Below, piece by piece: positions 1 through 64,000 of a stretch of 64,000 nt of DNA; the stretch's first letter is position 1, and each line of letters starts with the position of its first letter. Under the pieces are notes generated by a model. That model did no database searches, was not told the origin of the DNA, and was given only the letters and a program-made list of their open reading frames with translations. Source of the stretch: Rathayibacter sp. VKM Ac-2857 (GTDB lineage: Bacteria; Actinomycetota; Actinomycetes; Actinomycetales; Microbacteriaceae); NCBI RefSeq assembly GCF_013205025.1, contig NZ_JABMLE010000001.1:868001-932000 (forward strand), written 5' to 3'. The position numbers and the translations under genes are program-made.

Positions 1-312
1 GCCCGCGAGCGGCGAGGCCTTCTCGTCGGCGTAGAGCTTCATGGTGGCGCGCTGCAGCGCCTCCGGATTCTTCGCGTGCTTCCGCTGCAGCTCGCGCAGC
101 AGCGGGGCGAGTCGGCGGCGGGTGATCTCGGCCCGCCCCTGCGAGATCCCGACCGGGATCAGCAGCACGCGGACGAGGAGGGTCACCAGCACGATCGCGG
201 CGGCGGCCGAGGCACCGCCCGCGAGCGGCTCGAGGGCCGAAGCGAGGCCGGTGACGAGGTGGGAGGCGGCGTCGAGCGCCGCCGCGATGGGCGTGAAGTC
301 GTAGAAGTTCAA
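1..312 (-). CDS. YidC/Oxa1-type membrane protein insertase, N-terminal part
   Basis: The first 104 codons of a gene that runs off the left edge. It starts at a TTG (310-312) giving M-N-F-Y-D-F. A hydrophobic segment near residues 33-53 (AAAIVLVTLLVRVLLIPVGI) is followed by a basic loop with QGRAEITRRRLAPLLRELQ and KHAKNPEALQRATMKLY. This is the layout of YidC insertases: a first core helix, then a charged cytoplasmic hairpin that helps move substrates into the bilayer. The family inserts membrane proteins with or without SecYEG. The other core helices lie outside the window, so the family call rests on the N-terminal third. It sits downstream of the small membrane gene at 379-672 on the same strand. 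Confidence 0.7.
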   Translation of the reverse strand, partial: MNFYDFTPIAAALDAASHLVTGLASALEPLAGGASAAAAIVLVTLLVRVLLIPVGISQGRAEITRRRLAPLLRELQRKHAKNPEALQRATMKLYADEKASPLAG

Positions 313-378
313 GAGAGTCCTGTCGTCGGGAGGTGAGCGCGATCGCGAACGGTCGCGGCTCCCGGGCAGAACTCGGGG

Positions 379-672
379 CTACGCGACCAGTCCCGGCAGA
401 CCCGGCGCGCGCGAGCGCACGCGGCCTGCCGTGCGCGGGTGCTGCGGCGAGGGCTGCGCGGCGAGGCCGAGCCGGTGCTCCCGGGCCCTGCGTCCGATCG
501 ACAGCACGGGCCGGCGAGCGCCGACGGCGAGATAGCGCGCTCCGAGGACGAGGGCGGCGACCGCGGTCGTGGTGACGACCAGCACGACGGCGGCATCGGG
601 ACTCGACACGAGCGCGAGCAGCAGGAACGTCCCGCTCAGCAGAGCGAGGAGCTGCTCGAGGTGCGCGCGCAC
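379..672 (-). CDS. Small membrane protein, DUF6412-like
   Basis: A 97-residue protein starting at GTG, with AGGA 6 nt upstream. Residues 9-50 are hydrophobic and can form two membrane segments (LLALLSGTFLLLALV and VVLVVTTTAVAALVLGARYL). The remaining half is basic and proline- and arginine-rich, probably cytoplasmic. It lies 66 bp upstream of the YidC-like gene on the same strand. A short DUF6412-type protein next to a YidC-like insertase fits what I recall of Microbacteriaceae genomes, but the DUF assignment is from memory. The function is unknown; co-transcription with the insertase is inferred from spacing. Confidence 0.5.
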   Translation of the reverse strand: MRAHLEQLLALLSGTFLLLALVSSPDAAVVLVVTTTAVAALVLGARYLAVGARRPVLSIGRRAREHRLGLAAQPSPQHPRTAGRVRSRAPGLPGLVA

Positions 673-792
673 GGGAGTCCTTCCGACCCGACCAGGCTAG
701 CGGCCCGTGCGCCGCGGCCGGTCAGGGTAGGCCCCCCGCTCCGCCGCGGCCAGCCGTCGCCGGGCAACGCCCGAGCCGACGATAATCGGGGG

Positions 793-1290
793 ATGCGTGA
801 AGACGACGATGTCGATCTGGTGATCGACGCGTGGGCCGACGCCCTGCCCGATCTCGACTTCGCCCCGCTCGACGTCCTCTCCCGTCTGCGCCGGCTCAGC
901 CCCCGCGTGCAGGAGGTGCGGCGCCTCTCCTTCGCGGCCGGCGAGCTCGCCCCGTGGGAGTTCGAGCTGCTCTCGCTGCTGCGCCAGAACCCGGCCGGCA
1001 CGATGACCCCGTCCGTGCTGTCGACGCGCCTGGGCATCTCGAGCGGCAACCTCGCCAGCCGCGTCGACCGGCTCGGCGCGCGCGGCCTCGTCGTCCGCGA
1101 GCAGAACGCCGCCGACTCGCGCAGCAAGATCGTCTCGCTCACCCCGCGCGGCACGAAGCGGGTCGACGACGCCATGCGGCACCTGGTCGCGGCCGAGGGC
1201 GAGGTCCTCGCCGACCTCGACTCCCGCCAGATCGGCGTCCTCATCGAGTGCCTGCGCACCATCAGCGCGACCCTCGACCGCCTCGACTGA
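793..1290 (+). CDS. MarR family transcriptional regulator
   Basis: A 165-residue winged-helix regulator. The core at about residues 50-120 has the MarR pattern: WEFELLSLLRQNPAGTMTPS, then recognition helix LGISSGNLASRVDRLGARGL, then wing residues VVREQNAADSRSKIVSLTP with the typical D-x-R before the beta hairpin. Flanking helices would make the dimer interface. MarR proteins bind palindromic operators as dimers and often release DNA on binding a phenolic ligand. The ATG was chosen because a GATAAT hexamer (781-786) ends 6 nt upstream, suggesting a leaderless transcript. It is followed after 50 bp by a two-component pair that appears to have its own promoter. The target and ligand are not visible. 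Confidence 0.88.
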   Translation: MREDDDVDLVIDAWADALPDLDFAPLDVLSRLRRLSPRVQEVRRLSFAAGELAPWEFELLSLLRQNPAGTMTPSVLSTRLGISSGNLASRVDRLGARGLVVREQNAADSRSKIVSLTPRGTKRVDDAMRHLVAAEGEVLADLDSRQIGVLIECLRTISATLDRLD

Positions 1291-1340
1291 CCACTCGGTC
1301 GCCGTGCGCCGGCGGCGCCGCACCGGGGATACTCGACGGG

Positions 1341-2012
1341 ATGCGGATTCTGGTGGTCGACGACGAGGCGGTCTTCGCCGACGGCGTCCGGCGCGGTCTC
1401 GAGGCCGAGGGCTTCTCCGTCGACGTCGCGCACACCGGCGTCGACGGGCTGTGGCGTGCCCGCGAGGTCGTCTACGACGCGATCGTCCTCGACTTGATGA
1501 TGCCCGGCCTCAGCGGCTCCGCCCTCTGCCGCACCCTCCGCGACGAGGGCGACTGGACCCCGGTGCTGATGCTGACCGCGAAGGACGGCGACCGCGACCA
1601 GATCGAGGGCCTCGACGCGGGAGCGGACGACTACGTGGTGAAGCCGCTGGAGTACTCCGTGCTCGTCGCGCGCCTGCGGGCGCTGGTGCGGCGCGGACGC
1701 CCGGAGCGACCGGTGGTGCACCGCGTCGGCGATCTGCTGATCGACCCCGCGCTGCGCGAGGTCCGACGCGGCGACGTGCCGATCCGGCTGACCTCGCGCG
1801 AGTTCGCCGTCGCCGACTTCCTCGCCCGGCACCGCGACCGGGTCGTCTCCAAGCGCGAGATCCTCGAGGGCGTCTGGGACGACGCGTTCGACGGCGACCT
1901 CAACATCGTCGAGGTCTACGTGGCACGGCTGCGGGCGAAGCTCGACCGCCCGTTCGGCACGGAGTCGATCACGACCCTCCGCGGCGCCGGCTACCGGCTC
2001 GGCGAGGGCTGA
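1341..2012 (+). CDS. OmpR/PhoB-type response regulator
   Basis: A 223-residue response regulator. The receiver domain (about 1-118) has the acidic pair D7-D8, phosphoacceptor D51 in IVLDLMMPG, T79 in MLTAKDG and K101 in DDYVVKPLE. The C-terminal winged helix (about 128-220) has LTSREFAVADFLARH and the final IVEVYVARLRAKLDR / LRGAGYRL elements. The partner kinase starts 6 bp after the stop, so the two are co-transcribed. A GATACT hexamer ends 7 nt before the ATG, consistent with a leaderless mRNA. The system resembles CutR/TcrA-type Gram-positive regulators, but the signal is unknown. Confidence 0.93.
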   Translation: MRILVVDDEAVFADGVRRGLEAEGFSVDVAHTGVDGLWRAREVVYDAIVLDLMMPGLSGSALCRTLRDEGDWTPVLMLTAKDGDRDQIEGLDAGADDYVVKPLEYSVLVARLRALVRRGRPERPVVHRVGDLLIDPALREVRRGDVPIRLTSREFAVADFLARHRDRVVSKREILEGVWDDAFDGDLNIVEVYVARLRAKLDRPFGTESITTLRGAGYRLGEG

Positions 2013-2018
2013 GACGCG

Positions 2019-3338
2019 ATGGCCCGGCGCCCGCCCTGGAGCATCCGCGTGCGGCTGACCGCCCTGGTCTCCGCCGCGATCCTCGCCGTCCTGGTCGCCG
2101 GCTCCGTCGCCTTCACCGCGCTGCTGGAGCAGTCGCTGATCGACGCCGAGGCGTTCACCGCGAACCAGCAGGCCCGCCAGATCGCGACCGACACCGAGAG
2201 CGCCGGTCGGCTGCCGCCGTTCAACACCGACGAGGTCGTGATCCAGCTGCAGCGCGAGGGATCCGTCGTCGCGGTCGCGGACGACGACTTCGTCTACGCC
2301 GTGCCCCTCCCCGTGTCGGACACTCCGGAGATCACCTCGATCGACGGCACCCGCTTCGTCGTCGGCTCCGAGAGCCTCCAGCTCGGCGGCGACCCGGGCG
2401 AGACCGTCGTCGTCGCGCGCACCCTCGCCGGAGCGGACGACGCCGCGGGCTCGGCCCTCCGGCTCCTCGCGGTCGCCGTCCCGCTCGTCACTGCGGTGGT
2501 CGGAGCGCTGGTCTGGTTCGTCGTCGGCCGCTCGCTCCGGCCGGTCGAGCGGATCCGCGCCGACGTCGAGGCGATCGAGGCCGCCGACCTCGAGCGGCGC
2601 GTGCAGGAGCCGCCCGGCCGCGACGAGCTCGCCCGCCTGGCCCGCACCATGAACGGACTGCTCGGCCGGCTCGAGCGCTCGCAGGCGGCGCAGCGCCGCT
2701 TCGTCTCGAACGCCTCGCATGAGCTGCGCTCCCCCGTCGCAGCGATCCGGCAGCACGCCCAGGTCGCACTGCGGCACCCGGAGGCGGTCCCGCTCGCCGA
2801 TCTCGCCCGCGTCGTCGAGGACGAGGGCGAGCGGATGCAGCAGCTGGTCTCGAGCCTCCTCCTGCTCGCGCGGGTCGACGAGCGCGATGCCGTGGCCGAG
2901 CAGGACGTCGACCTCGACGACCTCGTCCTCGCCGAGGCCGCGCGGCTCCGCGCACTCGGCGTCGCGGTGCGCACCGAGGCCGTCGGACCCGCCCAGGTGC
3001 ACGGCGACGAGCCGCTGCTGCGGAGCGCCGTGCGCAACGCCGCGGAGAACGCCCGGCGGCACGCGGCAGGTGTCGTCGCCTTCACGGTCCGCCAGGAGGA
3101 GGGCGTCGCGGTGGTGCGGGTGGACGACGACGGTCCGGGCGTGCCGGCCGAGGACCGCGAGCGGGTCTTCCTCCGCTTCGAGCGCCGCGACGACGCCCGC
3201 GCCCGCGACACCGGCGGCTCCGGTCTCGGGCTGGCGATCATCGCCGAGGCGGCGCGGGCCGGCGGCGGCACCGCGCGCCTGCTCGACTCCCCGCTCGGCG
3301 GCGCGCGACTCGAGATCCGCCTGCCGGCGCCCGGCTGA
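2019..3338 (+). CDS. Sensor histidine kinase
   Basis: A 439-residue membrane kinase. Transmembrane helix 1 is near residues 12-35 and helix 2 near 146-170; they enclose a roughly 110-residue extracellular sensor. HAMP follows at about 170-222. The dimerisation box has phosphoacceptor H234 in NASHELRSP. The ATPase domain shows an N box (AENARRH), G1 box DDDGPGVP, F box FLRFERRDDA and G2 box GGSGLGLAI. It is the cognate partner of the response regulator 6 bp upstream. The sensor region matches no domain I know, so the stimulus is unknown. Confidence 0.93.
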   Translation: MARRPPWSIRVRLTALVSAAILAVLVAGSVAFTALLEQSLIDAEAFTANQQARQIATDTESAGRLPPFNTDEVVIQLQREGSVVAVADDDFVYAVPLPVSDTPEITSIDGTRFVVGSESLQLGGDPGETVVVARTLAGADDAAGSALRLLAVAVPLVTAVVGALVWFVVGRSLRPVERIRADVEAIEAADLERRVQEPPGRDELARLARTMNGLLGRLERSQAAQRRFVSNASHELRSPVAAIRQHAQVALRHPEAVPLADLARVVEDEGERMQQLVSSLLLLARVDERDAVAEQDVDLDDLVLAEAARLRALGVAVRTEAVGPAQVHGDEPLLRSAVRNAAENARRHAAGVVAFTVRQEEGVAVVRVDDDGPGVPAEDRERVFLRFERRDDARARDTGGSGLGLAIIAEAARAGGGTARLLDSPLGGARLEIRLPAPG

Positions 3339-3388
3339 GCGCGAGGCTGTTCAGGCTGGCGAAAGGTCCCGGCGGTCACCCTGGATCC

Positions 3389-4195
3389 GTGGAAATGCCG
3401 ACCTACCTCCTCGTCCTCTGGCGCTGCAAGCTCCTCGTCGTCGCGAGCGCAATCCTCGCGGTGATCGTCGCCACCGCCGTGCACTTCACCGTCACCGACG
3501 AGGGGCTCACCCTCCGCGGCGACCGCGAGCACAGCGCCGCCGTGACCGTGCTGCTCGGCGGCGGTCCGAAGAACCCCTACGCCGCGCAGATCCCCGGGGT
3601 CGAGCGCGTCCCCGGCGTCGAGGACGACCAGTTCAACGACCTCAGCAACACGGCGGTGATCTACGCCTACCTCGCCAGCGGCGAGGAGGTGCGCGCCGCC
3701 GTCACCGCGCAGGCCGGTCCGCTCGAGGAGGGCGACGGCGTCGGCGCCGTCCGCCGCACCACCCAGCCGCGCGGCGACGAGTCGAACGGCGGGCGCTTCA
3801 CCCTGCCCTTCCTCTCGGTGATCGGCTCCTCGTTCGACCCCGCCCGCGCCGTCGAGCTCTCCCGCACCGCGACGACGGCCCTCCTCGACCGGATCGCGCA
3901 GGAGCAGGACGCGCAGGGCATCCCGGAGTCGATCCGCGTCACCCTCACCGTCACCGACGAGGGCGACGCCGTCCCCGGCGCGCTCGGCACGGTCGCCATC
4001 CCGATCGCCGGGACCGGGCTGGCCGTCTTCGCCGCGGCGCTCGTCGCGATCGTCCTCGGCCACCGGTTCCGCGTCCGACGCGGACTCACCGCGCCCCTCC
4101 CCCGCCGCAGCGAGGCCGAGGACGACCTCCTCCTCGACGCCGAGATCGAGACCGCCCTCACCGCCGAGAGGCAGGACACCGTGTCCCGTCGCTGA
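3389..4195 (+). CDS. Wzz/YveK-like chain-length or capsule-type membrane protein
   Basis: A 268-residue protein with one transmembrane segment near each end: residues about 14-33 (LLVVASAILAVIVATAVHF) and about 205-228 (IAGTGLAVFAAALVAIVLG). The ~170-residue region between them would face outward. This two-helix layout with a large extracytoplasmic middle is that of Wzz/YveK chain-length determinants, which set polysaccharide length. No glycosyltransferase or polymerase gene lies nearby, and no tyrosine-kinase domain is fused. The start may be GTG at 3389 or ATG at 3395; neither has a strong ribosome-binding site. The family call is moderate because similarity outside the helices is weak. Confidence 0.5.
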   Translation: MEMPTYLLVLWRCKLLVVASAILAVIVATAVHFTVTDEGLTLRGDREHSAAVTVLLGGGPKNPYAAQIPGVERVPGVEDDQFNDLSNTAVIYAYLASGEEVRAAVTAQAGPLEEGDGVGAVRRTTQPRGDESNGGRFTLPFLSVIGSSFDPARAVELSRTATTALLDRIAQEQDAQGIPESIRVTLTVTDEGDAVPGALGTVAIPIAGTGLAVFAAALVAIVLGHRFRVRRGLTAPLPRRSEAEDDLLLDAEIETALTAERQDTVSRR

Positions 4196-4311
4196 CTACC
4201 TCCGAGCGCCTGGGAGGTCAACCCCGTTCGGGAAGGGCGCCCTCGGTCCTAGCGTGAGGACGCACGGTCGAGGCGATGGCCCCCCGAGCACGATGCACGC
4301 GAAAGAGCACC

Positions 4312-4530
4312 ATGACCCAGATCCCCATTCTTCAGCCCGCACGATGGAGTCGTAACGGAGTCCGGATCGTCGTCGTTCCCGGGGCGGAGCTGCCCCGCTT
4401 CCGACTCGAGATCGACCCCGGACGAGCCGTCCCGACCGGAGCCTTCACCGGCCCCTTCTCGACCGTCGAGGAGGCCGAGCGCGCCGCCGAGGCGCTCACC
4501 TCGGCCGCGGACCGCCGGCTCTCGGCCTGA
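4312..4530 (+). CDS. Small hypothetical protein, 72 residues
   Basis: A short soluble ORF starting at ATG 4312, with GAAAGAG nearby as a possible ribosome-binding site. It contains an aromatic/basic stretch (ARWSRNGVRIVVVPG) and ends in an amphipathic helix with EEAERAAEALTSAADRRLS. No signal peptide, cysteine pair or known motif is visible. It is convergent with the DUF429 gene, whose stop is 4 bp away. Codon use matches its neighbours, so I regard it as real but of unknown function. Confidence 0.5.
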   Translation: MTQIPILQPARWSRNGVRIVVVPGAELPRFRLEIDPGRAVPTGAFTGPFSTVEEAERAAEALTSAADRRLSA

Positions 4531-4534
4531 CGCG

Positions 4535-5275
4535 TCAGCCGGCGAGCTCGTCCAGCCGGCAGGTCGGCAGGGCGATCCAGCCCTCGGCGAGGGCGGCCTC
4601 CCGGAGCTCCTCCGGCACCGGCACCGTCCGCCCGAGGGCGTGCGCGCGGGCGTTGAGCGCCGCGATCACCGCGTCGAACGCGTCGTTCGAGTGCGCCATC
4701 AGTGCGGCCGCGTCCGCCGGCAGCACCAGCCACGGCGCCGCCCGGAGTAGCGCCTCGACGGCGAGCGCCACCGCCTCGGGCCGCGTCTTGTAGCCCGTGG
4801 TGTCCACGCCCCAGAGCCGGAGCGCGGCGGCGGGGTACGCCTCGACCAGCCGTCCTCCGCCCGAGCGGTCGACCTCCTCGCCCGCCGCCGCGAAGGCGTC
4901 CAGCAGCTCGGCGCAGCGCATCGCCGTCATGCCGAGCCGGTCGGTCGACACGCTCAGCGGCCACCGCCCCGTCACCTCGCGCGCGGCGCGGTCGGTCTCC
5001 CGGTAGGCGAGCCGCCGCCGCCAGTCGCGCCCGGCGAGCGACCGCGGCGCGATCTCGCGGCGGGTGTGCGCGGAGACGAACGCGGCGAACTCCAGCGGCC
5101 AGCCGAACGCGCAGTCGATGCCGATCGCCGTCGCCTCCCGCGACGCGGCGACGACGTCGTCGTCGGTGGCGCCGAGCACCAGCGAGCGGACGACCGCCTC
5201 GCCGCCGCCCCACTCCAGCGCGGCGACCGCCGTCCGCACCGGCTCCGCGGCCAGGTCGACACCGATCGTGAGCAT
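4535..5275 (-). CDS. DUF429 protein, predicted RNase H-like nuclease
   Basis: A 246-residue protein. The N-terminal strand M-L-T-I-G-V-D-L-A carries the first acidic residue typical of an RNase H fold, IGIDCAFGWP carries a second, and the C-terminal part has HSNDAFDAVIAALNARA with conserved acidic positions. These are the DUF429 hallmarks; the family is predicted to be RNase H-like and has no established substrate. It is divergent from the Pr6Pr gene and convergent with the small ORF at 4312. The ATG at 5273-5275 begins directly at the first beta strand. Confidence 0.75.
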   Translation of the reverse strand: MLTIGVDLAAEPVRTAVAALEWGGGEAVVRSLVLGATDDDVVAASREATAIGIDCAFGWPLEFAAFVSAHTRREIAPRSLAGRDWRRRLAYRETDRAAREVTGRWPLSVSTDRLGMTAMRCAELLDAFAAAGEEVDRSGGGRLVEAYPAAALRLWGVDTTGYKTRPEAVALAVEALLRAAPWLVLPADAAALMAHSNDAFDAVIAALNARAHALGRTVPVPEELREAALAEGWIALPTCRLDELAG

Positions 5276-5330
5276 CGGATCAGGCTACCCGCCGGGCGCG
5301 CCCCTCCCGTCGGCTCGCTACGCTCGTGCG

Positions 5331-5984
5331 ATGACGCCGATCTCCCCCGCACGAGGGACCCGCGCGCTGCGGATCCTCCTCGCCGTCCTGCGCATCGCGG
5401 TCGCCCTCACGGTGCTCGCCGCGGTCACCGCCACCGCGATCGACTCCGCCTCGCGCACGCCGCTGATCCCCGTCAACTTCTTCGGCTACTTCACGATCCA
5501 GGGCAACCTGCTGATGGCCGCGGTCCTCCTGATCACCGCCGCGCAGTCCCTGGCCGGCCGGGCGCAGAGCGGAACGATGGCGCTGGTCCGGGGGGCGACG
5601 ACGAGCTACATCATCGTCGTCGGCCTCGTCTACAACACGCTGCTCATCGGCCTCGCGGGCGGAGTGACGCTGCCGTGGGCCAACACCGTGATGCACCTGC
5701 TCTTCCCGGTCTACGGCCTCCTCGACTGGATCCTCTTCACCGACCGCCCGCCGCTGCCCTGGCGCCGCCTCTGGGTCGTCACGATCTACCCGGTGGTCTG
5801 GCTGGTCGTGGTGCTGATCCGCGGTGCGACCGACGGCTGGGTGCCCTACCCCTTCCTGAGCCCCGGCATCGGCTACGACCGGGTCGCGGTCTACGTCCTG
5901 GTCGTCGCCGCCGTCTTCGTCCTCTCGGGCGCCGTTGTTTGGGCGCTCAGCCGCCTGCAGGCCCCCCGCGCCCGGCGCGAGTGA
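5331..5984 (+). CDS. Pr6Pr-type integral membrane protein
   Basis: A 217-residue protein with about six hydrophobic helices (around residues 12-34, 45-66, 83-105, 112-132, 145-165 and 187-208). The motifs NFFGYFTIQGN and VMHLLFPVYGLLDW, with the aromatic/proline pattern of later helices, match the Pr6Pr family of six-helix actinobacterial membrane proteins. Their role is not established. The ATG at 5331 is preceded by TACGCT ending 6 nt upstream with no Shine-Dalgarno, suggesting a leaderless transcript. A 15-bp unit repeated twice follows the stop (5997-6028). Confidence 0.72.
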   Translation: MTPISPARGTRALRILLAVLRIAVALTVLAAVTATAIDSASRTPLIPVNFFGYFTIQGNLLMAAVLLITAAQSLAGRAQSGTMALVRGATTSYIIVVGLVYNTLLIGLAGGVTLPWANTVMHLLFPVYGLLDWILFTDRPPLPWRRLWVVTIYPVVWLVVVLIRGATDGWVPYPFLSPGIGYDRVAVYVLVVAAVFVLSGAVVWALSRLQAPRARRE

Positions 5985-6138
5985 ACCGGCCCGGGAGGAA
6001 CCCGACCGCGCGGAACCCGACCGCGCGGACCCGGCCCCGTTCTGGGGCCACGCGCGCAGGACCGCCGGTGACCCCGCAGGCCTAACGTCAGGATCGGCGG
6101 CCCCCACCGCCGTCCCCCGACCGAGAGCGGTTCCCCTC

Positions 6139-7044
6139 ATGCGCCTCCCCACCTCCCTCCGCCCGCGCCGCACCGGGAGCCGCCGCGTGCGCGCGCTCGC
6201 CGTCGGCGCCGTGCTCGCCCTCGCCGCGGCGGTGGTGCCCGCGGGCGCCGCGTCCGCCGCGACCCCGACCCTGTCCGTGCTCAGCCTCGGCGACTCGATC
6301 ACCCAGGCCTACGGCACCTGCGGCCAGTTCGCCGACTGCCCGCGCAACAACTGGTCCACCGGCACGAACACGACCGTCAACTCCTTCGCGAGCCGCCTGC
6401 GCACCGCCAACCCCGGCACCACGGTGACCACCGCGAACTTCGCCCAGACCGGCGACCTGGTCGCCGGCGTCCCCGCGCGCATCGACGCCGCCGTCGCCGC
6501 CGGCGTCCGACCCGACGTCGTCACCCTCCTGATCGGAGGCAACGACCTCTGCGCCGCGAAGAACCCGGTCGCCGCCGACGGCTACACGATGACCACCGCC
6601 GCCGCCTTCAGCACCGGGGCGAGCGCCGCGATCACCAAGATCCGCAGCACCTGGCCCGCCGCCAAGATCGTGCTGTCCTCGATGCCGAACGTCGCCGCCG
6701 AGTGGGCCGTCGTCAAGGGCGGCTTCGGCTCGGTCGTCTGGGCCTCGGGCAACCTCTGCCGCACCACCCGCGGCGTCAGCGCGACGGGCGGACGCCTCAG
6801 CACCGCCGCCGCGTCCGCCTCGGCCACCGCCGCGAAGACGCGGACGACCCAGTACAACAGCGCGCTGCAGAAGGCGTGCGCGTCGGCCGGCACCCTCTGC
6901 GACTACGACGGCGGCGCGCTCACCGCGACCCCCGTCACCAAGGCGCTGATCGGCACCACCGACTACTTCCACCCCAGCATCGCGGGCCAGGCGAAGATCG
7001 CCTCGGTGCAGTGGACGGCGTCGAACTTCGGAGCCGCGGGCTAG
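6139..7044 (+). CDS. Secreted SGNH/GDSL-family hydrolase
   Basis: A 301-residue exported esterase/lipase-type enzyme. Residues 1-40 form a signal peptide: basic N-region, hydrophobic core ALAVGAVLALAAAVVP and an AASA-like cleavage site. Block I is LSLGDSITQ with nucleophile S53. Block III is LLIGGNDLC with the oxyanion Asn. Block V is TTDYFHPSIAGQ with the catalytic Asp-His pair. Six cysteines (CGQFADC, NDLC, NLC, KAC and TLC) could form three disulfides, as in Streptomyces-type SGNH lipases. It should hydrolyse carboxyl esters outside the cell; the substrate is unknown. It is transcribed alone. Confidence 0.9.
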   Translation: MRLPTSLRPRRTGSRRVRALAVGAVLALAAAVVPAGAASAATPTLSVLSLGDSITQAYGTCGQFADCPRNNWSTGTNTTVNSFASRLRTANPGTTVTTANFAQTGDLVAGVPARIDAAVAAGVRPDVVTLLIGGNDLCAAKNPVAADGYTMTTAAAFSTGASAAITKIRSTWPAAKIVLSSMPNVAAEWAVVKGGFGSVVWASGNLCRTTRGVSATGGRLSTAAASASATAAKTRTTQYNSALQKACASAGTLCDYDGGALTATPVTKALIGTTDYFHPSIAGQAKIASVQWTASNFGAAG

Positions 7045-7068
7045 CGCTGGACGCGGCCGCTCGGCGCC

Positions 7069-7455
7069 TCAGGCGTCCTGCGGCCGCTCGCCCTCGCGGA
7101 GCCGGCGCTGCTCCTCGGCGAGCCGCGCGTAGTGCGCCTCCTCGCGCTCGAGATCGGCGAGCTGCTCCTCGGTGGTCTTCGTCGGCGGCCGCACGATCAT
7201 CGTCGGCGGCGGCGGCGTCTTGGAGCGGCGCGGCCGCTTCGTGCGCCCGCCCGGGACGAAGGAGGCGCCCTCGCCCTTCTTCCAGTCGTGCCCGAGCAGG
7301 AACCAGATCGTCACGCCGATCAGCGGGATGAACACGATCAGCAGGATCCAGACGATCTTGGGCAGATTGCGGACGACGTTGTCCGGCTGACGCACGACGT
7401 CCACCAGCGCCAGCACCATCAGAACGACGGTCAGCAGCGAGAACAGAAACCCCAT
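7069..7455 (-). CDS. PLD nuclease N-terminal domain membrane protein
   Basis: A 128-residue protein with two hydrophobic helices in the first 55 residues (FLFSLLTVVLMVLALVDVV and VWILLIVFIPLIGVTIWFL). Between them is LPKIVWI, the signature of the PLDc_N domain found ahead of cardiolipin synthases and as stand-alone proteins. No HKD catalytic motif is present. The cytoplasmic tail is charged, with KTPPPPTMIVRPPT, a coiled-coil-like stretch EEQLADLEREEAHYARLAEE and a basic end. The ATG at 7455 was preferred because the upstream in-frame extension has no membrane or domain features. The role is unknown. Confidence 0.75.
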   Translation of the reverse strand: MGFLFSLLTVVLMVLALVDVVRQPDNVVRNLPKIVWILLIVFIPLIGVTIWFLLGHDWKKGEGASFVPGGRTKRPRRSKTPPPPTMIVRPPTKTTEEQLADLEREEAHYARLAEEQRRLREGERPQDA

Positions 7456-7714
7456 GCGTCCGAGGGTACGTCCCCGATGCTCTGAGCGTCCTCGCAGTCG
7501 CCGTTCCGGCGTGCCCGGCGCCACGGCGGTGCGCCTCGAGGCACGCGGCGACCGCGCCTCCCGCGCCAGCGGCCTCCGAGCAGGGCGCGGTGGCGGCTAG
7601 CGTCTCCTCCCGAGCCGAGGGCCGGCACCCGCCGACCGGAGGATCCCCGAGCACGCCTGCGGCCCCGATGCTGCCGCCGCGTCGAGGGGATCCGGCGCGT
7701 CCGGAGGAGTGCGA

Positions 7715-8878
7715 GTGACCAGCGACGACCGCCCGACGACGGCCCTCGCGATCCGCCTCCCTCGGCCGGTCGCCGGCGCGCTGCTCAGCAATGCCGTGTT
7801 CGGCGGCATCACGGCCGTCGGCGTGCCCGTCGCGCTCGATGCCGCGGGACTCGCCAAGGTGCAGATCGCGGTCTTCTTCGTCGTGAACGCCGCGATCGCG
7901 ATCGCGTACAACATCCTCCTCGTGCCCCGGATCCGCAGGGCCGGCTACCCGAGGGCCGCCCTGGTCGCGACGTCGCTCGCGGTCCCGGTGGGGCTCCTGC
8001 TCGTGCGCGCCAGCGGCGGCCACGTCGTCCTGCTCTACCTGGGTGGGGCGCTGATGCTGTTCGTCAGCACCCTCGTCCCCCAGCTCTTCGGACGGGTCGC
8101 CGCGCAGGGTGGTGACACTCAGGAGTCGTCGATCGCCCGGATGCGCGCGGTCCTCATCTCGGGCTACATTCTCGGGCTCGTCCTCTACGCGCTGCTCGCG
8201 CAGGCCGGGCTCGATCCGCTGCTCGCCGCCGTCGCCGCCGCCGTGGTGACCGCGGTCTGCGCGACCGGCTGCCGGTCGACACGCCCCGCGGCGCCGGACG
8301 GGCCGCGCAGCGACGGCTCCACCCGCCCGCGCCTCGCCCTCGTCTTCCTCGCCGCCCTGGCGCTGGTCGCACTGCTGAAGTCGGTCGACACGCTCCGGGC
8401 GATCTACCTGCCGCTCTTCGCCGTCTCCTCCGGCGTCCCCGCCGCGCTCGTCGCGCCGGTGCTCCTCGCCTCCGCGGTCCTCGAGCTCGCGGCGCTGCCC
8501 GCACTGAGCCGGCTCAGCAGCGCCCGCGGCAGCGTGCTCACGCTCGCCGTCGTCGCACTCGCCGGGGTCCTGGCGTTCTCGATCCTCTCGAGCACGCAGT
8601 CCTACCCGGCACTGCTCGTCTCGCAGGCCCTCTACGCGGTCGCGGCCGCCGGCTACCAGAGCATCGGCCTGCTCCTGCTCGAGCGGACCAGCGGCGGCGG
8701 ACCCGGCGCCGGGGCGAGTGCCTACATGGCTGTCGTGCAGATCGGCACCGTCCTCGGCGCCCTGCTCCCGCTCGCCGTCTCCGGCTACGACCCGCGGATC
8801 TTCCTCGTCGCGGTCGGCCTCGCGGCGGCGGCGCTGCTGCTCGCGGTCGCCCTCCGGCTCCGGGGCCACCGGCTCTGA
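7715..8878 (+). CDS. MFS transporter, sugar-efflux-like
   Basis: A 387-residue protein with about twelve hydrophobic helices in two halves separated by a charged loop near residues 190-210 (RSTRPAAPDGPRSDGSTRPR). This is the major facilitator layout. The first helix with LSNAVFGGITAVGVPVAL and the basic loop VPRIRRAGYPRA resemble the SetA-type sugar-efflux subgroup; that substrate guess is weak. GTG 7715 was chosen over GTG 7709 because GGAGG (7703-7707) is 7 nt from it but only 1 nt from the earlier codon. It stands alone. Confidence 0.8.
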   Translation: MTSDDRPTTALAIRLPRPVAGALLSNAVFGGITAVGVPVALDAAGLAKVQIAVFFVVNAAIAIAYNILLVPRIRRAGYPRAALVATSLAVPVGLLLVRASGGHVVLLYLGGALMLFVSTLVPQLFGRVAAQGGDTQESSIARMRAVLISGYILGLVLYALLAQAGLDPLLAAVAAAVVTAVCATGCRSTRPAAPDGPRSDGSTRPRLALVFLAALALVALLKSVDTLRAIYLPLFAVSSGVPAALVAPVLLASAVLELAALPALSRLSSARGSVLTLAVVALAGVLAFSILSSTQSYPALLVSQALYAVAAAGYQSIGLLLLERTSGGGPGAGASAYMAVVQIGTVLGALLPLAVSGYDPRIFLVAVGLAAAALLLAVALRLRGHRL

Positions 8879-8929
8879 GGCGCGCGCGTCCGCCCGCACC
8901 TCCCAGCCGCCGCGTGCCACCATCGACGG

Positions 8930-9319
8930 ATGAGCGCGCCGATCCCCGCCCCCGCGAGACGCCGCTTCCTCACCCCTCGCCGCGTGGCGCTGATCGCCGC
9001 GCTGACCGCGCTCGTCGTCGGCCTGGCACTCCTCGGCCTGGTGGCGCTGCAGTACTCGACCCTCGCCGCGCAGGGCTTCGACGACGTCTGCCTCGCCAGC
9101 GTCGGCCGCGTCCCCGCCGAGGAGGGCTCGCTCGTCGCCGGCTCCTGGTCCTGGTGGCCGCTCGGCAGCACCTGCCGCTGGGAGCTGCTCGACGGCACCG
9201 TCGTCGACGCGGCACCGGACTGGTCGACCACCGCCGTCGGGATCGTCGGCGCCGCGCTCGCGCTCCTGGGAGTGCTGGGCACGGCGCTCGCACTCCTCGT
9301 GCGGCGCCGCGCCCGCTGA
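8930..9319 (+). CDS. Small two-helix membrane protein
   Basis: A 129-residue protein. After a basic N-terminus, helix 1 covers about residues 22-42 (LIAALTALVVGLALLGLVAL). A short outward loop with two cysteines (DVCLASV and STCRWELLDG) and several tryptophans follows, and helix 2 is at about 103-123 (VGAALALLGVLGTALALLV), ending in a basic tail. The cysteine pair could be a disulfide. I recognise no family. It converges with the gene at 9321-10193, one base apart. Confidence 0.6.
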   Translation: MSAPIPAPARRRFLTPRRVALIAALTALVVGLALLGLVALQYSTLAAQGFDDVCLASVGRVPAEEGSLVAGSWSWWPLGSTCRWELLDGTVVDAAPDWSTTAVGIVGAALALLGVLGTALALLVRRRAR

Positions 9320-9320
9320 C

Positions 9321-10193
9321 TCAGCGGTCGAAGAGGTTCCCGAGTCCGCCGAGGTCGGGCATCTCGAAGTTCGAGCCGAACTCCGACACCTGCTCGCCGA
9401 GCCCCGACACGTGCTCGCCGGCGCCGGAGACGAACTCGCCCGCACCGCCGGTGATGTCGCCGAACTCGCCGAGGTCGCCGAACTCGCCCAGCCCGCCGGC
9501 CAGGTTCTCGAAGTCCACGCCCATCCCGGCGGCCTGCGCGAGCAGCGGACCGGCGACGCTGCTGAGCACTGCGCCGCCCGCGACCGCCGCGAGCAGTCCG
9601 CCCGCGGCACCGAGGCCGATGCCGGCGACGGCGCCCACTCCGGCACCGGCCAGCGCACCCTTGGTCCCGGGCTTGGAGAACATCTTCTTGAGGAAGCCGG
9701 GGTTGTGCGCCTCGCCTCGGGTCGCCGCGCGGGCGAGATCGTCCGGCGCGGAGGAGCGCGGCTGCTCGTTCGCGGGCAGCTCGTCGCGCAGGCGCCCCTC
9801 GACCTGGGCGCGCTGCGCCGGGGTCAGCTTGGCGAACGCGTCGCGGTGCACCTGCTCCAGCTGCTCGGGGTCGGCGGTGCGGAGGAGGTAGTCGTAGCGC
9901 GCGATCGCCGCGCGGTCCTCCGGCGCGACGGCGGCGGGCCGGGCGTCCTGCGGACGGGCCGAGGGGTGCGGCGAGCCGTAGGCGGGGGTGGGCGTGCGGG
10001 GCGCCGAGGCGTTCGATCCGGCCGTGCTGGAGGAAGCGGGGCGGGAGTCGCCCGTCACCGCGTTCGCGGCCGAGCGGACCATGTCGCGCCAGTCCGTGCC
10101 GCCCCCGGTCGCGGGGCGCGAGGAGGAGCTCGACGAGCTCTTGGAGTCGAGCGCCTTCGACGCCATGCTGATGATGCGCTTGAGAGTGCTCAC
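9321..10193 (-). CDS. Low-complexity protein with Gly/Ala hydrophobic core and repeated tail
   Basis: A 290-residue protein starting at GTG 10193, with GGAAGG 8 nt upstream. Residues 10-75 are serine/proline-rich and disordered-looking. Residues 77-150 form a helical charged domain (ARYDYLLRTADPEQLEQVHR, LTPAQRAQVEGRLRDELP). Residues about 175-215 are glycine/alanine-rich and hydrophobic (GAGVGAVAGIGLGAAGG). The tail is a run of related short units on the theme GE(F/H)xxGxG (GGLGEFGDLGEF, GAGEHVSGLGEQVSEFG). Similar proteins may be labelled cation-transporting ATPase in databases, but no P-type ATPase motif is present. The function is unknown. Confidence 0.6.
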   Translation of the reverse strand: MSTLKRIISMASKALDSKSSSSSSSRPATGGGTDWRDMVRSAANAVTGDSRPASSSTAGSNASAPRTPTPAYGSPHPSARPQDARPAAVAPEDRAAIARYDYLLRTADPEQLEQVHRDAFAKLTPAQRAQVEGRLRDELPANEQPRSSAPDDLARAATRGEAHNPGFLKKMFSKPGTKGALAGAGVGAVAGIGLGAAGGLLAAVAGGAVLSSVAGPLLAQAAGMGVDFENLAGGLGEFGDLGEFGDITGGAGEFVSGAGEHVSGLGEQVSEFGSNFEMPDLGGLGNLFDR

Positions 10194-10377
10194 AGGGGAC
10201 CTTCCGTCGGGTAACAGGTTCGATAGTGGCGGGCCCTCCTGAGCGAAGCCCGGTGGAACGCCCTCCGGAAGCCGAGAACGACCTGCTCCGACCCGGAGAT
10301 CGCCCCCGCGCTCCGCTGTCAGCGGACTCGGGTCCTCTGGGGCGGCGCCGCCGGAGGATCGCGGGCAGACTCCTGCC

Positions 10378-11088
10378 ATGGAACTGCTCTTCGTGCACGG
10401 CGCCCTGGTCCGCGACGGCGACTGGTGGTGGCACCGCACCGCCGCGCTGCTCCTCGAGCGCACCGGCGTAGCGAGCCGCGCCGTCGCCCTGCCCTCCTGC
10501 GGCGAGTCGGCGGCGGACCGCGCCGGCGCCGGCCTGGTCGAGGACGCCGCCGCCCTGCGCGCCGCACTCGACGACGTCGAGGACGACGAGGCGATCGTCG
10601 TCGGCCACTCCTACGGTGGCACCGTCATCGCCGAGGCCGGCGCGCACGCCGCCGTCGCCCGGCTCGTGTACGTCTCCTCCTACCTCCCCGACCTCGGCTC
10701 GGCGCAGGGCGACATCATGGCCGGAGAGACGGACCCCGTCTCGATCGCGCCCGGCGACGACGGCACGCTCGGCGTCGCCGGCTACGACGCCGCCTCCTTC
10801 GGCCGCCGCTTCCTCCAGGACGCGGACGAGGCCACGCAGCGCGCCGCCTGGGAGCGGGTCACCACCCAGTCGATCGCCGCCTTCACCACCCCGACCTCCG
10901 CGGCCGGCTGGCAGGGCGTCGACTCCACCTACCTGGTCTGCACCGGGGACCGCAGCACCTCCGTCGGCCTCCAGCGCGTCCACGCTGAGCGCGCCACCCG
11001 CTCGATCGACCTGCCGACCGGCCACCACCCGTTCCTCTCCCGCCCCGATCTCGTCGTGGCCGAGCTCGAGGCGATCCTGCGGTCCTAG
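10378..11088 (+). CDS. Alpha/beta hydrolase
   Basis: A 236-residue cytoplasmic hydrolase. The N-terminal LLFVHGALVRDGDWW gives the oxyanion-hole HG pair. The nucleophile elbow is VVGHSYGG with S78, and the late TGHHPFLSRPD supplies the catalytic His (216 or 217). The acid is probably the Asp in VCTGDRSTS. Size and motifs match small esterase-like members (the EstC/YcjY-like group annotated simply as alpha/beta hydrolase). It is transcribed alone and the substrate is unknown. Confidence 0.87.
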   Translation: MELLFVHGALVRDGDWWWHRTAALLLERTGVASRAVALPSCGESAADRAGAGLVEDAAALRAALDDVEDDEAIVVGHSYGGTVIAEAGAHAAVARLVYVSSYLPDLGSAQGDIMAGETDPVSIAPGDDGTLGVAGYDAASFGRRFLQDADEATQRAAWERVTTQSIAAFTTPTSAAGWQGVDSTYLVCTGDRSTSVGLQRVHAERATRSIDLPTGHHPFLSRPDLVVAELEAILRS

Positions 11089-11154
11089 CCGATCGGTCCG
11101 AACGCCCGAGCGCTGAAGACGTCGCCGGCCGATCCGCGCGACGACCGGCGTTCG

Positions 11155-11790
11155 TCAGCCGTTCGTCACCCGGCCACCCTCGACCCTCAGCACCTCGTCG
11201 CTGAGCATCTGGATGTCACTGTCGCGGTGACTGGTGAACACGATGGTCGTGCCCTTCGCCTTCTCGGCGACGAGGATCTCCCGCAGGCGCTCGACCGATT
11301 CCGCGTCGAGGGCGTTGAACGGCTCGTCGAGCAGGAGGACCGCGGGGTGCTCGAGCAGCGCCTGCGCGAGCGAGAGCTTCTGCAGCATGCCCAGCGAGAA
11401 GTTCCGCGCCTTCAGCGGCGACGTCGGCGAGAGACCGACCTGCTCGAGGACCTCGCCGATGCGGTCCTCGCTCACCTGCTTGCGGATGGCGGCGAGGTCG
11501 GCGAGGTTCTGGCGAGCGCTCCTGCCGGCCAGGTAGCCCGGGCCGTTGATCGAGACACCGAACCGATCGGGGTAGTCCCGACCTCGGGAGAGGAATCTCG
11601 GATCGATCGTCGCGGTGCCGCTCGAGGGTCGCAGCAGACCGCACATCAGGAGCAGCAGCACCGACTTGCCGGCGCCGTTCGGTCCGACGAGCCCGTAGGT
11701 CCGCCCGTCCCCGATCCGGAGGGACACGTCCCGCAGGATCTCCTTCCGGCCGAAGCTCTTGCCGACCTCGGCGAGGGTGATCACATCCAT
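11155..11790 (-). CDS. ABC transporter ATP-binding protein with atypical signature
   Basis: A 211-residue ATPase. Walker A is GPNGAGKS (36-43), Walker B is VLLLDEPFNALD and the switch His is in FTSHRDSD. The signature is FSLGMLQK rather than LSGGQ, a variant seen in drug/bacteriocin-type exporters of the CcmA class. It overlaps the upstream permease gene by 10 bp and forms an operon with the permeases at 11781-13211 and 13208-14032. It probably powers them, either to export something or to give self-protection. Base composition is slightly less GC-rich than the flanks. Confidence 0.88.
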   Translation of the reverse strand: MDVITLAEVGKSFGRKEILRDVSLRIGDGRTYGLVGPNGAGKSVLLLLMCGLLRPSSGTATIDPRFLSRGRDYPDRFGVSINGPGYLAGRSARQNLADLAAIRKQVSEDRIGEVLEQVGLSPTSPLKARNFSLGMLQKLSLAQALLEHPAVLLLDEPFNALDAESVERLREILVAEKAKGTTIVFTSHRDSDIQMLSDEVLRVEGGRVTNG

Positions 11791-13211
11791 CGGGCCACGA
11801 CCTTTCTTCGTGCAGTGCGGGCGAGGAAGCCGACGCTTCCCAGCGGCAACAGGGCGAGCAGGGACGCCACGAGGACGGCGATCCGCAGAGGGATCCGGTC
11901 ATCGCCCAGGCCGTCGTCGGCGAGTCCGCCGAGGAGGAACGGGTTGTGAGGGGAGATCGAGCGGGACAGGACGACGGCGACGGCGAAGAGGCACACGGCG
12001 ACGAACCTCGGCTGAACACTCGAGAGCGAGCAGCGCAGGACGACGCCGACGCTGCCGTACAGGGCCGCGCACACTCCACCCGCGGCGACGGCACCCGCCA
12101 CCGCGATCCACTCCTGCGAGGGCGGGACGAGTCCCCGGGCCGCGCAGAGGACGCCGGCGAGCACGAGCAGAGCCGCGACCGTCCACGCCGCGAACGAACC
12201 GGCCGAGCTCCGGACGACCTCGCGCCGCAGCCGAGCCGCCCGGCTCCCGACTCTGATGAGCTCGTGAAGCTCGCGCTGAGGTGTCGGCGACCCCCGGCCG
12301 ATCATGCCGCCCAGGAGGAACGGGAGGAAGACGAGCAGGTACTGCATCGACTCCGCGATCGATCCGAGCGGACTCGGCACCAGGAGACCGGCGACCTCGA
12401 GCAGGTCCCGGCCGGCGGACGCCTGGAGGAAGGAGAAGAGGACGAGCAGCGCCGAGACCGACAGGAGAGCGGAGACGGCGACCCGGTCCGCACGGCTCGA
12501 GGCCCGCGCGGCGAATCTCACCAGCAGTCCGACGCCGAGGAGGACGATCATCGGCCTCGATGCCGTCCCGACAAGGGAGGTCCTCTCCAGTCCGACCGCC
12601 ACGTCGAGGAAGGCGGCCGCGCTGAGGGGCGCACTCGGCGGAACGACAGCGAGCACCGAGAGGACGACCCAGAGGAAGAGCCCGCCGACCGACGCCCAGG
12701 CAGCGGCGGCCCTGCCGGAGAGCAGGCGGACGGACACCACGACAGCGGCCGTCGCGCAGAGCGACGCTCCGAGGAGGCCGACCTGCGCGATCAGGGCCGC
12801 GACCGGAGCGAAGCCGTGCGCTCGGAAGACGGCGGCGACGCTCTCCGGAGGCGCGAACGACGTCGGCTGGAGACCCGCACCGCAGACGAGGCAGACGGCG
12901 AGGGCAGCCGCCGCCGCCTTCGCGTACAGCGTCGCCAGGCCCGAGAGGGTCCCGCCCCAGGCTCGGAGGAGCGACCCGTGGCGGAGCAGCGCTCCGGGCG
13001 AGGCGGTCCGAGTCGCCCGCAGCGCCGATAGGACCAGCCACAGCGGGACGACGACGAAGCCGAGGTAGTAGGGGTTGCCGCCCAGGTCCAGGAGGAGGTC
13101 CCAGACGCCCAGCGATCGACCGGTTGCCGTCTCCTCGAAGACGCGCGAGTACAGGGCGTACGACCCTGTGAGACCGAGGAACACCAGCGCGGTGAGTCTC
13201 TGCCCCGTCAC
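11781..13211 (-). CDS. Large ABC-associated membrane protein
   Basis: A 476-residue protein with about twelve hydrophobic segments (for example LTALVFLGLTGSYALYS, LVFGVLLVRFAAR-like regions and AVAGAVAAGGVCAALYGSVG) and short basic loops. It starts at GTG 13211, overlapping the stop of the upstream permease by 4 bp (GTGA), and ends inside the ATPase gene. This coupling indicates a fixed complex. No family-level motif is clear; it resembles the large integral membrane partners of actinobacterial bacteriocin-type ABC systems only in size and context. Confidence 0.7.
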   Translation of the reverse strand: MTGQRLTALVFLGLTGSYALYSRVFEETATGRSLGVWDLLLDLGGNPYYLGFVVVPLWLVLSALRATRTASPGALLRHGSLLRAWGGTLSGLATLYAKAAAAALAVCLVCGAGLQPTSFAPPESVAAVFRAHGFAPVAALIAQVGLLGASLCATAAVVVSVRLLSGRAAAAWASVGGLFLWVVLSVLAVVPPSAPLSAAAFLDVAVGLERTSLVGTASRPMIVLLGVGLLVRFAARASSRADRVAVSALLSVSALLVLFSFLQASAGRDLLEVAGLLVPSPLGSIAESMQYLLVFLPFLLGGMIGRGSPTPQRELHELIRVGSRAARLRREVVRSSAGSFAAWTVAALLVLAGVLCAARGLVPPSQEWIAVAGAVAAGGVCAALYGSVGVVLRCSLSSVQPRFVAVCLFAVAVVLSRSISPHNPFLLGGLADDGLGDDRIPLRIAVLVASLLALLPLGSVGFLARTARRKVVARWM

Positions 13212-14032
13212 AGGAGGTGCCTGCTCTCGCTGGGGCGCCGCACGATGAACAGCCAGAGCGCGGCCGCGAGTGCAGCCGTGACGAGCGTCGGAGACGCTGC
13301 GACCAGCCACGGAGACTGCTGAAGACCCGCGGGGAAGACGGAGAACATCGGCGCCAGGGCCGGCCGATGGAGAACGGAGAGGACGACGGTCATCCCGAGA
13401 TACAGCGCGAACGGCAGGAGCAGGGCGACGGCTCTGTTCGGGACGAGGACCAGACTCGCTGACGTGAGCACCGAGTAGACCGCCGCCGCGAAAGCGAACC
13501 AGAGCGACATCAGCAGCCCGAAGACTAGAACGCTCCCACCGCTGAGATCGGCGAACGTCTCGCGCTGCTGGAACGGAGTGACGTTCGAGTACACCGAAGC
13601 ATCGACCCCTGGGTGTCCGAGGAGAGGCCAGGCGACCGAAGCGATGAGGGTCGCTGCGAGACCGTAGAGGAAGAAGACGACCGAGGAGAGAAGCCCCGCA
13701 GCGACGAATTTGCTCGAGATGAGGGTGGCGTACGACAGTCGCTGCCGTTCGTTGACGACACCTCTCCTCGCGACGTCTCTCGCCAACGGCAGCGAACCGA
13801 CAAGGGTGACGAGCAACGGAAAGACGATCGCTATCGGCGAGCCGAGCAGTGAACTCAGAACATCACCGTCGTCACGGAAGACGGAGCGCGCATCGGCGAA
13901 GATCCTCTGGACGATCACCGCCAGCACCACGCTTCCTGCGAAGCACAGCGTGACGTGCCATCGCCGTCTGACGAGCTCTCGCTGTACCTGCCCGAGCAGA
14001 CTGCGAGCGGATCGCCCTCCCCGAGACGTCAC
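13208..14032 (-). CDS. ABC-2-like permease
   Basis: A 274-residue protein with about six transmembrane segments. GTG 14032 was chosen because GGAAGGA lies 7 nt upstream; an ATG 21 codons earlier lacks such a site. Segment 1 is VTLCFAGSVVLAVIV, and a pattern SLPLARDVARRGVVNERQR lies between segments 2 and 3, typical of ABC-2 exporters. It is the first gene of a three-gene minus-strand operon with a second permease and an ATPase. Upstream on the same strand is the small secreted protein at 14104-14502, 71 bp away, which may be its substrate or a partner. Confidence 0.72.
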   Translation of the reverse strand: MTSRGGRSARSLLGQVQRELVRRRWHVTLCFAGSVVLAVIVQRIFADARSVFRDDGDVLSSLLGSPIAIVFPLLVTLVGSLPLARDVARRGVVNERQRLSYATLISSKFVAAGLLSSVVFFLYGLAATLIASVAWPLLGHPGVDASVYSNVTPFQQRETFADLSGGSVLVFGLLMSLWFAFAAAVYSVLTSASLVLVPNRAVALLLPFALYLGMTVVLSVLHRPALAPMFSVFPAGLQQSPWLVAASPTLVTAALAAALWLFIVRRPSESRHLL

Positions 14033-14103
14033 TGATGGTTCCTTCCGCTCCGCGCCGCGCCGAATCCTGTTGAGACGAGTCGGCAGCTCTCGCATGCCGG
14101 GCG

Positions 14104-14502
14104 CTAGTTGCTGCGCCAGGTTCCCTGAACCTGGACCTGCACGAAGTTGCTGCTTCCGACATGAAGTTGCAGCCTGACCTCGGCGCCCGCTGGAAAACCG
14201 TTGGGCAGGTTCGCGTCGTCTCGATCGCGGAGACCCCGCACCTTGTCAGTGCAGACGAGAAGCAGGCTCTGACACAGTTCGACGTCGACGGAGTAGTCGT
14301 CACCGACGGTTCCGACGTTCACATGGCCGGCGAGATTCGACACCTCTTTGGTCTGGCTGTTCGTCCACCCGGCGATCTGGAAGCGGGGAAGAGTCTCGTT
14401 GAAGGCGATGTTCTTCGTTCCGGCATACGCGGTACCGGTCGCTCCGACTATCAGCGCGGCCACGAGACCGCCGGTCGCCAGTGCTTTCGTCGATCTCTTC
14501 AT
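14104..14502 (-). CDS. Small secreted protein next to ABC exporter
   Basis: A 132-residue exported protein. Residues 1-28 are a signal peptide: M-K-R-S-T-K, a hydrophobic core GGLVAALIVGATG and an AYAG cleavage site. The ~104-residue mature part looks beta-rich (FQIAGWTNSQTKEVSNLAGH, VGDDYSVDVELCQ, VRLQLHVGSSNFVQVQVQ) and has one cysteine pair (ELCQSLLLVC) that could be a disulfide. It ends in GTWRSN. I do not recognise the family. It lacks the tryptophan/tyrosine-rich pattern I associate with lactococcin 972. Size, export signal and position ahead of an ABC operon resemble a bacteriocin-like or immunity-linked secreted peptide, which is only an inference. Confidence 0.7.
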   Translation of the reverse strand: MKRSTKALATGGLVAALIVGATGTAYAGTKNIAFNETLPRFQIAGWTNSQTKEVSNLAGHVNVGTVGDDYSVDVELCQSLLLVCTDKVRGLRDRDDANLPNGFPAGAEVRLQLHVGSSNFVQVQVQGTWRSN

Positions 14503-14723
14503 GTCGGTGTCTCCATCTGTGAAGGGTCCACTTCCGTTGTGAACGCCATACGCGTATTGAAGTCGAAGACGGGTGATGCGGACAAGCGATTCCGCTGTTC
14601 TGGCGCGAGACGGTGCGCGCGACAGAGGACCATCGCACCGCACTGGACGGAAGGCTCCTACCGAATCCTCGAATGGCGCGGCGCCCTCAGCACCGGGATC
14701 CACCCCGCCGAGCGAGCCGCCCG

Positions 14724-14781
14724 TACACTCGCGAGCATGCCCTCCGCGAGCTCTCTCGAGCACCCGATCGGAGCCGTCTGA
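14724..14781 (+). promoter_or_regulatory. Leaderless -10 element and 14-codon upstream ORF
   Basis: TACACT at 14724-14729 ends 7 nt before an ATG at 14737. That ATG opens a 14-codon ORF (M-P-S-A-S-S-L-E-H-P-I-G-A-V) whose TGA stop (14779-14781) directly abuts the GTG start (14782) of the aldose epimerase. A leaderless transcript starting at this ATG would translate the short ORF first and re-initiate at the GTG. The epimerase has no ribosome-binding site of its own, which supports coupling. Confidence 0.5.
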
Positions 14782-15663
14782 GTGCCGGACATCGAGCTCG
14801 TCAGCGCCGACGGCTCCGTCCGCGCCTCGATCAACCCCGTCGCCGCGAGCATCCGGACCCTCGAGGTGCGCGGCCGCGCCCTCGTCGAGCCCTACGACGG
14901 CGACCAGCCGCCCGGTGCCGCGGGCGCGGTGCTCGTCCCCTGGCCGAACCGGGTCCGCGACGGCCGCTGGCTCCTCGACGGCGCCGTCCAGCAGCTCGCG
15001 ATCACCGACCCGGCGACGCACTCGGCCAACCACGGCCTCCTGGCGACGACCCGCTACCGCGTCGGCGAGCGCACCGCCGACAGCGTCACTCTGCACGCCC
15101 GCCTCGACTCCCCGCCCGGCTACCCCTTCACCCTCGCCACCAGCGTCCGCTACCGGCTGCGCCCCGCCGGGATCGACGCCCGCCACGTCCTCGTCAACGA
15201 GTCGAGCAGGAGCGCCCCGGTCGCCCTCGGCGTCCACCCCTACCTCCGCGCCGGCGAGGCGCAGGAGCCGACGATCCGCCTGCCCGCCCGCGAGCACCTC
15301 GTCCTCGACGAGCGCCACCTGCCCACCGGCGAGCGCCGTCCGGTCGCGGGCACGCCCTTCGACCTCCGCGCCGGCGTCCCGGAGCGCGACGCACCCTGGC
15401 ACGCGAGCTTCACCGCTCTCGACCGCGACCCCGACGGCACGGTCCGCGCCGAGCTCAGCGCCCCGGGCCACGGCCGCACCGCGCTCTGGGCCGACGCGTC
15501 CTTCACCGTCCTGCAGCTCTACATCGACCGCGACCGGCGCCCGCCCGCGATCGCGATCGAGCCGATGACCGCCCCGCCCGACGCCCTGAACTCGGGCGAG
15601 GGACTCCGCCGGCTGGAGCCGGGCGAGCGCGCCGAGTTCCGCTGGGGCATCGACTCCGACTGA
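14782..15663 (+). CDS. Aldose 1-epimerase family protein
   Basis: A 293-residue galactose mutarotase-fold enzyme. The expected landmarks are present: VLVPWPNRVRDGRW near residue 52, NHGLLATTRYR with the conserved His, GVHPYLRAG with the second His, and a late catalytic acid, probably E260 in AIAIEPMTAPPDALNSGEG. These match the YeaD/GalM-like family, which interconverts alpha and beta anomers of aldoses. Start GTG 14782 abuts a 14-codon upstream ORF. It is the first gene of the carbohydrate region, 134 bp before the DUF5107 gene on the same strand. Confidence 0.9.
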   Translation: MPDIELVSADGSVRASINPVAASIRTLEVRGRALVEPYDGDQPPGAAGAVLVPWPNRVRDGRWLLDGAVQQLAITDPATHSANHGLLATTRYRVGERTADSVTLHARLDSPPGYPFTLATSVRYRLRPAGIDARHVLVNESSRSAPVALGVHPYLRAGEAQEPTIRLPAREHLVLDERHLPTGERRPVAGTPFDLRAGVPERDAPWHASFTALDRDPDGTVRAELSAPGHGRTALWADASFTVLQLYIDRDRRPPAIAIEPMTAPPDALNSGEGLRRLEPGERAEFRWGIDSD

Positions 15664-15797
15664 GCAGGTTCGTTCAGGCCCACGCGCGCAACACCCGGTG
15701 GAGCAGCCACCGAGAAGAGGTGTCGCCCGCGAATCGTCCAGGGGACCTGGCCGATCGCCCATTCCTCCGCCCTCGCCGCGCTCTCTACCCTCGACCC

Positions 15798-18713
15798 ATG
15801 GCAGTCATCGCAGAAGCCTCGCAGCTCATCGCGTCCCCGCCGGCGGCGGCCGACCTCCTCGCGCAGGGCGCGGCGGCCGTGTGGGAGACGACGATCACCC
15901 TCCCGACCTACACTCCCGAGGAGCCGGTGCAGCTGCCGATGTTCCTCGACCGCCGGGTCTACCAGGGGTCGAGCGGGCGGGTGTACCCGCTGCCCTTCAT
16001 CGACCGCATCGCCTCGGAGGCCGTCGACCAGGAGTGGCGCGTCGTCGTGCTCGAGAACGAGTTCGTCCAGGTCGTCGTCCTGCCCGAGCTCGGCGGCCGG
16101 ATCTACTCCGGCTACGACAAGACCACCGGCTACGACTTCTTCTACCGCAACACCGTGATCAAGCCGGCGCTGGTCGGCCTGGCCGGCCCGTGGATCAGCG
16201 GCGGCGTCGAGTTCAACTGGCCGCAGCACCACCGCCCCGGCACCTACCTGCCCACCGCCTGGAACCTCGAGCGCGCCGACGACGGCTCGGTCGTGGTCTG
16301 GTGCAGCGACCACGACCCGTTCAGCCGGATGAAGGGCCTGCACGGCGTGCGCCTGCGCCCCGGCTCGAGCCTCGTCGAGCTCGACGTGCGCCTGCACAAC
16401 CGCACCAGCGAGCGGCACACCTTCCTCTGGTGGGCGAACGTCGCGGCGCGGGTGCACGACGACTACCAGTCCTTCTTCCCGCGCGACGTCCGCTACGTCG
16501 CCGACCACGCCCGCCGCGCGATCACCGCCTTCCCGGCGGCCGACCGCCCCTACTACGGCGTCGACTACCCCGCCCTCGCGGCCGAGCGCGGCGACGGATC
16601 GACACCGGACGGCCCGCCCGCCGACCGGATCGACTGGTACCGCAACATCCCGGTCCCCACCTCCTACATGGTCGTCCGCACCGACGACTCCTTCTTCGGC
16701 GGCTACGACCACGGCGCCGGAGCGGGCTTCGTGCACTGGGCCGACCGCCGCTTCGCCCCCGGCAAGAAGCAGTGGACCTGGGGCGACGCCCCGTTCGGGC
16801 ACGCCTGGGACGCGCAGCTGACCGACGCCGACGGGCCCTACGTCGAGCTGATGGCGGGCGTCTACACCGACAACCAGCCCGACTTCTCCTGGCTGATGCC
16901 CGGCGAGACCAAGACCTTCTCGCAGTACTGGTACCCGATCAGCGGCATCGGAGTGGCGCACCAGGCGACCCGCGACGCGGCCGTGCACCTCGACGTCGAG
17001 GCCGGGCGCCTCCGCCTGGGCGTCGCGACGACGCGCCGCTTCCCCGCCGCGACCGTGACGCTGCACGTCGACGGCGCCGTCCTGCACGAGTGGACCGTCG
17101 AACTCGAGCCCGGCCAGCCGCTGCTCGCCGATCTGCCGACCACCCGCACCGGCCCGGAGGGACTCGGCGTCACCGTCGTCGCCCAGGGCGCGACCGTCCT
17201 CGCCTACACGGTGCCGACGGAGTTCGACGACACCGAGCCCGAGGTCGCGACGGAGCCGCTGCCGCCCGCCGAGGCCGCGTCGGTCGACGAGCTCTACCTC
17301 GTCGGCGTCCACCTCGCGCAGTACCGGCACCCGACCCGCTCGCCGCTGCCCTACTGGGAGGAGGCGCTCCGCCGGGATCCCGGCGACGCCCGGGTGCACC
17401 TCGCCCTCGCCGACCACGCCTACCGCCGCGGCGAGTACGCCGACGCCCTCGCGCACGCCGACGCCGCGATCCGGCGGCTCACCGCCCGCAACGGCAACTC
17501 GGCCGACACCGAGGCCTTCTACCTGCGCGGCCTGATCCTGCGCCGCCTCGGCCGCACGACCGAGGCCGCCGCGACGTTCGGCAAGGCAGCCTGGGACGGC
17601 AAGTGGGCGCACGCCGCTCTGTTCGAGAGCGCGAGGCTCTCCGCCGCCGCCGGCGACCACGCCGCGGCGCTGGAGGATCTCGCCACCTCGCTCCGCCTCG
17701 ACTCCGACGACCTCCGCGCCCGCGCCCTGCAGGCGGTCTGCCTGCGCGCGCTCGGCCGCACCGGCGAGGCCGAGCGGGTCCTCCACGAGACCCTGCGCCT
17801 CGATCCGCTCGACCAGCTGGCCCGCACGCTCACCGGCACCGATCCGGCCGACGCGCACGAGAGCATCGACGTCGCGCTCGACCTCGCGTCGTTCGGCGAG
17901 ACCGGCGAGGCCCGCCGGCTGCTCCGCGGCGTCGCGCACGGTGACGGCGGCGCCGCAGGAGCGGGGAACGCCGCACCGGTCGCCGCCTACCTCCTGGCCC
18001 GGCTCGGCGAGCCCGCCGACACCCGCGCGCTCGACCTCACCCGCGCCTTCCCCGCCGGTCTCGACGCGCACGACGCCCTGACGGCCGCGGTCGCTGCGGA
18101 CCCCGCCGACAGCACCGCGCGATCGCTGCTCGGCATGCTGCTCTACGACGCCGGCCGCCGCACAGAGGCCGCCGAGCACTGGCGCCGCGCGATCGAGGAC
18201 GGCGGCGGCGACGCCGTGACCCACCGCAACGCGGGCCTCGCCGCCTACAACGACGAGGCGGACGACGACGCGGCCTGGTCGCACTACCTCCGCGCCCGCG
18301 AGCTCGCCCCGCGCGACGCCCGCCTGCTCTACGAGCTCGACCAGCTCGCCGCGCGCCTCGGCTACTCGGCCGCCGACCGCCTCGCCCGCCTCGAGAGCGA
18401 GCGCGAGCTCCTGCTCTCCCGCGACGACCTGACCGTCGAGTACGCCGGTCTGCTGATCGAGGCCGGGCGCGCGCAAGAGGCGCTGTCGCTCCTCGAGTCG
18501 CGCCGCTTCCAGCCCTGGGAGGGCGGCGAGGGGCTCACCCTCGCGGCCTGGGACGCGGCCCGCTCGGCGCTCGGCCTCGACCCCGCGACTCCCCCGGCCT
18601 CGCTCGGCGAGGCCCGTCCTCGCTTCGACGCCCCGCAGGCAACCCTCGAGGACGGCTCCACCGACTACTTCGCCACGAGCCTGCCCGCGCTGCTGCTCTT
18701 CCACCGCGACTGA
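15798..18713 (+). CDS. DUF5107 / TPR repeat protein
   Basis: A 971-residue cytoplasmic protein. Residues about 40-350 form the DUF5107 region, a mutarotase-like beta-sandwich: VVLPELGGRIYSGYDK, GGVEFNWPQHHRPGTYLP, HTFLWWANVAARVHDDYQ and QYWYPISGIGVAH. From about 500 onward there are TPR-like helical pairs (DARVHLALADHAYRRGEYAD, AFYLRGLILRRLGRTTEAAA, ARSLLGMLLYDAGRRTEAAE). Such proteins are found beside sugar ABC transporters and are thought to act on carbohydrates, but I know of no proven reaction. TACCCT ending 6 nt before the ATG suggests a leaderless mRNA. It converges with the transporter operon and shares a terminator. Confidence 0.85.
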   Translation: MAVIAEASQLIASPPAAADLLAQGAAAVWETTITLPTYTPEEPVQLPMFLDRRVYQGSSGRVYPLPFIDRIASEAVDQEWRVVVLENEFVQVVVLPELGGRIYSGYDKTTGYDFFYRNTVIKPALVGLAGPWISGGVEFNWPQHHRPGTYLPTAWNLERADDGSVVVWCSDHDPFSRMKGLHGVRLRPGSSLVELDVRLHNRTSERHTFLWWANVAARVHDDYQSFFPRDVRYVADHARRAITAFPAADRPYYGVDYPALAAERGDGSTPDGPPADRIDWYRNIPVPTSYMVVRTDDSFFGGYDHGAGAGFVHWADRRFAPGKKQWTWGDAPFGHAWDAQLTDADGPYVELMAGVYTDNQPDFSWLMPGETKTFSQYWYPISGIGVAHQATRDAAVHLDVEAGRLRLGVATTRRFPAATVTLHVDGAVLHEWTVELEPGQPLLADLPTTRTGPEGLGVTVVAQGATVLAYTVPTEFDDTEPEVATEPLPPAEAASVDELYLVGVHLAQYRHPTRSPLPYWEEALRRDPGDARVHLALADHAYRRGEYADALAHADAAIRRLTARNGNSADTEAFYLRGLILRRLGRTTEAAATFGKAAWDGKWAHAALFESARLSAAAGDHAAALEDLATSLRLDSDDLRARALQAVCLRALGRTGEAERVLHETLRLDPLDQLARTLTGTDPADAHESIDVALDLASFGETGEARRLLRGVAHGDGGAAGAGNAAPVAAYLLARLGEPADTRALDLTRAFPAGLDAHDALTAAVAADPADSTARSLLGMLLYDAGRRTEAAEHWRRAIEDGGGDAVTHRNAGLAAYNDEADDDAAWSHYLRARELAPRDARLLYELDQLAARLGYSAADRLARLESERELLLSRDDLTVEYAGLLIEAGRAQEALSLLESRRFQPWEGGEGLTLAAWDAARSALGLDPATPPASLGEARPRFDAPQATLEDGSTDYFATSLPALLLFHRD

Positions 18714-18742
18714 GCGGGGCAGCGCACACCGCGCGCACGAAG

Positions 18743-18770
18743 GAGGGCCGGCTGCGAACAGCCGGCCCTC
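18743..18770. terminator. Bidirectional terminator between convergent sugar genes
   Basis: A perfect 12-bp stem (18743-18754 with 18759-18770) closes a 4-nt CGAA loop, directly between the stop of the DUF5107 gene and the end of the minus-strand permease operon. There is no strong T tract, as is common in this genome. Confidence 0.8.
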
Positions 18771-18785
18771 TCCTCGTGCATCCCC

Positions 18786-19661
18786 CTACTTGCTCGAGCC
18801 CACCATCAGCCCCGAGACGAACTGCTTCTGGAACGCGAAGAACACGATCGCGGTCGGGATCGCCGCCACCACCGCGCCCGAGGCGACCACGTTCCACTGG
18901 CTCACGTAGCCGCCCTGGATGTTCAGCAGCGCCGCCGTGATCGGGAAGTTCGTCTCGGTCCGCAGCACGGTCACCGCCCAGATCAGGTCGTTCCAGATCC
19001 AGGTCGTCGCGAGAGCGCCGAGCGCCGCGAGCGACGGCCGGCACAGCGGCAGCAGGATCCGCCAATAGGTGCGGAGGACCCCCGCGCCGTCGACCTGCGC
19101 GGCCTCGAAGATCTCGGCCGGGATCGACCGCATGAAGCCGTGCAGCACGAAGGTGTAGAAGCCCAGCCCGAAGCCGACCTGCACCACGATCAGCGCGAAG
19201 AGCGTGTCGTAGATGCCGAGGCTCTCGGTGATCCGCGACACCGGGATCAGCAGGATCTGCGGCGGCAGCAGGTTGCCCGCCAGCATCAGCAGCAGGATCC
19301 CCCGGCGGAACGGGATGTGGAACCGGCTGAGCGCGAACGCCGCCCAGGAGGCGAGCAGCAGCGAGAGGAACACGGTGAAGACCGTGACGATCAGGCTGTT
19401 CACCAGCGCCTCGCCGACCAGCCCGGCCGTGAACACCGTGACGAAGCCGTCGAAGGTGAAGCTGGCCGGAAGCGCGCCGAGCCCGTTGCCGGTGATGTCG
19501 TCGAAGCTGCGGACGGCCACGAAGAGCACGAACAGCATCGGCAGCACCCAGAGCAGCGCGACCGGCGCCATGATCGCGTGGAAGATCCACGAGCCCTTCA
19601 CCCGGCGGCGCGGGAGGGTCGGCGCGGCGAGACCCGGAGCGACCGGAGCGATGACGGCCAT
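18786..19661 (-). CDS. Carbohydrate ABC transporter permease, MalG type
   Basis: A 291-residue inner-membrane subunit with six hydrophobic segments. The EAA loop that docks the ATPase is EAAQVDGAGVLRTYWRILLP, the hallmark of the MalG/UgpE class. The last helices include IWNDLIWAV and IPTAIVFFAFQKQFVSGLMVG, the standard C-terminus of this subfamily. It lies 1 bp after the MalF-type gene at 19663 and belongs to the operon with the binding protein. It imports an oligosaccharide or sugar derivative; specificity cannot be read here. Confidence 0.95.
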   Translation of the reverse strand: MAVIAPVAPGLAAPTLPRRRVKGSWIFHAIMAPVALLWVLPMLFVLFVAVRSFDDITGNGLGALPASFTFDGFVTVFTAGLVGEALVNSLIVTVFTVFLSLLLASWAAFALSRFHIPFRRGILLLMLAGNLLPPQILLIPVSRITESLGIYDTLFALIVVQVGFGLGFYTFVLHGFMRSIPAEIFEAAQVDGAGVLRTYWRILLPLCRPSLAALGALATTWIWNDLIWAVTVLRTETNFPITAALLNIQGGYVSQWNVVASGAVVAAIPTAIVFFAFQKQFVSGLMVGSSK

Positions 19662-19662
19662 C

Positions 19663-20637
19663 TCAGTCCTCCTCCTTCGTGGCGCGCACGAGATAGCTGA
19701 TGATGAAGACGATCGCGAGCAGGAAGATGACGACCGCGATCGCCGAGCCGTAGCCGAGGTTCAGCACGGTGAAGCTCTCCTGGAACATGTAGGTCGAGAG
19801 CAGCTGCGTCGAGTTGTACGGCCCGCCGCGGGTCATCGCCCAGACGATGTCGAAGGTGCGCAGCGAGTCGATCACGGTGACCGCGAAGACGACGCCGTTC
19901 ACGCCCTTCAGCTGCGGCATCACGATCCGCCAGAAGCGCTGCGTCCGCGAGGCGCCGTCGACCTGGGCGGCCTCCTCGAGGCTCGGGTCCACGCCCTTCA
20001 GCCCGGCCAGGTAGAGCACCATGATGTAGCCGCACTGCCGCCAGACCGCGGCGACCAGCACCGCGTAGAGCGCGAGCGTCGGATCCGCGAGCCACTGCCG
20101 CTCGAGGTCGCCCAGGCCGATCCCGCCGAGGAAGCTGTTGACGACGCCGTCCGGCTGGTAGATCACCCGCCAGAACAGGCCGGTCACCGCGAGCGAGAAG
20201 ACCATCGGCAGGTAGATCGCGCTGCGGTAGATCCCGACACCGCGCCGCGGCTTGTTCAGCGCGACCGCCAGGGCCAGCCCGATCGCCACCGAGAGACCGC
20301 CGAAGCCGACGACCCAGATGACGTTGTTGACCAGCGCGGTCGCGAAGATCGGATCCGAGCCGAGGTCGACGAAGTTGTCGAGGCCGACGAACTCCGGCTC
20401 GCCGATCCCGTTCCACCGGGTGAGCGAGAGGTAGAAGGAGTTGATCGCCGGCCAGAAGACCCAGGCCAGCTCGATCGCGAGCGGGATGAGCAGGAGGAGC
20501 CAGACCACCCCGGGCACCCGGGTGATCCGGCGCCCCTTCCCGGAGCGGACCAGCGGGCGGGCCGGCGGGAGCGGTGGACTCCCCGGCGCCAGAGCGGGCG
20601 GCCGCTCCACCGCGGCCGGCCGGATGGTCCCGGTCAC
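19663..20637 (-). CDS. Sugar ABC transporter permease, MalF type
   Basis: A 324-residue permease with six transmembrane helices. A cytoplasmic N-terminus of about 45 residues with basic GKGRRITR precedes helix 1 (VVWLLLLIPLAIELAWVFW). The EAA loop EEAAQVDGASRTQRFWRIVM lies near residue 215, and GSAIAVVIFLLAIVFIISYL is the last helix. GTG 20637 overlaps the upstream stop by 4 bp (GTGA), so it is translationally coupled to the binding-protein gene. It pairs with the MalG-type subunit at 18786-19661. Confidence 0.95.
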   Translation of the reverse strand: MTGTIRPAAVERPPALAPGSPPLPPARPLVRSGKGRRITRVPGVVWLLLLIPLAIELAWVFWPAINSFYLSLTRWNGIGEPEFVGLDNFVDLGSDPIFATALVNNVIWVVGFGGLSVAIGLALAVALNKPRRGVGIYRSAIYLPMVFSLAVTGLFWRVIYQPDGVVNSFLGGIGLGDLERQWLADPTLALYAVLVAAVWRQCGYIMVLYLAGLKGVDPSLEEAAQVDGASRTQRFWRIVMPQLKGVNGVVFAVTVIDSLRTFDIVWAMTRGGPYNSTQLLSTYMFQESFTVLNLGYGSAIAVVIFLLAIVFIISYLVRATKEED

Positions 20638-21926
20638 GGGTTGAAGACCTTGTCGGCCGCCGTCTGCCACTCCTTCAGGATGCTGTCGACCTCGCCGGGC
20701 TGGGCGATGAACTTGGTGAGCGCCGCGTCGGCCGTGGTCTGCAGGTCGTCGGACGAGTCGCGGTTGAAGAACTGGGTGATCTGCTCGGTGCCGGCCAGCA
20801 GCGCGACGCCCTTCTGCACCAGCGGCGAGAACACCGAGGTGTCGACGTCGGGCGAGGTCGGCAGGTTCGACGACTGCGAGGCCGCGATGTAGGCGGACTG
20901 GCTCTCGGCCCCCGCGAGGTAGGAGAGGAACGCCTTGGTGGCGTCCGCGTCCTTGGTCTTCGCGCTGGCGAAGTAGCCGTCGGTCGGCGCCTCCTCGGCG
21001 GTGGGGATGCTCGCGTCGATCACCGGGACGGAGAAGAAGTCGAGGTCATCGCCCTCGCCCTCCGGCATGTTCTGGCTGATGAACGCGCCGACCAGGTACA
21101 TCGCGTTCTTCTTCTGCACCAGCGGCGTGACCGCGTCCTGCCAGGCGTAGGAGGGGGCGTTCGGATCCATGAACGGCACGATGTCGGCGTAGTACTTCAT
21201 GACGTTCTTGACCTCGGTGGAGTCGAACGACGACTTCCCGGCCAGGAGCCCCTTGTGGTAGTCCGCGCCGTTCACGCGGAGGTTGAGGATGTCGAACCAG
21301 CCGGACGCCATCCACGGCGTGGAGCCGATGCCGTTCGAGAGCGGCACGATCCCCTGGCCCTGCAGCGTCTCGCAGAGAGCCATGAACTCGTCCCAGGTGG
21401 TGGGCACCTCGACGCCCCACTCCTCGAAGGCCGACTTGCGGTAGAAGACGCCCCACCAGTAGTAGTTCGTCGGCAGGAAGATCTGCTTGCCGCTCGCGTC
21501 GGTCGAGAGGTCCTTGAGCGCGGCGGAGTAGCCGGCCGCGGCGCCGTCGCCGGTCCAGAGGTCGGAGAGGTCGAGCAGCAGGTCCTGCGCGGCGTAGTCC
21601 CGGGCCACCGAGCCGGCGTACCAGGTGAGCACGTCCGGCGGGTTGCCCGAGGTGAGGTAGGTGGAGAGCTGGGCGCGGAACTGCTCGATCGCTACGGTGT
21701 TGAGGGTGACGGAGCCGCTCGAGTAGCTCTTCACGAGCGCCTCGAGGGCCGCCTTCGGGGCCGGGTCGGAGAGGGAGGACTGCAGGACGATCCCGCCGCC
21801 GCCCGCGCCGCCGCCCCCGCCGCCACCGCCCATGCAGCCGGTGAGGAGCGCGGTGCTGCCGAGTGCGGTCGCGCCGTACAGGAAGCCTCGTCGGGTGAGG
21901 TTCGGGAATCGCTGTTCGTTGGTCAT
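20634..21926 (-). CDS. Sugar ABC transporter substrate-binding lipoprotein (Tat-type)
   Basis: A 430-residue extracellular solute-binding protein of family 1. The N-terminus has a twin-arginine motif (TRRGFLYG), a hydrophobic stretch and lipobox LLTGC, so it is probably Tat-exported and lipid-anchored. A long glycine run follows the cysteine as a flexible linker. The mature part has typical landmarks (FRAQLSTYLTSGNPPDVLTW, GVFYRKSAFEEWGVEVPTTW, GVALLAGTEQITQFFNRD). A strong GGAGG sits 5 nt before the ATG. It is the first transporter gene and delivers the sugar to the two permeases downstream. Poly-Gly after the lipobox is unusual but not rare. Confidence 0.95.
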   Translation of the reverse strand: MTNEQRFPNLTRRGFLYGATALGSTALLTGCMGGGGGGGGAGGGGIVLQSSLSDPAPKAALEALVKSYSSGSVTLNTVAIEQFRAQLSTYLTSGNPPDVLTWYAGSVARDYAAQDLLLDLSDLWTGDGAAAGYSAALKDLSTDASGKQIFLPTNYYWWGVFYRKSAFEEWGVEVPTTWDEFMALCETLQGQGIVPLSNGIGSTPWMASGWFDILNLRVNGADYHKGLLAGKSSFDSTEVKNVMKYYADIVPFMDPNAPSYAWQDAVTPLVQKKNAMYLVGAFISQNMPEGEGDDLDFFSVPVIDASIPTAEEAPTDGYFASAKTKDADATKAFLSYLAGAESQSAYIAASQSSNLPTSPDVDTSVFSPLVQKGVALLAGTEQITQFFNRDSSDDLQTTADAALTKFIAQPGEVDSILKEWQTAADKVFNP

Positions 21927-22051
21927 GGTGTCCTCCTTGACTCCGTGAAACCGGGGGGCCGTGCTGTGCCGTGGGGCCGGTCGTGCTGCGGTGCTGGTCG
22001 TGCCGTCGTGCTGGTCGTGGATCGTGCCGGTGGTGCCGTCGCCGGGTCCGC

Positions 22052-23368
22052 CTAGGCGGGCGCGGCGAAGATCGCGTTGCACTCGCGCTGCAGGGCGACG
22101 TCGTTCCACATCGGGTGCTGGGGAGCGCCGTTCGAGCAGACGATCGATCCCCGGGCGCCGACCCGCCGCGACTCGCGCATCGCGAGCCGGCAGTACTCGG
22201 CGCCGATCGGCCCCTCCTCGAAGCGGCCCTCGAGCGGCGTGTAGCCGACCCAGCCTTCGCCGAAGACGAGCGGCACCCCGCGCAGGGCGGCGTGGTCGGC
22301 GGCGACGGCGATCCAGATCTTCAGCGTCGAGCGCATCTCGAGGTGGTGCGCCCCGTAGCGCTCGTAGAGCCAGCGGTCGATCCGCTCGGCGTCGCCCCAG
22401 TCGTGCGCGTAGATCTCGCCCTTGCCGACGATCGTGGCGGTCAGCTTCCACTGGTCCTCGGCCGGGAGCGTCCACTCGGCGATCGGCGGCGCCCCCTCGA
22501 GCAGGAAGGTCTCGGCGGCGAGGTCCTGCTCGAACTCCTCGATCGGGCTGCGGAGCGCGAAGTCGGCGATGAACTCGTTGAGCACCCCGTAGATGTAGGG
22601 GTGCAGGACGAGCACGTCCGAGTTCCACGGGATCCCGCGCATCCCGCCGACGGGCACGTGCGCGTAGTTGACGGAGCACGGGACGCCGTCGGTCAGCTCG
22701 TGGAACCGGTCGATGCCGCGGGTGAGCCGCGGCCGGAGGGCGAGTGTCGCCGCATCGAGATCGGCGCGGTCGTAGTCGAGCCCCTCGGTGAGGTGCCCCG
22801 CCTGCACCTCGTTGTGCAGCTCGACGAAGGCGATCCGGTCGTCGAGGTCGTGCTCGGCGAGGAAGTCGACGAGCGCCGCCTGGGCCTCCGCGAGCCGCTC
22901 GGCGCGGTCCTCCGGCGGCACCGCCATCAGCGCGTCGAACCAGTCGCGCTCGAGCGCGAACGAGGAGGACTGCTGGTACTCCCAGGAGGAGACGATGACG
23001 AACACCCCGTGCCGCTTGGCCGCCGCGAACAGCGCCAGCAGGTGAGCGCGGCCGTCGATGACGGTCGGCTCGGCCACGTCGTACCAGCGCACCCGCTGCG
23101 CGTAGGAGCCGCCGAGCGGCCCGAGCCGGAGCTCCCGGGTGTCGAGCCCGGAGCCGAACAGGAGGAACGGCATCGCGCAGATGCGGATCGTGTTGTACCC
23201 CCGTTCGACGGCGCCGGCGAAGGCCGCGTCGAGGTCCTCGAAGGGCTCGCCCTGCCCGGTGCGGACGTACCAGGAGAAGTCCCAGAGGGTGATGGTGAGG
23301 CGCTCGGGGAGGTGGTCCGCGAGCGGCACCGGCTGGTAGGGGGACGAGGGGTACTCCGCTGTGAGCAT
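22052..23368 (-). CDS. Cellulase-like (GH5-type TIM barrel) glycosidase
   Basis: A 438-residue protein without a signal peptide, so the enzyme is probably cytoplasmic. Barrel landmarks include TLWDFSWY at the start and GYNTIRICAMPFLLFG. The acid/base candidate is E187 in VELHNEVQ and the nucleophile candidate E371 in LVFGEGWVGYTP, placed as in clan GH-A. Databases tend to label such proteins cellulase-like. Being intracellular and beside a sugar importer and an AraC regulator, it probably cleaves the imported oligosaccharide. It lies 125 bp upstream of the binding-protein gene, which has its own ribosome-binding site, and could begin the same transcript. Confidence 0.8.
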   Translation of the reverse strand: MLTAEYPSSPYQPVPLADHLPERLTITLWDFSWYVRTGQGEPFEDLDAAFAGAVERGYNTIRICAMPFLLFGSGLDTRELRLGPLGGSYAQRVRWYDVAEPTVIDGRAHLLALFAAAKRHGVFVIVSSWEYQQSSSFALERDWFDALMAVPPEDRAERLAEAQAALVDFLAEHDLDDRIAFVELHNEVQAGHLTEGLDYDRADLDAATLALRPRLTRGIDRFHELTDGVPCSVNYAHVPVGGMRGIPWNSDVLVLHPYIYGVLNEFIADFALRSPIEEFEQDLAAETFLLEGAPPIAEWTLPAEDQWKLTATIVGKGEIYAHDWGDAERIDRWLYERYGAHHLEMRSTLKIWIAVAADHAALRGVPLVFGEGWVGYTPLEGRFEEGPIGAEYCRLAMRESRRVGARGSIVCSNGAPQHPMWNDVALQRECNAIFAAPA

Positions 23369-23424
23369 GGCGCCAGCCTAGGCACGCGTAAGGCGCCGAC
23401 CAATGAAACGTTGTACGCCATTAG

Positions 23425-23453
23425 CTGGACGATTCTCTGGCCTGACCTACACT
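23425..23453 (+). promoter_or_regulatory. Promoter for leaderless AraC regulator
   Basis: CTGGAC (23425-23430) and TACACT (23448-23453) are separated by 17 bp, matching sigma-70 type -35 and -10 elements. The -10 ends 7 nt before the ATG of the AraC gene, and no Shine-Dalgarno sequence is present. Transcription should begin at or next to the start codon. The 92-bp divergent region also holds the promoter of the glycosidase gene, so AraC binding here could control both directions. Confidence 0.55.
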
Positions 23454-23460
23454 CGTCGGC

Positions 23461-24342
23461 ATGCTGATCCCCGACGGCTTCCTCGGCCAGCGCCTGCATG
23501 TCCTCCCGAAACCGCGGGTCGCCGAGGCGCTCGCGGCCCCGATCACCGAGCGCCTGCTGGTGACGGATGCTGGACACTTCCCGCACGCCGCCGCCCACGG
23601 CCGCAGCCGCTCGCAGGGCGCGCGGGAGACCGTCGTGATCCTCTGCACCGGCGGCCGCGGCTGGGTCCGCATCGCCGACTCGACCGTTTCGGTCGACCCC
23701 GGCGAGGTCGCGATCATCACCGCGGGTACGCCGCACCAGTACTGGGCCGACTTCGCCGATCCGTGGACGATCTGGTGGCTGCACGTCGCCGGCGCCGACG
23801 CCCCGGCCCTGGTGTCGGCCGTCGTCGACGACCGGACGTCCCCCGTCGTCACCGCGCGCGATGCCTTCTCGGCGAAGACCCTGATCGAGCACGCCGTCGC
23901 CGCCCTCGAGCGCGACGAGACCGACTCCAGCCTCTACGCCGCGAGCGGCGCCGCCTGGAACCTCCTCGCCCAGCTCGCCTCCGACCGCACCCGCGGCACC
24001 CTCGAATCGGGCGACCGGATCCGCATCGCCCAGGACCACCTCCGCGAGCACCTCGACTCCCCCACCAGCATCACCGAGCTCGCCACACTCGCCGGCATGA
24101 GCACCTCGCACTTCTCCGCCCTCTTCAAGAAGGCCGCCGGCATGAGCGCCGTCGAGTACGTCAAGCGCCTGCGCAGCGCCCGCGCCCGCGAGCTCCTGAT
24201 CACCACCGACGCGTCGATCGCCGACATCGCCCGAGCCGTCGGCTACTCCGACGCCTTCTACTTCTCCCGCCAGTTCCGCGCCATCAACGGCACGAGCCCC
24301 TCGGAGTACCGCGCCGAGTTCCACGGCGAGGCGCTGCGCTGA
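23461..24342 (+). CDS. AraC family regulator of the carbohydrate locus
   Basis: A 293-residue regulator. The N-terminal cupin-like sensor (about 1-150) includes ILCTGGRGWVRI and EVAIITAGTPHQYWADFADPW, the AraC ligand-binding pattern. The C-terminal pair of helix-turn-helix motifs (about 190-290) shows SITELATLAGMSTSHFSALF and the signature IADIARAVGYSDAFYFSRQF. It is divergent from the glycosidase / ABC operon 92 bp away, the usual position for a local sugar-responsive activator. Transcript likely leaderless. Confidence 0.93.
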   Translation: MLIPDGFLGQRLHVLPKPRVAEALAAPITERLLVTDAGHFPHAAAHGRSRSQGARETVVILCTGGRGWVRIADSTVSVDPGEVAIITAGTPHQYWADFADPWTIWWLHVAGADAPALVSAVVDDRTSPVVTARDAFSAKTLIEHAVAALERDETDSSLYAASGAAWNLLAQLASDRTRGTLESGDRIRIAQDHLREHLDSPTSITELATLAGMSTSHFSALFKKAAGMSAVEYVKRLRSARARELLITTDASIADIARAVGYSDAFYFSRQFRAINGTSPSEYRAEFHGEALR

Positions 24343-24413
24343 AAGCACCCTCCCTCGTCACTCCGCTCGCGGTTGCAGGGACATCGCACAAGCCGGTCGT
24401 TGAGGATCTCTTC

Positions 24414-24965
24414 TTACCCGTTTCTCCTCGCGAGGACTTGTCCGCGACAACCCGCACCGCTGCTCACGTCGTCGTCGGAGGCGTACAGATCGCCGTAGAG
24501 CCCTTCGAATTCCGGCGAGCCGTACTTCTCCTCGGACGAGGGCAGCCCTTCTCCGTTCTGAGAGAGCGGTCGATCCCACCAGAGCACGAAGTCGTAATCG
24601 AACCCCTTGTCGCGCATGCACCATGCTGTCGCGGCCTGAACTTCGACCCACTCCCGAGCAGCCGTCAGTTCGACGGAGTCGAACGAAGCGGGGTACTCGA
24701 TCAGCGAGATGTCACTGGAGGCGCCGTAGTGGGGAACGTCGTCTTCCGCGCCTGCGCCACTCGCCGTCCTCGCAAGGGGTGTGACGCCCACAGCAGGAGT
24801 CGGCGCATCCCCAGCAGCACCCTTCGCTAGGCGACTCGACGTCTCGCTCGACGTCGCGCCGGTCGCCTGTTGACCGGCAAAGGCAACATGAACACCTGCA
24901 AGCGCACACGCCGCGAGAACGCCGGCTATCCCGAGGACGGCTAGGACACGTCTGACGATGGACAT
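24414..24965 (-). CDS. Hypothetical exported protein
   Basis: A 183-residue protein with an N-terminal signal or anchor helix (VLAVLGIAGVLAACALAGVHVAFAG shortened here to residues 7-30). The rest is acidic, with a serine/threonine/alanine linker and a C-terminal domain having two cysteines (AWCMRDKGFDYDF and AGCRGQ) that could pair. EEKYGSPEFEGLYGDLYASD is an unusual aromatic/acidic stretch. I recognise no family. It is divergent from the 25445 gene, across a 479-bp gap. Confidence 0.6.
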   Translation of the reverse strand: MSIVRRVLAVLGIAGVLAACALAGVHVAFAGQQATGATSSETSSRLAKGAAGDAPTPAVGVTPLARTASGAGAEDDVPHYGASSDISLIEYPASFDSVELTAAREWVEVQAATAWCMRDKGFDYDFVLWWDRPLSQNGEGLPSSEEKYGSPEFEGLYGDLYASDDDVSSGAGCRGQVLARRNG

Positions 24966-25444
24966 GGCAACTCCCGAGGGTGGAAACGAAAGATTCTGCG
25001 ACGAAGATCGTGCTCGTCAGCCCCCGTCAGAACTCGAAGTCCCGTCAGGGCGCGAGCGACACTTTGAGCCGGTCCTTCGTGGTGCCGAGACCCTACATCC
25101 GGCGCTGCCTGGTCGTCGCGGAATTGGCACTCATCAATCGTCTGGCAGCCGATGTGCACTTCGAACGACGACGCCCTACGCGACCGGGAAGACAAGAGTG
25201 TCCACGAAAAGAGACCTCGGATGATCGTCTTTCGACGACAGATCGACCAATCAGTGCCAATAGCGCCGCGAACCGCCTTAACGGTGGTTTACCGTCATGT
25301 GTTGTTCACCTAGGCGCGGCCCGTGGCACTGTACTTCACGCACTCCCTCGCGGCTCGTCCAGGCGTTCTCTCGCGGAGATGCGGCCGTGCGCCACACCGC
25401 TGCCGACCGCCGCCTCCGGCCGGCCGATCGATCAGGAGATCTCG
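24966..25444. other. Intergenic region without a supported gene
   Basis: A 479-bp divergent gap. Open frames here have poor codon use and no domain features. It probably holds promoters of the two exported-protein genes. AGGAG at 25434-25438 is the ribosome-binding site of the gene at 25445. Base composition is more AT-rich than the flanks. Confidence 0.5.
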
Positions 25445-25906
25445 ATGCGTGTCCCCTCTCGTCTCCCGCGCCGAGCTTCCGTCGCGTTGAGCATGCTCGC
25501 CGTCGGCGCGCTTCTCGCAGCGGGCGTCCCGTCGGCCTCCTACGCCCAGGACCGCGACTCGCTCTCGTCTGCGGACTCTCCGGACGACGCTCTCGATCCG
25601 AGTTCCGCGGAGGACGCGCCTCCTGCTGTGCCCGAAGGCCAGCGTGATGCGCTTCTCGGCCCGCCGGTAGTGTTCGCCGATCCGACGGTCGCGTTCGCTG
25701 GTAGGAATCTCTGCGTGGGAATCGCCACAGCCATAAATGGCCTGGTGTACGTCCAGTCGCCCGGGGACGATCCCATGGTGGGCGCACCACGTCCTGGAAT
25801 AGACGCTCCTTTAGGCATCTCCCAGCAATCCGTCCACCCGAACAAGATCGGAACCACCCTGTACGCGGAGGTCATGCAGACAGCACTCAAGGGCGTGTAC
25901 CGGTGA
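25445..25906 (+). CDS. Exported protein resembling the C-terminal block of an SGNH hydrolase
   Basis: A 153-residue protein. Residues 1-35 form a signal peptide with cleavage after ASYA, followed by an acidic Ser/Asp linker. From about residue 77 the sequence reads VFADPTVAFAGRNLCV, INGLVYVQSPGD and SQQSVHPNKIGTTLYAEV. That order of elements (beta strand, FAGxxxC, INGL, then a His-Pro block V) is the C-terminal end of actinobacterial SGNH/GDSL lipases. Blocks I to III, including the catalytic Ser, are absent, so it is probably an internally deleted hydrolase without activity. AGGAG precedes the ATG. It overlaps the next gene by 4 bp (GTGA). Confidence 0.6.
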   Translation: MRVPSRLPRRASVALSMLAVGALLAAGVPSASYAQDRDSLSSADSPDDALDPSSAEDAPPAVPEGQRDALLGPPVVFADPTVAFAGRNLCVGIATAINGLVYVQSPGDDPMVGAPRPGIDAPLGISQQSVHPNKIGTTLYAEVMQTALKGVYR

Positions 25907-26481
25907 AGTTTGGGCTTCAGCATCCGGCGGGCGCGCAATCGAGTAACGCGCCATGTAACCCGCGGTCTCTTGTCTTAGCCGCGCTCGTCGTCATCGTCTC
26001 GCTCACGCTGACCGCCTGCATGCCGCCCGCGATCGAGGACTTCGTCTACAGCCGGGCAGCACACCGGGTACAGAGCGTCGGCGAATACCTCGGAAGGATC
26101 TTCGCCGAACAGAGCAATCTCCTAGCAATGAGCGAAAAGGTTCAAGGCGACACCGCATCGGAAGGGAGGCAGGCTCGGCTCTGGAACCCGAGCGAATCGA
26201 ACAGCTTCTACGGCGGGAACTGGATAACCTCATTTCACCAAGGTCAGACAGCGACCGAAGTCTCGGCGGACGTTCTGATCACTATTCCTGGAAGCCGCTC
26301 CGGCGGCATCTTCTCCTCGGAGTCCGCCGACGTCCTCCTCTGCATCCGCTATCTCGGTGCGGTCGGCTCGGACGACGTGCACGCTGTCGACGCGGACTGC
26401 CCGGAGGGGGTCGAAGCGAACCTCCCCTCCTTCCAGCGGGTGAGCGTCGACCAGCTCACCGACTACGAAGTCGGAGAGTGA
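25903..26481 (+). CDS. Lipoprotein, copy 1 of a duplicated pair
   Basis: A 192-residue lipoprotein with hydrophobic segment VLAALVVIVSLTLTAC ending in the lipobox cysteine. The mature part has IEDFVYSRAAHRVQSVGEYL, YGGNWITSFHQGQTATEVSA and SADVLLCIRYLGAVG, and ends PSFQRVSVDQLTDYEVGE. It is a clear paralogue of the protein at 26837-27400, with nearly the same residues through these stretches. The start overlaps the stop of the preceding gene (GTGA), so translation is coupled. I recognise no family; two cysteines in the C-terminal half could form a disulfide. Confidence 0.65.
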   Translation: MKFGLQHPAGAQSSNAPCNPRSLVLAALVVIVSLTLTACMPPAIEDFVYSRAAHRVQSVGEYLGRIFAEQSNLLAMSEKVQGDTASEGRQARLWNPSESNSFYGGNWITSFHQGQTATEVSADVLITIPGSRSGGIFSSESADVLLCIRYLGAVGSDDVHAVDADCPEGVEANLPSFQRVSVDQLTDYEVGE

Positions 26482-26535
26482 GCGACTGCCGGCGAGTGGG
26501 TCTCCCACGTCGCGGACGTTGCTGGGCCCCACGCG

Positions 26536-26751
26536 TCAGCGTCCGCACTCGCCGGACCGCCCCCGGTACTCGGGCGACTCGAGAACTTCCACCTCGCCGA
26601 TCCTCGCGACGACACATTCCCCGTCCGTTAGGGCGTCGTTTCGGATCGTGGTCGTCCGCAACTCCAGACTGCGCTCCGAGCCCGGCTCCTCCTGACTCAG
26701 ATCCACGAGGAGAAAGTCGGGCGGCCGACTGAGGACTCCGTGCAATGACAC
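26536..26751 (-). pseudogene. Duplicated 3' fragment of the DUF2079 gene
   Basis: These 71 codons match the C-terminal end of the protein at 27456-28952 almost throughout (for example DFLLVDLSQE against DFLLLDLSQE, RTTTIRNDAL against RTTTIRDDAL and GEVEVLESPEYRG against GEVEVLESAEYRG). No membrane part or start is present. It is a relic of the tandem duplication, not a gene. Confidence 0.8.
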
Positions 26752-26783
26752 CCAGTTGCTCTGCGTCCCTCAAGAGAACAAGC

Positions 26784-26837
26784 ACAGCCTTGCACACTCA
26801 GGTTTTCACAAATGCCCTCAATGGTGTTTATCAGTGA
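26784..26837 (+). pseudogene. Remnant of the SGNH-like gene end
   Basis: Seventeen codons plus stop read T-A-L-H-T-Q-V-F-T-N-A-L-N-G-V-Y-Q and align without gaps to the last 17 residues of the gene at 25445-25906 (T-T-L-Y-A-E-V-M-Q-T-A-L-K-G-V-Y-R), with 8 of 17 identical. The stop overlaps the ATG of the second lipoprotein, as the intact copy overlaps the first. It marks the left end of the second duplication unit. Confidence 0.65.
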
Positions 26838-27400
26838 TGCGAAAGGGACCACGCTCGATGAGAAGTAGAGTATCGCTTCGACGTAAGATTCACGGTGCGA
26901 CTGCCGTCGGAGTTGTAACACTCTTGATCGCCGGCTGCGCTCCGACCGAGATCGACGACTTCGTCTTCGGCAGAGCAGCGCGCCGAGTCCATACCGTCGG
27001 TGAGTACCTCGGCGACGTTTTCACCGAAGGGAGCGACATCGCTGGCGTCGAGCTGCGACTCAGGCGCGAATCGGAAGCAGAGGTCCCCCGTGCCCGACCC
27101 TGGGACGAGACCGAACAGCACGTCGCGTGGGGCGGGAACTGGATCACCGGCGTCGACCAGGGCGCGTCGGAGACCCACGTCGTCGCTGACGCCCTGATCA
27201 CCATCGCAGCTTCGTCGTCAGATGAGTTCTTCGGATCTGAGTCCGCCAGCATTTTCCTCTGCGTTCACTATCTCGGCGAGATCAACTCGAAGAGAGTGAG
27301 TGCCGTTGAGGGACGGTGTCCGGAGGGAGTCGAAGCGAAGCTCCCCTCCTTCCATCGGGTGACCGTCGACCAACTGGCCGACTACGAGGTCGACGAGTGA
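26837..27400 (+). CDS. Lipoprotein, copy 2 of a duplicated pair
   Basis: A 187-residue lipoprotein with hydrophobic segment GATAVGVVTLLIAGC as signal and lipobox. It shares with its upstream paralogue the stretches VGEYLGDVF, GGNWITGVDQG, SASIFLCVHYLGEI and PEGVEAKLPSFHRVTVDQLA. The ATG at 26837 overlaps a relic stop codon (TGATG); an alternative ATG at 26858 has AAAGGGA upstream and would give 180 residues. Function unknown. The pairing of an SGNH-like gene end with this lipoprotein in both copies suggests they once formed a two-gene unit. Confidence 0.65.
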   Translation: MRKGPRSMRSRVSLRRKIHGATAVGVVTLLIAGCAPTEIDDFVFGRAARRVHTVGEYLGDVFTEGSDIAGVELRLRRESEAEVPRARPWDETEQHVAWGGNWITGVDQGASETHVVADALITIAASSSDEFFGSESASIFLCVHYLGEINSKRVSAVEGRCPEGVEAKLPSFHRVTVDQLADYEVDE

Positions 27401-27455
27401 GTGACGGCCGGCGCGTGGGGCTCCCGCCACGCGGACGTTGCTGGGCGCACGCGTG

Positions 27456-28952
27456 TCAGCGTGTGCACTCGTCGGACGGCCCCCGGTACTCGGCGGACTC
27501 GAGGACTTCCACCTCGCCGAACCTCGCGACGACGCGATACCCGTCCGCCAGCGCGTCGTCGCGGATCGTGGTCGTCCGCAGCGCCAGCCCGCGCACCGAC
27601 CCCGCAGCCTCCTGACTCAGGTCCAGGAGAAGGAAGTCCGGAACCCGGCGGAGAACACCGGGCAGCGACACCCGGTTGCTCCGCGTCAGCAGCGGCACGA
27701 GCCGGTCGTCGGCCGCGATGCACGTGCTCGCCGGCACCCTCTCGATCGCGGCGACCTGATCCCTTCGATGCGCCGTCCGTGACCACGTATCGCCGGTGAC
27801 CATCCGCGCCAGCGGGAAGGCCTCGTCGTCGAGGCACACGATCGTCCCGATCACCGGCACGGCGAAGACGACCGCGCCGACGACCAGCGCCGACCGAGCT
27901 CTCCACTCGGAGGACGGAAGCCGCCGCAGGAGCCGTCCTCCCCCGTCGATCGCGCCCAGGACCAGCACGACCCAGACGGGCGCGTCGTAGTGGAACCCGC
28001 TCGTCCAGAGCGCGGGCCGGTCGGAGAGGAACCTCTCGGCCAGGAGCGGCAGCGCGAGCAGCGACACCGGCGAGAGCAGCGGAAGCAGGAGGAGGGGTGA
28101 GAGCAGCCCCAGAAGCGTCATCGTCTTCACGATCGGCGTGAAGAAGAGCCCGACCACCATCCACGGCCGATCGAGCATCGTCCGGACGACCTCGCCCCCG
28201 CTTGCTCCGAGCGCTCCGTAGTCCCAGTAGGCGTACCCGCGTCCGCCGATCGAAGGGATCACCACCCCGACGACGACCGCGAACGCCGCGGCCCCCGAAC
28301 ACGCCAGCAGCACCCCGACGATCCTCGGTCTCCTGGCCGCTCGCAGCAGGCCGAGGATCAGCACCACCGCCCCCATGTCCTCCCGGATCAGGAGGAGGAC
28401 CGCCGACGCCGCGACGAGCTGTCGATCACTCCTGCTGTCGAAAGCGTCGACCGCCCAGGCGAGGACCGGCACCGCGAATGCGACCTCGTGGAAGTCGAAG
28501 TCGGCCAGCGACTGCAGCGGGCGGCCGAGGAGATAACCGACGGCCAGCAGGCAGCTCGCTCCCACTCCCACGCGCCGCCGCGCGACCCGCCAGACGAAGA
28601 CGGAGGAACCGGCGATCAGCGCGGCCTGCGCCACGAGCAGCACCCGCGCGTCGTCCCAGATCCAGTACAGCGGAGCGAGGACGACGAGGATCGGATGGAA
28701 ATGGTCGCCGAGCAGAGTGAAGTCGTCGCCTTTCAACGGCGAGAGCGGCGGACGGAACTGCGAGTACGCCCTCACCGCCTGGTCGAAGATGCCGAGGTCG
28801 TACCCCGCCGTGAGCAGCTGGTCGGCTCGGGAGATCGAGTAGACCGAGTAGACCCCGAACGCGAGGAGCGCGAGCGGGACGATCGGCGAGCGCAGCCACG
28901 CCAGACGCCCACCGCAGACCGGCCGACTCCCGCCGCGCCCCCTCCAGCGCAT
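27456..28952 (-). CDS. DUF2079 multi-spanning membrane protein
   Basis: A 498-residue protein with about ten hydrophobic helices. Near the N-terminus is the DUF2079 signature: helix 1, then AGYDLGIFDQAVRAYSQF and LLGDHFHPILVVLAPLYW, with conserved acidic and His residues as in GT-C-like folds. Later come ADFDFHEVAFAVPVLAWA and the soluble tail with LLDLSQE. ATG 28952 was chosen because GGAGG lies 5 nt upstream; the preceding in-frame codons are basic and non-conserved. The family is thought to be glycosyltransferase-like, without proven substrate. Its last ~70 codons are duplicated at 26536-26751. Confidence 0.8.
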   Translation of the reverse strand: MRWRGRGGSRPVCGGRLAWLRSPIVPLALLAFGVYSVYSISRADQLLTAGYDLGIFDQAVRAYSQFRPPLSPLKGDDFTLLGDHFHPILVVLAPLYWIWDDARVLLVAQAALIAGSSVFVWRVARRRVGVGASCLLAVGYLLGRPLQSLADFDFHEVAFAVPVLAWAVDAFDSRSDRQLVAASAVLLLIREDMGAVVLILGLLRAARRPRIVGVLLACSGAAAFAVVVGVVIPSIGGRGYAYWDYGALGASGGEVVRTMLDRPWMVVGLFFTPIVKTMTLLGLLSPLLLLPLLSPVSLLALPLLAERFLSDRPALWTSGFHYDAPVWVVLVLGAIDGGGRLLRRLPSSEWRARSALVVGAVVFAVPVIGTIVCLDDEAFPLARMVTGDTWSRTAHRRDQVAAIERVPASTCIAADDRLVPLLTRSNRVSLPGVLRRVPDFLLLDLSQEAAGSVRGLALRTTTIRDDALADGYRVVARFGEVEVLESAEYRGPSDECTR

Positions 28953-29175
28953 CCGCACCTCCGCCGACGGCGGACGGCGCACCGGTGACCGAGGACCACG
29001 CGCCGTCTCTGCGTTGAACGATAGACGAGCTTCCCTCAGCAAAGGGGACTGGCGCACGACGCCGCCTCACCGTGCCGGATGGAACGCGGCTGCCCGAGCG
29101 CTGCGGACTCAGCCGACGTGCCGGTGGAGAGGTCCCGACGAAGGATCGGACGCTACCCGCGGAGAGAAAAAGTTC

Positions 29176-29250
29176 TGGTGCCCCTGGAGGGACTCGAACC
29201 CCCAACCTGCTCCTTAGGACGGAGTCGCTCTTCCATTGAGCTACAGAGGC
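29176..29250 (-). tRNA. tRNA-Arg (anticodon CCU)
   Basis: A complete cloverleaf on the minus strand. The acceptor stem pairs all 7 positions (with one G-U), the D arm is GCTC/GAGC, the anticodon loop GTCCTAA gives CCT, the T arm contains TTCGAGT, and CCA is encoded at 29176-29178. It reads AGG codons. No integrase or duplicated 3' end is nearby. Confidence 0.93.
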
Positions 29251-29290
29251 CGGTGCCGTCCAGTGTACCGATCGCCCGGTGCCGTCGCTC

Positions 29291-29342
29291 TTGACACGGC
29301 ACGAGTCGCATGGTTGGTTAGTTACTGCACCAACTAACCAAC
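29291..29342. promoter_or_regulatory. Promoter and perfect inverted-repeat operator of the YtrA-type operon
   Basis: TTGACA at 29291-29296 is a consensus -35 box. Eleven-base arms at 29313-29323 (GTTGGTTAGTT) and 29332-29342 are perfect inverted repeats with an 8-bp spacer. The -10 region expected 17-18 bp after the -35 falls inside the left arm, so a repressor bound here would block RNA polymerase. The GntR/YtrA-type gene begins 36 bp downstream, pointing to autorepression of the operon. Confidence 0.8.
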
Positions 29343-29378
29343 GCGCCACGAAGCACCCAGACCGACGGAAGGAGCCCC

Positions 29379-29741
29379 ATGGACGACTCCCGCCCGATCT
29401 TCCTGCAGATCGCCGAGCAGATCGAGAACGACATCATCGCGGGCGCGCTGCCCGAGGAGGACCAGGTCCCGTCGACGAACGAGTTCGCCGCGTTCCACCG
29501 CATCAACCCGGCCACGGCCGGCAAGGGCGTGAACCTGCTCGTCGACGAGGGCGTCCTGTACAAGAAGAGGGGGATCGGCATGTTCGTCGCCGAGGGAGCG
29601 CGCGACCACCTGGTCGAGAAGCGCCGCACGCAGTTCCGCGACCAGTTCGTCGCACCGCTCCTCGCGGAGGCCGCCAAGCTCGGCCTCACCCGCGAGCAGC
29701 TCACCGCCATGATCACCGACATCGAAGGAGGATCGCGATGA
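29379..29741 (+). CDS. YtrA-type GntR family repressor
   Basis: A 120-residue regulator. The winged helix (about 1-72) reads PIFLQIAEQIENDIIAGAL, then LPEEDQVPSTNEFAAFHRIN with the GntR recognition helix, and ends YKKRGIGMFVAEGA. The tail of about 45 residues is a short helical dimerisation region, characteristic of the YtrA subfamily. It overlaps the downstream ATPase gene (ATGA). YtrA regulators repress their own ABC operon and respond to cell-wall stress in Bacillus; the inverted repeat upstream fits that. The inducer here is unknown. Confidence 0.92.
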   Translation: MDDSRPIFLQIAEQIENDIIAGALPEEDQVPSTNEFAAFHRINPATAGKGVNLLVDEGVLYKKRGIGMFVAEGARDHLVEKRRTQFRDQFVAPLLAEAAKLGLTREQLTAMITDIEGGSR

Positions 29742-30613
29742 GCGCGGTCATCGAGGTCGCCGGCCTCAGCAAGCACTACGGCAGCATGCACGCCGTCTCC
29801 GACGTCAGCTTCACCCTCGAGGAGAACCGGATCCACGGCCTCCTCGGCCGCAACGGCGCCGGCAAGACCACTCTGATGTCGCTGCTCACCGGCCAGGAGT
29901 TCGCGAGCACCGGCAGCATCCGGGTCTTCGGCGAGACGCCCGTCGAGAACGCCGCCGTCCTCTCCCGCACCTGCTTCATCAAGGAGAGCCAGAAGTACCC
30001 GGAGGACTTCAAAGTCAAGCACGTCCTCCGCAGCGCCCGCTGGTTCTTCGAGGGCTGGGACGAGGAGTTCGCCCAGCAGCTCGTCGTCGACTTCCGCCTC
30101 CCGCTCGACCGCCGCGTCAAGAAGCTCAGCCGTGGTCAGCTCTCCGCGATCGGCGTCATCGTCGGCCTCGCCTCCCGCGCCCCGCTGACCTTCTTCGACG
30201 AGCCCTACCTCGGCCTCGACGCCGTCGCCCGGCAGCTCTTCTACGACCGCCTGCTCGCCGACTTCGCCGAGCACCCGCGCACCGTCCTCCTCTCCACCCA
30301 CCTGATCGACGAGGTCAGCAGCCTCCTCGAGCACGTCCTCGTCATCGACGACGGCCGCCTCCTCGTCGACAGCGACACCGAGGAGCTCCGCGGGGCCGCC
30401 GCGACCGTCACCGGCAGCCGCGCCGCGGTCGACTCCTTCACCGAGGGCCGCGAGGTCCTCTCCCGCAGCGGAGTCGGCGGCCTCGCCACCGCGACGCTCC
30501 CCCACCTCGGCACCGCCGACCGCGACGAGGCCCGCCACCGCGGCCTCGAGCTCGAGCCCGTCTCGCTCCAGCAGCTCGTCGTCCAGCTGACCACCGGAAA
30601 GGCCGCCTCATGA
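29738..30613 (+). CDS. ABC transporter ATP-binding protein
   Basis: A 291-residue ATPase. Walker A is GRNGAGKTT near residue 36. The signature is KLSRGQLSAIGVIVGLASRA, a variant of LSGGQ common in YtrB-type proteins, Walker B is LTFFDEPYLGLD and the H-loop is LLSTHLIDEV. A C-terminal extension of about 70 residues follows the nucleotide-binding fold. The ATG overlaps the regulator stop, AAGGAGG is placed upstream, and the permease start overlaps its stop, so the three genes are translationally coupled. It works with the 251-residue permease. Confidence 0.93.
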   Translation: MSAVIEVAGLSKHYGSMHAVSDVSFTLEENRIHGLLGRNGAGKTTLMSLLTGQEFASTGSIRVFGETPVENAAVLSRTCFIKESQKYPEDFKVKHVLRSARWFFEGWDEEFAQQLVVDFRLPLDRRVKKLSRGQLSAIGVIVGLASRAPLTFFDEPYLGLDAVARQLFYDRLLADFAEHPRTVLLSTHLIDEVSSLLEHVLVIDDGRLLVDSDTEELRGAAATVTGSRAAVDSFTEGREVLSRSGVGGLATATLPHLGTADRDEARHRGLELEPVSLQQLVVQLTTGKAAS

Positions 30614-31365
30614 CCGCCCTCGCCCCGCAGCGCTCCGTCGCGCGCCACCGCCTGCTCAGCATCGTCCGCCTGCACCTCGCCAACCCGGCGACGCTGCTCG
30701 TCACCCCGCTCGCGATCCTCGGCGCGATCTTCGTCGGCAGCCTGATCATCTGGCTGCTCGTGCTGCGGATGGTCGGCGTCCCGGCCGCCGGCGGCGACTC
30801 CGGCGTGCAGATCACCGGCGGCACGACCTTCATCTTCATCTACATGCTGGTCGTCGCCGTCCAGGCCACCAACGTCACCTTCGCCCTCGCGCTGGGCTAC
30901 GGCTCGACCCGCCGCGACTACTCCCTCGGCACGGCGCTGACCTTCGTGGGCCTGTCCGCCGCCTGGACCGTCCTGTACTCCACGATGTCCGCGCTCGAGC
31001 AGGCGACGAACGGCTGGGGGCTCGGCGGCTACATGTTCCGCGCCGCCGCCTACAGCGATGTCTCCTGGCTCGCCCAGACCTTCGCGGTCTTCAGCCTCTT
31101 CCTGTTCTTCTTCTTCGCCGGCTCGGCCGTCGCCGCGGTCTACGTCCGCTGGCGGGCCACGGGGATGACCGTCTTCTTCCTCGCCCTCGCCGCGCTGATC
31201 GTCGGCCTGATCGCCCTGTTCACCCTCACCGAGAGCTGGGACTCCGTATGGCTCGCCTTCGAGGCGATCGGCTTCACGGGCGTCTTCGCAGTGCTGCTCG
31301 TCCCGACGGTCCTGTCCGCGGTCCTCGGCGCCCTGATCCTGGGCCGAGCCACCCCGCGCGGCTGA
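30610..31365 (+). CDS. ABC transporter permease of the YtrA-type operon
   Basis: A 251-residue membrane protein with six hydrophobic segments (around 25-55, 75-100, 112-135, 150-180, 190-215 and 222-245). The first is followed by a short outward loop PAAGGDSGVQITGGTT. GYGSTRRDYSLGTAL between segments 2 and 3 is the usual cytoplasmic basic loop of this permease type. The start overlaps the ATPase stop by 4 bp. It probably exports or senses a hydrophobic or antibiotic compound, by analogy with YtrBC; this is inferred. Confidence 0.85.
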   Translation: MTALAPQRSVARHRLLSIVRLHLANPATLLVTPLAILGAIFVGSLIIWLLVLRMVGVPAAGGDSGVQITGGTTFIFIYMLVVAVQATNVTFALALGYGSTRRDYSLGTALTFVGLSAAWTVLYSTMSALEQATNGWGLGGYMFRAAAYSDVSWLAQTFAVFSLFLFFFFAGSAVAAVYVRWRATGMTVFFLALAALIVGLIALFTLTESWDSVWLAFEAIGFTGVFAVLLVPTVLSAVLGALILGRATPRG

Positions 31366-31376
31366 TCCGGCCGCAC

Positions 31377-31439
31377 AACATCAGCTGAGAGAGGGGGGCG
31401 TTCGCTGAGGAGCGATGCCCTCCCTTCTCAGCTGATGTT
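31377..31439. repeat. Long intergenic hairpin before phosphoketolase
   Basis: Arms at 31377-31390 (AACATCAGCTGAGA) and 31426-31439 are perfect 14-bp inverted repeats, and the 35-nt interior can partly pair further. It sits between the permease stop and the phosphoketolase gene. It could be a terminator for the ABC operon or a dispersed palindromic element. TCAGCTGA within each arm is itself palindromic. Confidence 0.75.
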
Positions 31440-31523
31440 CTGCGGCGAGCAGTCCCGTCCGGACGGCGCCCCGCCACCCGCAAGGCCCTTCCGTCCCGCG
31501 CGCTCGCCTGGAAGCGTTGCAGC

Positions 31524-33986
31524 ATGGCCGCATCCCTCACCTCCCCCGCCGCTCAGCACGTCTGGACCGCCAGGGACGACAGTCCGCTCGACCCCGCCAC
31601 CCTCGACACCATCGACGCCTGGTGGCGCGCCGCGAACTACCTCGCGGTCGGCCAGATCTACCTCCTCGCCAATCCGCTGCTGCGCGAGCCCCTCTCGAGG
31701 GAGCACATCAAGCCGCGCCTGCTCGGCCACTGGGGCACGACCCCCGGCCTCAATCTGATCTACGCGCACCTCAACCGCGCGATCACGGAGCGGCAGCAGC
31801 CGACGCTCTACATCACCGGCCCCGGCCACGGCGGACCGGGCATGGTCGCCAACGCCTACCTCGACGGCACCTACAGCGAGATCTACTCGCACATCGACGA
31901 GACCGAGGAGGGCCTGCGCCGCCTCTTCCGCCAGTTCAGCTTCCCCGGCGGCATCCCGAGCCACGCGGCCCCGGAGACCCCCGGCAGCATCCACGAGGGC
32001 GGCGAGCTCGGCTACTCGCTCAGCCACGCCTACGGCGCCGCCTTCGACAACCCGGACCTGCTGGTCGCCGCCGTGGTCGGCGACGGCGAGGCCGAGACCG
32101 GCCCGCTCGCCACCAGCTGGCACTCGAACAAGTTCGTGAACCCTGCGACCGACGGCGTCGTCCTGCCGATCCTGCACCTCAACGGCTTCAAGATCGCCAA
32201 CCCGACGGTCCTCGCCCGCATCCCGCACGAGGAGCTCGAGAGCCTGATGCGCGGCTACGGCCACGAGCCGTTCACCGTCGAGGGCGGCTTCGACGGCGAG
32301 GACCCGATGCGGGTGCACGAGCGCTTCGCCGCGGTCCTCGACACCGTGCTCGACCGCATCGCCGCGATCAAGGCGCGCGCCGCTGAGGGCGACCTCGCCC
32401 GCCCGGCCTGGCCGATGATCATCCTGAAGACCCCGAAGGGCTGGACCTGCCCCGCCGAGATCGACGGCGTGCAGGTCGAGGGCACCTACCGCGCCCACCA
32501 GGTCCCGCTCGCCAACGCCCGCGACACCGAGGCGCACACCCGCCTGCTCGAGACCTGGATGCGGTCCTACCGCCCCGAGGAACTGTTCACCGAGGAGGGC
32601 GGCATCGCCGAGCGCGTCCGCTCGCTCGCCCCCGAGGGCGACCTCCGGATGAGCGCGACGCCGCACGCCAACGGCGGCCTGCTCCGCCAGACCCTCCGGC
32701 TGCCCGACTTCCGCCGCTACGAGGTCGTCGTGCACGAGCCGGGCGGCACCATCGCCGAGGCGACGAAGGTGCTCGGCGAGTGGCTCGCCGACGTGATCCG
32801 CGAGAACCCGACGAACTTCCGGATCTTCGGCCCCGACGAGGTCGCGAGCAACCGCCTCCAGAGCGTCTACGCCGCGACCGACAAGCAGTGGAACGCCGAG
32901 CTCAGCCCGCTCGACGACCACCTCGCCCGCGCGGGCCGGGTGATGGAGGTGCTCTCCGAGCACCAGTGCCAGGGCTGGCTCGAGGGCTACCTGCTCACCG
33001 GCCGCCACGGGCTCTTCACCTGCTACGAGGCCTTCATCCACATCATCGACTCGATGTTCAACCAGCACGCGAAGTGGCTCGACGGCACCCGCGACATCGA
33101 GTGGCGCCGCCCGATCGCGAGCCTCAACTACCTGCTCTCCAGCCACGTCTGGCGCCAGGACCACAACGGCTTCAGCCACCAGGACCCGGGCTTCATCGAC
33201 CACGTGGTCAACAAGAAGCCGGAGGTGGTGCGCGTCTACCTGCCGTTCGACGCCAACACGCTGCTCTCGGTCTACGACCACTGCCTCCGCAGCGTCGACT
33301 ACGTCAACGTCGTCGTCGCCGGCAAGCAGCCCTCCCCCGCCTGGCTCACCATGGCGGAGGCGATCACGCACTGCACCCGCGGCCTCGGCATCCTGGAGTG
33401 GGCGAGCAGCGAGCGCCGCGGCGCGTCACCGGACGTGGTGATGGCCTGCGCCGGCGACGTGCCGACCCTCGAGACCCTCGCGGCCGTCAGCATCCTCCGC
33501 GAGGCGCTGCCCGACCTCGCGATCCGCACCGTCAACGTCGTCGACCTGATGCGGCTGATGTCCGAGTCCGAGCACCCGCACGGGCTCTCCGACCGCGAGT
33601 TCGACGCGATCTTCACGCCCGACCGCCCGGTGATCTTCGCGTACCACGGCTACCCGTGGCTGATCCACCGCCTGACCTACAAGCGCACCGGTCACGGCAA
33701 CCTGCACGTCCGCGGCTACAAGGAGAACGGCACCACCACCACGCCGTTCGACATGGTGATGCTCAACGACCTCGACCGCTACTCGCTGGTGATGGACGTC
33801 ATCGACCGCACTCCGGGCCTCGGCGCCACCGCCGCGGGCCTCCGCCAGGAGATGCAGGACGCCCGGATCCGCGCCCGCGCCTACACCCGCGAGCACGGCG
33901 AGGACATCCCCGAGGTCGCGAACTGGACCTGGTCCGGCTCCCGCTCCGGCAACGCCTCCGAGGCCACCGGCGGCGACAACGAGTAG
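31524..33986 (+). CDS. xfp: Phosphoketolase (xylulose-5-P / fructose-6-P)
   Basis: An 820-residue thiamine-diphosphate enzyme of full family length. Motifs include [20 protein letters not shown] at about 93, [20 protein letters not shown] at about 146, the ThDP-binding stretch [19 protein letters not shown] at about 186, [19 protein letters not shown] and [18 protein letters not shown]. It splits xylulose-5-P (or fructose-6-P) with phosphate into acetyl-P plus glyceraldehyde-3-P (or erythrose-4-P). A phosphate acetyltransferase or acetate kinase is not in the window. It is monocistronic, flanked by two long palindromes. Confidence 0.96.
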
Positions 33987-34013
33987 CCCCACCCCCGCCC
34001 CCGCTCCCGCTCC

Positions 34014-34076
34014 CCGCGAGATGCCCCGTGTGCCCGCGACACGCCGGGTCGGGCGGGCCCACGTGGCATCTCGCGG
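34014..34076. repeat. Long near-perfect hairpin after phosphoketolase
   Basis: Arms of 24 nt (34014-34037 and 34053-34076) pair with two mismatches; the outer 12 bp (CCGCGAGATGCC) are perfect. It lies in the 96-bp gap between convergent xfp and the HNH gene, so it probably terminates both. The strong symmetry and lack of a T tract also suggest a REP-type dispersed palindrome. Confidence 0.75.
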
Positions 34077-34082
34077 CGGGGG

Positions 34083-34583
34083 TCAGGCGGCTGCCGCCGT
34101 CAGGTAGTCGTCCCACTCGGGCTGGGTGCGCTCGGCACCGCGCACGAGCCAGGAGCCGGCGCGCGGCATCCGCGGCACCGAGCGCAGCTGCCAGCCCATC
34201 TCGAGCGGCGTCCGGTCGCTCTTGACGTTGTTGCAGCGGTGGCAGCAGGCGACCAGGTTCTCCCAGGAGTCGCGGCCGCCCCGCGACTTCGGCTGGATGT
34301 GGTCGATCGTGTTGGCGTGCTGCCCGCAGTAGCCGCAGCGGTGGTTGTCGCGCCGCAGCACCCCGCGGCGCGAGACCGGCACGCTGCGCGAGCTCGGAAT
34401 GCGGACGTAGCGCGTCAGCACGATCACGGAGGGCCGGACGTAGTCGCCGGTCGCACCGTGCACCGGGTGCTCCTCGTCGGCGACGATGATCATCGCCTTC
34501 TCGGTCATCAGCAGCACCAGCGCCCGCTTGAACGACACCACCGCGAGCGGCTCGTAGCCGGCGTTGAGGACGAGTGTGCGCAT
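34083..34583 (-). CDS. HNH endonuclease family protein
   Basis: A 166-residue protein. Zinc and HNH motifs are intact: CGYCGQHANTIDHIQPKSRG, then W-E-N-L-V, then CHRCNNVKSDRTP. This gives CxxC, DHIxP, ENL and CxxCN in order. The N-terminal half (MRTLVLNAGYEPLAVVSFKR, AMIIVADEEHPV) is the conserved domain of stand-alone actinobacterial HNH proteins. The family probably cuts or nicks DNA; its cellular role is not known. The ATG at 34583 starts at the conserved first strand. Confidence 0.88.
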   Translation of the reverse strand: MRTLVLNAGYEPLAVVSFKRALVLLMTEKAMIIVADEEHPVHGATGDYVRPSVIVLTRYVRIPSSRSVPVSRRGVLRRDNHRCGYCGQHANTIDHIQPKSRGGRDSWENLVACCHRCNNVKSDRTPLEMGWQLRSVPRMPRAGSWLVRGAERTQPEWDDYLTAAAA

Positions 34584-34637
34584 CAGTGACCTCCGTGCTG
34601 TCGCACGCCGCCGCGAGGAGCCGCCGCGACCACGCGA

Positions 34638-34666
34638 AAGGGCGCCGTCGTCATGACGGCGCCCTT
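34638..34666 (-). terminator. Strong hairpin upstream of the HNH gene
   Basis: A 12-bp perfect stem (34638-34649 with 34655-34666, AAGGGCGCCGTC) with a 5-nt loop. On the minus strand it has the form of this genome's terminators. It lies 55 bp before the HNH start and over 300 bp beyond the NlpC terminator, so it would end a transcript that starts between them. Confidence 0.55.
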
Positions 34667-34973
34667 CGAGGCCGCGGCGCAGAGCCGCACGGTGACGTGG
34701 TGCCGTATCCGAGTGTCGGCGGAGCAGACCGCGGCGAGGAGGATCCCCGCTCGGATCGAGTCGGTGCGCCGGACGCGCGAACGCAGCCCCACGCAGTGGT
34801 GCCCGTTCCGCTCGGCCATTCCGGCACTCCGTCCCTCGACGAATCCATCCGCTCGCCACGCGGGCGGACTGAGGTTCAGATTAACCCTTCACGGCCGGAA
34901 CGCCAGTGGATCACGGCTTTTCGTCATCCGCATTTCACACACGCGCCGGCGGGACGGGGGCCCGGGACGCGGA

Positions 34974-35003
34974 AGAGCCCGCCCCTGGATCGGGACGGGC
35001 TCT
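34974..35003 (-). terminator. Terminator of the NlpC/P60 gene
   Basis: AGAGCCCG (34974-34981) pairs with CGGGCTCT (34996-35003), with partial pairing inside the loop. It lies 21 bp past the stop of the hydrolase gene. Confidence 0.6.
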
Positions 35004-35024
35004 CGGCGAGCGGATGCGGGAGCG

Positions 35025-35969
35025 TCAGCCGGAGATGCGGACGATCGTGTAGTCGGTCGTCCAGATCGGCTGCACGCGGACGCTCGCACCGGCGTACGGC
35101 GCGTGCAGGATGTTGCCGTTGCCCGCGTAGAAGCCGTCGTGACCGGGCATGATCACCAGGTCGCCGGGCTGCGCCTCCGACACCGGGATCTGCGTGCCCA
35201 TGGCCGCCTGACCCGCAGCCGAGTGCGGCATCGAGATGCCGTACTGCGCGAAGACGTACATGACGAGACCGGAGCAGTCGAAGCCGCTCGGGTCCGCGCC
35301 GCCGAAGACGTAGGGCACGCCCTGGTACTGCAGCGCCGTGTTGAAGACCGCCGAGAGGCTGTAGCTCGTGCTCGGCGCGCTCGCCGCGAGCTCGCTGGCC
35401 GAGGCGCCCTCGTAGGAGTTGAAGCTCTCCGCGGTCTCGGCGCGGGCCTCGGCGACGTCGGTGGTGTCGACGACGGGCTCGACCACCGGCTCCGGCTCGG
35501 GCGGCGGGGGCGGCGGCGCGGCCTCGGCGGTGAAGCCGTCGCGCGCGATCGCGGCCTGAACCACTCCCCCTGCGACGGCGACGGTCTGCGCATCGCCCTG
35601 GCGCAGAAGGTCGGCCTGCGAGGCGGCGAAGAGCCCGTCGTTCTCGGTGCCGGGCGAGAAGGCGTAGGCGGGGAGCGCCATCGTGGCGACGAGCGCACCG
35701 GCGAATCCGACGATGGCGACCTTGCCGATCGTGCGGCCGCGGCTGCGCCGGCGGGGCGAGCCCGCGGGCGTCGGGACGAAGTCGGTGACATCGGCCTGGC
35801 GCGACGGCGCCGTCGGCACGGCACGACGGGCGACGGGCGCCTCGTCGGTGTAGCGGGCACGGATGACCGGCGGCCGGTTCTCGAAGGAGGAGGCGTTGCG
35901 GGGACTGTCCGGGTGGGTGGAGCGGAACCGGTCGGGGGAACCGGCGGGGCTGGCGGGGTTCTGGGGCAA
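35025..35969 (-). CDS. NlpC/P60 (C40) cell-wall hydrolase
   Basis: A 314-residue protein. The basic, disordered N-terminus (about 1-75) leads to one transmembrane/signal segment (VAIVGFAGALVATMALPAYAF). A spacer with a PPPPPPEPEP run follows, and the C-terminal NlpC/P60 domain of about 110 residues. The catalytic Cys is in SGFDCSGLVMY, the His in MPGHDGFYAGNG, and the polar third residue near NILHAPYAG. It should cleave peptide stems of peptidoglycan. Start TTG 35969 is preferred because GGAGG lies upstream, though 9 nt is long; GTG or internal starts are possible. A possible c-di-AMP riboswitch precedes it. Confidence 0.85.
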   Translation of the reverse strand: MPQNPASPAGSPDRFRSTHPDSPRNASSFENRPPVIRARYTDEAPVARRAVPTAPSRQADVTDFVPTPAGSPRRRSRGRTIGKVAIVGFAGALVATMALPAYAFSPGTENDGLFAASQADLLRQGDAQTVAVAGGVVQAAIARDGFTAEAAPPPPPPEPEPVVEPVVDTTDVAEARAETAESFNSYEGASASELAASAPSTSYSLSAVFNTALQYQGVPYVFGGADPSGFDCSGLVMYVFAQYGISMPHSAAGQAAMGTQIPVSEAQPGDLVIMPGHDGFYAGNGNILHAPYAGASVRVQPIWTTDYTIVRISG

Positions 35970-35999
35970 GGGGGAGGACCTCCGACGTCCCGTCAGCCC

Positions 36000-36125
36000 A
36001 GGCAGCTGTCCCGTCTCACGCGCGCGAAGCATCGGCGTTCACGGAGCCCGAGACGGGAAGGGACGTCGGACTCCGCGCCTCACGACCGGGGTTCGGGCGC
36101 AGGGCTCCACAGAGCGTAAGCGACC
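36000..36125 (-). promoter_or_regulatory. Possible c-di-AMP (ydaO-type) riboswitch leader
   Basis: On the minus strand the leader of the NlpC gene carries, in order, CCGAACCCCGG, GAGGCGCGGAGTCC and GGCTCCGTGAACGCC. These resemble the conserved blocks of the ydaO/yuaA riboswitch (CCGAA, GGxGGGGAxCC and GGGTGAAxCC), which often precedes NlpC/Rpf genes in Actinobacteria. Several core positions differ from the consensus as I recall it, so this is tentative. GTGACA and TAACGG just upstream could be the promoter. Confidence 0.4.
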
Positions 36126-36206
36126 GTTACCGATTTGTCACCAACCGGAGACGAGATCGTGTCCCGCTCCGACCCTCCGATGCGCTAGTACGCGTGGAGC
36201 GGACGT

Positions 36207-36899
36207 TCAGCTGACGAGGAAGATGTGCGCAGCGACCTCGTTGGGGAGCTCGATGCCCGCCTCCGCGCCGTCGATGCGCACGAGCACGTAGCCGTTGAGC
36301 GCCGAGAACTCGCCCTCGGCGCCGGGAACCACGCCGGCCTGCTTGAGCTGGAGCAGCAGCTCCGGGTCGACCTGCGCGGGCTCGCCCAGCCGGCGCACGA
36401 CGCCGCGCTGCGGCTCGGCCGAGCCGGCGACGAAGCGGGGGATGCTGATGACGCCGTCCGCGAAGCGCGACGCGGGCGTGTCGCCCAGCTCGTCGAGCCC
36501 CGGGATCGGGTTGCCGTACGGCGACTCGGTGGGGTGGTCGAGCATCTCGAGGAGGCGGCGCTCCACCTGCTCGCTCATCACGTGCTCCCAGCGGCAGGCC
36601 TCCTCGTGCACGTACTCCCAGTCGAGCTTGATGACGTCGTGGAGGAGCCGCTCGGCCAGGCGGTGCTTGCGCATGACGTGGATCGCCTTGCGGCGCCCGT
36701 CGCCGGTGAGCTCGAGGTGGCGGTCGCCGGAGACGACGACGAGGCCGTCGCGCTCCATCCGGCCGACGGTCTGCGAGACGGTGGGGCCCGAGTGGCTGAG
36801 CCGCTCGGAGATGCGTGCCCGGAGGGGGACGATGTTCTCCTCCTCCAGCTCCAGGATGGTGCGCAGGTACATCTCGGTCGTGTCGATCAGATCCGTCAT
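36207..36899 (-). CDS. ideR: Iron-dependent regulator, DtxR/IdeR type
   Basis: A 230-residue metalloregulator. The winged helix is in residues 1-70 (SGPTVSQTVGRMERDGL). Metal ligands match diphtheria DtxR numbering exactly: H79, E83 and H98 for the ancillary site, and M10, C102, E105 and H106 for the primary site. A dimerisation domain extends to about 140 and a C-terminal SH3/FeoA-like domain to 230. Cys at 102 favours iron-responsive DtxR/IdeR over manganese MntR. With Fe(II) it represses iron-uptake genes. It is divergent from serC. GGAAGG precedes the ATG. Confidence 0.92.
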   Translation of the reverse strand: MTDLIDTTEMYLRTILELEEENIVPLRARISERLSHSGPTVSQTVGRMERDGLVVVSGDRHLELTGDGRRKAIHVMRKHRLAERLLHDVIKLDWEYVHEEACRWEHVMSEQVERRLLEMLDHPTESPYGNPIPGLDELGDTPASRFADGVISIPRFVAGSAEPQRGVVRRLGEPAQVDPELLLQLKQAGVVPGAEGEFSALNGYVLVRIDGAEAGIELPNEVAAHIFLVS

Positions 36900-37021
36900 C
36901 TCAGCCTTCCGGTCTCAGCGCGCACAACCTTACTGGGCACCGTGTCCCGTCATCGGCGACGGGGCAGGGCGCAGGGCCTCCGATGGTCGAAGGCGGGGCG
37001 GGCCGGGAACCCTAGTATTAA

Positions 37022-38143
<1,122 letters not shown>

Positions 38144-38171
38144 TCGACCGGGCGGATCGGGGAGGCGCGGG

Positions 38172-38399
38172 ATGAGGCTCTGGCTCCGTCCTGACGAGCG
38201 CCGCCCCGCTCCCCCGCCCTACGCCTCGGACGACGCGACGGCGCTCCTCGCGGGCTGCGTCGTCTGGCTGCTCGCCCTGATCGGCGTGCTGATCGCCGCG
38301 GCGGCGGGCGCGTCGGTGCCGCCGCTCGTCCTGTCGACCGTCGTGATCGGCCTCGTCCTCGGAACGATCGGCCTCTTCTACAGCCGCAACCGCCGCTGA
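38172..38399 (+). CDS. DUF2530 small membrane protein
   Basis: A 75-residue protein with two hydrophobic helices (LLAGCVVWLLALIGVLIAAA and LVLSTVVIGLVLGTIGLFY) and a short basic tail SRNRR. The N-terminal basic/proline stretch RPDERRPAPPP before helix 1 fits the DUF2530 family. It follows serC by 28 bp and may share its transcript. Function unknown. Confidence 0.75.
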   Translation: MRLWLRPDERRPAPPPYASDDATALLAGCVVWLLALIGVLIAAAAGASVPPLVLSTVVIGLVLGTIGLFYSRNRR

Positions 38400-38444
38400 C
38401 GCACAGCGTCCGTCAGAGATCGAGGGGTCGTCTCGTCAGCACCG

Positions 38445-38473
38445 GGCCGAGCGAGGGCTTCCCCCGCTCGGCC
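38445..38473. terminator. Terminator between DUF2530 and DUF3027 genes
   Basis: A 9-bp stem (38445-38453 GGCCGAGCG with 38465-38473) and an 11-nt loop lie between two convergent genes and can act on both strands. Confidence 0.6.
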
Positions 38474-38481
38474 GAGTCCCG

Positions 38482-39471
38482 TCAGCGGCGGCGGCGCCGA
38501 CGTCCGCGGCCGCTGCCGCCGCGTCGTCCGTCGGCCGAAGCGCCGGTCGTGTCGTCGGCGACGACGACCTCGCCGTCTGCGTCGTCGTCATCGGAGTCGT
38601 CGTCTTCGTCCGAGTCGTCCTCGTCCGAGTCGTCCTCGTCGTCGGCCTCGTCCGAGTCGTCCTCGTCATCGGCGTCGTCCGAGACGTCGTCGTCGTCCGC
38701 CTCGTCGTCGTCGTCGAGGATCTCGTCCTCGTCCGCTTCCGGGTCGCCGTCGACGACGGTGTCGTCGTCGTACTCGTCGTCCTCGGTCTCGTCGCGCTCA
38801 CCGCTGGCGTCCTGTACCGCTCGGTAGTCCGCGAGCCGGACCGACCACGGCACCCAGTCGGGCGCGAGCACGGAGCCCTCGCCCGGCAGCAGCTCGACCT
38901 CGAGGACGTTGACGTCCTCGGACTCGTCGATCCGGGACAGCGTCGCCGTCCAGAGCCAGCCCGGGTATCCGCGCATCAGGTTCGTGAACTGCAGCGAGAC
39001 CACGTGCTCGCCCTGGGCGAGCGTCGCGACCAGATCGCCGATCGTGTCCGCGGTCGTGATGTCCAGGAGCGCCTCACGCGCTCGGTCCTCGGAGCCGGCG
39101 AGCACGACGTCGAGCTCGTAGACGGGCTCGGGCTCCCGCTCTGCGGCGTCCGCCGCAGGCCCGGACTCCGCAGCCGTTCCAGCCTCGGAATCCGCATCGT
39201 CGTCGTCCGACTCGTCGTCCTCGTCGATCTCGTCGCTCCAGACGGTCACCGCCCCGGAGTTCGACGGCGTGGAGCCCTGCTCGGCCCCTGCGGGGTCGCC
39301 GGCCGGCGCGTCCGCGACGGCGCCGTCCTGGGCGGCGGGCTCCTCGACGGTGCCGTACTGGAAGAGGACGTCGTCCGCAGCACCCCGCGCGGGAGCCGTC
39401 TGCTCGGGCTCGGGAGCCGGAGCGTCGTTCCGGGGCGAGAGGTCGCCGGTCGTCTCGTCGGCGTCAGGCAT
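38482..39471 (-). CDS. DUF3027 protein with long acidic tail
   Basis: A 329-residue protein. The DUF3027 core is near residues 125-225: VVSLQFTNLMRGYPGWLWTA, VNVLEVELLPGEGSVLAPDW and VPWSVRLADY. After it come about 90 residues almost wholly Asp, Glu and Ser, then a basic end GRGRRRRRR. The N-terminal 100 residues are also acidic. ATG 39471 overlaps the cold-shock gene by 8 bp, so the two are translationally coupled. The family has no known function; charge and coupling to an RNA-binding protein suggest a nucleic-acid or ribosome link (inferred). Confidence 0.88.
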   Translation of the reverse strand: MPDADETTGDLSPRNDAPAPEPEQTAPARGAADDVLFQYGTVEEPAAQDGAVADAPAGDPAGAEQGSTPSNSGAVTVWSDEIDEDDESDDDDADSEAGTAAESGPAADAAEREPEPVYELDVVLAGSEDRAREALLDITTADTIGDLVATLAQGEHVVSLQFTNLMRGYPGWLWTATLSRIDESEDVNVLEVELLPGEGSVLAPDWVPWSVRLADYRAVQDASGERDETEDDEYDDDTVVDGDPEADEDEILDDDDEADDDDVSDDADDEDDSDEADDEDDSDEDDSDEDDDSDDDDADGEVVVADDTTGASADGRRGGSGRGRRRRRR

Positions 39472-39844
39472 CCAGCTCGTCCGCAACCCGGCGCAGCAGC
39501 GTCGCGATCGTGCGCCCGTGCGCCTTGTCGGGGTAGCGGCCGCGCTTGAGGCCCGTGCCGATCCCGTCGAGCAGCTTGACCGTGTCCTCGACGATGACCG
39601 ACATGTCGTCGGCGGACTTGCGGTTGAGCTTGACCATGCTGGGAGGCGTGTCGATGATCCGGGCCGAGAGGGCCTGCGCACCGCGCTTGCCGTCGGCGAT
39701 GCCGAACTCGAGGCGGGTGCCGGCCTTGACCGCGGTCCCGGAGGGCAGCGCGGAAGCGTGCAGGAAGACCTCCTGGCCGTCATCAGTGCTGATGAAGCCG
39801 AAGCCCTTCTCCTCGTCGTAGAACTTGACCTTGCCGGTAGGCAT
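39464..39844 (-). CDS. Cold-shock domain protein with C-terminal extension
   Basis: A 126-residue protein. The cold-shock domain (1-66) has RNP1 KGFGFIS and RNP2 VFLHASAL with the usual aromatic side chains. It carries a further 60 residues (IDTPPSMVKLNRKSADDMSV, VIVEDTVKLLDGIG and RTIATLLRRVADELD) predicted to be helical and absent from ordinary CspA proteins. The extension is found in actinobacterial homologues next to DUF3027. It binds single-stranded RNA or DNA; the role of the tail is unknown. Confidence 0.92.
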   Translation of the reverse strand: MPTGKVKFYDEEKGFGFISTDDGQEVFLHASALPSGTAVKAGTRLEFGIADGKRGAQALSARIIDTPPSMVKLNRKSADDMSVIVEDTVKLLDGIGTGLKRGRYPDKAHGRTIATLLRRVADELDA

Positions 39845-39911
39845 GCGGAACCCCTCCTGGAAATGAAGCAGCCATCAGTTTAGAGGACGGCGCTCGCCCT
39901 ATCCTTGACGG

Positions 39912-40160
39912 GTGAAGCCACAGCAGCCTGCGGGCATCGGACGCGCGGAGCGCACCCTCGCCTACATGTTCGTCGCGATCATCGTCGTGACGGTGCTCGC
40001 GTTCATCGCCGTCCTGGTCGCGCCGATGATGGGCGTCCGCGACTACACCGGGGGCCTCTGGCAGTTCGTCCTCGCGCTGCCGCTGGTCGGCCTGCCGATC
40101 GCCTTCCTGATGATGATCGCGATGCTCGTGGTCGGCATCCGCCGCCGCCGCGCCTCCTAG
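39912..40160 (+). CDS. Small two-helix membrane protein
   Basis: An 82-residue protein with helices AYMFVAIIVVTVLAFIAVLVA and FVLALPLVGLPIAFLMMIAML and a basic RRRRAS end. GTG 39912 is preceded by TATCCT ending 6 nt upstream, implying a leaderless transcript. I recognise no family. It precedes a two-component system by 91 bp and has its own promoter. Confidence 0.6.
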   Translation: MKPQQPAGIGRAERTLAYMFVAIIVVTVLAFIAVLVAPMMGVRDYTGGLWQFVLALPLVGLPIAFLMMIAMLVVGIRRRRAS

Positions 40161-40251
40161 CGCGCACCTCTCCGGCGGCACCGAGCGCGCAGCGAGCGGC
40201 CGGTCACGCGACTCCCAGACTTCACCCAGGCCACGCGCAGATACTGTCCGC

Positions 40252-40941
40252 ATGGACGGACCCCGCATTCTCATCGTCGACGACGAGCCCAACATCCGCG
40301 ACCTGCTCACCACGAGCCTCCGCTTCGCCGGCTTCGCCGTGCGCGCGGTCGGCAACGGTGCCCAGGCCATCTCCGCAGTCCTCGAGGAGGAGCCGGACCT
40401 CATCATCCTCGACGTGATGCTGCCGGACATGAACGGCTTCGGCGTCACCAAGCGCCTGCGCTCGGCCGGCTACACCTCGCCGATCCTCTTCCTCACGGCG
40501 AAGGACGACACCGAGGACAAGATCACCGGCCTCACCGTCGGCGGCGACGACTACGTCACCAAGCCGTTCAGCCTCGACGAGATCGTCGCGCGCATCAAGG
40601 CGATCCTCCGCCGCACCATGCACGCCGAGGAGGACGCGGTCATCCGCGCCGGCGAGCTCACGATGGACCAGGACACCCACGAGGTCCTCGTCGGCGACGA
40701 GCCCGTCGAGCTCAGCCCGACCGAGTTCAAGCTGCTGCGCTACCTGATGCTCAACCCGAACCGGGTGCTCAGCAAGGCGCAGATCCTCGACCACGTCTGG
40801 GAGTACGACTTCAACGGCGATGCCGGCATCGTCGAGTCCTACATCTCCTATCTGCGACGTAAGCTCGACACGCATTCGGAGGAATCGCTCATCCAGACCA
40901 AGCGAGGATTCGGATACATGCTGAAGGTCGCGAAGGTCTGA
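40252..40941 (+). CDS. OmpR-type response regulator (MprA/TcrA-like)
   Basis: A 229-residue regulator. Receiver: D10-D11, phosphoacceptor D54 in IILDVMLPD, T82 in FLTAKDD and K104 in DDYVTKPFS. Winged helix: ELSPTEFKLLRYLMLNPNRV and the C-terminal VESYISYLRRKLD / KRGFGYML. It lies 70 bp before its kinase. GATACT ends 6 nt before the ATG, consistent with a leaderless mRNA. It resembles Mycobacterium TcrX/MprA-type regulators; the regulon is unknown. Confidence 0.93.
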   Translation: MDGPRILIVDDEPNIRDLLTTSLRFAGFAVRAVGNGAQAISAVLEEEPDLIILDVMLPDMNGFGVTKRLRSAGYTSPILFLTAKDDTEDKITGLTVGGDDYVTKPFSLDEIVARIKAILRRTMHAEEDAVIRAGELTMDQDTHEVLVGDEPVELSPTEFKLLRYLMLNPNRVLSKAQILDHVWEYDFNGDAGIVESYISYLRRKLDTHSEESLIQTKRGFGYMLKVAKV

Positions 40942-41011
40942 CCTCCGCCGCCCCGGCGCCGGCCCCGTGAGGGGGCGGGCGCCCGCACGACTTCGAGGGA
41001 GTTCCACCGCC

Positions 41012-42664
41012 ATGCACCAGGGTCTGGCCGAGCGGTGGAACTCCATCTCGTTGCGCACCAAGATCACCGCCGTCACCGTCCTCCTGCTGACGCTCGGCCT
41101 GCTGGTCTCCGGCATCGGCACGATGACCATGCTGAAGCCGCAGCTGGTCGCTCAGCTCGACGCGCAACTGGCCGACAAGGTGCAGAAGGTCGCGACCGAC
41201 CTCTCCGCGCAGGGGGTCTCGCAGTTCTCCGAGTCGGACGACTACTACGGCGCCGTGTACGACTCCTCCGGTGCTCTCGTCTACTCGAACGTCGCGCAGG
41301 GCACCGATCCCGCCTTCCCGTCGACCTACACGATCGAGGACGCTCTGAGCGCCTCCAGTGAGCCGAAGACGCTGATGAGCGTCAACGACCGGATCGAGTA
41401 CCACGCGGTCTCGACGGTCTACTCGCGCGGGAACGACTACCAGACGCTGCTGCTCGCCACGTCGACGCGCGACATCGACAACATCATGACGATCTACCTG
41501 ACGATCTTCCTCGGGTTCGGCGTCGCGATCGTGGTCATCGGCGCGATGCTGACGCGACTGCTCGTGACCACCACGTTCGCACCGCTGCGGCAGGTCGAGC
41601 AGACCGCCGCCGCCATCGCCGACGGCGACTTCAGCCAGCGGCTCGACGGCACCACGCCCAACACCGAGGTCGGCCGTCTCAACCGCTCGCTCAACGCGAT
41701 GCTCGTCCGCATCGACAGCGCGTTCCGCGACCGTGCGCGCACGATCGACCAGATGCGCCGCTTCGTCGGCGACGCGAGCCACGAGCTGCGCACCCCCCTC
41801 GTCTCCGTGCGCGGCTACGCCGAGCTCTACCGGATGGGGGCGCTGCAGACCCCCGAGGCCGTCGGTCAGGCGATGGAGCGCATCGAGAAGGAGGCGATCC
41901 GGATGGGCGGACTCGTCGAGGACCTCCTCGAGCTCGCCCGCCTCGACGAGACCAAGCCGCTCGCGCTCTCCCCCGTCGACCTGATGCCGCTCGCCCGCGA
42001 CGCGGCGATGGACGCGATGGCCTCCTGGCCGGACCGCGACTTCGGCGTCGAGACCCGCGACGACACCCCCGTCGAGACCCCCGCGCTCGAGATGGACGAG
42101 CCGTCCGGCACGGCGACGCAGACCATGGAGGTCCCCGCCGCCGGCCTCACCGGACCGATCGCCGCGGCCGGTGCGCGTCTGGCGCGCTTCCGCCGCCGCC
42201 CGCGCCGTGTGCCGGCCGAGGATCTCGCCGCCGGCACCGCGCCCGCGCCCGAGCAGGTCGGCGTCCCGGCGCTCGTGATGGCGGAGGAGAACAAGATCCG
42301 CCAGGTGCTCACCAACCTGATCGGCAACGCCGTCCGCTACACGCCCGAGGACACTCCGATCGAGGTCGGCGTCGCCGTCGACCGCGCCCGGCGCCTCGCG
42401 TTCCTCGAGGTCATCGACCACGGCGAGGGGATCCCGCCGCAGATCCGGGAGAAGATCTTCCAGCGCTTCTGGCGCGCCGACACCTCGCGCACCCGCGAGA
42501 CCGGCGGCAGCGGCCTGGGGCTGGCGATCGTCTCCTCCATCGTCGCCGCGCACAAGGGCCGCGTCGACGTCGTCGAGACCCCGGGCGGCGGGGCCACCTT
42601 CCGCGTCGCGCTGCCTCTCCTCACCGTCGACCCGAACGGCGAATCCTCCCCAGCTTCGGTCTGA
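41012..42664 (+). CDS. Sensor histidine kinase with inserted linker
   Basis: A 550-residue kinase. Helix 1 is at 17-40 and helix 2 at 158-185, enclosing a roughly 115-residue extracellular sensor. HAMP spans about 186-240 and the phosphoacceptor is H257 in DASHELRTP. The N box has N435/N439 in NLIGNAVRYTP, then G1 DHGEGIPP, F FQRFWRAD and G2 GGSGLGLAI. Residues about 350-420 between the dimerisation and ATPase domains are a Pro/Ala/Arg-rich insertion not seen in ordinary kinases of this type. ATG 41012 is preceded by GAGGGAG. It pairs with the regulator at 40252-40941. Confidence 0.92.
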   Translation: MHQGLAERWNSISLRTKITAVTVLLLTLGLLVSGIGTMTMLKPQLVAQLDAQLADKVQKVATDLSAQGVSQFSESDDYYGAVYDSSGALVYSNVAQGTDPAFPSTYTIEDALSASSEPKTLMSVNDRIEYHAVSTVYSRGNDYQTLLLATSTRDIDNIMTIYLTIFLGFGVAIVVIGAMLTRLLVTTTFAPLRQVEQTAAAIADGDFSQRLDGTTPNTEVGRLNRSLNAMLVRIDSAFRDRARTIDQMRRFVGDASHELRTPLVSVRGYAELYRMGALQTPEAVGQAMERIEKEAIRMGGLVEDLLELARLDETKPLALSPVDLMPLARDAAMDAMASWPDRDFGVETRDDTPVETPALEMDEPSGTATQTMEVPAAGLTGPIAAAGARLARFRRRPRRVPAEDLAAGTAPAPEQVGVPALVMAEENKIRQVLTNLIGNAVRYTPEDTPIEVGVAVDRARRLAFLEVIDHGEGIPPQIREKIFQRFWRADTSRTRETGGSGLGLAIVSSIVAAHKGRVDVVETPGGGATFRVALPLLTVDPNGESSPASV

Positions 42665-42743
42665 CGGCCCACGCGGCCGCCGCAACGGGCCGTAGGTTCT
42701 CTCGCACGCGCCGACCGGCGCGGACGAAGCGAGAGGACCTGCA

Positions 42744-43034
42744 GTGACCCACTTCCAGACCGACATCGACGCGATCAGCACCGCGAGCGGATCGATGCAC
42801 GGCTACGCGGACCGCATCCGCGCCGAGGTCGCCGGCCTCCTCGGCCTGCTGACCAGCCTCGAGGGCTCGTGGACGGGACAGGCGTCGACCGCCTTCCAGG
42901 GGGTGGTCGGCCTCTGGCGGACCACCCAGGGACAGGTCGACGAGGGCCTGGAGTCGATCGCGCTCGCGCTCGGCACCGCGGGCCAGCAGTACGCCGAGAC
43001 CGAGGAGGCCAACGCGCGGCTGTTCGCCTTCTGA
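42744..43034 (+). CDS. WXG100 family (ESAT-6-like) protein
   Basis: A 96-residue all-helical protein with W43-T-G45 in the middle turn (LEGSWTGQASTAFQ), and a C-terminal Y-x-x-x-E-like TAGQQYAETEEANA, the secretion-signal pattern of type VII substrates. GTG 42744 follows GAGAGG. WXG100 proteins are normally exported as dimers by an EccC ATPase. No EccC, second WXG100 or LXG toxin gene is next to it; here it stands alone between a kinase and groEL. Confidence 0.88.
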   Translation: MTHFQTDIDAISTASGSMHGYADRIRAEVAGLLGLLTSLEGSWTGQASTAFQGVVGLWRTTQGQVDEGLESIALALGTAGQQYAETEEANARLFAF

Positions 43035-43044
43035 CCCGGCCGGC

Positions 43045-43084
43045 GACGATCCCGGCCCGCCGGCGGGCCACGGCCGGGATCGTC
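43045..43084 (+). terminator. Terminator of the WXG100 gene
   Basis: A perfect 13-bp stem (43045-43057 with 43072-43084) begins 10 bp past the stop codon, with a 14-nt GC-rich loop that can fold further. Confidence 0.8.
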
Positions 43085-43156
43085 CTCAGGTCGCCTGCGA
43101 GAGGCTCGCCGATGCCACCGGTGCCACGTCGTCGCCGGCATCGCCCCGGAAACGCC

Positions 43157-43188
43157 GAAGGCGGCTCCCCCGGAGGGGAACCGCCTTC
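43157..43188 (-). terminator. Terminator of groEL
   Basis: A 14-bp stem with one mismatch (43157-43170 with 43175-43188) and a 4-nt loop, 18 bp beyond the groEL stop on the minus strand. Confidence 0.8.
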
Positions 43189-43206
43189 TGCGTCGTGCGG
43201 GTCGGA

Positions 43207-44933
<1,727 letters not shown>

Positions 44934-44959
44934 TGACGCCGGCGCCTGGCGCAACGCGA

Positions 44960-44994
44960 GGAGCCGCCGCCCGCACGAGGCGGACGACGGCTCC
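44960..44994 (-). terminator. Terminator of cspA
   Basis: A 15-bp stem (44960-44974 with 44980-44994) with two G-U-type positions and loop ACGAG, 17 bp past the cspA stop. Confidence 0.7.
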
Positions 44995-45010
44995 AGGCAG
45001 GGCGGGGGCC

Positions 45011-45214
45011 TCAGACCACGCGCACCGATTCGGCCTGCGGGCCCTTGGACCCGGTGCCGACCTCGAACGCGACGTGCTGGCCCTCTTCGAGGACCTTGTA
45101 TCCCGACATGTCGATGGCGGAGTAGTGGACGAACACGTCCTGTCCGCCGCCGTCGACCGTGATGAAGCCGTAGCCCTTCTCAGAGTTGAACCACTTGACG
45201 GTTCCGTTCGCCAT
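45011..45214 (-). CDS. cspA: Cold-shock protein CspA
   Basis: A 67-residue single-domain RNA chaperone. N-terminal [16 protein letters not shown] carries RNP1 (KGYGFI) and [10 protein letters not shown] carries RNP2. It matches the standard length for bacterial Csp proteins. It melts secondary structure in single-stranded RNA, particularly in the cold. It is monocistronic, with a 5' region of over 100 bp that is AT-richer than the average here and could form the long untranslated leader typical of csp mRNAs. Confidence 0.97.
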
Positions 45215-45370
45215 CTCTCACTCCCAAAGTGCTGTGCTGCCTGCGACACGAGCGATGCGCAGGTGCCTGATTCGGAAGCATAAGCCAGCGTTTCGGCCCG
45301 GAATGGGGCGGAAAGCGCCCGTGGGAAAGAGTTGTCCGGGATTCAACATGAATTAAACGTGCCGGAAACA

Positions 45371-45416
45371 GAACACCCCCGGCGGGCGGCTCGGCGGCCG
45401 CGTTCCGGGGGTGCTC
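45371..45416 (-). terminator. Terminator of the LytR_C gene
   Basis: GAACACCCCCGG (45371-45382) pairs with CCGGGGGTGCTC (45405-45416) with one G-U pair, 13 bp past the stop of the LytR_C gene. Confidence 0.7.
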
Positions 45417-45428
45417 GCGAGGCTGCGG

Positions 45429-45971
45429 CTACGGCGCCGGGTAGTCCGAGCCGAGCACGACGACGACCGCGCCCGTCTCGACGAAGTCGGCGGTCAGGAC
45501 GGTCGTCCCGACCCCGAGCGACTGGACGACGCCGAGCGCCGCACCCTCGAGAGCCGCGTCGGTGTAGTAGACGGTGGTGGCCGTCTCGTCCTCGGTGTTC
45601 GCGTTCGCGACCGTGGGCACGCTCCAGCCCGCTGCGGCCAGCGCGTCCCCGGCGTTCGCGGCGAGACCCTCCGTCGCCGTCCCGTTCAGGACCGCGAGCG
45701 CGAGGCTCGGGTCGACCGTCGGCGTCACCGCCGGAGTCGCCTCCGTCTCGGCGATCCCGGTGGGAGCGGTGAAGACGTCGTTGAACTGCACCCGGTTGTC
45801 GATCACGAGCAGTCCGATGAAGCCGAGCAGCACGATCACTCCGGTGGCGAGCGCCGCCCAGGCCAGGGAGACGGCCCGGGCGTGCGGAGCGGGCGGCCGA
45901 CGGTGGGCGCCGACGCGTCCCTCGGTGGCCGGGATCTCGTCGAAGCGGTCCTTCGGAGCGGTGGTGGTCAT
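45429..45971 (-). CDS. LytR C-terminal domain membrane protein
   Basis: A 180-residue protein with one transmembrane helix (about 34-56, LAWAALATGVIVLLGFIGLLVI). The extracellular C-terminal domain (about 90-180) carries LAVLNGTATEGLAANAGDAL and VYYTDAALEGAA, the LytR_C (PF13399) pattern. This domain is often joined to LCP ligases that attach polymers to peptidoglycan; here it is alone with a membrane anchor. ATG 45971 is the first Met before the conserved part. It is 44 bp after a DUF3263 gene on the same strand. Confidence 0.85.
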   Translation of the reverse strand: MTTTAPKDRFDEIPATEGRVGAHRRPPAPHARAVSLAWAALATGVIVLLGFIGLLVIDNRVQFNDVFTAPTGIAETEATPAVTPTVDPSLALAVLNGTATEGLAANAGDALAAAGWSVPTVANANTEDETATTVYYTDAALEGAALGVVQSLGVGTTVLTADFVETGAVVVVLGSDYPAP

Positions 45972-46015
45972 CGTCGGTACGGCCGGCCTTCCGTTCGTGG
46001 GCCCGAGCAGCTCGT

Positions 46016-46303
46016 CTACTCGGGGCGCCCGAGGCGGCGCGCGGCGCGAGCGCCGGCGCGCCCGTCGCGGATGCGCTGCAGCCGCTTGACGAGCATCGGG
46101 TCGTGCGCGAGGGCGGCCGGTGAGGCCAGCACCGCGCTGAGCACCTGATAGTAGCGGGCGACCGAGAGGCCGAACCGCTCGCGGATCGCGTCGTCCTTGT
46201 CCCCGGAGCGGGCCGTCCACTCGCCCTCGAACTCGAGGACGCGGCGGTCCCGCTCGGACAGGCCGGCGCCCGTCGTGCGCTCGAAGTCCGTGGTGCCGCT
46301 CAT
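46016..46303 (-). CDS. DUF3263 small protein
   Basis: A 95-residue, basic protein. The DUF3263 pattern is LSERDRRVLEFEGEWTARSG, then RERFGLSVARYYQVLSAVLA, resembling a helix-turn-helix. It ends in basic RLQRIRDGRAGARAARRL. Its ATG overlaps the stop of the acetyltransferase (ATGA), and LytR_C follows after 44 bp. In many Actinobacteria DUF3263 lies next to a LytR_C gene. DNA binding is plausible but unproven. Confidence 0.85.
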   Translation of the reverse strand: MSGTTDFERTTGAGLSERDRRVLEFEGEWTARSGDKDDAIRERFGLSVARYYQVLSAVLASPAALAHDPMLVKRLQRIRDGRAGARAARRLGRPE

Positions 46304-46794
46304 CCCTCCACAGTAGGCAGGGCCGCGCCCGGGGCCCGTGAGGCGCTCCGGTGCATGCCGATGTGGGCGATGCCCGCCTCGTCGAACTCGTCGCCGAACG
46401 CCTCGAAGCCCGACCGCGCGTACAGACCGGCGACGTACGTCTGCGCGTGGAGGAGGAGCGGCTCGTCCCCGTGCCGGTCGACCACGGCGCGGACGAGGCG
46501 ATGGGCGAGCCCCTCGCCCCGGCGGTCGGCGCGGGTCACCACCCGCCCGACGACCCGATGGGCGTCGCGGTGCTCGGGCTGCTGGTCCCAGAGCGTGCGG
46601 AGATAGGCGGCGACGCCGCGCTCGTCCGCGATCCACCAGTGCCGCGTCGTCGGCTCCAGGTCGCGGCCGTCGAGCTCCTCGTCGTCGACCCGCTGCTCGC
46701 GGAGGAAGACGTCGGTCCGCAGCCGCGCGACGCCGTAGACCTCCTCGGTCGTGAGTTCGCTCCACGCCTTCGAGATCACGGAATTCAGCTGCAC
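46300..46794 (-). CDS. GNAT family N-acetyltransferase (ElaA-like)
   Basis: A 164-residue acetyltransferase. LTTEEVYGVARLRTDVFLRE-type start (residues about 12-30) is the ElaA-family signature, VGRVVTRADRRGEGLAHRLV is the acetyl-CoA pyrophosphate loop (R/Q-x-x-G-x-G/A), and YARSGFEAFGDEFDEAGIAH with a following HIGM motif is the C-terminal family pattern. The start is GTG 46794. It overlaps DUF3263 by 4 bp. The acceptor substrate is unknown. Confidence 0.88.
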   Translation of the reverse strand: MQLNSVISKAWSELTTEEVYGVARLRTDVFLREQRVDDEELDGRDLEPTTRHWWIADERGVAAYLRTLWDQQPEHRDAHRVVGRVVTRADRRGEGLAHRLVRAVVDRHGDEPLLLHAQTYVAGLYARSGFEAFGDEFDEAGIAHIGMHRSASRAPGAALPTVEG

Positions 46795-46864
46795 GGCGGA
46801 GAGTTTACGAGAGCAGAGGGGAGGATCCTCCCCCGTACACTGACCAGGATTCCTAGGGAGACCC

Positions 46865-47272
46865 ATGTCGTCGTATTCCGTCAACAAGACCGACGCCGAG
46901 TGGCGCGAGGAGCTCGACCGCGAGCAGTACTCCGTGCTGCGGCAGGCCGCCACCGAGCGCCCGTGGACCGGCGAGCTGCTCGACGAGCACCGCGAGGGGC
47001 TCTACACCTGTGCGGCGTGCCACGCCGAGCTGTTCAAGAGCGGCACCAAGTTCGACTCCGGCTGCGGCTGGCCGAGCTTCTACGAGTCCATCCGCCCCGA
47101 CGCGGTGGAGCTCATCGAGGACAGCACCCTCGGCATGGTCCGCACCGAGGTCCGCTGCGCCAACTGCGGCTCGCACCTGGGCCACGTCTTCCCCGACGGC
47201 TTCGGCACGCCGACCGGAGACCGGTACTGCATGAACTCGATCGCGATGAACTTCACGACCGAGGGCGAGTGA
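46865..47272 (+). CDS. msrB: Peptide methionine-(R)-S-oxide reductase MsrB
   Basis: A 135-residue enzyme. Zinc ligands are C49, C52, C98 and C101 (CAAC and CANC). The nucleophile is C122 in RYCMNS, and C67 in SGCGWPSF is the likely resolving residue. The His pair in GSHLGHVFPDG and the late N-F are also present. It reduces R-methionine sulfoxide in proteins with thioredoxin. GGGAGA precedes the ATG. The next gene overlaps by 4 bp (GTGA). Confidence 0.97.
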   Translation: MSSYSVNKTDAEWREELDREQYSVLRQAATERPWTGELLDEHREGLYTCAACHAELFKSGTKFDSGCGWPSFYESIRPDAVELIEDSTLGMVRTEVRCANCGSHLGHVFPDGFGTPTGDRYCMNSIAMNFTTEGE

Positions 47273-47826
47273 CCGTGTCCGCGACTCCCGTGCTCGAGGC
47301 CGTCCTGGCCCGACGCTCCCGCTCGAAGGTGACCGCGGAGGCGCCGGGGCACGAGGAGATCGCGGCGTACGTCTCGGCCGCCTCGCGGCTCGCGGACCAC
47401 AGCTCGCTCCGGCCCTGGCGGGTCATCGAGATCCGCGGGGCGGCGCGCGACCGCGTCGGGCGCAGCTTCGCGGCCGCGTCCGGAGAGAAGAAGGACGCGC
47501 GCAAGCACGTCGAGAAGACGCACCGCGCCTCCCTCCTCCTCGCGGTCGTCGTCAGCGTGAAGAAGTCCAAGGTGCCGGCCTGGGAGCAGGAGGCCGTCGC
47601 CTCGGGCGTCGCGCACCTGCTCAGCCTGCTGCTCGACGAGGCGGGCTGGGGCGTCTTCTGGCGCACCGGCTCGTACACGCGGGCGAAGGCGGTGCGGAAG
47701 GCGCACCGCCTCGAGAAGGGCGAGGAGCTCCTCGGCTGGCTCTACGTCGGCCGGCCCGACGGCAAGATCGGCGGGCCGAAGCGGCCGACGCCGGCCGAGC
47801 GGCATCTGAGCATCCTCGAGCCGTGA
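47269..47826 (+). CDS. Nitroreductase family protein
   Basis: A 185-residue flavoprotein-like protein. N-terminal VLEAVLARRSRSKVTAEAP is the nitroreductase start, ADHSSLRPWRVIEIRG is the P-loop-like FMN site, and LLDEAGWGVFWRTGSYT lies where the flavin ring binds. It ends LLGWLYVGRPDGKIGGPKRP, a family-typical close. It is translationally coupled to msrB (GTGA), suggesting a shared redox role. An alternative start is GTG 47275. Confidence 0.82.
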   Translation: MTVSATPVLEAVLARRSRSKVTAEAPGHEEIAAYVSAASRLADHSSLRPWRVIEIRGAARDRVGRSFAAASGEKKDARKHVEKTHRASLLLAVVVSVKKSKVPAWEQEAVASGVAHLLSLLLDEAGWGVFWRTGSYTRAKAVRKAHRLEKGEELLGWLYVGRPDGKIGGPKRPTPAERHLSILEP

Positions 47827-47833
47827 TCCCCCT

Positions 47834-47869
47834 GCGCGGGCCGGAGCCGGAGCGGCTCCCGGCCCCGCG
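47834..47869 (+). terminator. Terminator after msrB / nitroreductase
   Basis: A GC-rich stem around GGGCCGGAGCC and GGCTCCCGGCCC with small bulges, 8 bp past the stop and 29 bp before tRNA-Thr. Confidence 0.6.
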
Positions 47870-47898
47870 ATAGGGTGGCCCGGTGCGGCGACGCACCT

Positions 47899-47971
47899 GC
47901 CGACGTGGCGCAATTGGTAGCGCACCCGACTTGTAATCGGGCGGTTACGGGTTCAAGTCCCGTCGTCGGCT
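47899..47971 (+). tRNA. tRNA-Thr (anticodon UGU), island integration site
   Basis: A complete cloverleaf: acceptor GCCGACG with CGTCGGC, D arm GCGC/GCGC, anticodon loop CTTGTAA giving TGT, T arm with TTCAAGT. CCA is not encoded. Its last 34 nt are part of a 35-bp direct repeat that recurs at 53851-53885, so it served as the attachment site and remains whole. Confidence 0.95.
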
Positions 47972-47972
47972 C
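47938..47972 (+). repeat. attL: 3' end of tRNA-Thr
   Basis: Thirty-five bases starting CGGGCGGTTACGGG and ending GTCGGCTC are identical to 53851-53885. The repeat covers the end of the anticodon arm, the variable loop, the T arm and the acceptor strand. This is the classic core for tyrosine integrases that target tRNA genes. Confidence 0.93.
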
Positions 47973-47983
47973 AAATTGCCCGA

Positions 47984-48889
47984 TCAGACGGCCTTTTTGA
48001 GGACTGACTCTTCACTGACCGGCTCTCCAGTCACGAATAAGTCAGTTACATCCTGAGACAGTGCGTTGCTCAGTGCAGCTTCCATTGCCTTCGCGACCTC
48101 ATCGAGCCGGTCCGGGAACAGGTGGGCGTACGTACTCAGCGTCTCCTTGACGTCGGCGTGACCGAGCATCCGCGCGACCACCAGCACGTCGGCTCCTGAC
48201 TGGATCGCCAGGGACGCGCACGTGTGTCGGAGGGAGTGAGGGGTCAGCCCCTTCCCATCGAGTCCAGCGACGACGACGGCCTTGGAGAACACCCGGGGTC
48301 GCCAGTTGTGAGGGTCGAGTCGAGAGCCGCCCTTGGAGAGGAAGACGAACTCCTCCGACCCCCTCCCCTTCGTCAGTGCCTCTAGCTGACTCACCAGCGA
48401 GGAGGTGAGCGGTACCTCTCTTACGGACCCGTGCTTCGCCTCACCGATGATCCGGGTCCCGTCCCGGTCGATGGTGACCGTCGTCGCCAGCCGCGCCCTC
48501 TTCTTCGTATAGAGCAGATCACCGACCCGGAGTGCAGACGCCTCACCGATGCGGGCGCCGGTGAAAGCCAGGAAGTTGATGAGAACCCGGTCGTCAGGGT
48601 GACCGGCGACCTCCTCGGCGGCGTCGGCCAGACGCGCAACCTCCGAAAAGGTCAGCAGCTTCCCAAGGTGATCAGTCTTAGTCGCCCTCGGTAGCTCGAC
48701 GCCTTCGGTAAGGAGGACCGCAATCCACCCCGACGTCTTCGCATAGCGCATCGTCGCCCGGAAGGGGTTCCAGACGGCGGCCACGGTGGACGGTGCCAGC
48801 GGCATCGGCTTCATGTTCTCCACGACCGGCGCCGTACCCGCACGGAGTGCGCTGACCCAGCCACGAGCTGACTCGAAACCCTTTGGTGT
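47984..48889 (-). pseudogene. Tyrosine integrase, 5'-truncated
   Basis: The open frame covers 301 codons up to a TGA at 48890-48892 with no early start codon. The catalytic domain is complete: Arg in FTGARIGEASAL, H-x-x-R in PHSLRHTCASLAIQSG, His in RMLGHADVKETL and the Tyr in STYAHLF. The N-terminal remnant reads PKGFESARGWVSALRAGTAP, which belongs in the middle of a core-binding domain; roughly 80-90 residues that bind arm sites are missing. Translation could begin only at GTG or ATG near 48823-48835, giving a truncated protein. It ends 12 bp inside attL, the usual integrase position. Confidence 0.8.
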
Positions 48890-48905
48890 TCACGTACACA
48901 CCCGC

Positions 48906-48995
48906 ATGGCGTCCACGGTGGGTGACAGCTTCGTCCTAATGTCGCTTGCTGACTTCTCAAAGATCGCAGCGATTGTAGAAGGTGTTGGAAAGTGA
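48906..48995 (+). CDS. Short ORF, possible truncated gene 3' end
   Basis: Twenty-nine codons from ATG 48906 (M-A-S-T-V-G-D-S-F-V-L-M) to a TGA that overlaps the GTG of the next gene. The overlap suggests translational coupling. It has no ribosome-binding site and lies back to back with the truncated integrase, so it may be what is left of a gene whose start was deleted in the same event. Confidence 0.3.
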   Translation: MASTVGDSFVLMSLADFSKIAAIVEGVGK

Positions 48996-49486
48996 TAGCG
49001 CGTCTGCCCGGTGGAGCCCGCTCCTGGACCGTGCCTGAGGGCTCACAGGAGTACTACGACGAGGAGCGGGCCCGCCTCTATGTGTTGGAGCCGGATCAGA
49101 CGGTGAGAAGTTTCTCTTCTAGGGTCGAGTTCGCCGTACCGGCTGAGGTAGCTGATGATATTCGACAACAGCACTTTGGTTTCGTGGCACTTGCCGCGGA
49201 GACGGTACAGCCGGTGACACCCGCAGCAGCGCCGTTAGCAGCGCCGTACGAAATATTGAGCAAACCCGAGTATTTTAGGAAGCATCATCTAAGAGTATTG
49301 TTCTTCGGCAGCTACGAAAGAGCGATCCCATCCGGGAGCCGGTTTAAGATCACCCCTCGGGGCGTGGCCGTCGTGACGCCTCTCAACAGGGTTGGTCTGT
49401 ACGGTCCTCAGGGCAGGGTGCCGCTCACTGTGGGAGAGGAAGCTCTCCTGAAAGCTTCGGTGCCGCAGAGGATCAGGAGCCTATAG
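48992..49486 (+). CDS. Island hypothetical protein, 164 residues
   Basis: A 164-residue soluble protein from GTG 48992. The N-terminal part reads GSQEYYDEERARLYVLEPDQ, the middle is alanine/proline-rich (VQPVTPAAAPLAAPYE) and the C-terminal part is basic (KHHLRVLFFGSYERAIPSGS, FKITPRGVAVVTPLNRVGL). No cysteine, signal peptide or known domain is visible. It starts within the stop of a short ORF. A large inverted repeat (49500-49558) follows its stop and could terminate it. Lower GC than the chromosome marks it as acquired. Confidence 0.55.
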   Translation: MIARLPGGARSWTVPEGSQEYYDEERARLYVLEPDQTVRSFSSRVEFAVPAEVADDIRQQHFGFVALAAETVQPVTPAAAPLAAPYEILSKPEYFRKHHLRVLFFGSYERAIPSGSRFKITPRGVAVVTPLNRVGLYGPQGRVPLTVGEEALLKASVPQRIRSL

Positions 49487-49499
49487 CCGGTGCTGCCGT

Positions 49500-49558
49500 G
49501 TGCTCCGCCCTACCCATTTTATTGTGGGCTAATGGCCTCTAACCTCAGGGCGGAGCAC
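49500..49558. repeat. Large inverted repeat after island gene
   Basis: A perfect 12-bp pair (GTGCTCCGCCCT at 49500-49511 with 49547-49558) encloses 35 bp that can pair partly. It begins 14 bp past the stop of the gene at 48992, so it may be a terminator; it also borders the region of recombinase sites. Confidence 0.65.
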
Positions 49559-49620
49559 TCGGGGGTACCGGACCCTAGGCGGTCCAGTCCGTTTTGGCCT
49601 TCGGGCAGGACCGCCACCCC

Positions 49621-49767
49621 TGTTCTCAGAAACCATGGTTTCGTGAAAAGTTTTTGACGGAGCCGCCGACGACCTCGGACACCCCCGACAGGGTTCTCAG
49701 AACTCGATTCCGAAACCTCGCGTCGGGTGCGGGTCAAAGCTTGTTCTGAGAGACGGGTTTTGATAAT
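49621..49767. promoter_or_regulatory. Candidate res/crossover site for the serine recombinase
   Basis: Three related segments lie ahead of the recombinase. Site I (49623-49648) has TTCTCAG then the perfect 12-bp palindrome AAACCATGGTTT with a central AT, close to invertase crossover sites of the hix/cix type (TTCTC..AAACC..GGTTT). Site II (around 49693-49718) has TTCTCAGAA and GAAACC. Site III (49742-49767) ends GGGTTTTGATAA, like a hix right half. Three sites in about 146 bp upstream of the gene is the layout of Tn3-type res. Confidence 0.55.
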
Positions 49768-49775
49768 CTGAGGCC

Positions 49776-50342
49776 ATGGGATCAGTCATCGGGTACGCAA
49801 GAGTCAGCACATCGGACCAGAACGCGCAGATGCAGGTTGACGCGCTCGAAGCAGCGGGAGCGACGCGCATTTATGTCGATCAGGGCGTCAGCGGCATGAA
49901 GGCCAGCCGACCTGAGCTTGACCTCGCACTGGACCGATTGAAGAAGGGTGACGTACTCCTCGTATGGCGGCTGGACCGTCTCGGGCGCGGCACTGTGAAC
50001 ACCCTGACCCTGATCGATTCACTCATCGCAAAGGGGGTGGGGTTCCGCTCGATCACTGAGGGACTCGACTCGACTACGCCGACAGGGAAGGCAATGCTCG
50101 GCATGGTCAGCATCTTCGCTGAGTTGGAGCGAGAGACGATCCGTGAGCGGACCTCGGCAGGACTGGCGGCAGCGAAGGCGCAGGGTCGCACCGGTGGCCG
50201 TCCTCGCGCACTCGATAACAAGAAGATCAAGCTTGCTCAGCACATGTACGACAGCGGCGAACACACGAAATCTGAGATTGCGTCCACTCTGGGCGTCGGC
50301 GTAGCCACCGTCTACCGCTACTTGGGAGCCGCTAAGAAGTAG
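49776..50342 (+). CDS. Serine recombinase (resolvase/invertase type)
   Basis: A 188-residue enzyme. The catalytic domain has YARVSTSDQNAQ with nucleophile S11, LVWRLDRLGRG with the active-site arginines, and STTPTGKAMLGMVSIFAELE. The E helix ERETIRERTSAGLAAAKAQG leads to a C-terminal helix-turn-helix (KSEIASTLGVGVATVYRYL). The length equals Hin/Tn3 resolvases. It should cut at a dinucleotide within two sites and exchange strands as a tetramer. Putative binding sites lie directly upstream, so it probably controls its own transcription. It may resolve island multimers or rearrange cargo. Confidence 0.93.
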   Translation: MGSVIGYARVSTSDQNAQMQVDALEAAGATRIYVDQGVSGMKASRPELDLALDRLKKGDVLLVWRLDRLGRGTVNTLTLIDSLIAKGVGFRSITEGLDSTTPTGKAMLGMVSIFAELERETIRERTSAGLAAAKAQGRTGGRPRALDNKKIKLAQHMYDSGEHTKSEIASTLGVGVATVYRYLGAAKK

Positions 50343-50411
50343 CTGCATCCCGGGGTGTCGCACCAGTGGTCCGACTAAAAGCCCCGGTCAGAGCCCATTT
50401 ACACCTCCGTC

Positions 50412-51017
50412 TCAGTTCCAGCCCAATAAATAGGTGACATAGGCGACGAACAAGGCACCGACGATGCCCGCGGCCCATCCAAGTGAACCCTTCCACCAGA
50501 CCTTTTTCTCCGTAACTAGGGTTTGAGGAGTACTAGGAGCGGTTTCAGGTGCGGCTTGTATCGGACCGATAACCGCTGGCGTTGCCAGTCCGGTATCTAG
50601 ATTAGCTCGACCGGTTTTAATTTTCTCCACTAGTGAGCGAACTATCTCAGCAGCGCCTTGTACCTGAATCCTATTAGTGCCAGAAATATTTACGTCGAAG
50701 TTTGATACTGTTTTCACCGTTGGCCAATAGTTTATCGAGGCGTAAAGGTCGAACTTGTCTTTCGGTGCAAAGACACTTACGGAATAGTTGGAGGGTTCAA
50801 GATCGTGCTCGTGAACGGCGTCTCTAATCTCGGAAAGTGTCTTCCTTGTTAGATTGGCAGAGTCTCCGGAAAGCTTAATTCCATTATCTTTACTTGATCC
50901 GACAAGGCTCTCGAATTCCTTGGTTAATCTGTTTCTCAGATATTCGAGAGCAGCCAATCCGTCAATCTGCGGATCGAGGGACTCTTCAACTTTGGCACCG
51001 AAGCGGTCGTCACTCAC
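50412..51017 (-). CDS. Island tail-anchored hypothetical protein
   Basis: A 201-residue protein with a C-terminal transmembrane helix (about 179-197, GWAAGIVGALFVAYVTYLL). The N-terminal part is acidic with a helical stretch ALEYLRNRLTKEFESLV, then a mixed alpha/beta region (NYSVSVFAPKDKFDLYASIN, NRIQVQGAAEIVRSLVEKIK) and a Pro/Thr-rich linker before the helix. Clearly low GC, with AAA, ATT and GAT codons unlike the host. I recognise no family. A cytoplasmic sensor on a membrane anchor is a common design in phage-defence effectors, but nothing here proves it. Confidence 0.6.
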   Translation of the reverse strand: MSDDRFGAKVEESLDPQIDGLAALEYLRNRLTKEFESLVGSSKDNGIKLSGDSANLTRKTLSEIRDAVHEHDLEPSNYSVSVFAPKDKFDLYASINYWPTVKTVSNFDVNISGTNRIQVQGAAEIVRSLVEKIKTGRANLDTGLATPAVIGPIQAAPETAPSTPQTLVTEKKVWWKGSLGWAAGIVGALFVAYVTYLLGWN

Positions 51018-51123
51018 GGGTTGGGCTCCACTCTCGATCCGGGCTCACCTTTGAAAGTTACAGCACCACGGTCCCGCCTCCAACTTGGGGAACGTCCCCG
51101 CCGCTCGTCATCCCCGCCCGATG

Positions 51124-51471
51124 CTAGTGCTGCCCTGCCGGACGGCTGCGGACGACAATGGCTACGACGACTTCGATGCGGTCGCCGGATAGGGAAACCA
51201 GCTTCGCGTCACGCTCAAAGCGTGCGATCCAGCCGCCGTCCGGCCTTCGGTTCAGGTAGCCAACTCGGTTCATGAGTGGAAAGCGGGCTCCGTCTTGCTC
51301 TGCTACGCCGTCAGTGTCAGGAGCAGTGTTGTGCATGACCCACTGGAAAGTTGAGAGCCTCTCAACGTAGACGAAGCGGTCGCCCGCAAGTTCAAGCACG
51401 AAGGCGGGCAGGGCGTGAAGGTCGTCCGGTGCATCTACGAAGCCGTCGTCGGCGTTGAGCTTGACCCTCAC
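51124..51471 (-). CDS. Island hypothetical protein, 115 residues
   Basis: A 115-residue soluble protein starting at GTG 51471, overlapping the upstream stop (GTGA). It has a beta-rich look: FVLELAGDRFVYVERLSTFQ, RFPLMNRVGYLNRRPDGGWI and RIEVVVAIVVRSR. It shares a theme of short beta strands with the 96-residue protein upstream, so the pair may form one assembly. No known domain. Confidence 0.5.
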   Translation of the reverse strand: MRVKLNADDGFVDAPDDLHALPAFVLELAGDRFVYVERLSTFQWVMHNTAPDTDGVAEQDGARFPLMNRVGYLNRRPDGGWIARFERDAKLVSLSGDRIEVVVAIVVRSRPAGQH

Positions 51472-51758
51472 GCGACACCATCTAGCACCCGGATTGCTTC
51501 ATCAAAGGTACGCACCTGGCGACCGAGCCCCCTACCCACCGTGACAGGCGAAAAGCTGTAAAAGGTGCTCGCGTCGGCCGCGTCGATGAGCCCCATTGAC
51601 CGCATCGGGCCACCCCCCTGCACTGAAACGTCGTAGTACCGGCCGCGAGCGATCCGGCGCCCCTCGTAAGTTGAGTCGGCGTAGGCGCTCACGTACACGA
51701 TGCTGCCGCCCACGTCGAGCGTAACGGTGCCCTGCCGGTCTACCTCGCGTGGAGACAT
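51468..51758 (-). CDS. Island hypothetical protein, 96 residues
   Basis: A 96-residue protein starting at ATG 51758 with a GAGGG nearby. It has a beta-rich core (GTVTLDVGGSIVYVSAYADS, RYYDVSVQGGG, FYSFSPVTVGRGLGRQVRTF) and a short C-terminal helix DEAIRVLDG. Coupled to the next gene by a 4-bp overlap. A longer in-frame start at 51854 would overlap the DUF2971 gene and is less likely. I recognise no family. Confidence 0.45.
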   Translation of the reverse strand: MSPREVDRQGTVTLDVGGSIVYVSAYADSTYEGRRIARGRYYDVSVQGGGPMRSMGLIDAADASTFYSFSPVTVGRGLGRQVRTFDEAIRVLDGVA

Positions 51759-51834
51759 ACCCTCATTCTGCCCTACACATCCGACAGCGAGAAGGCAGCT
51801 CGTCGCAGCCCTTTGCTGGAACCGTTTTGAATAA

Positions 51835-52593
51835 CTAATACATGGGGTTGGCATTCAAGTCCGACTGTCGGACCTCAATATCCGGATAGTATATAGAAGT
51901 CACATCTCTAATGACTTTCGCCTCCCACTCCGGGGCGTCAGGCGATACGAAGACTGCTTCAATGAGTTCGAGTACGTCGACCGGCTCTCGCAGGCTCGCG
52001 GGCGGATTGTCGATATTGACTATTTGCCCGGTCACTGGGTCCAATTCTTGTTCCGCACCGGGAAACCAAGCAGCAATGAGCCGATATTCACGTTCGTATG
52101 AAAAGCTTTCACGCTTGTACACCAGGGGAATAAATATAATATCGCCAGGTATATGCAACGCTGAGTAGTCGGCGTATTGCACTACTGCGGCAGCGAGTAC
52201 GGCGGACGGTTCCCCGCGCAGGGCCGATTTGAGCCTTCCAGCCGTAGTGCGGATTGCCACGCCCTTACCTGCGGCGCCGTAGAGTCTCCACATCGCATAC
52301 GACTCACCCAAACCCCTGTACCAACAGTTTAGGTAGAAATGCTCTCGAACGAATCTCGCCCACCGCTCTGCTGATGAGCCTAGAGGAACATTATGCTCTG
52401 CAAAAAGTTCTGCACGCAAGCTTATATTAATAGCGCCATTTGAGCCTTCCCAGGGGTCTTCCATCTTGTCGGCCCTTGCAAAATACAATTCGCCCGTCTG
52501 CAGCAGGTCCAGATAACGGAATAGATCAACATATCGCCAGAGAACTACGTCGTCCTCTAGGTCATCAATGTCAGGTCGGTTCTCGAACCTCAC
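51835..52593 (-). CDS. DUF2971 protein
   Basis: A 252-residue soluble protein. The DUF2971 pattern is clear: LWRYVDLFRYLDLLQTGELY, FARADKMEDPWEGSNG, CWYRGLGESYAMWRLYG, GVAIRTTAGRLKSAL and FSYEREYRLIAAWF. Members are widespread on mobile elements and near defence genes; their activity is not established. Start GTG 52593. Codon use and AT content match the island. It heads a minus-strand run with the two small proteins downstream. Confidence 0.8.
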   Translation of the reverse strand: MRFENRPDIDDLEDDVVLWRYVDLFRYLDLLQTGELYFARADKMEDPWEGSNGAINISLRAELFAEHNVPLGSSAERWARFVREHFYLNCWYRGLGESYAMWRLYGAAGKGVAIRTTAGRLKSALRGEPSAVLAAAVVQYADYSALHIPGDIIFIPLVYKRESFSYEREYRLIAAWFPGAEQELDPVTGQIVNIDNPPASLREPVDVLELIEAVFVSPDAPEWEAKVIRDVTSIYYPDIEVRQSDLNANPMY

Positions 52594-52800
52594 GCCAGTC
52601 GTCCCGGCGTCACTCCAGCAAGACGGTTGTTAATGCTTAAGTTGTCAACTTCACTCATGCGCTAATCTTAGCGGGCTTAAAACCCCAGATCAGCCTATTT
52701 TTCGCTTTTGTGAGTTTAGAGCATTCTTCGGTTCGGCCGTTCCGCAACGCAGTCAAGTGTCATTGAGAGAATCACATCTTGTCAGCGGCTTCGTCGACCT

Positions 52801-52854
52801 GCTGTCACCGCGAATCGAGAAGGAGCCGCTGTCACCGCGAATCGAGAAGGAGCC
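52801..52854. repeat. Tandem 27-bp repeat at the stop of an island gene
   Basis: A 27-bp unit occurs twice end to end (52801-52827 and 52828-52854). It includes the last codons and TGA stop of the gene at 52832-53653, so a second copy of the C-terminal codons and stop follows the real stop. It indicates recent slippage. Confidence 0.85.
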
Positions 52855-53653
52855 GCTGCGCCCGCGATCGCCAGTAAGTAACCTTGGTGGGTAGTGCCTC
52901 CGCTTGAAGTCCGCCTACTCTGACAGAAAGCTTTCTCTCGCCAAAGGTTAGTACGTCCACAGCGCTTCCGGTTACCACCACTTCCGTCGACAGGTCGACG
53001 TCGGCGTCGTTGGGCCCAACGTAGCTGAAAACAATTCTTGCGGACTGCTCAGAGACGCCAGCCTCTCTTAATTCCATCCATTCTGCCACCGAGTGCACAA
53101 TGAGCACGCTCACCTTCTTCTCGCCGAGAGCGGGCAAACTTAGATGTTTCGGCATCCAGTTACTGAGCGGACCAAAATCGTCTGAGAGGTTTGCATGACC
53201 TTCATTGACTGCGTGGGAACAGCGAAGTGTGACCGCAGGACCGTAGTTGGTGAGGGTCAGGCAGACAACCTTTGCAAGTAGGAAATGGTTATCCTGCGGC
53301 GACTCAATGGGGAAAAAATCAGCTATCGCCCACGCCTGAGGCGCGAAGGGCTGTGAGGTTCGAATCTTTGCAAGAGGCACTCCCCCGGTGTCGATGAGAG
53401 TACGCATATCAACACCAGCGACCACAACCTCGTAACGAGGAGCGCGGGCGTCGAGCCGTACCCTCACACTCTCGTCTAGAGCCCTCTGAGCCACCGTGAC
53501 GGCTGCTAACGATGCTCTCGCGGAGTCCTTCGTGTGCTTTGACTGGATGGCGATGATGACCGCGCTCGCAGCCGTCACGGCGGCGACCAAGAGAGTCGCC
53601 CCGAACGTCCAGTAGTCGAGCCAGTCGTTCACTACGTCTACGTCGAGAGCCAT
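52832..53653 (-). CDS. Island membrane-anchored hypothetical protein
   Basis: A 273-residue protein with an N-terminal transmembrane helix (about 17-37, FGATLLVAAVTAASAVIIAI), a short coiled-coil-like segment (KHTKDSARASLAAVTVAQRA), then about 210 residues of soluble, probably beta-rich domain (HFLLAKVVCLTLTNYGPAVT, KVSVLIVHSVAEWMELR, ARIVFSYVGPNDADVDLSTE). The layout is an anchor plus an immunoglobulin-like cytosolic or extracytosolic domain. No family recognised. It lies next to attR. Confidence 0.6.
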   Translation of the reverse strand: MALDVDVVNDWLDYWTFGATLLVAAVTAASAVIIAIQSKHTKDSARASLAAVTVAQRALDESVRVRLDARAPRYEVVVAGVDMRTLIDTGGVPLAKIRTSQPFAPQAWAIADFFPIESPQDNHFLLAKVVCLTLTNYGPAVTLRCSHAVNEGHANLSDDFGPLSNWMPKHLSLPALGEKKVSVLIVHSVAEWMELREAGVSEQSARIVFSYVGPNDADVDLSTEVVVTGSAVDVLTFGERKLSVRVGGLQAEALPTKVTYWRSRAQRLLLDSR

Positions 53654-53850
53654 GCGGCAACTGTAGAAGACACCTGCGGTCCGCCTGCGGCGAGCGCCGC
53701 CTCAGTCACGATTCAGTCAGTTGCACTCTGAAACGGAGTGACCTCCTCCGTGGTCGAGGCATGGCCAACGGCGGCCTGAAACCGAGTCTGATCTGCCTAT
53801 TTCTTGTTTCGAGGATCACACAACGTTTCGCGAAACGACGGTCTGCAGAA

Positions 53851-53885
53851 CGGGCGGTTACGGGTTCAAGTCCCGTCGTCGGCTC
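53851..53885 (+). repeat. attR: partial copy of tRNA-Thr
   Basis: An exact 35-bp copy of 47938-47972. The 5' half of the tRNA is absent, so it is not a gene. A 14-bp perfect palindrome CGTTTCGCGAAACG (53824-53837) lies 13 bp before it and may be an integrase or accessory-factor site. Confidence 0.93.
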
Positions 53886-53917
53886 CGAGGCGGCCTCGCG
53901 AGTGATCGATCCGCCGT

Positions 53918-55039
53918 TCACTCGGCGGCGGCACTGCTGCGCCGAGGCGGCAGTCCGGCGTACGGAAGGCCGCGCAGCCTCCGCGTGATCGGCCGCTCGA
54001 CGAAGCGGTGGATCAGGATCGCGGCGACGAGCGCGACGGCGATGGTGCCCGCGACGGAGAGCACTTCCGAGCGCAGGCCCACGACCGCCAGGGCGGCGGG
54101 CACGGCCGGCCCGACCAGGGGGTGGAAGAGGTACAGGCTGTAGGAGGCCTCACCCAGGGCGAGCAGCGGACGCCGGACGACGCGATCCGCGCCACGTCGC
54201 AGCGCCAGTCGCCGGACGAGCGGCTCGGCGAGGACCACCGCGACGAACGCGGCGGTGACGACCCCCTTCCGGAAGAGCGCGTCGCGCTGCCAGGAGATCC
54301 CCTCCGGGGTGAGGGCCGCGACGACGGTCACGGCGGCGGCGAGAGCCAGCGCGACGAGAAGGCCGCGACGCGCACGCGGGAGCCCGGTGATCCTCCCGAC
54401 AGCCATGCCGATCGCGAAGTACAGGACGATCGGGTCGAAGTAGACCGCCCAGGTCGGCCAGTCCTCGCCGGGGCGGAGGACATGGCCCGACGCGACGACG
54501 AGCACGACCGCCGACGCGAACACGAGGACGTTCCGCCGCAGGAGCAGCCCGAGGGCGAAGACCGCGTAGAAGGCCGCCTCGAAGGTGAGGGTCCACCCGA
54601 CGCCGAGGAGCGGCTCCACCGCGCCGTCGGGGTTCCGGGTGGGCAGGAAGAGGTACGACGCGACTCCTGACCACGGGGTGAGGGCGGCGTGCAGCACGGC
54701 GCCGGGCAGCAGGAGGATCGACGCGATCTTGAGGGTGGTGGCGATCCAGTACAGCGGGACGATCCGGACCACGCGGCGGACGGCGAAGTACCGCCAGCCG
54801 CCCTTCACCTCGAAGGGACCGGCGGTGACCGTCGTGACGAAGCCGGAGACGACGAAGAAGACGTCGACCCCCGCGCCGCCCCCGTCCCAGACGGCGATCG
54901 AGTCGTCGAGCCGCTCCTGCGCGTAGAAGGTGGCGTGCGTGACGACGACGAGGACGGCCGCGACGAAGCGCAGGGCCTGGACGCTCTCGAAGATCGGCGT
55001 CCGGGCGATCGTCGGCGCGACGATCGGTGGCGTGGTCAT
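53918..55039 (-). CDS. Acyltransferase 3 family membrane protein
   Basis: A 373-residue protein with about ten hydrophobic helices. The N-terminal motif is SVQALRFVAAVLVVVTHATF with catalytic H35, then FFVVSGFV, and YFAVRRVVRIVPLYWIAT is the conserved arginine loop of the acyltransferase-3 (AT3) family. It ends with ASYSLYLFHPLVGP and a basic tail. AT3 enzymes add acetyl or other acyl groups to exported sugars or lipids. The target is unknown. It lies immediately right of the island and is transcribed toward attR. Confidence 0.9.
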   Translation of the reverse strand: MTTPPIVAPTIARTPIFESVQALRFVAAVLVVVTHATFYAQERLDDSIAVWDGGGAGVDVFFVVSGFVTTVTAGPFEVKGGWRYFAVRRVVRIVPLYWIATTLKIASILLLPGAVLHAALTPWSGVASYLFLPTRNPDGAVEPLLGVGWTLTFEAAFYAVFALGLLLRRNVLVFASAVVLVVASGHVLRPGEDWPTWAVYFDPIVLYFAIGMAVGRITGLPRARRGLLVALALAAAVTVVAALTPEGISWQRDALFRKGVVTAAFVAVVLAEPLVRRLALRRGADRVVRRPLLALGEASYSLYLFHPLVGPAVPAALAVVGLRSEVLSVAGTIAVALVAAILIHRFVERPITRRLRGLPYAGLPPRRSSAAAE

Positions 55040-55187
55040 GGAGGCCCCCCGGTGAGATCGGGTGAGCCTACCCAGGACCGCGGAGGGCCGATGCGGAGGC
55101 GCGGAATCGCCTGTCGCGCGATCGCCCGAGGTCCTCGGCGGCGCTCCCTCCGGCGGCGACGGTGATCCGGTCGCCGGCTCCGCACGA

Positions 55188-55217
55188 CGAAGGGCCCCGG
55201 TCTCCCGGGGCCCTTCG
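55188..55217 (-). terminator. Terminator of the DsbA-like gene
   Basis: A perfect 13-bp stem (55188-55200 with 55205-55217) and TCTC loop, 33 bp past the stop on the minus strand. Confidence 0.85.
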
Positions 55218-55249
55218 CGTGTTCCGTCCCGTCTCAGCAGGCTCGCGGT

Positions 55250-56155
55250 CTAGCCCGCGGCGGGCGTCGGGGTCGGCGTGGCCGACGAGTAGGTGTCGGC
55301 GGCGGCCGAGAGCACGAACGAGCTGAAGGCGTCGGCGTCGGTGAGCGAGCCGGTGTAGGCCTCGCCGTTGACGAGGACCGTCGGGGTGCCGGAGACCGAG
55401 GCGACCTCGGTGCCGGGCAGCGGGCCGGAGGTCGCGCGCTCGGTGGCCGCCCGCACCCAGCTCACGAAGGACTGGTCGTCGATGCAGGTGTTCACGGCGG
55501 CGGTGTCCTCGACGCCCGCGTCCGCGGCGGCCTGCTTGAGCTCGTCGTCCGAGAGTCCGTCGGTGCCCTCGGCCGGCTGCTCGGCGAAGAGAGCGGCGTT
55601 GAAGTCGAAGAAGGAGTCCGGCGACCGGTCGGCGACGCACGCTGCGGCGTTGGCCGCGCGCTCCGAGTACTTGGTGCCGTTGGAGCGGGTGGTGAGGATC
55701 GCGATCGGGTGGATCTCGACGGTCGCGGCGCCGCTGGTGACCCACTCCTTGATCTGGTCGCCGTTGGTCTGCTCGAACTGGCCGCAGTAGGGGCAGAGGT
55801 AGTCGAGGTAGACGCGGATGTCGACGGTGCCCGTGGAGGTGTCGAGCACGCTCGGGGTGGGGCTGCCGTCCGCCGGGATCGCCGGGGTGGTCGAGGCGAC
55901 CAGGCCCTCGGTGACGAGGACGCCGTCGCTCGCCATGTTGGCGGGACCGGGGCCGGCCGGGCGGATGCTCGAGGTGACGGCGAAGACGACGACCGCGACG
56001 ATGGCGATCACCACGATCGCGAGACCGCCCTGCAGGGCGAAGCGGCTGACGCGATCGCGGCGCTTCTGCTGCTCGCGGAGTCGGCGGGCCTTCTCTCGCG
56101 CGGCCTCTCGACGCTGGTTCTTCGAGAGACGGTCGTTGGCTCCGCCGATGGTCAT
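55250..56155 (-). CDS. Membrane-anchored DsbA-like thiol oxidoreductase
   Basis: A 301-residue protein. A basic N-terminus of about 40 residues (REAAREKARRLREQQKRRD) precedes one transmembrane helix (about 42-62). The extracellular thioredoxin-fold domain has active site C121-P-Y-C124 in DYLCPYCGQF, a DsbA-type helical insert (about 160-225) and the cis-Pro loop VSGTPTVLVNGEAY. It ends in a Thr/Pro tail. It should form disulfides in exported proteins, or act as the DsbA-like oxidase of Actinobacteria. It is divergent from the ABC ATPase gene. Confidence 0.92.
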   Translation of the reverse strand: MTIGGANDRLSKNQRREAAREKARRLREQQKRRDRVSRFALQGGLAIVVIAIVAVVVFAVTSSIRPAGPGPANMASDGVLVTEGLVASTTPAIPADGSPTPSVLDTSTGTVDIRVYLDYLCPYCGQFEQTNGDQIKEWVTSGAATVEIHPIAILTTRSNGTKYSERAANAAACVADRSPDSFFDFNAALFAEQPAEGTDGLSDDELKQAAADAGVEDTAAVNTCIDDQSFVSWVRAATERATSGPLPGTEVASVSGTPTVLVNGEAYTGSLTDADAFSSFVLSAAADTYSSATPTPTPAAG

Positions 56156-56410
56156 GACAAGAACGCTCCGAATGAGAGAGGAAGAAGTGCCGCCGGGCTG
56201 CGACTCGCCGGAATCCTACGCGCGAGCCCTGGGAAACCTCCAAACGACGGATACCGGGGGTCCCGCCGGGCGCGATCGGGCATCGACTCCCCTCCCTCGC
56301 GCCGCGTGGCATACTGTGACGGTTGGTCGGAGTCGCCCACGCGACGACGACCGTCACTTCCATTCACTCGGATCGTCCGGCACGTACCTGCCGGTGAAGG
56401 AGCAAGAACA

Positions 56411-57487
56411 ATGGCGTCCGTAACCTATGACAACGCGTCCCGCGTCTACCCCGGGGCCACGCGTGCCTCGGTCGACAAGCTGAACCTCGAGGTCGGAGAC
56501 GGCGAGTTCCTCGTCCTCGTCGGCCCCTCGGGCTGCGGCAAGTCCACCTCCCTGCGCATGCTCGCCGGCCTCGAAGAGGTCAACGAGGGCCGCATCCTGA
56601 TCGGCGACCGCAACGTCACGGACGTTCCGCCGAAGGACCGCGACATCGCGATGGTGTTCCAGAACTACGCGCTCTACCCGCACATGTCGGTCGCCGAGAA
56701 CATGGGCTTCGCGCTCAAGATCGCCGGCATCAACAAGGACGAGCGCGCCGCGCGGGTCCTCGAGGCCGCGAAGATGCTCGACCTCGAGCCCTACCTCAAC
56801 CGCAAGCCGAAGGCCCTCTCGGGTGGCCAGCGTCAGCGCGTCGCGATGGGTCGCGCCATCGTCCGCAAGCCGCAGGTGTTCCTCATGGACGAGCCGCTGT
56901 CGAACCTCGACGCCAAGCTCCGCGTCCAGACCCGCACGCAGATCGGCACGCTGCAGCGCCGCCTGGGCATCACCACGGTCTACGTCACGCACGACCAGAC
57001 CGAGGCGCTCACCATGGGCGACCGCATCGCGGTCCTCAAGGACGGACTGCTCCAGCAGGTCGGCACGCCCCGCGACCTCTACGAGAACCCGAACAACGTC
57101 TTCGTGGCCGGCTTCATCGGCTCGCCCGCGATGAACCTGTTCCACGCGGACGTCACCGACGGCGGCGTCAAGTTCGGCGACACGGTCCTCCCGATCGCCC
57201 GCGAGGCGCTCGCGAAGACCACCCAGAAGGTCGTCACGCTCGGCGTGCGCCCCGAGGACGTCACCGTCTCGACCCAGCCCGGCGGCCTGCCCATCGAGGT
57301 CGACCTGATCGAGGAGCTCGGCTCGGACGGCTACCTCTACGGCCACACCGAGGTCGAGGGTCGCCGCACCGACATCGTCGCGCGCGTCGACGGCCGCGTG
57401 CACCCGACCGCGGGCGACCGCGTCTACGTGACCGCGAACCACCGCGTGCACATCTTCGACGGCGAGTCGGGACTGCGCCTCTCCTAG
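56411..57487 (+). CDS. Sugar ABC transporter ATPase (MsmK/UgpC type)
   Basis: A 358-residue ATPase. Walker A is GPSGCGKST (38-46), the Q-loop is VFQNYALYPHM, the signature LSGGQ is at 136-140, Walker B is VFLMDEPLSNLD (156-167) and the H-loop is YVTHDQTEA. The C-terminal TOBE region (about 235-355) marks the carbohydrate CUT1 class. In Actinobacteria one such MsiK/MsmK-type ATPase often energises many sugar importers. No permease is adjacent, and the importer at 18.8-21.9 kb lacks an ATPase, so it could serve that system. Confidence 0.95.
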   Translation: MASVTYDNASRVYPGATRASVDKLNLEVGDGEFLVLVGPSGCGKSTSLRMLAGLEEVNEGRILIGDRNVTDVPPKDRDIAMVFQNYALYPHMSVAENMGFALKIAGINKDERAARVLEAAKMLDLEPYLNRKPKALSGGQRQRVAMGRAIVRKPQVFLMDEPLSNLDAKLRVQTRTQIGTLQRRLGITTVYVTHDQTEALTMGDRIAVLKDGLLQQVGTPRDLYENPNNVFVAGFIGSPAMNLFHADVTDGGVKFGDTVLPIAREALAKTTQKVVTLGVRPEDVTVSTQPGGLPIEVDLIEELGSDGYLYGHTEVEGRRTDIVARVDGRVHPTAGDRVYVTANHRVHIFDGESGLRLS

Positions 57488-57504
57488 GCTCCGCCCCCGC
57501 GCAC

Positions 57505-57540
57505 ACGCTGCCGCCGTCTCCTCCGAGGCGGCGGCAGCGT
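57505..57540 (+). terminator. Terminator of the sugar ATPase gene
   Basis: A perfect 12-bp stem (57505-57516 with 57529-57540) and a 12-nt loop, 17 bp past the stop. Confidence 0.8.
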
Positions 57541-57587
57541 TCGTCCGGGCCCCTCCACCGTCCGATCCACGACACGAACGGCGCGCC

Positions 57588-58904
57588 ATGTCCGGCTCCC
57601 TGAACATCACCTCGGCCACGGTCGATCCGGCCCTCCTCGATCTGCCGTGGAACCTGCGGCTTAACGACTGGCCCGACGAGTACATCGCCGCGCTGCCCAA
57701 GGGCATCTCGCGGCACACGGTCCGCTTCGCCCACCTCTCCGGCCACGTCGTCGCGGTCAAAGAGACGACCGCGGAGATGTCGCGCCGCGAGTACGAGATG
57801 CTCAAGACGCTGCAGCGCCTCGACGTCCCCTGCGTCGTGCCGGGCGCCGTCATCACGAACCGCAGCGACGACGAGGGCGACGAGCTGCCGGCCGTGCTGG
57901 TCACCCGGCACCTCAAGTTCTCGCTCCCCTACCGCGCGCTGTTCTCGCAGACGCTGCGCCCCGACACCGCCACGCGGCTCGTCGACGCGCTCGCGCTGCT
58001 GCTGGTGCGCCTGCACGTGATCGGCTTCTTCTGGGGCGACGTCTCGCTCTCGAACACGCTGTTCCGGCGCGATGCCGGGGCGTTCGCGGCGTACCTCGTC
58101 GACGCCGAGACGGGGCAGCTCTACTCGGGCGGGCTCTCGAACGGCCAGCGCGAGAACGACCTCGAGATCGCCCGCGTCAACATCGCCGGTGAGCTGCTCG
58201 ACCTCGAGGCGGGCGGACGCGTCGACGACGACCTCGATCCGATCACGGTCTCGGACGGCATCGTCGCCGCCTACCGCAGCCTCTGGAAGGAGCTGACCGG
58301 AGCGGAGTCGTTCTCGACCTCCGAGCGCTGGCGGATCAACGACCGGGTGAACCGGCTCAACGAGCTCGGCTTCGACATCGAGGAGCTCGCGATCAAGACC
58401 GACGAGTCGGGCTCGACCGTGCGGATCCAGCCCAAGGTCGTCGACGCGGGTCACCACCAGCGCCGGCTGCTGCGGCTCACCGGACTGGACGCGCAGGAGA
58501 ACCAGGCGCGCCGACTGCTGAACGACCTCGACTCCTACACGGCCACCTACGACAAGCAGGGGCTCGACGAGGAGATGGTCGCGCACGAGTGGCTCGCGCA
58601 GGTGTTCGAGCCGGTCATCCGGTCGATCCCGCGCGATCTGAAGGGGCGCCTGGAGCCGGCGGAGATGTTCCACCAGCTGCTCGAGCACCGCTGGTTCATG
58701 TCGCAGCAGCAGGCGCGCGACGTGCCGCTGGCGGAGGCCGTCACCGCCTACGTGAACGACATCCTGCGGCACCGCCGCGACGAGGCGACGGTCATCGCCC
58801 CGCCGACCGAGGCGATCACCCTGCCGAACCTCGTGATCGACGGCGCCGGCGACGCCGAGCTGACCGACGAGGACGCCGACGTCGACTGGACGAAGAACGT
58901 CTGA
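57588..58904 (+). CDS. DUF4032 protein, kinase-like fold
   Basis: A 438-residue soluble protein. The N-terminal half reads like a small-molecule kinase: VVAVKETTAEMSRREYEML gives K58 and E70, FWGDVSLSNTLF gives catalytic D151 and N156, and YLVDAETG gives metal-binding D172. The C-terminal half (about 260-400) is the DUF4032 region (EWLAQVFEPVIRSIPRDLKG, EMFHQLLEHRWFMSQQQARD). Databases place the family near lipopolysaccharide kinases. The active-site residues are all there, so activity is possible, with unknown substrate. It follows the ABC ATPase by 100 bp with a terminator between. Confidence 0.85.
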   Translation: MSGSLNITSATVDPALLDLPWNLRLNDWPDEYIAALPKGISRHTVRFAHLSGHVVAVKETTAEMSRREYEMLKTLQRLDVPCVVPGAVITNRSDDEGDELPAVLVTRHLKFSLPYRALFSQTLRPDTATRLVDALALLLVRLHVIGFFWGDVSLSNTLFRRDAGAFAAYLVDAETGQLYSGGLSNGQRENDLEIARVNIAGELLDLEAGGRVDDDLDPITVSDGIVAAYRSLWKELTGAESFSTSERWRINDRVNRLNELGFDIEELAIKTDESGSTVRIQPKVVDAGHHQRRLLRLTGLDAQENQARRLLNDLDSYTATYDKQGLDEEMVAHEWLAQVFEPVIRSIPRDLKGRLEPAEMFHQLLEHRWFMSQQQARDVPLAEAVTAYVNDILRHRRDEATVIAPPTEAITLPNLVIDGAGDAELTDEDADVDWTKNV

Positions 58905-58915
58905 CCCCGGCACCC

Positions 58916-58957
58916 CGAAGGGCTCGTGCGGATCCCGGATCCGGCACGAGCCCTTCG
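58916..58957 (+). terminator. Terminator of the DUF4032 gene
   Basis: A perfect 14-bp stem (58916-58929, CGAAGGGCTCGTGC, with 58944-58957), 11 bp past the stop; the 14-nt loop contains a further GGATCC-type symmetry. Confidence 0.85.
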
Positions 58958-58982
58958 TCGTCCGCGGCGCGTGCCGACGCGG

Positions 58983-59335
58983 ATCTCGATACGCCCGCTC
59001 CGCGGCCTACTCGATCAGCATGCTCACCCGCCCGCCGCAGGCGGCGCCCGCACACTCGCGAGCTCGCCGCAGGCGGCGCCCCCTCTGCTGCCGCTCGCCG
59101 CAGGCGGCCCCCCTTCATGCTGGTCGAGTAGCCGCGCAGCGGCGTATCGAGACCCACCATCACCAGCAGCCCAGCCCGCAGACCACACTCCGTGCGCCGT
59201 CGGATCTCGATACGCCCGCTCCGCGGCCTACTCGATCAACATGAAGCGCCTCGGGCCGGCGGTGGCCGATCAGCATGCGCCCCCGCTCGCCGTAGGCGGC
59301 GCCCCCTCCGCCGTCGCTCGCCGAAGGCGGCGCCC
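58983..59335. repeat. Cluster of REP-like palindromic repeats
   Basis: A 562-bp intergenic stretch (58905-59466) with no gene. Three copies of a ~40-bp unit TCTCGATACGCC...CTACTCGA are at about 58983-59022 (+), 59117-59155 (inverted) and 59203-59243 (+). Between and after them a second motif CTCGCCGCAGGCGGCGCC occurs five times with small changes (59031-59336). Each unit is an imperfect palindrome. A further copy is at 63960-63998. Confidence 0.85.
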
Positions 59336-59466
59336 CCCGCCCCTCCCCCGGCGTCAGCGCGGGTGCCGGCGCGGTGAGCTGCAAGGCGGAGGAGGAAGCG
59401 ATACCGGCGGTATCGCGCCCGACGACAACGCCGCAGATCGCCGTGCCGGCGCCCGCGCCGCTCGTG

Positions 59467-60486
59467 CTACTCGGAGGCGGCGCGGAGTTTGGAGATCTCG
59501 TAGAGCGCGACCGACGCCGCGATCCCCGCGTTGAGCGACTCGGTCGCCGCGCTGATCGGGATCGAGACGACGGCGTCGCACTGCTCGGTGACGAGGCGGG
59601 ACAGGCCCTTGCCCTCGCTGCCGACGACGACGAGGAGCGGCCGGTCGGCGAGCTCGAGGCCCGGCAGCATGGTGTCGCCGTCGCCGTCGAGGCCGATGAC
59701 GAAGACGCCGTCGCGCTTGTAGTCCTTGATCATCGCGGTGAGGTTGGACGCCATCGCGACCGGCACGCGCGCGGCGGCGCCGGCCGAGGTCTTCCAGGCC
59801 GCCGAGTTCAGGCCGACCGAGCGGCGCTGCGGGACGATGACGCCCTGCCCGCCGAAGGCCGCCACGGAGCGGATGATCGCACCGAGGTTGCGCGGGTCGG
59901 TGATGCCGTCGAGCGCGACGAACAGCGGGACGACCCCGCGGGAGACGCTGCGCTCGAGCAGGTCGCTCGGGTGCGCGTACTCGTACGGCGGCACCTTGAG
60001 CACGAGGCCCTGGTGCACCGAGTCCGGGCCGGCGAGCCGGTCGAGCTCGGGGCGCATGACCTCGAGCACCGGGAGGCCGCGCGCGGTGGCGAGCTTGAGC
60101 GCCTCCTTGACCCGGTCGTCCATCTCGATGCGGGTCGCGAGGTAGAGGGTGGTCGCGGGGATCTTGGCGCGGAGCACCTCGAGGACCGAGTTGCGGCCGG
60201 TGACCATCTCGGACTCGTCGCCGCTCTTGGGCTTCCGCGCCGGAGCCGGACGGCCCTGACCGCGGGCCGCGCCGGTCAGCGCCGCTCCGGGCCGGCCCTT
60301 GCCACCAGCGGCGACGAAGCGCTCGCGCGCCGCCTTCGCCTTGCCTGCGGGGTGGTACGGCCGGTCCTCGGCCTTGGGCGTGGGCTTCTTGCCCTCGAGG
60401 GCCTGACGGCCCTGACCGCCGGAACCGACGGCCTTGCCCCTGCTCTTCTTTCGGACCGCTCCTGGGCGGCCGGCTTTATTCGCCAT
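59467..60486 (-). CDS. rlmB: TrmH-family RNA 2'-O-methyltransferase (RlmB-like)
   Basis: A 339-residue SPOUT enzyme. The N-terminal ~95 residues are basic and disordered ([29 protein letters not shown]). A substrate-binding domain follows ([14 protein letters not shown] to VPPYEYA). The catalytic knot has motif 1 [20 protein letters not shown], motif 2 [14 protein letters not shown] and motif 3 [20 protein letters not shown] with the conserved Asn. It methylates 23S rRNA (G2251) in the RlmB model. ATG 60486 overlaps the cysS stop by 11 bp. The order ispDF-cysS-rlmB is typical of Actinobacteria. Confidence 0.92.
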
Positions 60487-61924
60487 CGAGACTCCAATGC
60501 GCACCCGTCTGGGTGTCTTCGATCGTGATTCCCGCAGCAGCGAGATCGGTTCGGATGCGGTCGGCGGCCGCCCAGTCGCGCTGCTCGCGCGCGGTCTGGC
60601 GCTCGGCGACCAAGCGGTCGACGAGCACGGTGAGGGCCCGGTAGGTGGGCTCGTCGTCGGAGCGCGCCCACTCGGGGGCCTCCGGGTCGATGCCGAGGAC
60701 CGACGCCATGGCGAGCACCTGCGTGCGCAGCGCGGACACCGTGCCGAGGTCCTCCGCGTCGAGCGCGGCGTTGCCGGCCCGCACGGTCTCGTGCAGGACG
60801 CCGATGGCCTGCGGGACCGAGAGGTCGTCGTCCATCGCCTCGGCGAACTCGTCCGGCACGACCGGCGTGCCCACCGCGGCGAAGCGGGTGCCCTCGAGGC
60901 GCCGGCGCGAGCGGTCGAGGAAGCCCTCGATCCGCTCGAGCGCCGCCTCGGCCTCCTCGAGCGCGCCGTCGTGGAACTCGAGCGTCGAGCGGTAGTGCGC
61001 CGAGCCGAGGTAGTAGCGGACGACCAGCGGGCGGGCGGAGTCGAGGAGCTCGGAGGCGAAGACGGAGTTGCCGAGCGACTTGCTCATCTTCTGACCGGTC
61101 ACCGACACGAGGCCGTTGTGCAACCAGTAGCTGGCGAAGGCGTGGCCCGCGGCGCTCGACTGGGCGAGCTCGTTCTCGTGGTGCGGGAAGCGCAGGTCGA
61201 GCCCGCCGCCGTGGATGTCGAACTGCGTGCCGAGGTACTTCGTCGACATGGCGGAGCACTCGATGTGCCAGCCGGGCCGGCCCCTCCCCCAGGGCGAGGC
61301 CCAGGAGGCCGATTCGGGCTCCTCCGGCTTCATGCCCTTCCACAGGGCGAAGTCGTGCGGGTCGCGCTTGCCGCGCGGGTCGGCGTCGGTCGCCGCCTCC
61401 ATGCTCTCGAGGCGCTGGTGGGTGAGCGCGCCGTAGTCGGGCCAGGAGCGGGTGTCGAAGTAGACGTCGCCGGAGTCGTCGGGAGCGGGGTAGGCGTGAC
61501 CCAGCTCGATCAGGCGCTGCACGAGCGCGACCATCTCGGCGATGCTCGCCGTGGCGCGCGGCTCGTAGGTGGGGGCGAGGATGCCGAGCGCGGAGTACGC
61601 GGCCGTGAACTCGAGCTCGACGCGGTAGGCGAGGGCCCACCACTGCTCGGAGGGCTCGCCCTCGCCGGCGGCGCGACGCGCCTGCTCGGCGATCGCCAGG
61701 ATCTTGTCGTCGATGTCGGTGACGTTGCGCACGAGGGTCACCCGGTAGCCGCGGTAGGCGAGCCAGCGGCGCAGCTGGTCGTAGACCAGGGCGGAGCGCA
61801 GGTGCCCGATGTGCGGCGACGACTGCACCGTGGGTCCGCAGACGTACATCCCGACCTCGTTCTCGCGGAGGGGGACGAAATCGACGAGGGCCTGGGCCTT
61901 CGAGTCATGCAGTCGCAGAGTCAC
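60476..61924 (-). CDS. cysS: Cysteinyl-tRNA synthetase
   Basis: A 482-residue class I synthetase of standard length. C29 in MYVCGPTV with later Cys and His residues in HIECSAM and FPHHENE bind zinc. The HIGH motif is 38-41 (SPHIGHLRS) and [11 protein letters not shown] is the KMSKS loop. It charges tRNA-Cys. GTG 61924 is the start. It is 56 bp after ispDF on the same strand and overlaps rlmB by 11 bp, giving an operon linking isoprenoid synthesis, tRNA charging and rRNA modification. Confidence 0.97.
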
Positions 61925-61980
61925 GCCGCGAGTTTACCGGGCGGGGCGGTCGCGGCCGGGCGGCGGGCCAGCGCGGTGGA

Positions 61981-63177
61981 TCAGCGCCGGGATCCGGGGG
62001 TGGGGAGGACGAGTGCAGTGGCGGTCGCCGCGACCCCCTCGCCGCGGCCGGTGAAGCCGAGCGCGTCGGAGGTGGTGGCCGCGACGCTGACCGGGGCGCC
62101 GAGGAGGGCGGAGAGCAGCTGCTGCGCCTCCTCCCGCCGCGGGGAGAACTTCGGGCGGTTGCCGATCAGCTGGACCGAGACGTTGCCGATGGTGAAGCCG
62201 GCCGCCTCGACGAGCTCGCGGGTCGCCCGGAGGAAGACCTCGCCGTGCGCGTCCTGGAAGCGAGGGTCGTCGGTGCCGAAGCGGGAGCCGATGTCGCCGA
62301 GGTTCGCCGCGGCGAGCAGGGCGTCGCAGATCGCGTGCGCGACCGGGTCGCCGTCGCTGTGCCCGGACAGCCCGCGCTCCCCGGGCCAGTGCAGACCGGC
62401 GACCCAGAGCGGCGAGGCGTCGTCGAAGGCGTGCACGTCGGTGCCGATGCCGACCCGCGGCACCGCGGCCGACGGCGCCGGCGCGAGCAGCTGCTCCGCC
62501 CGGGCGAGGTCCCAGGGCGTGGTGATCTTGAAGGCGAGCGGGTCGCCGGGGACGACGACGGAGCCGCGGCCGTGCGCGGCGAGCAGGGCCGCATCGTCGG
62601 TGAACTCCCGGCCGGCGGCGGCGTAGGCCTCGTCGAGAAGGTGCCGGGGGAAGCCCTGCGGCGTCTGCACGGCGGCGAGCTGCGAGCGGTCGACGGTGTC
62701 GAGGATCGCCGCGTCGGCGTCGATGAGCTTGATGGTGTCGGTGACTGGCAGGCCGGGGATGGCGCCGCCGCCGGTGGAGCGGACGGCGGCGAGCACGCGC
62801 TCGAACTGCGCGACGGGCGTGAGGGCCCGCGCGGCGTCGTGCACGAGGACGGTCTCGACGCCGGGGAGCAGGAGCGCCAGGCCGCGGGCGACGGAGTCCT
62901 GCCGGGTGGCTCCGCCGGCGGTGACGAGGACTTCGACGGCGGGCCCTGAGGCGCGGCGGCAGAGCTCGACGGTCGCGTCGACGAGCGGCTCCGGTGCGAC
63001 GACGACGACCTGCACCGGCTCGGCGAGAGTGAGGACGGTGCGGAGGCTGCGCTCGAGGATGGTGACACCCGCGCACTCGACGTAGGCCTTCGGGAGCTCG
63101 CGCCCAAGGCGGGTGCCGCTGCCGGCGGCGACGATGACCACGGCCGCGCTCGGCGTCGATCCGGTGACGGTGTTCAA
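61981..63177 (-). CDS. ispDF: Fused IspD-IspF isoprenoid enzyme
   Basis: A 398-residue bifunctional enzyme. The IspD part (about 1-230) has the nucleotide loop [16 protein letters not shown], then HDAARALTP and [12 protein letters not shown]. The IspF part (about 241-398) has [11 protein letters not shown] with metal-binding Asp/His, [27 protein letters not shown] and [15 protein letters not shown]. IspD makes CDP-methylerythritol and IspF cyclises the phosphorylated product to MEcPP; IspE is elsewhere. TTG start 63177 has AAAGGA 7 nt upstream. The fusion is common in Alpha- and some Actinobacteria. Confidence 0.96.
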
Positions 63178-63333
63178 CGGGACGTCCTTTCGCCGCCGGT
63201 CACAGTAGCAGCGGCGGGGCGGAGGGGGCAGCCCGGCCGGGACGCGAGCGCGGCTGCGCTATTCTGTGTGCGGCTCCTGCACCTCGAATCCGCCCTGCCC
63301 GGGGTGGGCGGAGCCGATGATCTGGAGGAACCC

Positions 63334-63897
63334 GTGAAGGCGCGTCTCGCTGCATCCGTCGTTCTCGCGGTCGGCGTCGCGTTCGCCACCGCAGGCTGCA
63401 ACCTCGTCGCCCCGCAGGCGACCCGGGCGATCTACGACCCGAGCGACGGCGTGGGTGCGACGGTCGGCGACGTGTCGATCCGCAACGCGATGATCATCTC
63501 CGAGGACGGCGAGGTCGGCACGCTCGTCGTCTCGCTGGTCAACGACACCGACGAGACGGTCAGCGTCGAGGTGCAGTACGAGGCGAGCACCGGCCGGACG
63601 AGCGACACGGTGGACGCGGTCCCCGGTCGCACGGAGGTCCGCCCGGACAGCACCGAGTCGGTGACGATGGAGGGTCTCGACACCCTTCCCGGCAGCCTGT
63701 TCCCCGTCTACTTCCAGTACGGCTCGGAGGAGGGCAAGGAGCTCCTCGTCCCGATCCTGACGAACGCCCTCGAGGCCTACGCGACGCTGACCCCGGTCCC
63801 GTCGGCCACCCCGACCCTCACGCCCACGCCGGACCCGGCGCAGACCGCGCTGCCGACCCCGACCGTGCAGCCCGGCGTCGACGCCCCGGCGGAGTAG
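63334..63897 (+). CDS. Hypothetical lipoprotein with Thr-Pro tail
   Basis: A 187-residue lipoprotein. The signal segment SVVLAVGVAFATAGC ends in a lipobox cysteine. The mature part is an immunoglobulin-like beta domain (VGDVSIRNAMIISEDGEVGT, TLVVSLVNDTDETVSVEVQY, VRPDSTESVTMEGL), then a 50-residue Pro/Thr-rich tail (TPTLTPTPDPAQTALPTPT) likely to span the cell wall. GTG 63334 has GGAGGA upstream. Similar lipoproteins are common beside ispDF in Microbacteriaceae, with no known function. Confidence 0.8.
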   Translation: MKARLAASVVLAVGVAFATAGCNLVAPQATRAIYDPSDGVGATVGDVSIRNAMIISEDGEVGTLVVSLVNDTDETVSVEVQYEASTGRTSDTVDAVPGRTEVRPDSTESVTMEGLDTLPGSLFPVYFQYGSEEGKELLVPILTNALEAYATLTPVPSATPTLTPTPDPAQTALPTPTVQPGVDAPAE

Positions 63898-63909
63898 CAC
63901 CCGTTCCTC

Positions 63910-63945
63910 ACGAAGGGCCGTCCACCTCGGTGGGCGGCCCTTCGT
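63910..63945 (+). terminator. Terminator of the lipoprotein gene
   Basis: A 17-bp stem (63910-63926 with 63929-63945) with one G-U pair, 12 bp past the stop. Confidence 0.85.
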
Positions 63946-63959
63946 CGTTCAGTCGGTCG

Positions 63960-63998
63960 GGTCTCGATACGCCCCTGCGGGGCTACTCGACCAGCATG
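63960..63998. repeat. REP-like palindrome at right edge
   Basis: TCTCGATACGCC, then a GC palindrome, then CTACTCGACCAGCATG: the same unit as the cluster at 58983-59243. Confidence 0.8.
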
Positions 63999-64000
63999 TG

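Follow-up and report, generated by a model that had tools for sequence, protein, structure and literature searches.

A small island in a Rathayibacter tRNA-Thr gene with probably separately acquired cargo and a DUF2971 protein of predicted ADP-ribosyltransferase fold

The 64,000-nucleotide window analysed here (positions 868,001 to 932,000 of contig NZ_JABMLE010000001.1 of Rathayibacter sp. VKM Ac-2857) contains a 5.9-kb stretch which is almost certainly an integrative island in the 3' end of a tRNA-Thr(tgt) gene. The explanation that we favour, and consider rather likely as a whole, is that of an island with a decayed integrase, with cargo genes acquired separately and with a stand-alone, ADP-ribosyltransferase (ART)-like DUF2971 protein. 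DUF2971 is the sole cargo gene with a readable function, as judged from its predicted fold.

The last 35 bp (47938-47972) of the tRNA-Thr(tgt) gene (47899..47972, plus strand) constitute the left repeat, on the attL side, and are found again as an exact direct repeat on the attR side (53851..53885, plus strand), with 100% identity (35/35 bp) and a start-to-start distance of 5913 bp. This repeat is the longest exact direct repeat listed within 46500-55500, and an exact match of this length to the end of a tRNA is far beyond chance. The GC content of 500-bp windows lying wholly inside the island is 0.47-0.64, versus 0.65-0.75 outside, and the GC3 of the eight island genes is 0.48-0.78 versus 0.94-0.97 for three flanking genes (msrB, acyltransferase and thioredoxin-like). 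When the eight island proteins were scanned with Pfam, the integrase, the serine recombinase and the DUF2971 protein were matched, and the remaining five gave no family above the cut-off.

The insertion site was compared with that of 14 other genomes of the genus. The tRNA was matched in all 14, the full left flank in 12 of them at 84-96% identity, and in 10/14 the tRNA is followed by some right-flank sequence (26 bp to more than 1 kb). Over the stretches compared behind the tRNA, which reach 1.5 kb at most and only ~180 bp in G010, none of the 14 congeners shows island sequence other than the att repeat. The empty site was aligned in two of the 14, G009 and G007: left and right flanks are joined there by one att copy and no insert, with divergence over the 60-80 nt that follow att. 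The exact repeats, the failure to find the insert at this site in the 14 congeners and the two alignments through the empty junction bear out the insertion into tRNA-Thr put forward in the preliminary description of this DNA. The same tRNA holds a different, 1.6-kb insert in G002, with a 103-nt repeat (99%) at its borders, so insertions have occurred at the tRNA-Thr site on more than one occasion. By its tRNA 3'-end att repeats, its integrase beside the tRNA, its foreign composition and its empty sites in relatives, the island resembles the small tRNA-borne islands with tyrosine integrases, from which it differs by an integrase without its N-terminal part and by an extra serine recombinase aboard. 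The island itself is ordinary, a further member of a common kind.

The gene next to the tRNA (47984..48823, minus strand) codes for the C-terminal catalytic part only of a tyrosine integrase (279 aa; PF00589, 2.4e-27), in agreement with the truncation noted before. In its relatives at loci L133 (437 aa, 47% identical in the alignment) and L171 (429 aa, about 40-42%), the aligned part begins near residue 170, and the island copy lacks ~170 N-terminal residues by comparison. The listed start is preceded by an in-frame TGA at a distance of ~20 codons; weak in-frame similarity runs through this codon for some tens of residues and then stops. The conserved C-terminal catalytic region is kept, including H-x-x-R, GH and Y, which we take to be its motifs. 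The L171 integrase directly adjoins tRNA-Thr(tgt) in genome G069, which fits an integrase family using that site, and the L133 integrase lies near a tRNA-Pro. Phage records with relatives of the integrase numbered 507, all below 60% identity. Because the integrase has decayed (N-terminal loss, in-frame stop), the island is probably unable to move by itself any more; the 279-aa remnant is not the complete enzyme that excision of the island would require. The second recombinase gene (49776..50342, plus strand) encodes, as previously called, a serine recombinase of the resolvase/invertase type with a C-terminal HTH (188 aa; PF00239, 3.7e-46). When the island DNA was compared with plasmids, 44 records were matched and all 20 listed matches lie within this gene. 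Weak PADLOC matches of the recombinase to mad1 (6.3e-4) and CARF3 (0.011) fall on its HTH end and were dismissed.

Besides an orphan protein of 164 aa (48992..49486, plus strand; no family above cut-off), the cargo comprises five genes, all on the minus strand: a tail-anchored protein of 201 aa (50412..51017), orphans of 115 aa (51124..51471) and 96 aa (51468..51758; listed as 128 aa from 51854), the DUF2971 protein of 252 aa (51835..52593) and an N-anchored protein of 273 aa (52832..53653). The two anchor assignments made earlier agree with the hydropathy profiles, which peak near the C-terminus of the 201-aa protein (residue 182, mean 1.74 over 19 residues) and near the N-terminus of the 273-aa protein (residue 18, value 2.30). 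The preliminary description had proposed that the block 50412-53653 could be an undescribed defence or interference unit made up of a DUF2971 component and membrane-anchored partners; DUF2971 would then be the effector, and the tail-anchored and N-anchored proteins its partners at the membrane. The spacing of the genes can be read both ways: all five genes share one strand, with a 4-bp overlap between the 96-aa and 115-aa genes and 76 bp from the end of DUF2971 to the 96-aa gene, but gaps of 238 bp toward the N-anchored gene and 106 bp toward the tail-anchored gene are present. The GC content also varies from gene to gene. The block had been described as lower in GC, which is true of the island relative to its flanks but not uniformly of 50412-53653, where the gene pair 51124-51758 is at 0.62-0.64 and the adjacent genes are at 0.49 and 0.52.

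The cargo proteins were then searched in 249 genomes of the bacterial family, including the source genome. Among the 248 others, matches were obtained in two genomes for DUF2971, four for the N-anchored protein and one each for the tail-anchored and the 96-aa proteins; the 164-aa protein gave one weak match (27%, 74 aa) and the 115-aa protein none, in these genomes or in the plasmid set. No genome among the 248 was shared by any two cargo genes. Furthermore, 84 DUF2971 loci elsewhere were examined with at most 8 kb of flank, the stretch being shorter near contig ends and for the four viral loci; no clear relative of a cargo partner is encoded at any of them, the best stray match having an E of 0.56. 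Since the cargo genes never co-occur elsewhere within the genomes searched, an outcome set beforehand as speaking against it, the proposal of a single unit is disfavoured; we regard it as already largely refuted and very improbable. The lack of co-occurrence found suggests that the cargo consists of separately acquired accessory genes and not of one machine.

Several cargo relatives occupy other places that look mobile. The relative of the tail-anchored protein (L169:4369-4995, genome G132) is carried by a different insertion, a ~4-kb stretch splitting a second dprA-like copy. Relatives of the N-anchored protein are found ~150 bp from a tRNA-Val in G151 (L167:4934-5719) and between duplicated pieces (93%) of a cpaF-like gene in G081 (L168:4781-5581), the dprA and cpaF labels being readings of the translations and not family searches. 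The relative of the 96-aa protein (L166, in G203) lies at most 350 bp from a tRNA-Lys. An att-like flanking repeat pair was sought around the relatives in L166 and L167 and none was found. The plasmid set held no relatives of the N-anchored, tail-anchored, 115-aa and 96-aa proteins, and the viral contigs none of the N-anchored or tail-anchored protein. The cargo relatives look like accessory genes which would move independently between small islands.

The DUF2971 protein, reported before, matches Pfam above the cut-off (PF11185, 1.3e-5, 26.9 bits versus a cut-off of 22, over only 25 residues) and is also detected as PADLOC PDC-S31 (E 5.3e-17). The gene is not new, being already a listed defence candidate. 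It is like PDC-S31, a single-gene candidate (DUF2971/PF11185), in its profile match and in having no conserved partner; PDC-S31 is only a candidate, and the island copy differs in sitting in a small tRNA-Thr island. The phage-defence reading of the cargo thus stands as far as this listed candidate is concerned, but not as one undescribed multi-gene unit. When the genome collection was scanned with a four-sequence alignment, 80 loci were retained, the best 80 of 89; the same alignment revealed four loci in the viral contigs, in which a scan with the single DUF2971 sequence gave no match. The loci span bacteria, archaea and viral contigs. DUF2971 was also found on 27 of 72,556 plasmid records, some of them from halophilic archaea, and on one of 50,697 phage records, that of an Acinetobacter phage; five of these plasmid and phage records were looked at singly.

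The neighbours of DUF2971 were taken by a crude longest-ORF rule from 79 of the 84 loci, and 113 of 153 ORFs were kept. The 40 omitted by hand were mostly short, those under ~85 aa being excluded, and some came from near-duplicate loci. The 113 neighbours match 116 Pfam families, none of which occurs in more than three proteins; the conserved co-occurrence that the preliminary description advised to look for was not recovered (commonest family 3/113). Type III methyltransferases (PADLOC) account for 2/113 neighbours and a type I restriction subunit (Pfam) for 1/113, and the Paenarthrobacter copy adjoins a gene whose translation reads as restriction-endonuclease-like. With no neighbour family in more than three of the 113 proteins, DUF2971 is considered a solitary gene, its defence context being at most weak. 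A predicted tRNA lies near DUF2971 at 9 of the 57 loci scanned (57 of 84), hence it does not usually reside in tRNA islands.

The idea that DUF2971 is an ART was recorded before the structure model existed. The model obtained (pLDDT 90.7, pTM 0.88) was compared with known structures, and the ten at the head of the 28 listed comprise seven chains of DarT and three of Tpt1/KptA. Of the other 18, sixteen belong to the ART toxins or to effectors with an ART fold, 4r0m is unrelated and 8hte is presumably an ART. The model makes it quite probable that DUF2971 has an ADP-ribosyltransferase fold, nearest to DarT and Tpt1. Conservation was followed in an alignment of the island protein with 72 relatives, from which four of the 84 loci, without an ORF of 200-330 aa, and eight others (near-duplicates, short or long), removed by hand, were omitted. 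All 73 aligned members, island protein included, match PDC-S31. R20 is conserved in 68/73 sequences and W91, S98, E167, E169 and R171 in 73/73. The catalytic triads of the known ART clades are R-S-E, H-Y-E or H-H-h; in DUF2971, R20, S98 and E167-x-E169 succeed one another in R-S-E order and are candidate active-site residues.

By sequence, the DUF2971 protein had no match in the PDB up to E 10, Pfam families other than DUF2971, PF14487 (DarT) included, gave no match with an E of 1 or below, and hhalign against the seven DarTs gave 0.3%, that is, no relation in the profile-profile comparison. The DUF2971 profile was also unrelated to that of the N-anchored family. DUF2971 differs from the DarT of the DarTG and DarT-NADAR systems by this lack of a detectable sequence relation and by the content of the island, where neither a DarG macrodomain nor a NADAR antitoxin gave a Pfam match among the eight proteins. 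Its first motif is R-Y, versus H-x-T in the seven DarTs. The motif of the Tpt1/KptA clade is H-H-h, according to PMC9967889; it is not conserved in DUF2971, which keeps R, S and E-x-E. The host genome also contains a separate DarT-family gene (G000:C4:281956-282513), unlinked to the island.

A predicted ART fold, together with the close succession of DUF2971, the 96-aa gene and the 115-aa gene on the same strand, would also suit a toxin whose antitoxin or chaperone is the 96-aa or the 115-aa protein, as in ART-based toxin-antitoxin systems, and a sub-threshold match between the 96-aa protein and a family of YbjN-type chaperones (E 0.14), which may be due to chance, goes in the same direction. 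Such a set is nevertheless improbable, given that no conserved small neighbour accompanies DUF2971 elsewhere (neighbours under ~85 aa being excluded from the Pfam count), that the GC of the 96-aa/115-aa pair is unlike that of DUF2971, that the 96-aa relative in G203 has no DUF2971 within the 10.5 kb examined and that macrodomain and NADAR matches are missing from the island. The intact frame of DUF2971, its confident model and the 12 residues common to the island protein and all 72 aligned relatives argue against another reading, in which a decaying island carries its cargo along as an inert passenger and DUF2971 is of no use to the host here. This reading is compatible with the decayed integrase, with the failure to find the island at the site in 14 congeners and with the lack of any reported cargo match in four congeners searched for the DUF2971, N-anchored and tail-anchored proteins, and we hold it to be unlikely.

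In the history that we prefer, with a stand-alone DUF2971 protein, the tyrosine integrase would have inserted the island into the 3' end of tRNA-Thr(tgt), as the repeats and the empty sites suggest; the 35-bp att sequence would restore the tRNA and leave a second copy at the far end. The integrase would later have lost its N-terminal DNA-binding part, leaving the island probably stuck, and the cargo genes would have been acquired separately. On phage infection, DUF2971 alone may use NAD+ to ADP-ribosylate nucleic acid or protein, a modification that would stop the phage or the host, resulting in abortive infection. This role of stand-alone, NAD+-using effector, built on the structure model, is proposed tentatively. 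It is doubtful, though conceivable, that DUF2971 represents an unrecognised and widespread stand-alone ART family of bacteria, archaea, plasmids and phages. Such a family would fold like DarT, have an active site of the R-S-E type and lack an antitoxin of its own, and would work as a one-gene abortive-infection effector which modifies nucleic acid when a phage infects.

In the literature searched, outside which most subscription journals and preprints lie, the ART reading was not found under DUF2971, PF11185 or PDC-S31; the last two names appeared nowhere, and the sole mention of DUF2971 was in a table of repaired frameshifts, with no mechanism. Through the present results, a domain of unknown function, so far only a candidate in the defence database, gains a predicted fold that can be tested. 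They also illustrate that same-strand genes on a small island need not make a system. If DUF2971 is an ADP-ribosyltransferase, PDC-S31 could gain a mechanism, and a DarT-like enzyme devoid of a paired antitoxin would raise the question of how it is silenced before infection.

In the congener G002, the same tRNA-Thr is occupied by a small insert distinct from the window island (positions 1258-2997 of fetched locus L172). This insert is bordered by a 103-nt repeat with 99% identity and carries, on the minus strand, a 154-aa ORF with a hydrophobic N-terminus (1592-2056).

Relatives of two cargo genes were found in other settings in genomes of the family. In G132 (L169, 3100-8624), two genes read from their translations as dprA-like lie in tandem, about 74% alike, and roughly 4 kb of DNA, encoding the relative of the tail-anchored protein and a putative HNH-like protein, read in the same way, interrupts the second. 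In G081 (L168, 3665-6097), the relative of the N-anchored protein is enclosed by two partial copies, 93-95% alike, of a gene whose translation reads as cpaF-like.

Among the DUF2971 loci listed (L048-L127, the best 80 of 89), 19 come from Candidatus Poribacteria, two of them (L095 and L121) on one chromosome, OY282386.1. The window's own genome harbors, away from the island, a DarT-family gene (PF14487, E = 2.1e-20; G000:C4:281956-282513, L176).

Within the island, the N-anchored gene has its stop codon inside the second copy of a 27-nt tandem duplication (93%; window 52796-52849). Directly 3' of the 164-aa gene and ahead of the serine recombinase gene, a 25-nt inverted repeat (84%, arms 35 nt apart; window 49487-49571) may be a terminator or a recombination site.
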